This document shows positions 1 through 6,710 of a DNA stretch of 6,710 nt, in pieces. The position numbers and the translations under genes are program-made. Where the stretch lies: positions 1 to 6,710 of the forward strand of contig JAJECB010000056.1 in assembly GCA_022822245.1 (NCBI GenBank), in the 5' to 3' direction. This DNA comes from Gammaproteobacteria bacterium. Its GTDB lineage: Bacteria > Pseudomonadota > Gammaproteobacteria > HK1. Numbering within the stretch: position 1 is the first letter of the stretch; the number at the start of each line of letters is the position of its first letter. The notes beneath the pieces were generated by a model. The model saw only the letters and a list, made by a program, of their open reading frames with translations, did not search any database and was not told the DNA's origin.

Positions 1-1
1 G

Positions 2-1435
2 CGCGGCCTCGCCCCGTCGGCCTCGGCCGCGCGGACCCTCAACCAGGAGTCCGGCATCGAGAGCGAGACGCTGCAGCGCTTCCTCGCGCGCAACGCCGGG
101 GTCGCCGAGGGGCGGCTGAGCCCGAAGGCCGAGAAGGCGATGCGCCAAGCCTTCTCGAAGACCGTGCTCGTGGTCGACGAGGGCTCGCTCGCCTCGACCG
201 TCCAGGCGCGGGACCTCCTTCGCATCGCCACTGCCCTTCGCCTCCCCCGCGTGGTGCTGGTCGGCGACGCGAAGCAGCTCGACGCGGTCGACGCCGGCAA
301 GCCCTTCGCGCAGCTCCAGGCCGCCGGCATGCGGACGGCGGAGATGCGCGACATCCTCCGCCAGCAGGACCCCGCGCTCAAGGCCGCCGTCGAGGCGAGC
401 CTCGGAGGGGACATCGAGCGCGCGTTCGAGAAGCTGGGCGAGAGCGTCGCCGCGGTCAAGCCCGACAACCTCCCGGGCGCCGCCGCCGCGCGCTGGCTCG
501 CACTCTCCCCCGAGCAACGCGAGCGCGCCGGGCTCATCGCCCCGAGCCACAAGCTCCGCGAGGGCATCAACGCCATCATCCGCGAGCGGCTCGTCCGTGA
601 CGGCACCGTGCGGGGGCCGGCCGTGACCACCGAGCGCCTCGTCTCGCGCGGCTACACGAACGCCGAGAAGACGCTTGCCGCCCACTACCGCCCGGGCGAT
701 GTGGTGGCCTTCCACCGCCCCTACAAACGCCTCGACATCGAGAAGGGCGACGAGCGCCGGGTGCTCGGCGCCGACCGCAACGAGGGCACCGTCCGCCTCG
801 AAGGGAAAGACGGCGCGCCCGTCTCCTGGAAACCCGCGAAGCTCGCCGCGCGCTCAGGCGGCGTCGAGGTCTACCGCTCCGACACCCTGGAGCTTCGCGA
901 AGGCGACCGCATCCGCTGGACCCGCAACGACGCAGGGCTCGGCCTCGTCAACAGCGCCACCGCCGAGGTCGCGGGGGTGAAGGACGGGACCGTGTCGCTC
1001 CGGCTCGAAGACGGGCGCACGCTGGACTTCCGGGCCGGCGACCCGCAGCTCCGCCACATCGACCGCGCCTGGGCGGCGACCGTGCACGCCTTCCAGGGCC
1101 GCACCGTCGACCACGTCATCGCCGCGATGGAGGCGAATCACCCCCACCTCACCACCCAGAAGTCCTTCTACGTCGAGATATCCCGCGCCCGCCACCGCGC
1201 CGAGCTCGTCACCGACGACCGCGAGGCGCTGAAGGAGCGGCTGGAGGCCGCCACCGGGGAGCGCATCGCCGCATTGGAAGCCGTCGCGCCCGACCAGGGG
1301 AAGGCGGCGGAGCCGGAGCGCGGGCCGGAGCGGGAGGCGGCCCCAGAATCCGGACCCTCGGCCTCCACGGGGCACAGCGCCACACCCGACAAGGCCCCCG
1401 CACCCGGGCGCGTCGAGGCCGAGCGCGCGCTGTAG
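2..1435 (+). CDS. MobF/TraI-type conjugative relaxase-helicase, C-terminal part (5' end outside window)
   Basis: The frame is open from the left edge, so the start codon and the N-terminal relaxase domain lie outside; 477 residues are visible. Superfamily 1 (RecD/TraI-like) helicase motifs appear in order: the motif Ia region GLAPSASAARTL at residues 2-13; motif II VLVVDEG near 55-61; motif III VLVGDAKQL near 85-93; a motif IV-like GLIAPSHK near 177-184; motif V TVHAFQG at nt 1079-1099; and motif VI YVEISRARHR at about nt 1169-1198. Walker A must lie just upstream of the window. After about residue 410 the chain turns into a Pro/Ala/Glu-rich, probably disordered tail. In this family the N-terminal domain nicks and covalently holds the transferred strand at oriT, and the helicase unwinds the plasmid during conjugation. 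The separate N-terminal relaxase domain is inferred, not seen; a stand-alone RecD-like helicase is the alternative. Codon third positions are strongly GC. Confidence 0.88.
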   Translation, partial: RGLAPSASAARTLNQESGIESETLQRFLARNAGVAEGRLSPKAEKAMRQAFSKTVLVVDEGSLASTVQARDLLRIATALRLPRVVLVGDAKQLDAVDAGKPFAQLQAAGMRTAEMRDILRQQDPALKAAVEASLGGDIERAFEKLGESVAAVKPDNLPGAAAARWLALSPEQRERAGLIAPSHKLREGINAIIRERLVRDGTVRGPAVTTERLVSRGYTNAEKTLAAHYRPGDVVAFHRPYKRLDIEKGDERRVLGADRNEGTVRLEGKDGAPVSWKPAKLAARSGGVEVYRSDTLELREGDRIRWTRNDAGLGLVNSATAEVAGVKDGTVSLRLEDGRTLDFRAGDPQLRHIDRAWAATVHAFQGRTVDHVIAAMEANHPHLTTQKSFYVEISRARHRAELVTDDREALKERLEAATGERIAALEAVAPDQGKAAEPERGPEREAAPESGPSASTGHSATPDKAPAPGRVEAERAL

Positions 1436-1448
1436 ACGCGCCGTGCGC

Positions 1449-1934
1449 CTACCGCTCGCCCGGCTCCTTCACCACAATCGCAGGCCTCTCGGCGACGTCG
1501 TCCTCGTCGACGAACGCGATGCGCATCCCGAAGCCCGCGAAGGTCGCGAGCAGACGCCCGAACGCCGCCATGTCGAGCTCCACGTCGTCGATGAGGACGA
1601 GGGTGCCCCGCTCCCCATCGGTCTCGATATGGCACCGAAGCACCTCTCCGCGTGGCGCCCACTGGTCGCCGCGCTCGTAGTACGCGATCTGCGGGCGTCC
1701 CGGCGGGACCTCGGTGAGCGTCCTGTCCACGCTCGCCGCGTGCTCGGCCTGCGCTTCGAGCATCGCGTTGAACCGCTCGAGCACCTCCGCATCCGTCATG
1801 CCCGCGAGCGCCGGACCGAGCCGCAGGTGGACGCCCCGGATGGACGGATCGGCGTACTCGATGACGGCGGTCTCTCCCTCCCGGGTGATCCGGACCTCGT
1901 CGGGCGAGGCCGGTCGTGGGCGTCTCAGGCGCAT
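1449..1934 (-). CDS. Conserved-looking hypothetical protein, 161 aa
   Basis: This complete frame has an ATG at 1934-1932 and a TAG at 1451-1449. The start is preceded by GGAGAGGAG about 7-9 nt upstream, a good ribosome binding site, so this ATG is preferred over the open frame further upstream. The protein is acidic and without Cys. It starts with a basic patch (MRLRRPRP) and then alternates beta-like and helical stretches: TAVIEYADP, a helix at MTDAEVLERFNAMLEAQ, IPGRP-like VPPGRPQIAYYERGDQW, TLVLIDDVELDMAAFGRLL and GMRIAFVDEDD. It has no signal peptide, membrane segment or catalytic motif that I recognise. It lies tail to tail with the relaxase gene, 13 bp apart, and has the same high GC, so it probably belongs to the conjugative backbone rather than to the accessory genes upstream. 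I cannot assign a function; similar proteins are, as far as I recall, unnamed domain-of-unknown-function proteins. Confidence 0.8.
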   Translation of the reverse strand: MRLRRPRPASPDEVRITREGETAVIEYADPSIRGVHLRLGPALAGMTDAEVLERFNAMLEAQAEHAASVDRTLTEVPPGRPQIAYYERGDQWAPRGEVLRCHIETDGERGTLVLIDDVELDMAAFGRLLATFAGFGMRIAFVDEDDVAERPAIVVKEPGER

Positions 1935-1945
1935 GGACGCGCTCC
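1925..1945 (-). promoter_or_regulatory. Ribosome binding site and start of the 161-aa gene
   Basis: Read on the minus strand, GGAGAGGAG is followed by GCGCGTCC and ATG. This purine-rich block matches the 16S anti-Shine-Dalgarno at normal spacing. It decides the start at 1934 within a frame that is open for a further 130 codons upstream. Confidence 0.7.
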
Positions 1946-1986
1946 TCTCCGGCAGCCGAGCATGACGTTCATACTGCGAGTCCAGC

Positions 1987-2026
1987 GCGCACCGGGCGGG
2001 CCGCCAGTGCGGTTTGCCCGGTGCGC
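1987..2026. other. Strong 40-nt hairpin between the nuclease remnant and the 161-aa gene
   Basis: GCGCACCGGGC at 1987-1997 is perfectly complementary to GCCCGGTGCGC at 2016-2026 (11 bp). Inside it CCGC at 2001-2004 pairs with GCGG at 2009-2012 around a CAGT loop. The three bases between the stems are GGG and TTT, so plus-strand RNA could pair throughout with three G-U pairs, while minus-strand RNA would have A-C mismatches there. No T-run follows on either strand, so it is not a classic intrinsic terminator. It sits in the only sizeable intergenic gap and at the composition change, so it could be a transcript-end structure, a protein binding site or a recombination relic. Confidence 0.6.
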
Positions 2027-2040
2027 CCGTAGTCCGGCCC

Positions 2041-2259
2041 CTACTCGGAGTGCGAGCCGCATCGTCCCTCCTGCGCTCCTGCCTCGATCGCGGCCCAACG
2101 CCGGAGATACTGCGCAAACACCCTGCCAATCTCACCCCGATCTTCGATAGTTTCCGCGAAGGTTCCGAACTCGATGCCCTCGATGCCCGCCGTTGCCGTT
2201 GGCAGCACATAGATGATTTCCAGCGAATCGAGAATGGAGACAATCTCGTTTTCGTCCAC
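2041..2259 (-). pseudogene. C-terminal remnant of the PD-(D/E)XK nuclease-like gene
   Basis: This frame continues in phase directly after the TAA that ends the nuclease frame (2271-2269) and runs to a TAG at 2043-2041. It could restart at a GTG at 2259, which has no convincing ribosome binding site. It reads as a small alpha/beta end domain: a hydrophobic strand LEIIYVLPTA, then FGTFAETIEDRGEIGRVFAQYLRRW, a helical amphipathic stretch. Having such ordered sequence in the same phase as the upstream gene, with only KRI between the stop and the GTG, is best explained by one gene cut by a nonsense codon. Counting the TAA as one residue, the intact protein would be about 284 residues. As I recall, nuclease-like proteins of this kind usually end with a similar strand and helix. 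A genuine independent 72-aa gene, translationally coupled, is the alternative. Confidence 0.6.
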
Positions 2260-2268
2260 GATGCGTTT

Positions 2269-2895
2269 TTAGGGCCCACGTGAGGGCGAGAAGATCCTCT
2301 TCTTGAGCGATGGAGGCAATCCAATCAGCCCGAGATCGTTGAGCGCCTTCAGAAGGTGGAAGTACTTCCCGCGTCTACAAGGTTCGGTCGCCTTGACGAT
2401 GCACTTGAGATCGCGCAGCAGCTCGTGCATGCCTCGGTGCACAGCGTCGTTCAGATAGTGAAATTGGTGCTTGTCGAGAGAAGCGCTGTCGGTCTTCAGC
2501 TCGATCAGGAAGGCGTGCTTGCGGTCGGTGGACAGGGCGAGGTAGTCGGCCTTCCTGGAGCCGTTGTCTTCGCGCCGCTTGAGAGGAAACTCGGGAATGA
2601 GGCGGGGATCGATCGCTATATCCCGCGTACTCAGGTGACGGTTGAGCACGTCGGGAAGAAACAGGGCGAAGAAGATGTCGGCACGCCGCTCGAGCTGGTA
2701 GGCGGGCAGATGTCTCCACTTGTCCAGAAGTCCGAACATGGACGCAACTTCGGGGTAGGTCATGTCGATGCCCAAGAGGCTCCCACCGGTCTCCAACGCC
2801 ACGGTGAGCGCTTGCCAATCGCGAGCGAGCTCCCCGAGGCGCGTGTTTGCGCATTGAAGCATCTCGCAGACAGCGACGACCAGCGACCTACGCAT
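2269..2895 (-). CDS. PD-(D/E)XK nuclease-like protein, prematurely stopped
   Basis: The protein has 208 residues from an ATG at 2895. The frame is also open to a GTG at 3003, but those extra 36 residues look unstructured; an ATG at 2862 is also possible, and no start has a strong ribosome binding site. Helical N-terminus with KWRHLPAYQLERRADIFFA near residues 59-77, then IPEFPLK near 100-106. The nuclease signature follows: Asp117 in KADYLAL, Glu132 and Lys134 in LIELKTD, then Gln144 and Tyr147 (QFHY). This D...ExK pattern is the metal-binding core of restriction-endonuclease-fold enzymes that cut DNA; activity here is inferred. It lies downstream of, and on the same strand as, the large helical gene, with starts overlapping or near that gene's stop (2981), so co-transcription is likely. 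The frame ends at TAA 2271-2269, and homologous-looking sequence continues beyond it, so the protein is probably truncated, although the catalytic residues are intact. Confidence 0.72.
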   Translation of the reverse strand: MRRSLVVAVCEMLQCANTRLGELARDWQALTVALETGGSLLGIDMTYPEVASMFGLLDKWRHLPAYQLERRADIFFALFLPDVLNRHLSTRDIAIDPRLIPEFPLKRREDNGSRKADYLALSTDRKHAFLIELKTDSASLDKHQFHYLNDAVHRGMHELLRDLKCIVKATEPCRRGKYFHLLKALNDLGLIGLPPSLKKRIFSPSRGP

Positions 2896-2980
2896 GGACC
2901 CGCTTGTCGGGATCGTGTTCGCTACGTTCGAAGCCGTTGCGCCGGAGTCAGGGCGCGGGGCGTCCTCGCCAAGACGCCGG

Positions 2981-4918
2981 TCATGCTTGGGGCGTGCCAG
3001 CACCTCGACCCTGCCCGCCCGGGGCTGCGTGTTGGCTCTGGGTCAAGCTCGTCGATGGCCTTCGCCCATGGCTGACGGATCGGCTTCCTGCGTCTGGTTG
3101 AGGAATGCGGATGGAACGTTTCGCGGAAGTCGGATTCGATTTCGTTCCATCCTCAAGGCCGCACCGAGTCAGCGTGAAGTGTCGAGTGAGTGGCCCGAAT
3201 GCAATCGTCATGTCTCGGAGTCCTTGCGACGTTGCGATGACCACGTGCCCTTCGGCGACCGTATCGTCGAATGCACGATCGTTGCGGCCCCACCATCCGT
3301 CGACCCACCACATGGTCTCGGCCGCCAAGTCACCAGTCCTGGTACGCCAGCAGCCGGGCCGGCCTGGATCCGGTGTCCAGTCGAGAGTCGCTGCGAGATC
3401 GGGACGAAACGAGAGCCAGTGGGCGGAGGCTTGGAAGAATGCCGACGGATCGTTCTCGATCACCATCGCGTCACCGGCATCAGGCTGGCTTCGGGGGGCT
3501 GTCCCGCCGAGCTCTCGAAGCAGCGTCGGAGGGATGGGAGCCAAGGTTCGGCCAGTGGTCGGCGTGTCTGTTCCAACCGTCGTGCCGCAGGTCAGTTCTT
3601 CTTCCAGGTGACCCCAATTCAGGACCTTCAGGTGGCACCAAGCGCCGATCAGCGTCCGTTTGCCGTGCGTCGAGTGCGTGATGTACTCCCCGAGTCGGTG
3701 CTCGATCTCCGAATACCACTTGGCAATCGTTTGATCGTGTCCCGCTTCCGGTGGCGCCGGCACCGTAGGCGGCCGTTGTTCCGGGTCGCGATTGAGGGCA
3801 TCGACATCGACGGTACGAACAAGGCGATGCAGCCGGCGGGGAAAATCCTCGAGGAGGCCCGCATCCTCCAAATCTCCCAGCACTCGCCCGAAGGCAGCCC
3901 GCGAGGCAGCGTATCGGCTGAGCAGATACGAGTACGGCATATCAGAGACGCGTAGCACCTTCTGTATGGCCGTGTCATCTGGCAGATCGAACATCGCTTC
4001 CGATGCGTAACGGGCGGCGGACGCCAGCAACGTGTCGAGATTCAGCCTCAGGTGTTCCGAGAGACGTCGATACTGGTATTCGTAGGGAGCCAGCGTCACG
4101 GATTCCGATCCTGTGCTCCCAAGCGTGTCCGGAGGCAGAGCCAAGCGGTACATCGGCGACAGCGGCCGGTGAATCGTCCGTGAGGAATCGGCAGCGAGAC
4201 TGCGCATCACTTGGCTCGGGTGGCTTGTCAAGCGGTTCTCAAGTGGACGAAGACAATCCGGAATCGCAAAGCCGTCATGGGTTCTCGCAGCCGCGAGGCA
4301 GCGACCGGCTGCCTCCAACGTGTCGTCACTCGCATCGGCCTGCGCGAATCTTCCAAGCGCATGGGCGGCCTCCTCGTTTGCGGCAAGAAGTGCGCGAGTG
4401 ACGATGCGGGTCGTGGCTTCACGTACCAGCAACGTCGGGTGCGATAGATGGCCAACCGCCAGCTCGGCGAGCGCCGCACCGATTGTGGGGTTGTCGCTCT
4501 TTGCGCGCCGATCTCCAGAGTGCGGAAGAAGCCACCACCGGCAGCCGTGATCGGAAAGAACATCCGGATCCGGCAACTCGAGCGTCTCCGCGATCCCGTC
4601 GAGATAGGCGCGGATCTCCGGCCAGATCGCAGCAGCACCGATGTCCGTATCCAGGGCATCGACGACGCTGTCCAATTCCGAGCGCAGGAGACTCGCCAGT
4701 CCGCGGTTGACGGTGACGTGGTGCACGAGGTCCCGACAGGCGTTGACGCGTCCGTCGTGTCCTGACAACCGGACGGCTACGCCGGCTGCTCGCACCCGCA
4801 TTCCGCCGAAATACGGAGACCAGGAATAGGCATCGGCGCTCTGCAGAAGACGGGACGAAAGACGCAATGCCGTATCGCGGTCGCCGTTCCTCTTGTCAGC
4901 GCCGTTACGAAAATGCAC
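2981..4918 (-). CDS. Downstream half of the split large helical gene
   Basis: This frame of 645 residues has a possible GTG start at 4918 and ends at TGA 2983-2981. The GTG lies inside the left inverted repeat of the 194-bp element and has no ribosome binding site, so residues 1-9 are element-derived. Native sequence starts at Arg10 and continues the interrupted helix. HEAT-like repeats follow (for example LSHPTLLVREATTRIVTRALL and LTSHPSQVMRSLAADS), then a Pro-rich linker (PPTVPAPPEAG). A Trp-rich C-terminal module comes last: MWWVDGWWGR near 536-545, GHVVIATSQGLRD, and FGPLTRHFTLTR at 574-585. The final 60 residues are Gly/Gln/Ser-rich and unlike the rest. The nuclease gene follows on the same strand. 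It may not be translated at all unless initiation occurs within the element. Confidence 0.7.
   Translation of the reverse strand: MHFRNGADKRNGDRDTALRLSSRLLQSADAYSWSPYFGGMRVRAAGVAVRLSGHDGRVNACRDLVHHVTVNRGLASLLRSELDSVVDALDTDIGAAAIWPEIRAYLDGIAETLELPDPDVLSDHGCRWWLLPHSGDRRAKSDNPTIGAALAELAVGHLSHPTLLVREATTRIVTRALLAANEEAAHALGRFAQADASDDTLEAAGRCLAAARTHDGFAIPDCLRPLENRLTSHPSQVMRSLAADSSRTIHRPLSPMYRLALPPDTLGSTGSESVTLAPYEYQYRRLSEHLRLNLDTLLASAARYASEAMFDLPDDTAIQKVLRVSDMPYSYLLSRYAASRAAFGRVLGDLEDAGLLEDFPRRLHRLVRTVDVDALNRDPEQRPPTVPAPPEAGHDQTIAKWYSEIEHRLGEYITHSTHGKRTLIGAWCHLKVLNWGHLEEELTCGTTVGTDTPTTGRTLAPIPPTLLRELGGTAPRSQPDAGDAMVIENDPSAFFQASAHWLSFRPDLAATLDWTPDPGRPGCWRTRTGDLAAETMWWVDGWWGRNDRAFDDTVAEGHVVIATSQGLRDMTIAFGPLTRHFTLTRCGLEDGTKSNPTSAKRSIRIPQPDAGSRSVSHGRRPSTSLTQSQHAAPGGQGRGAGTPQA
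4889..4893. repeat. Target site duplication, left copy (194-bp element)
   Basis: CCTCT abuts the TGTCA end of the 194-bp element and is repeated exactly at the other end. Five-base duplications are typical of Tn3-, Tn7- and Tn402-like transposition. Confidence 0.8.
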
Positions 4919-5087
4919 GTAGACGGCCGGTGTGAAGTCGCTGGATCCCTTCAGGCATCTTCTTCAGCATCTCATTGATATCTCGTCTTCTTCGCCGTCC
5001 AGCGGCCAGGGAACAGGCCCTGTCCACCCCGCGATCGCTGCATTTTCGACTTGGCCGATTTCGTGCCATTTCACGCCGGCGGTAGCA
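4894..5087. mobile_element. 194-bp miniature inverted-repeat element (Tn402/Tn5053-like ends)
   Basis: The left end, 4894-4928, and the right end, read in reverse from 5087 to 5053, match at 23 of 35 positions. Shared blocks are TG..A.CGCCG, GAAA, GCACG and CGGCC at the same offsets. The element is bounded by exact 5-bp direct repeats CCTCT (4889-4893 and 5088-5092). Removing it with one repeat restores the interrupted reading frame. The left end begins TGTCA with TGCAC at offsets 21-25. This is the same spacing as the terminal repeats of Tn402/Tn5053-type transposons, which also make 5-bp duplications; the family link is inferred. No transposase fits in the element, so it would need enzyme supplied in trans. 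Confidence 0.82.
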
Positions 5088-6710
5088 CCTCTCGGCCACC
5101 TCGGCGAGCAGGTCGAGCACCTGAACGTCGTCGCGGGTCCCCTCGTCGAATGCTGCGGCCAGCGCTCGTACATCCTCCCTCGACAGCGACCGCTGCTCGA
5201 TGATCGGGGTCCATGAGAACCGAGTGTTGCGTGCCGCGGCCCGCCGCAATGCGATGATGTCGTCCACGGTCCGAGCTTGCGTGACGACCGCAGGCTGCGG
5301 GAGCCGTCGACCGTCGGCGAGTTCCAACACGTTGTGCTCATTCTCCGGGGATACCTCGCTTTCGCTCCGTTCCTGGTCTTCGTCGTCGGTGGCGAATCCG
5401 AGTCCTCGCCGCCAGTCAGCTCGTGTCGTCGGCAACGCATAGATGTCGGTGCGAGCTACGATGTATGCCGCCAGTGTCCTCGCGTGCTCCAGGCCCCAAA
5501 CACGTTCGGCCGCCCCACATATGGATTGAGCGAGGTCCGGACAGGCGTGTCTGCCGGCCCGCGCAAGCAGTTCGGCGGCGATGTCTGCCGCAAGCTCCAC
5601 ACCCGCAGCCCCATCGACGTCCAAGAGCTCCACGTTCGCACGAACGAGCGCCGCAAACGCGTTCACGTGACCGACAGCGCCGTGACGAACGAGATACTCG
5701 AAGATCCGAACCGAGGCCAAGGGAGCCACGGGGGTCACCGCGACGGGAAGGTCAATTGCAGCAGCGCGAGGCGCGCCCTCGGTCATCGGCTCGGCTGCGG
5801 CCAGGATGCGGGCCAGCCAGGCGGCATCACGGAGCAATTGACTCCCTTCAGGCTCATGAAGTGCCTGGGCGAGCCAGGAAACCCATGACGTAAGCTGATA
5901 GTCCTTTCGGTACCCCACACCGAACGCCCTTGGGAGCATCGCTTGAACGAGTTGCCGTGCGGTCTGCATGTCACCGTCGTTCGCGTGCCGCCGGACCAGG
6001 TCTCTTGTTTCGCGGAGACGCGAGTGCACGTCTTCAGTGGCAATGGCGGTCTCGTACGCCGCAAGCGTCTCTCGATACCAAGGAACCGATGCGCCCGTCG
6101 AGCGCAGCTGATCGGCGAGCTCGAGGCGCTGATACGGCGGCCATAGTTCCGGCTCACTTGTGAAGCGATGCGCCAGCATGTCGCTCAACCACTGGGGAAG
6201 ATCGCGGCCGTGGCGCCCAGCCACGGTGGCGACGATCCCCATTAGCTCGATTTTCCTGTCCGCAATTCCCCGAAGGGTCGAACTGCCTCCGTCGCGTGAC
6301 GACAAGAAGACGTCGAGCAATGGCACGAGCGTCGTCCACGCTTCACTCAATGGCGCTGGGCAGTCTGAGAGCGTCCGTGCATCGAGTTTCGCCAGCGTGC
6401 GAGCAGCGGCGTCGATTCGCGCAGCGAGCTGGATTGCATCGGCGTCGCGATGCACGACCGCGTCTGGCGAGAGCGAGTTTCCGGCCGGGGTGTGTGCTTG
6501 CGGGGGAACCGGTGCCGGAACATCGGCTTCGTGAAACCGTTCGATCAAGGGGTGACGATGATGAGGACGACGATGCCAACTCCGCGCTCTGCCGGGCTTT
6601 GCCCGCCTTCGCTCTGTACCATCGTCTCCTCCATCACCGCGTGAGCGAACGCTTTCGGCTTCGTCGGATGCAAGGAGGAAGCGGAGCCGCCAGTACCGAA
6701 AGCGCTGCTC
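4905..6710 (-). CDS. Upstream half of the split large helical gene (5' end outside window)
   Basis: The frame is open from the right edge for 601 residues to TAA 4907-4905. The first visible residues, RFRYWRLRFLLAS, look like the interior of a protein. Residues 17-60 are largely encoded by the 124-bp element and are Arg/His-rich, unlike the flanks. A helical solenoid follows, with a landmark GVGYRKDYQLTSWVSWL near residues 264-280, an acidic linker DDEDQERSESEVSPENE near 442-458, and TVDDIIALRRA near 481-491. The native sequence ends at Arg541 (nt 5088); the last 60 residues, Arg- and Cys-rich, are read from the 194-bp element. A TTG at 6548 could be taken as the start, but it lies in the element's inverted repeat without a ribosome binding site. 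If translated, the product would be a truncated protein lacking its C-terminal 550 or so residues. Confidence 0.72.
   Translation of the reverse strand, partial: EQRFRYWRLRFLLASDEAESVRSRGDGGDDGTERRRAKPGRARSWHRRPHHRHPLIERFHEADVPAPVPPQAHTPAGNSLSPDAVVHRDADAIQLAARIDAAARTLAKLDARTLSDCPAPLSEAWTTLVPLLDVFLSSRDGGSSTLRGIADRKIELMGIVATVAGRHGRDLPQWLSDMLAHRFTSEPELWPPYQRLELADQLRSTGASVPWYRETLAAYETAIATEDVHSRLRETRDLVRRHANDGDMQTARQLVQAMLPRAFGVGYRKDYQLTSWVSWLAQALHEPEGSQLLRDAAWLARILAAAEPMTEGAPRAAAIDLPVAVTPVAPLASVRIFEYLVRHGAVGHVNAFAALVRANVELLDVDGAAGVELAADIAAELLARAGRHACPDLAQSICGAAERVWGLEHARTLAAYIVARTDIYALPTTRADWRRGLGFATDDEDQERSESEVSPENEHNVLELADGRRLPQPAVVTQARTVDDIIALRRAAARNTRFSWTPIIEQRSLSREDVRALAAAFDEGTRDDVQVLDLLAEVAERCYRRREMARNRPSRKCSDRGVDRACSLAAGRRRRRDINEMLKKMPEGIQRLHTGRLRAFS
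5088..5092. repeat. Target site duplication, right copy (194-bp element)
   Basis: CCTCT directly follows the TAGCA end of the element. On the minus strand it supplies the AGG codon (Arg) at which the native reading frame of the large gene stops making sense. Confidence 0.8.
6525..6532. repeat. Target site duplication, left copy (124-bp element)
   Basis: GGCTTCGT abuts the GAAA end of the 124-bp element. The two preceding bases TC also match the last two bases of the element, so the repeat looks 10 bp long; the symmetry of the ends fixes it at 8. Confidence 0.82.
6533..6656. mobile_element. 124-bp miniature inverted-repeat element with 8-bp target duplication
   Basis: The left end, 6533-6555, and the right end, read in reverse from 6656 to 6634, match at 19 of 23 positions (GAAA-CGTTCG-TCA-G-GGTGA, where dashes mark the mismatches). 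Similarity continues weakly inwards (GATG/ACGATG blocks to about 6573 and 6617). The middle has a small perfect hairpin, CGGGC-TTT-GCCCG at 6593-6605. Exact 8-bp repeats GGCTTCGT flank it at 6525-6532 and 6657-6664. Insertion plus duplication is 132 bp, so the host frame is kept. The right end GAAAGCG is one base from GTAAGCG, which I recall as an IS66-family end; that family also makes 8-bp duplications, but the assignment is tentative. Confidence 0.85.
6657..6664. repeat. Target site duplication, right copy (124-bp element)
   Basis: GGCTTCGT directly follows the TTTC end of the element and is identical to the copy at 6525-6532. Confidence 0.82.

Follow-up and report, generated by a model that had tools for sequence, protein, structure and literature searches.

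Most of the known bacterial MITEs are tied to single-protein transposases. Tn402/Tn5053 transposons use a DDE transposase with an AAA+ partner and leave a 5-bp duplication, and the IstA/IstB pair of the IS21 family, also a DDE transposase with an AAA+ ATPase, is mechanistically akin to TniA/TniB; IS21 target duplications measure about 4-8 bp. According to PMC10122671, IS21 TIRs usually carry two or more direct repeats at each end, and two complete repeats are required by IstA. Among the described MITEs, MITEPsy1 is IS5-like, MITEPsy2 has Tn3-like ends and MITEPye1 is IS1182-like (PMC3189936; PMC11578231). In the open-access papers searched we recognised no IS21-derived MITE. Here we describe a miniature element that interrupts a large gene and whose ends resemble those of IS21 elements.

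An interrupted gene for a predicted STAND NTPase

An earlier note on the window (the whole stretch of 6,710 nucleotides that was analysed) had claimed that a large gene is split, with a change of reading frame, by a 194-bp non-autonomous miniature transposon. The features concerned are as follows:

2981-4888, minus strand: downstream half of the interrupted STAND NTPase gene, 635 codons and a stop
4889-4893, no strand: CCTCT target duplication, first copy
4894-5087, no strand: miniature element of 194 bp with TG...CA termini, without a transposase gene
4894-4918, plus strand: outer repeat of one end (L1-like), the top IS21-end match among the 703 TG sites of the window
4905-5069, minus strand: open, putatively coding frame of 54 codons within the element; in two further full-length copies it extends over 63 codons
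4924-4943, plus strand: inner repeat (L2-like), 25 bp inwards, 10/20 identical to the outer repeat and weak alone
5038-5057, minus strand: inner repeat (R2-like), 25 bp inwards, 11/20 identical to the outer repeat and weak alone
5063-5087, minus strand: outer repeat of the other end (R1-like), second-ranking IS21-end match among the 703 TG sites
5088-5092, no strand: CCTCT target duplication, second copy
5093-6710, minus strand: upstream half of the interrupted STAND NTPase gene, with 539 whole codons and no stop, leaving the window

A script run on the window sequence reproduced both the exact CCTCT duplication on either side of 4894-5087 and the 35-bp imperfect inverted ends (23 of 35 positions matching) that the note had described. 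When we asked for TG...CA pairs 100-600 bp apart with a complementarity of at least 23/35 and an exact 5-bp duplication, one pair passed in the window and none in 100 mononucleotide shuffles. The claim that removal restores one reading frame also held: the insert adds 194+5=199 bases, a frame shift of one, and the flanks joined by script with one CCTCT kept form a single open stretch of 1176 codons. As there are no stops in the 539 upstream codons and none in the 635 downstream codons before the final one, both halves are otherwise open, which suggests that the insertion is recent.

Using the downstream half as query we retrieved 34 homologues, of which 21 cover both flanks and 13 the downstream side only. 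Exactly two residues lie between the flank matches in 17 of the 21; the joint in the window would encode ER, spanning the single CCTCT, and the nearest relatives have ER there, some others having different pairs. The other four show gaps of 4, 10, 10 and 14, where the local alignments ended early, and they too lack the insert in the junction alignment; across 4889-5092, where the note had called for comparison with an uninterrupted homologue, 21 proteins thus span the site without it. Furthermore, three MAG loci of our genome collection, one of them titled Acidimicrobiaceae, encode relatives of the split gene, and in two of these the relative is one frame of more than 2000 residues (L001, 2887-9303, 2138 aa; L003, 3145-9330, 2061 aa). 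Since each half forms a frame of its own in the window, they could be taken for adjacent genes with the 194 bp as an ordinary gene boundary, a reading to which we give next to no weight: it is refuted by the homologues that join both flanks in one protein and by the single frames in L001 and L003, and the element recurs in other genes (see below).

The two halves in the window gave no Pfam or PADLOC match, and the N-terminal part of the protein lies beyond the window edge. The intact relative in L001 contains a NACHT/AAA domain and matches the Avs1b models of PADLOC (E 9.5e-24, residues 357-782) and of NCBIfam (E 2.8e-17, but 61.2 bits against a cut-off of 1500 bits), the family models covering it only partly. 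By sequence similarity the split gene is thus a predicted STAND NTPase gene, probably related to Avs1b (Avs-like) and probably with an anti-phage role. Around the intact homologues we also noticed a methylase-like gene (judged by eye) near the STAND gene in L003 and, upstream of the homologue in L001, a strong IS21-type end (1851, plus strand, score 38) that adjoins a frame looking transposase-like by eye.

The remainder of the window begins with the C-terminal helicase part of a MobF-type relaxase (1-1435, plus strand; identity to plasmid relaxases no higher than about 40%), and because of this relaxase part the window probably comes from a plasmid or conjugative island. Adjoining the relaxase gene is a small DUF7713-domain protein (1449-1934, minus strand; start chosen by eye). 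Just downstream of the split gene lies a protein without Pfam or PADLOC match (2269-2892, minus strand), whose FLIELKTD stretch resembles a PD-(D/E)XK nuclease motif.

Ends of the element and the IS21 family

The element shows what is expected of a MITE: it is short and without a transposase gene (194 bp, with the 54-codon inner frame), and its terminal inverted repeats are flanked by a target duplication. The inner frame had no Pfam match at E 1, and the interior compared with the frames of the fetched loci gave nothing convincing (best E 0.011). Neither its open frames nor the frames of the fetched loci yielded istA or istB within the 194 bp, and the element is therefore not an IS21 element; it has only IS21-type ends. 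RNA folding of the element was ordinary (z -1.10), and a scan of the window for Rfam families and tRNA returned none. We also observed that a GTG at 4918 (minus strand), a candidate start in the left end of the element, opens the frame that runs on through the downstream gene half.

For the comparison of ends, IS21 elements were gathered via IstB from relatives of the L001 genome and from the phylum of the L003 genome. Forty loci were inspected (L013-L022 and L043-L072), and 13 had convincing ends that could be read, the other 27 having no confident end pair, other end types or being duplicates. In nine of the 13 a motif near CGCCGGTTGAAAACTG occurs at two places separated by 25 bp, and these elements mostly begin with TGTC. 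Nine elements made up an 18-end profile (eight an earlier 16-end profile), leaving out one near-duplicate (L014) and three with other end types (L048, L051, L059); this set was picked for one end type, and IS21 ends of the ISPre4 type are unlike those of the element. With the 18-end profile the element ends ranked first and second among the 703 TG sites of the window and, with the TG left out, second and fourth among 13316 positions, and none of 5000 column-permuted profiles placed them first and within the first two. The 16-end profile ranked them first and fifth among 13330 window positions; on L001-L003, 1 and 7 of 78884 positions scored as high as the two element ends, the single one being an IS21-type end.

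The inner architecture is also of this kind, in a weaker form. The element begins and closes as TG...CA and each of its ends contains the motif twice, the self-similarity at offset 25 being 10/20 and 11/20. Such values are reached at 2.8% and 0.6% of the positions in the window; the same measure gave 12-19 in the 18 IS21 ends. The inner repeats alone are weak, ranking 465 and 165 among 13316 positions, and in the left end offset 28 gives 9/20 as well. As IstA needs two complete repeats, the weak inner ones mean that the window copy may have ceased to be a good IstA substrate. The ends are of the IS21 type, but even the closest IS21 end collected is 28/45 identical to an element end, which counts against the assignment. 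The 5-bp duplication also falls within what the IS21 elements show: among the nine profile elements it measures 5 bp in L013, L056 and L057 and 6 bp in L019, L052 and L054, while L018 is bordered by a 9-bp repeat and neither L049 nor L058 has one; L110 and L111 show duplications of 7 and 8 bp.

The earlier note had seen Tn402/Tn5053-like termini and hence a derivative moved by TniA-like machinery. The blocks it named, TGTCA at the terminus and TGCAC at offsets 21-25, do occur together with a 5-bp duplication, and the left end matches Tn402 IRi at 13 of 25 positions (the IRi sequence used is matched in full by at least 5000 plasmid records). Nevertheless, 16 and 420 of the 703 TG sites equal or outscore the two element ends against IRi, and 192 and 128 do so against a presumed IRt sequence, whereas against the IS21 consensus the ends rank first and second; the two ends do not both match the Tn402 terminal repeats, and IRi has no peak at +25. 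The IRt end of Tn402 contains an inner repeat too, at roughly 23 bp, and an inner repeat as such is thus not exclusive to IS21. Because the IS21 ends have a similar register and fit both ends better, Tn402/Tn5053 is not the best assignment, and we consider a MITE of that type unlikely. The proposed mechanism was nonetheless near the mark, given the kinship of IstA/IstB with TniA/TniB. Taking the ends together, we consider it likely that the element is, by its sequence, a MITE with IS21-family ends that is moved in trans by a predicted IstA/IstB pair.

Further copies and the search for an autonomous partner

A query of the 54 element residues returned a single protein, P0035, which aligns with the element over 63 codons without gaps at 75% identity, from the first base of the right end to the TGA of the left end; its copy would therefore be equal in length over the 192 readable bases. 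The first 24 residues of P0035 are VapB/RHH antitoxin-like (Pfam matches weak, below cut-off), and its intact VapB-like relatives, P0039-P0056, carry other sequence beyond the join point; the only named one, P0054, comes from a Chromatiales MAG. A profile search then gave 22 proteins, namely P0035-P0038 with the element and 18 with the VapB-like part only. P0036 holds a second full-length copy, on an 8.87-Mb contig, in a host part without assigned family. P0037 follows the element for its first 35 residues and P0038 for its first 25 before diverging, presumably through frameshift or truncation, as seen from the proteins alone. As to the host parts, P0037 has an IS21-family IstA (62% over 109 aa to an annotated istA of the ISSpu5 family) and P0038 a transposase of the IS4 type (match to NF033592 at E 9.6e-7, below cut-off; 59% to an annotated IS4 transposase).

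In all four proteins the host part gives way to the element at CYRRRE, encoded where the right end of the element starts. The right-end codons are the most conserved in the three full-length copies (16/16, 14/16 and 14/16), compared with 20/30, 20/30 and 22/30 for the interior and 11/17, 13/17 and 14/17 for the left end. Counting the window, the element is found in five different genes, P0035-P0038 being known from proteins alone, where target duplications are not readable. Four more copies, fused to four unrelated host proteins, indicate at the sequence level that the element is mobile, and together with the uninterrupted homologues they bear out the central claim of the earlier note. As a separate observation, the copy in P0037 lies within an ISSpu5/ISPsy14-type istA, one IS21-type element nested in another.

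As DNA, the search for further copies that the note had recommended gave pieces only. Plasmids yielded 17 records with stretches of 20-36 bp, the three MAGs of the split-gene homologues likewise only pieces (best E 0.0142), and viral contigs no confirmed copy with end, interior or back-translated patterns; plasmids also had no match to window 2250-6710 as DNA or to the downstream-half protein. At the protein level, profile A2 run on 59 relatives gave six matches of 17.8-20.1 bits in five genomes, two of them covering VapB-like columns only and the other four element columns. Profile A3 gave none in 296 and none in 396 genomes, with the best 15-21 candidates per genome scored and without a positive control, and the element protein profile found one plasmid match at E 0.5 and none in phages. 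The carriers of the element may belong to a phylum other than those searched.

The full-size transposon with the same ends that the note had hoped for did not appear: the genomes searched yielded no complete IS21 element whose ends match closely. With up to three mismatches the left end was absent from 247 and from 148 genomes (sets largely overlapping), and a pattern common to both ends occurred in one of 296 genomes (L012), where no inverted partner was seen. The IS21-end pattern was matched in 22 of 99 relatives, and 30 loci around IS21-type ends contained no other IS21-type miniature element; their only close pair of opposed ends (L074) was discarded for having neither a duplication nor a TG start. 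The IS21 type of the istA in P0037 was also tried as partner and rejected, since among four plasmid relatives L109-L111 have different ends and L112 no convincing pair.

This missing partner in the genomes searched, the weak inner repeats and an identity to the IS21 ends in hand of at most 28/45 would also fit a MITE from some other family that has TG ends and leaves 5-bp duplications, such as an unsampled IS481- or Mu/Tn7-like lineage. The match of both ends to the IS21 profile and the 25-bp repeat step speak against such an origin, the comparison having been made with the IS21 profile only, and we regard it as very unlikely. A MITE with IS21-family ends is the reading retained below.

Proposed mechanism and relation to known systems

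For such a MITE, IstA from a full-size IS21 relative would bind the repeats at each end, IstB would select the target, and strand transfer would leave the 5-bp duplication. The host gene would lose its C-terminal 635 residues and gain a short foreign tail (stop at 4905), and because of this loss and tail the interrupted STAND gene is probably dead. Each of the three full-length copies keeps the inner frame open to its last codons, the one in the window stopping four codons earlier, and this observation is biased, as further copies were detectable only via the inner frame. One could imagine that the IS21-mobilised family, with one conserved frame along almost all of its length, acts as a mobile tail donor besides breaking genes, an insertion in one of three frames adding a fixed basic tail of about 63 residues with a stop, although we find this quite improbable. 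If the IS21 reading is true, the two proteins IstA and IstB would also move very small passengers in trans, and the element would be a minimal natural substrate, 194 bp long with two repeats at each end, on which end and target requirements could be tested. The copies also show such elements interrupting a STAND defence-type gene and, in another case, an antitoxin-type gene.

With respect to known systems, the element resembles IS21 (IstA/IstB) in its TGTCA-type ends, its direct repeats 25 bp apart at each end and its 5-bp duplication, and its plan is the L1/L2-R1/R2 plan of IS21, with a weaker second copy of the motif 25 bp inwards at each end. Unlike IS21, it has no istA/istB, measures 194 bp as against 1988-2262 bp in the 13 elements measured, has weaker inner repeats and has no close full-size partner that we have seen. 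It shares with Tn402/Tn5053 the TGTCA start and the TGCAC register but differs in the end sequence outside those blocks, which misfits, most of all at the right end. It is like MITEPsy1, MITEPsy2 and MITEPye1 in being short, without a transposase gene and bounded by inverted ends, and MITEPsy1 likewise inserts into genes and shifts their frame (PMC3189936; PMC11578231); unlike these three, the element has ends from another family.
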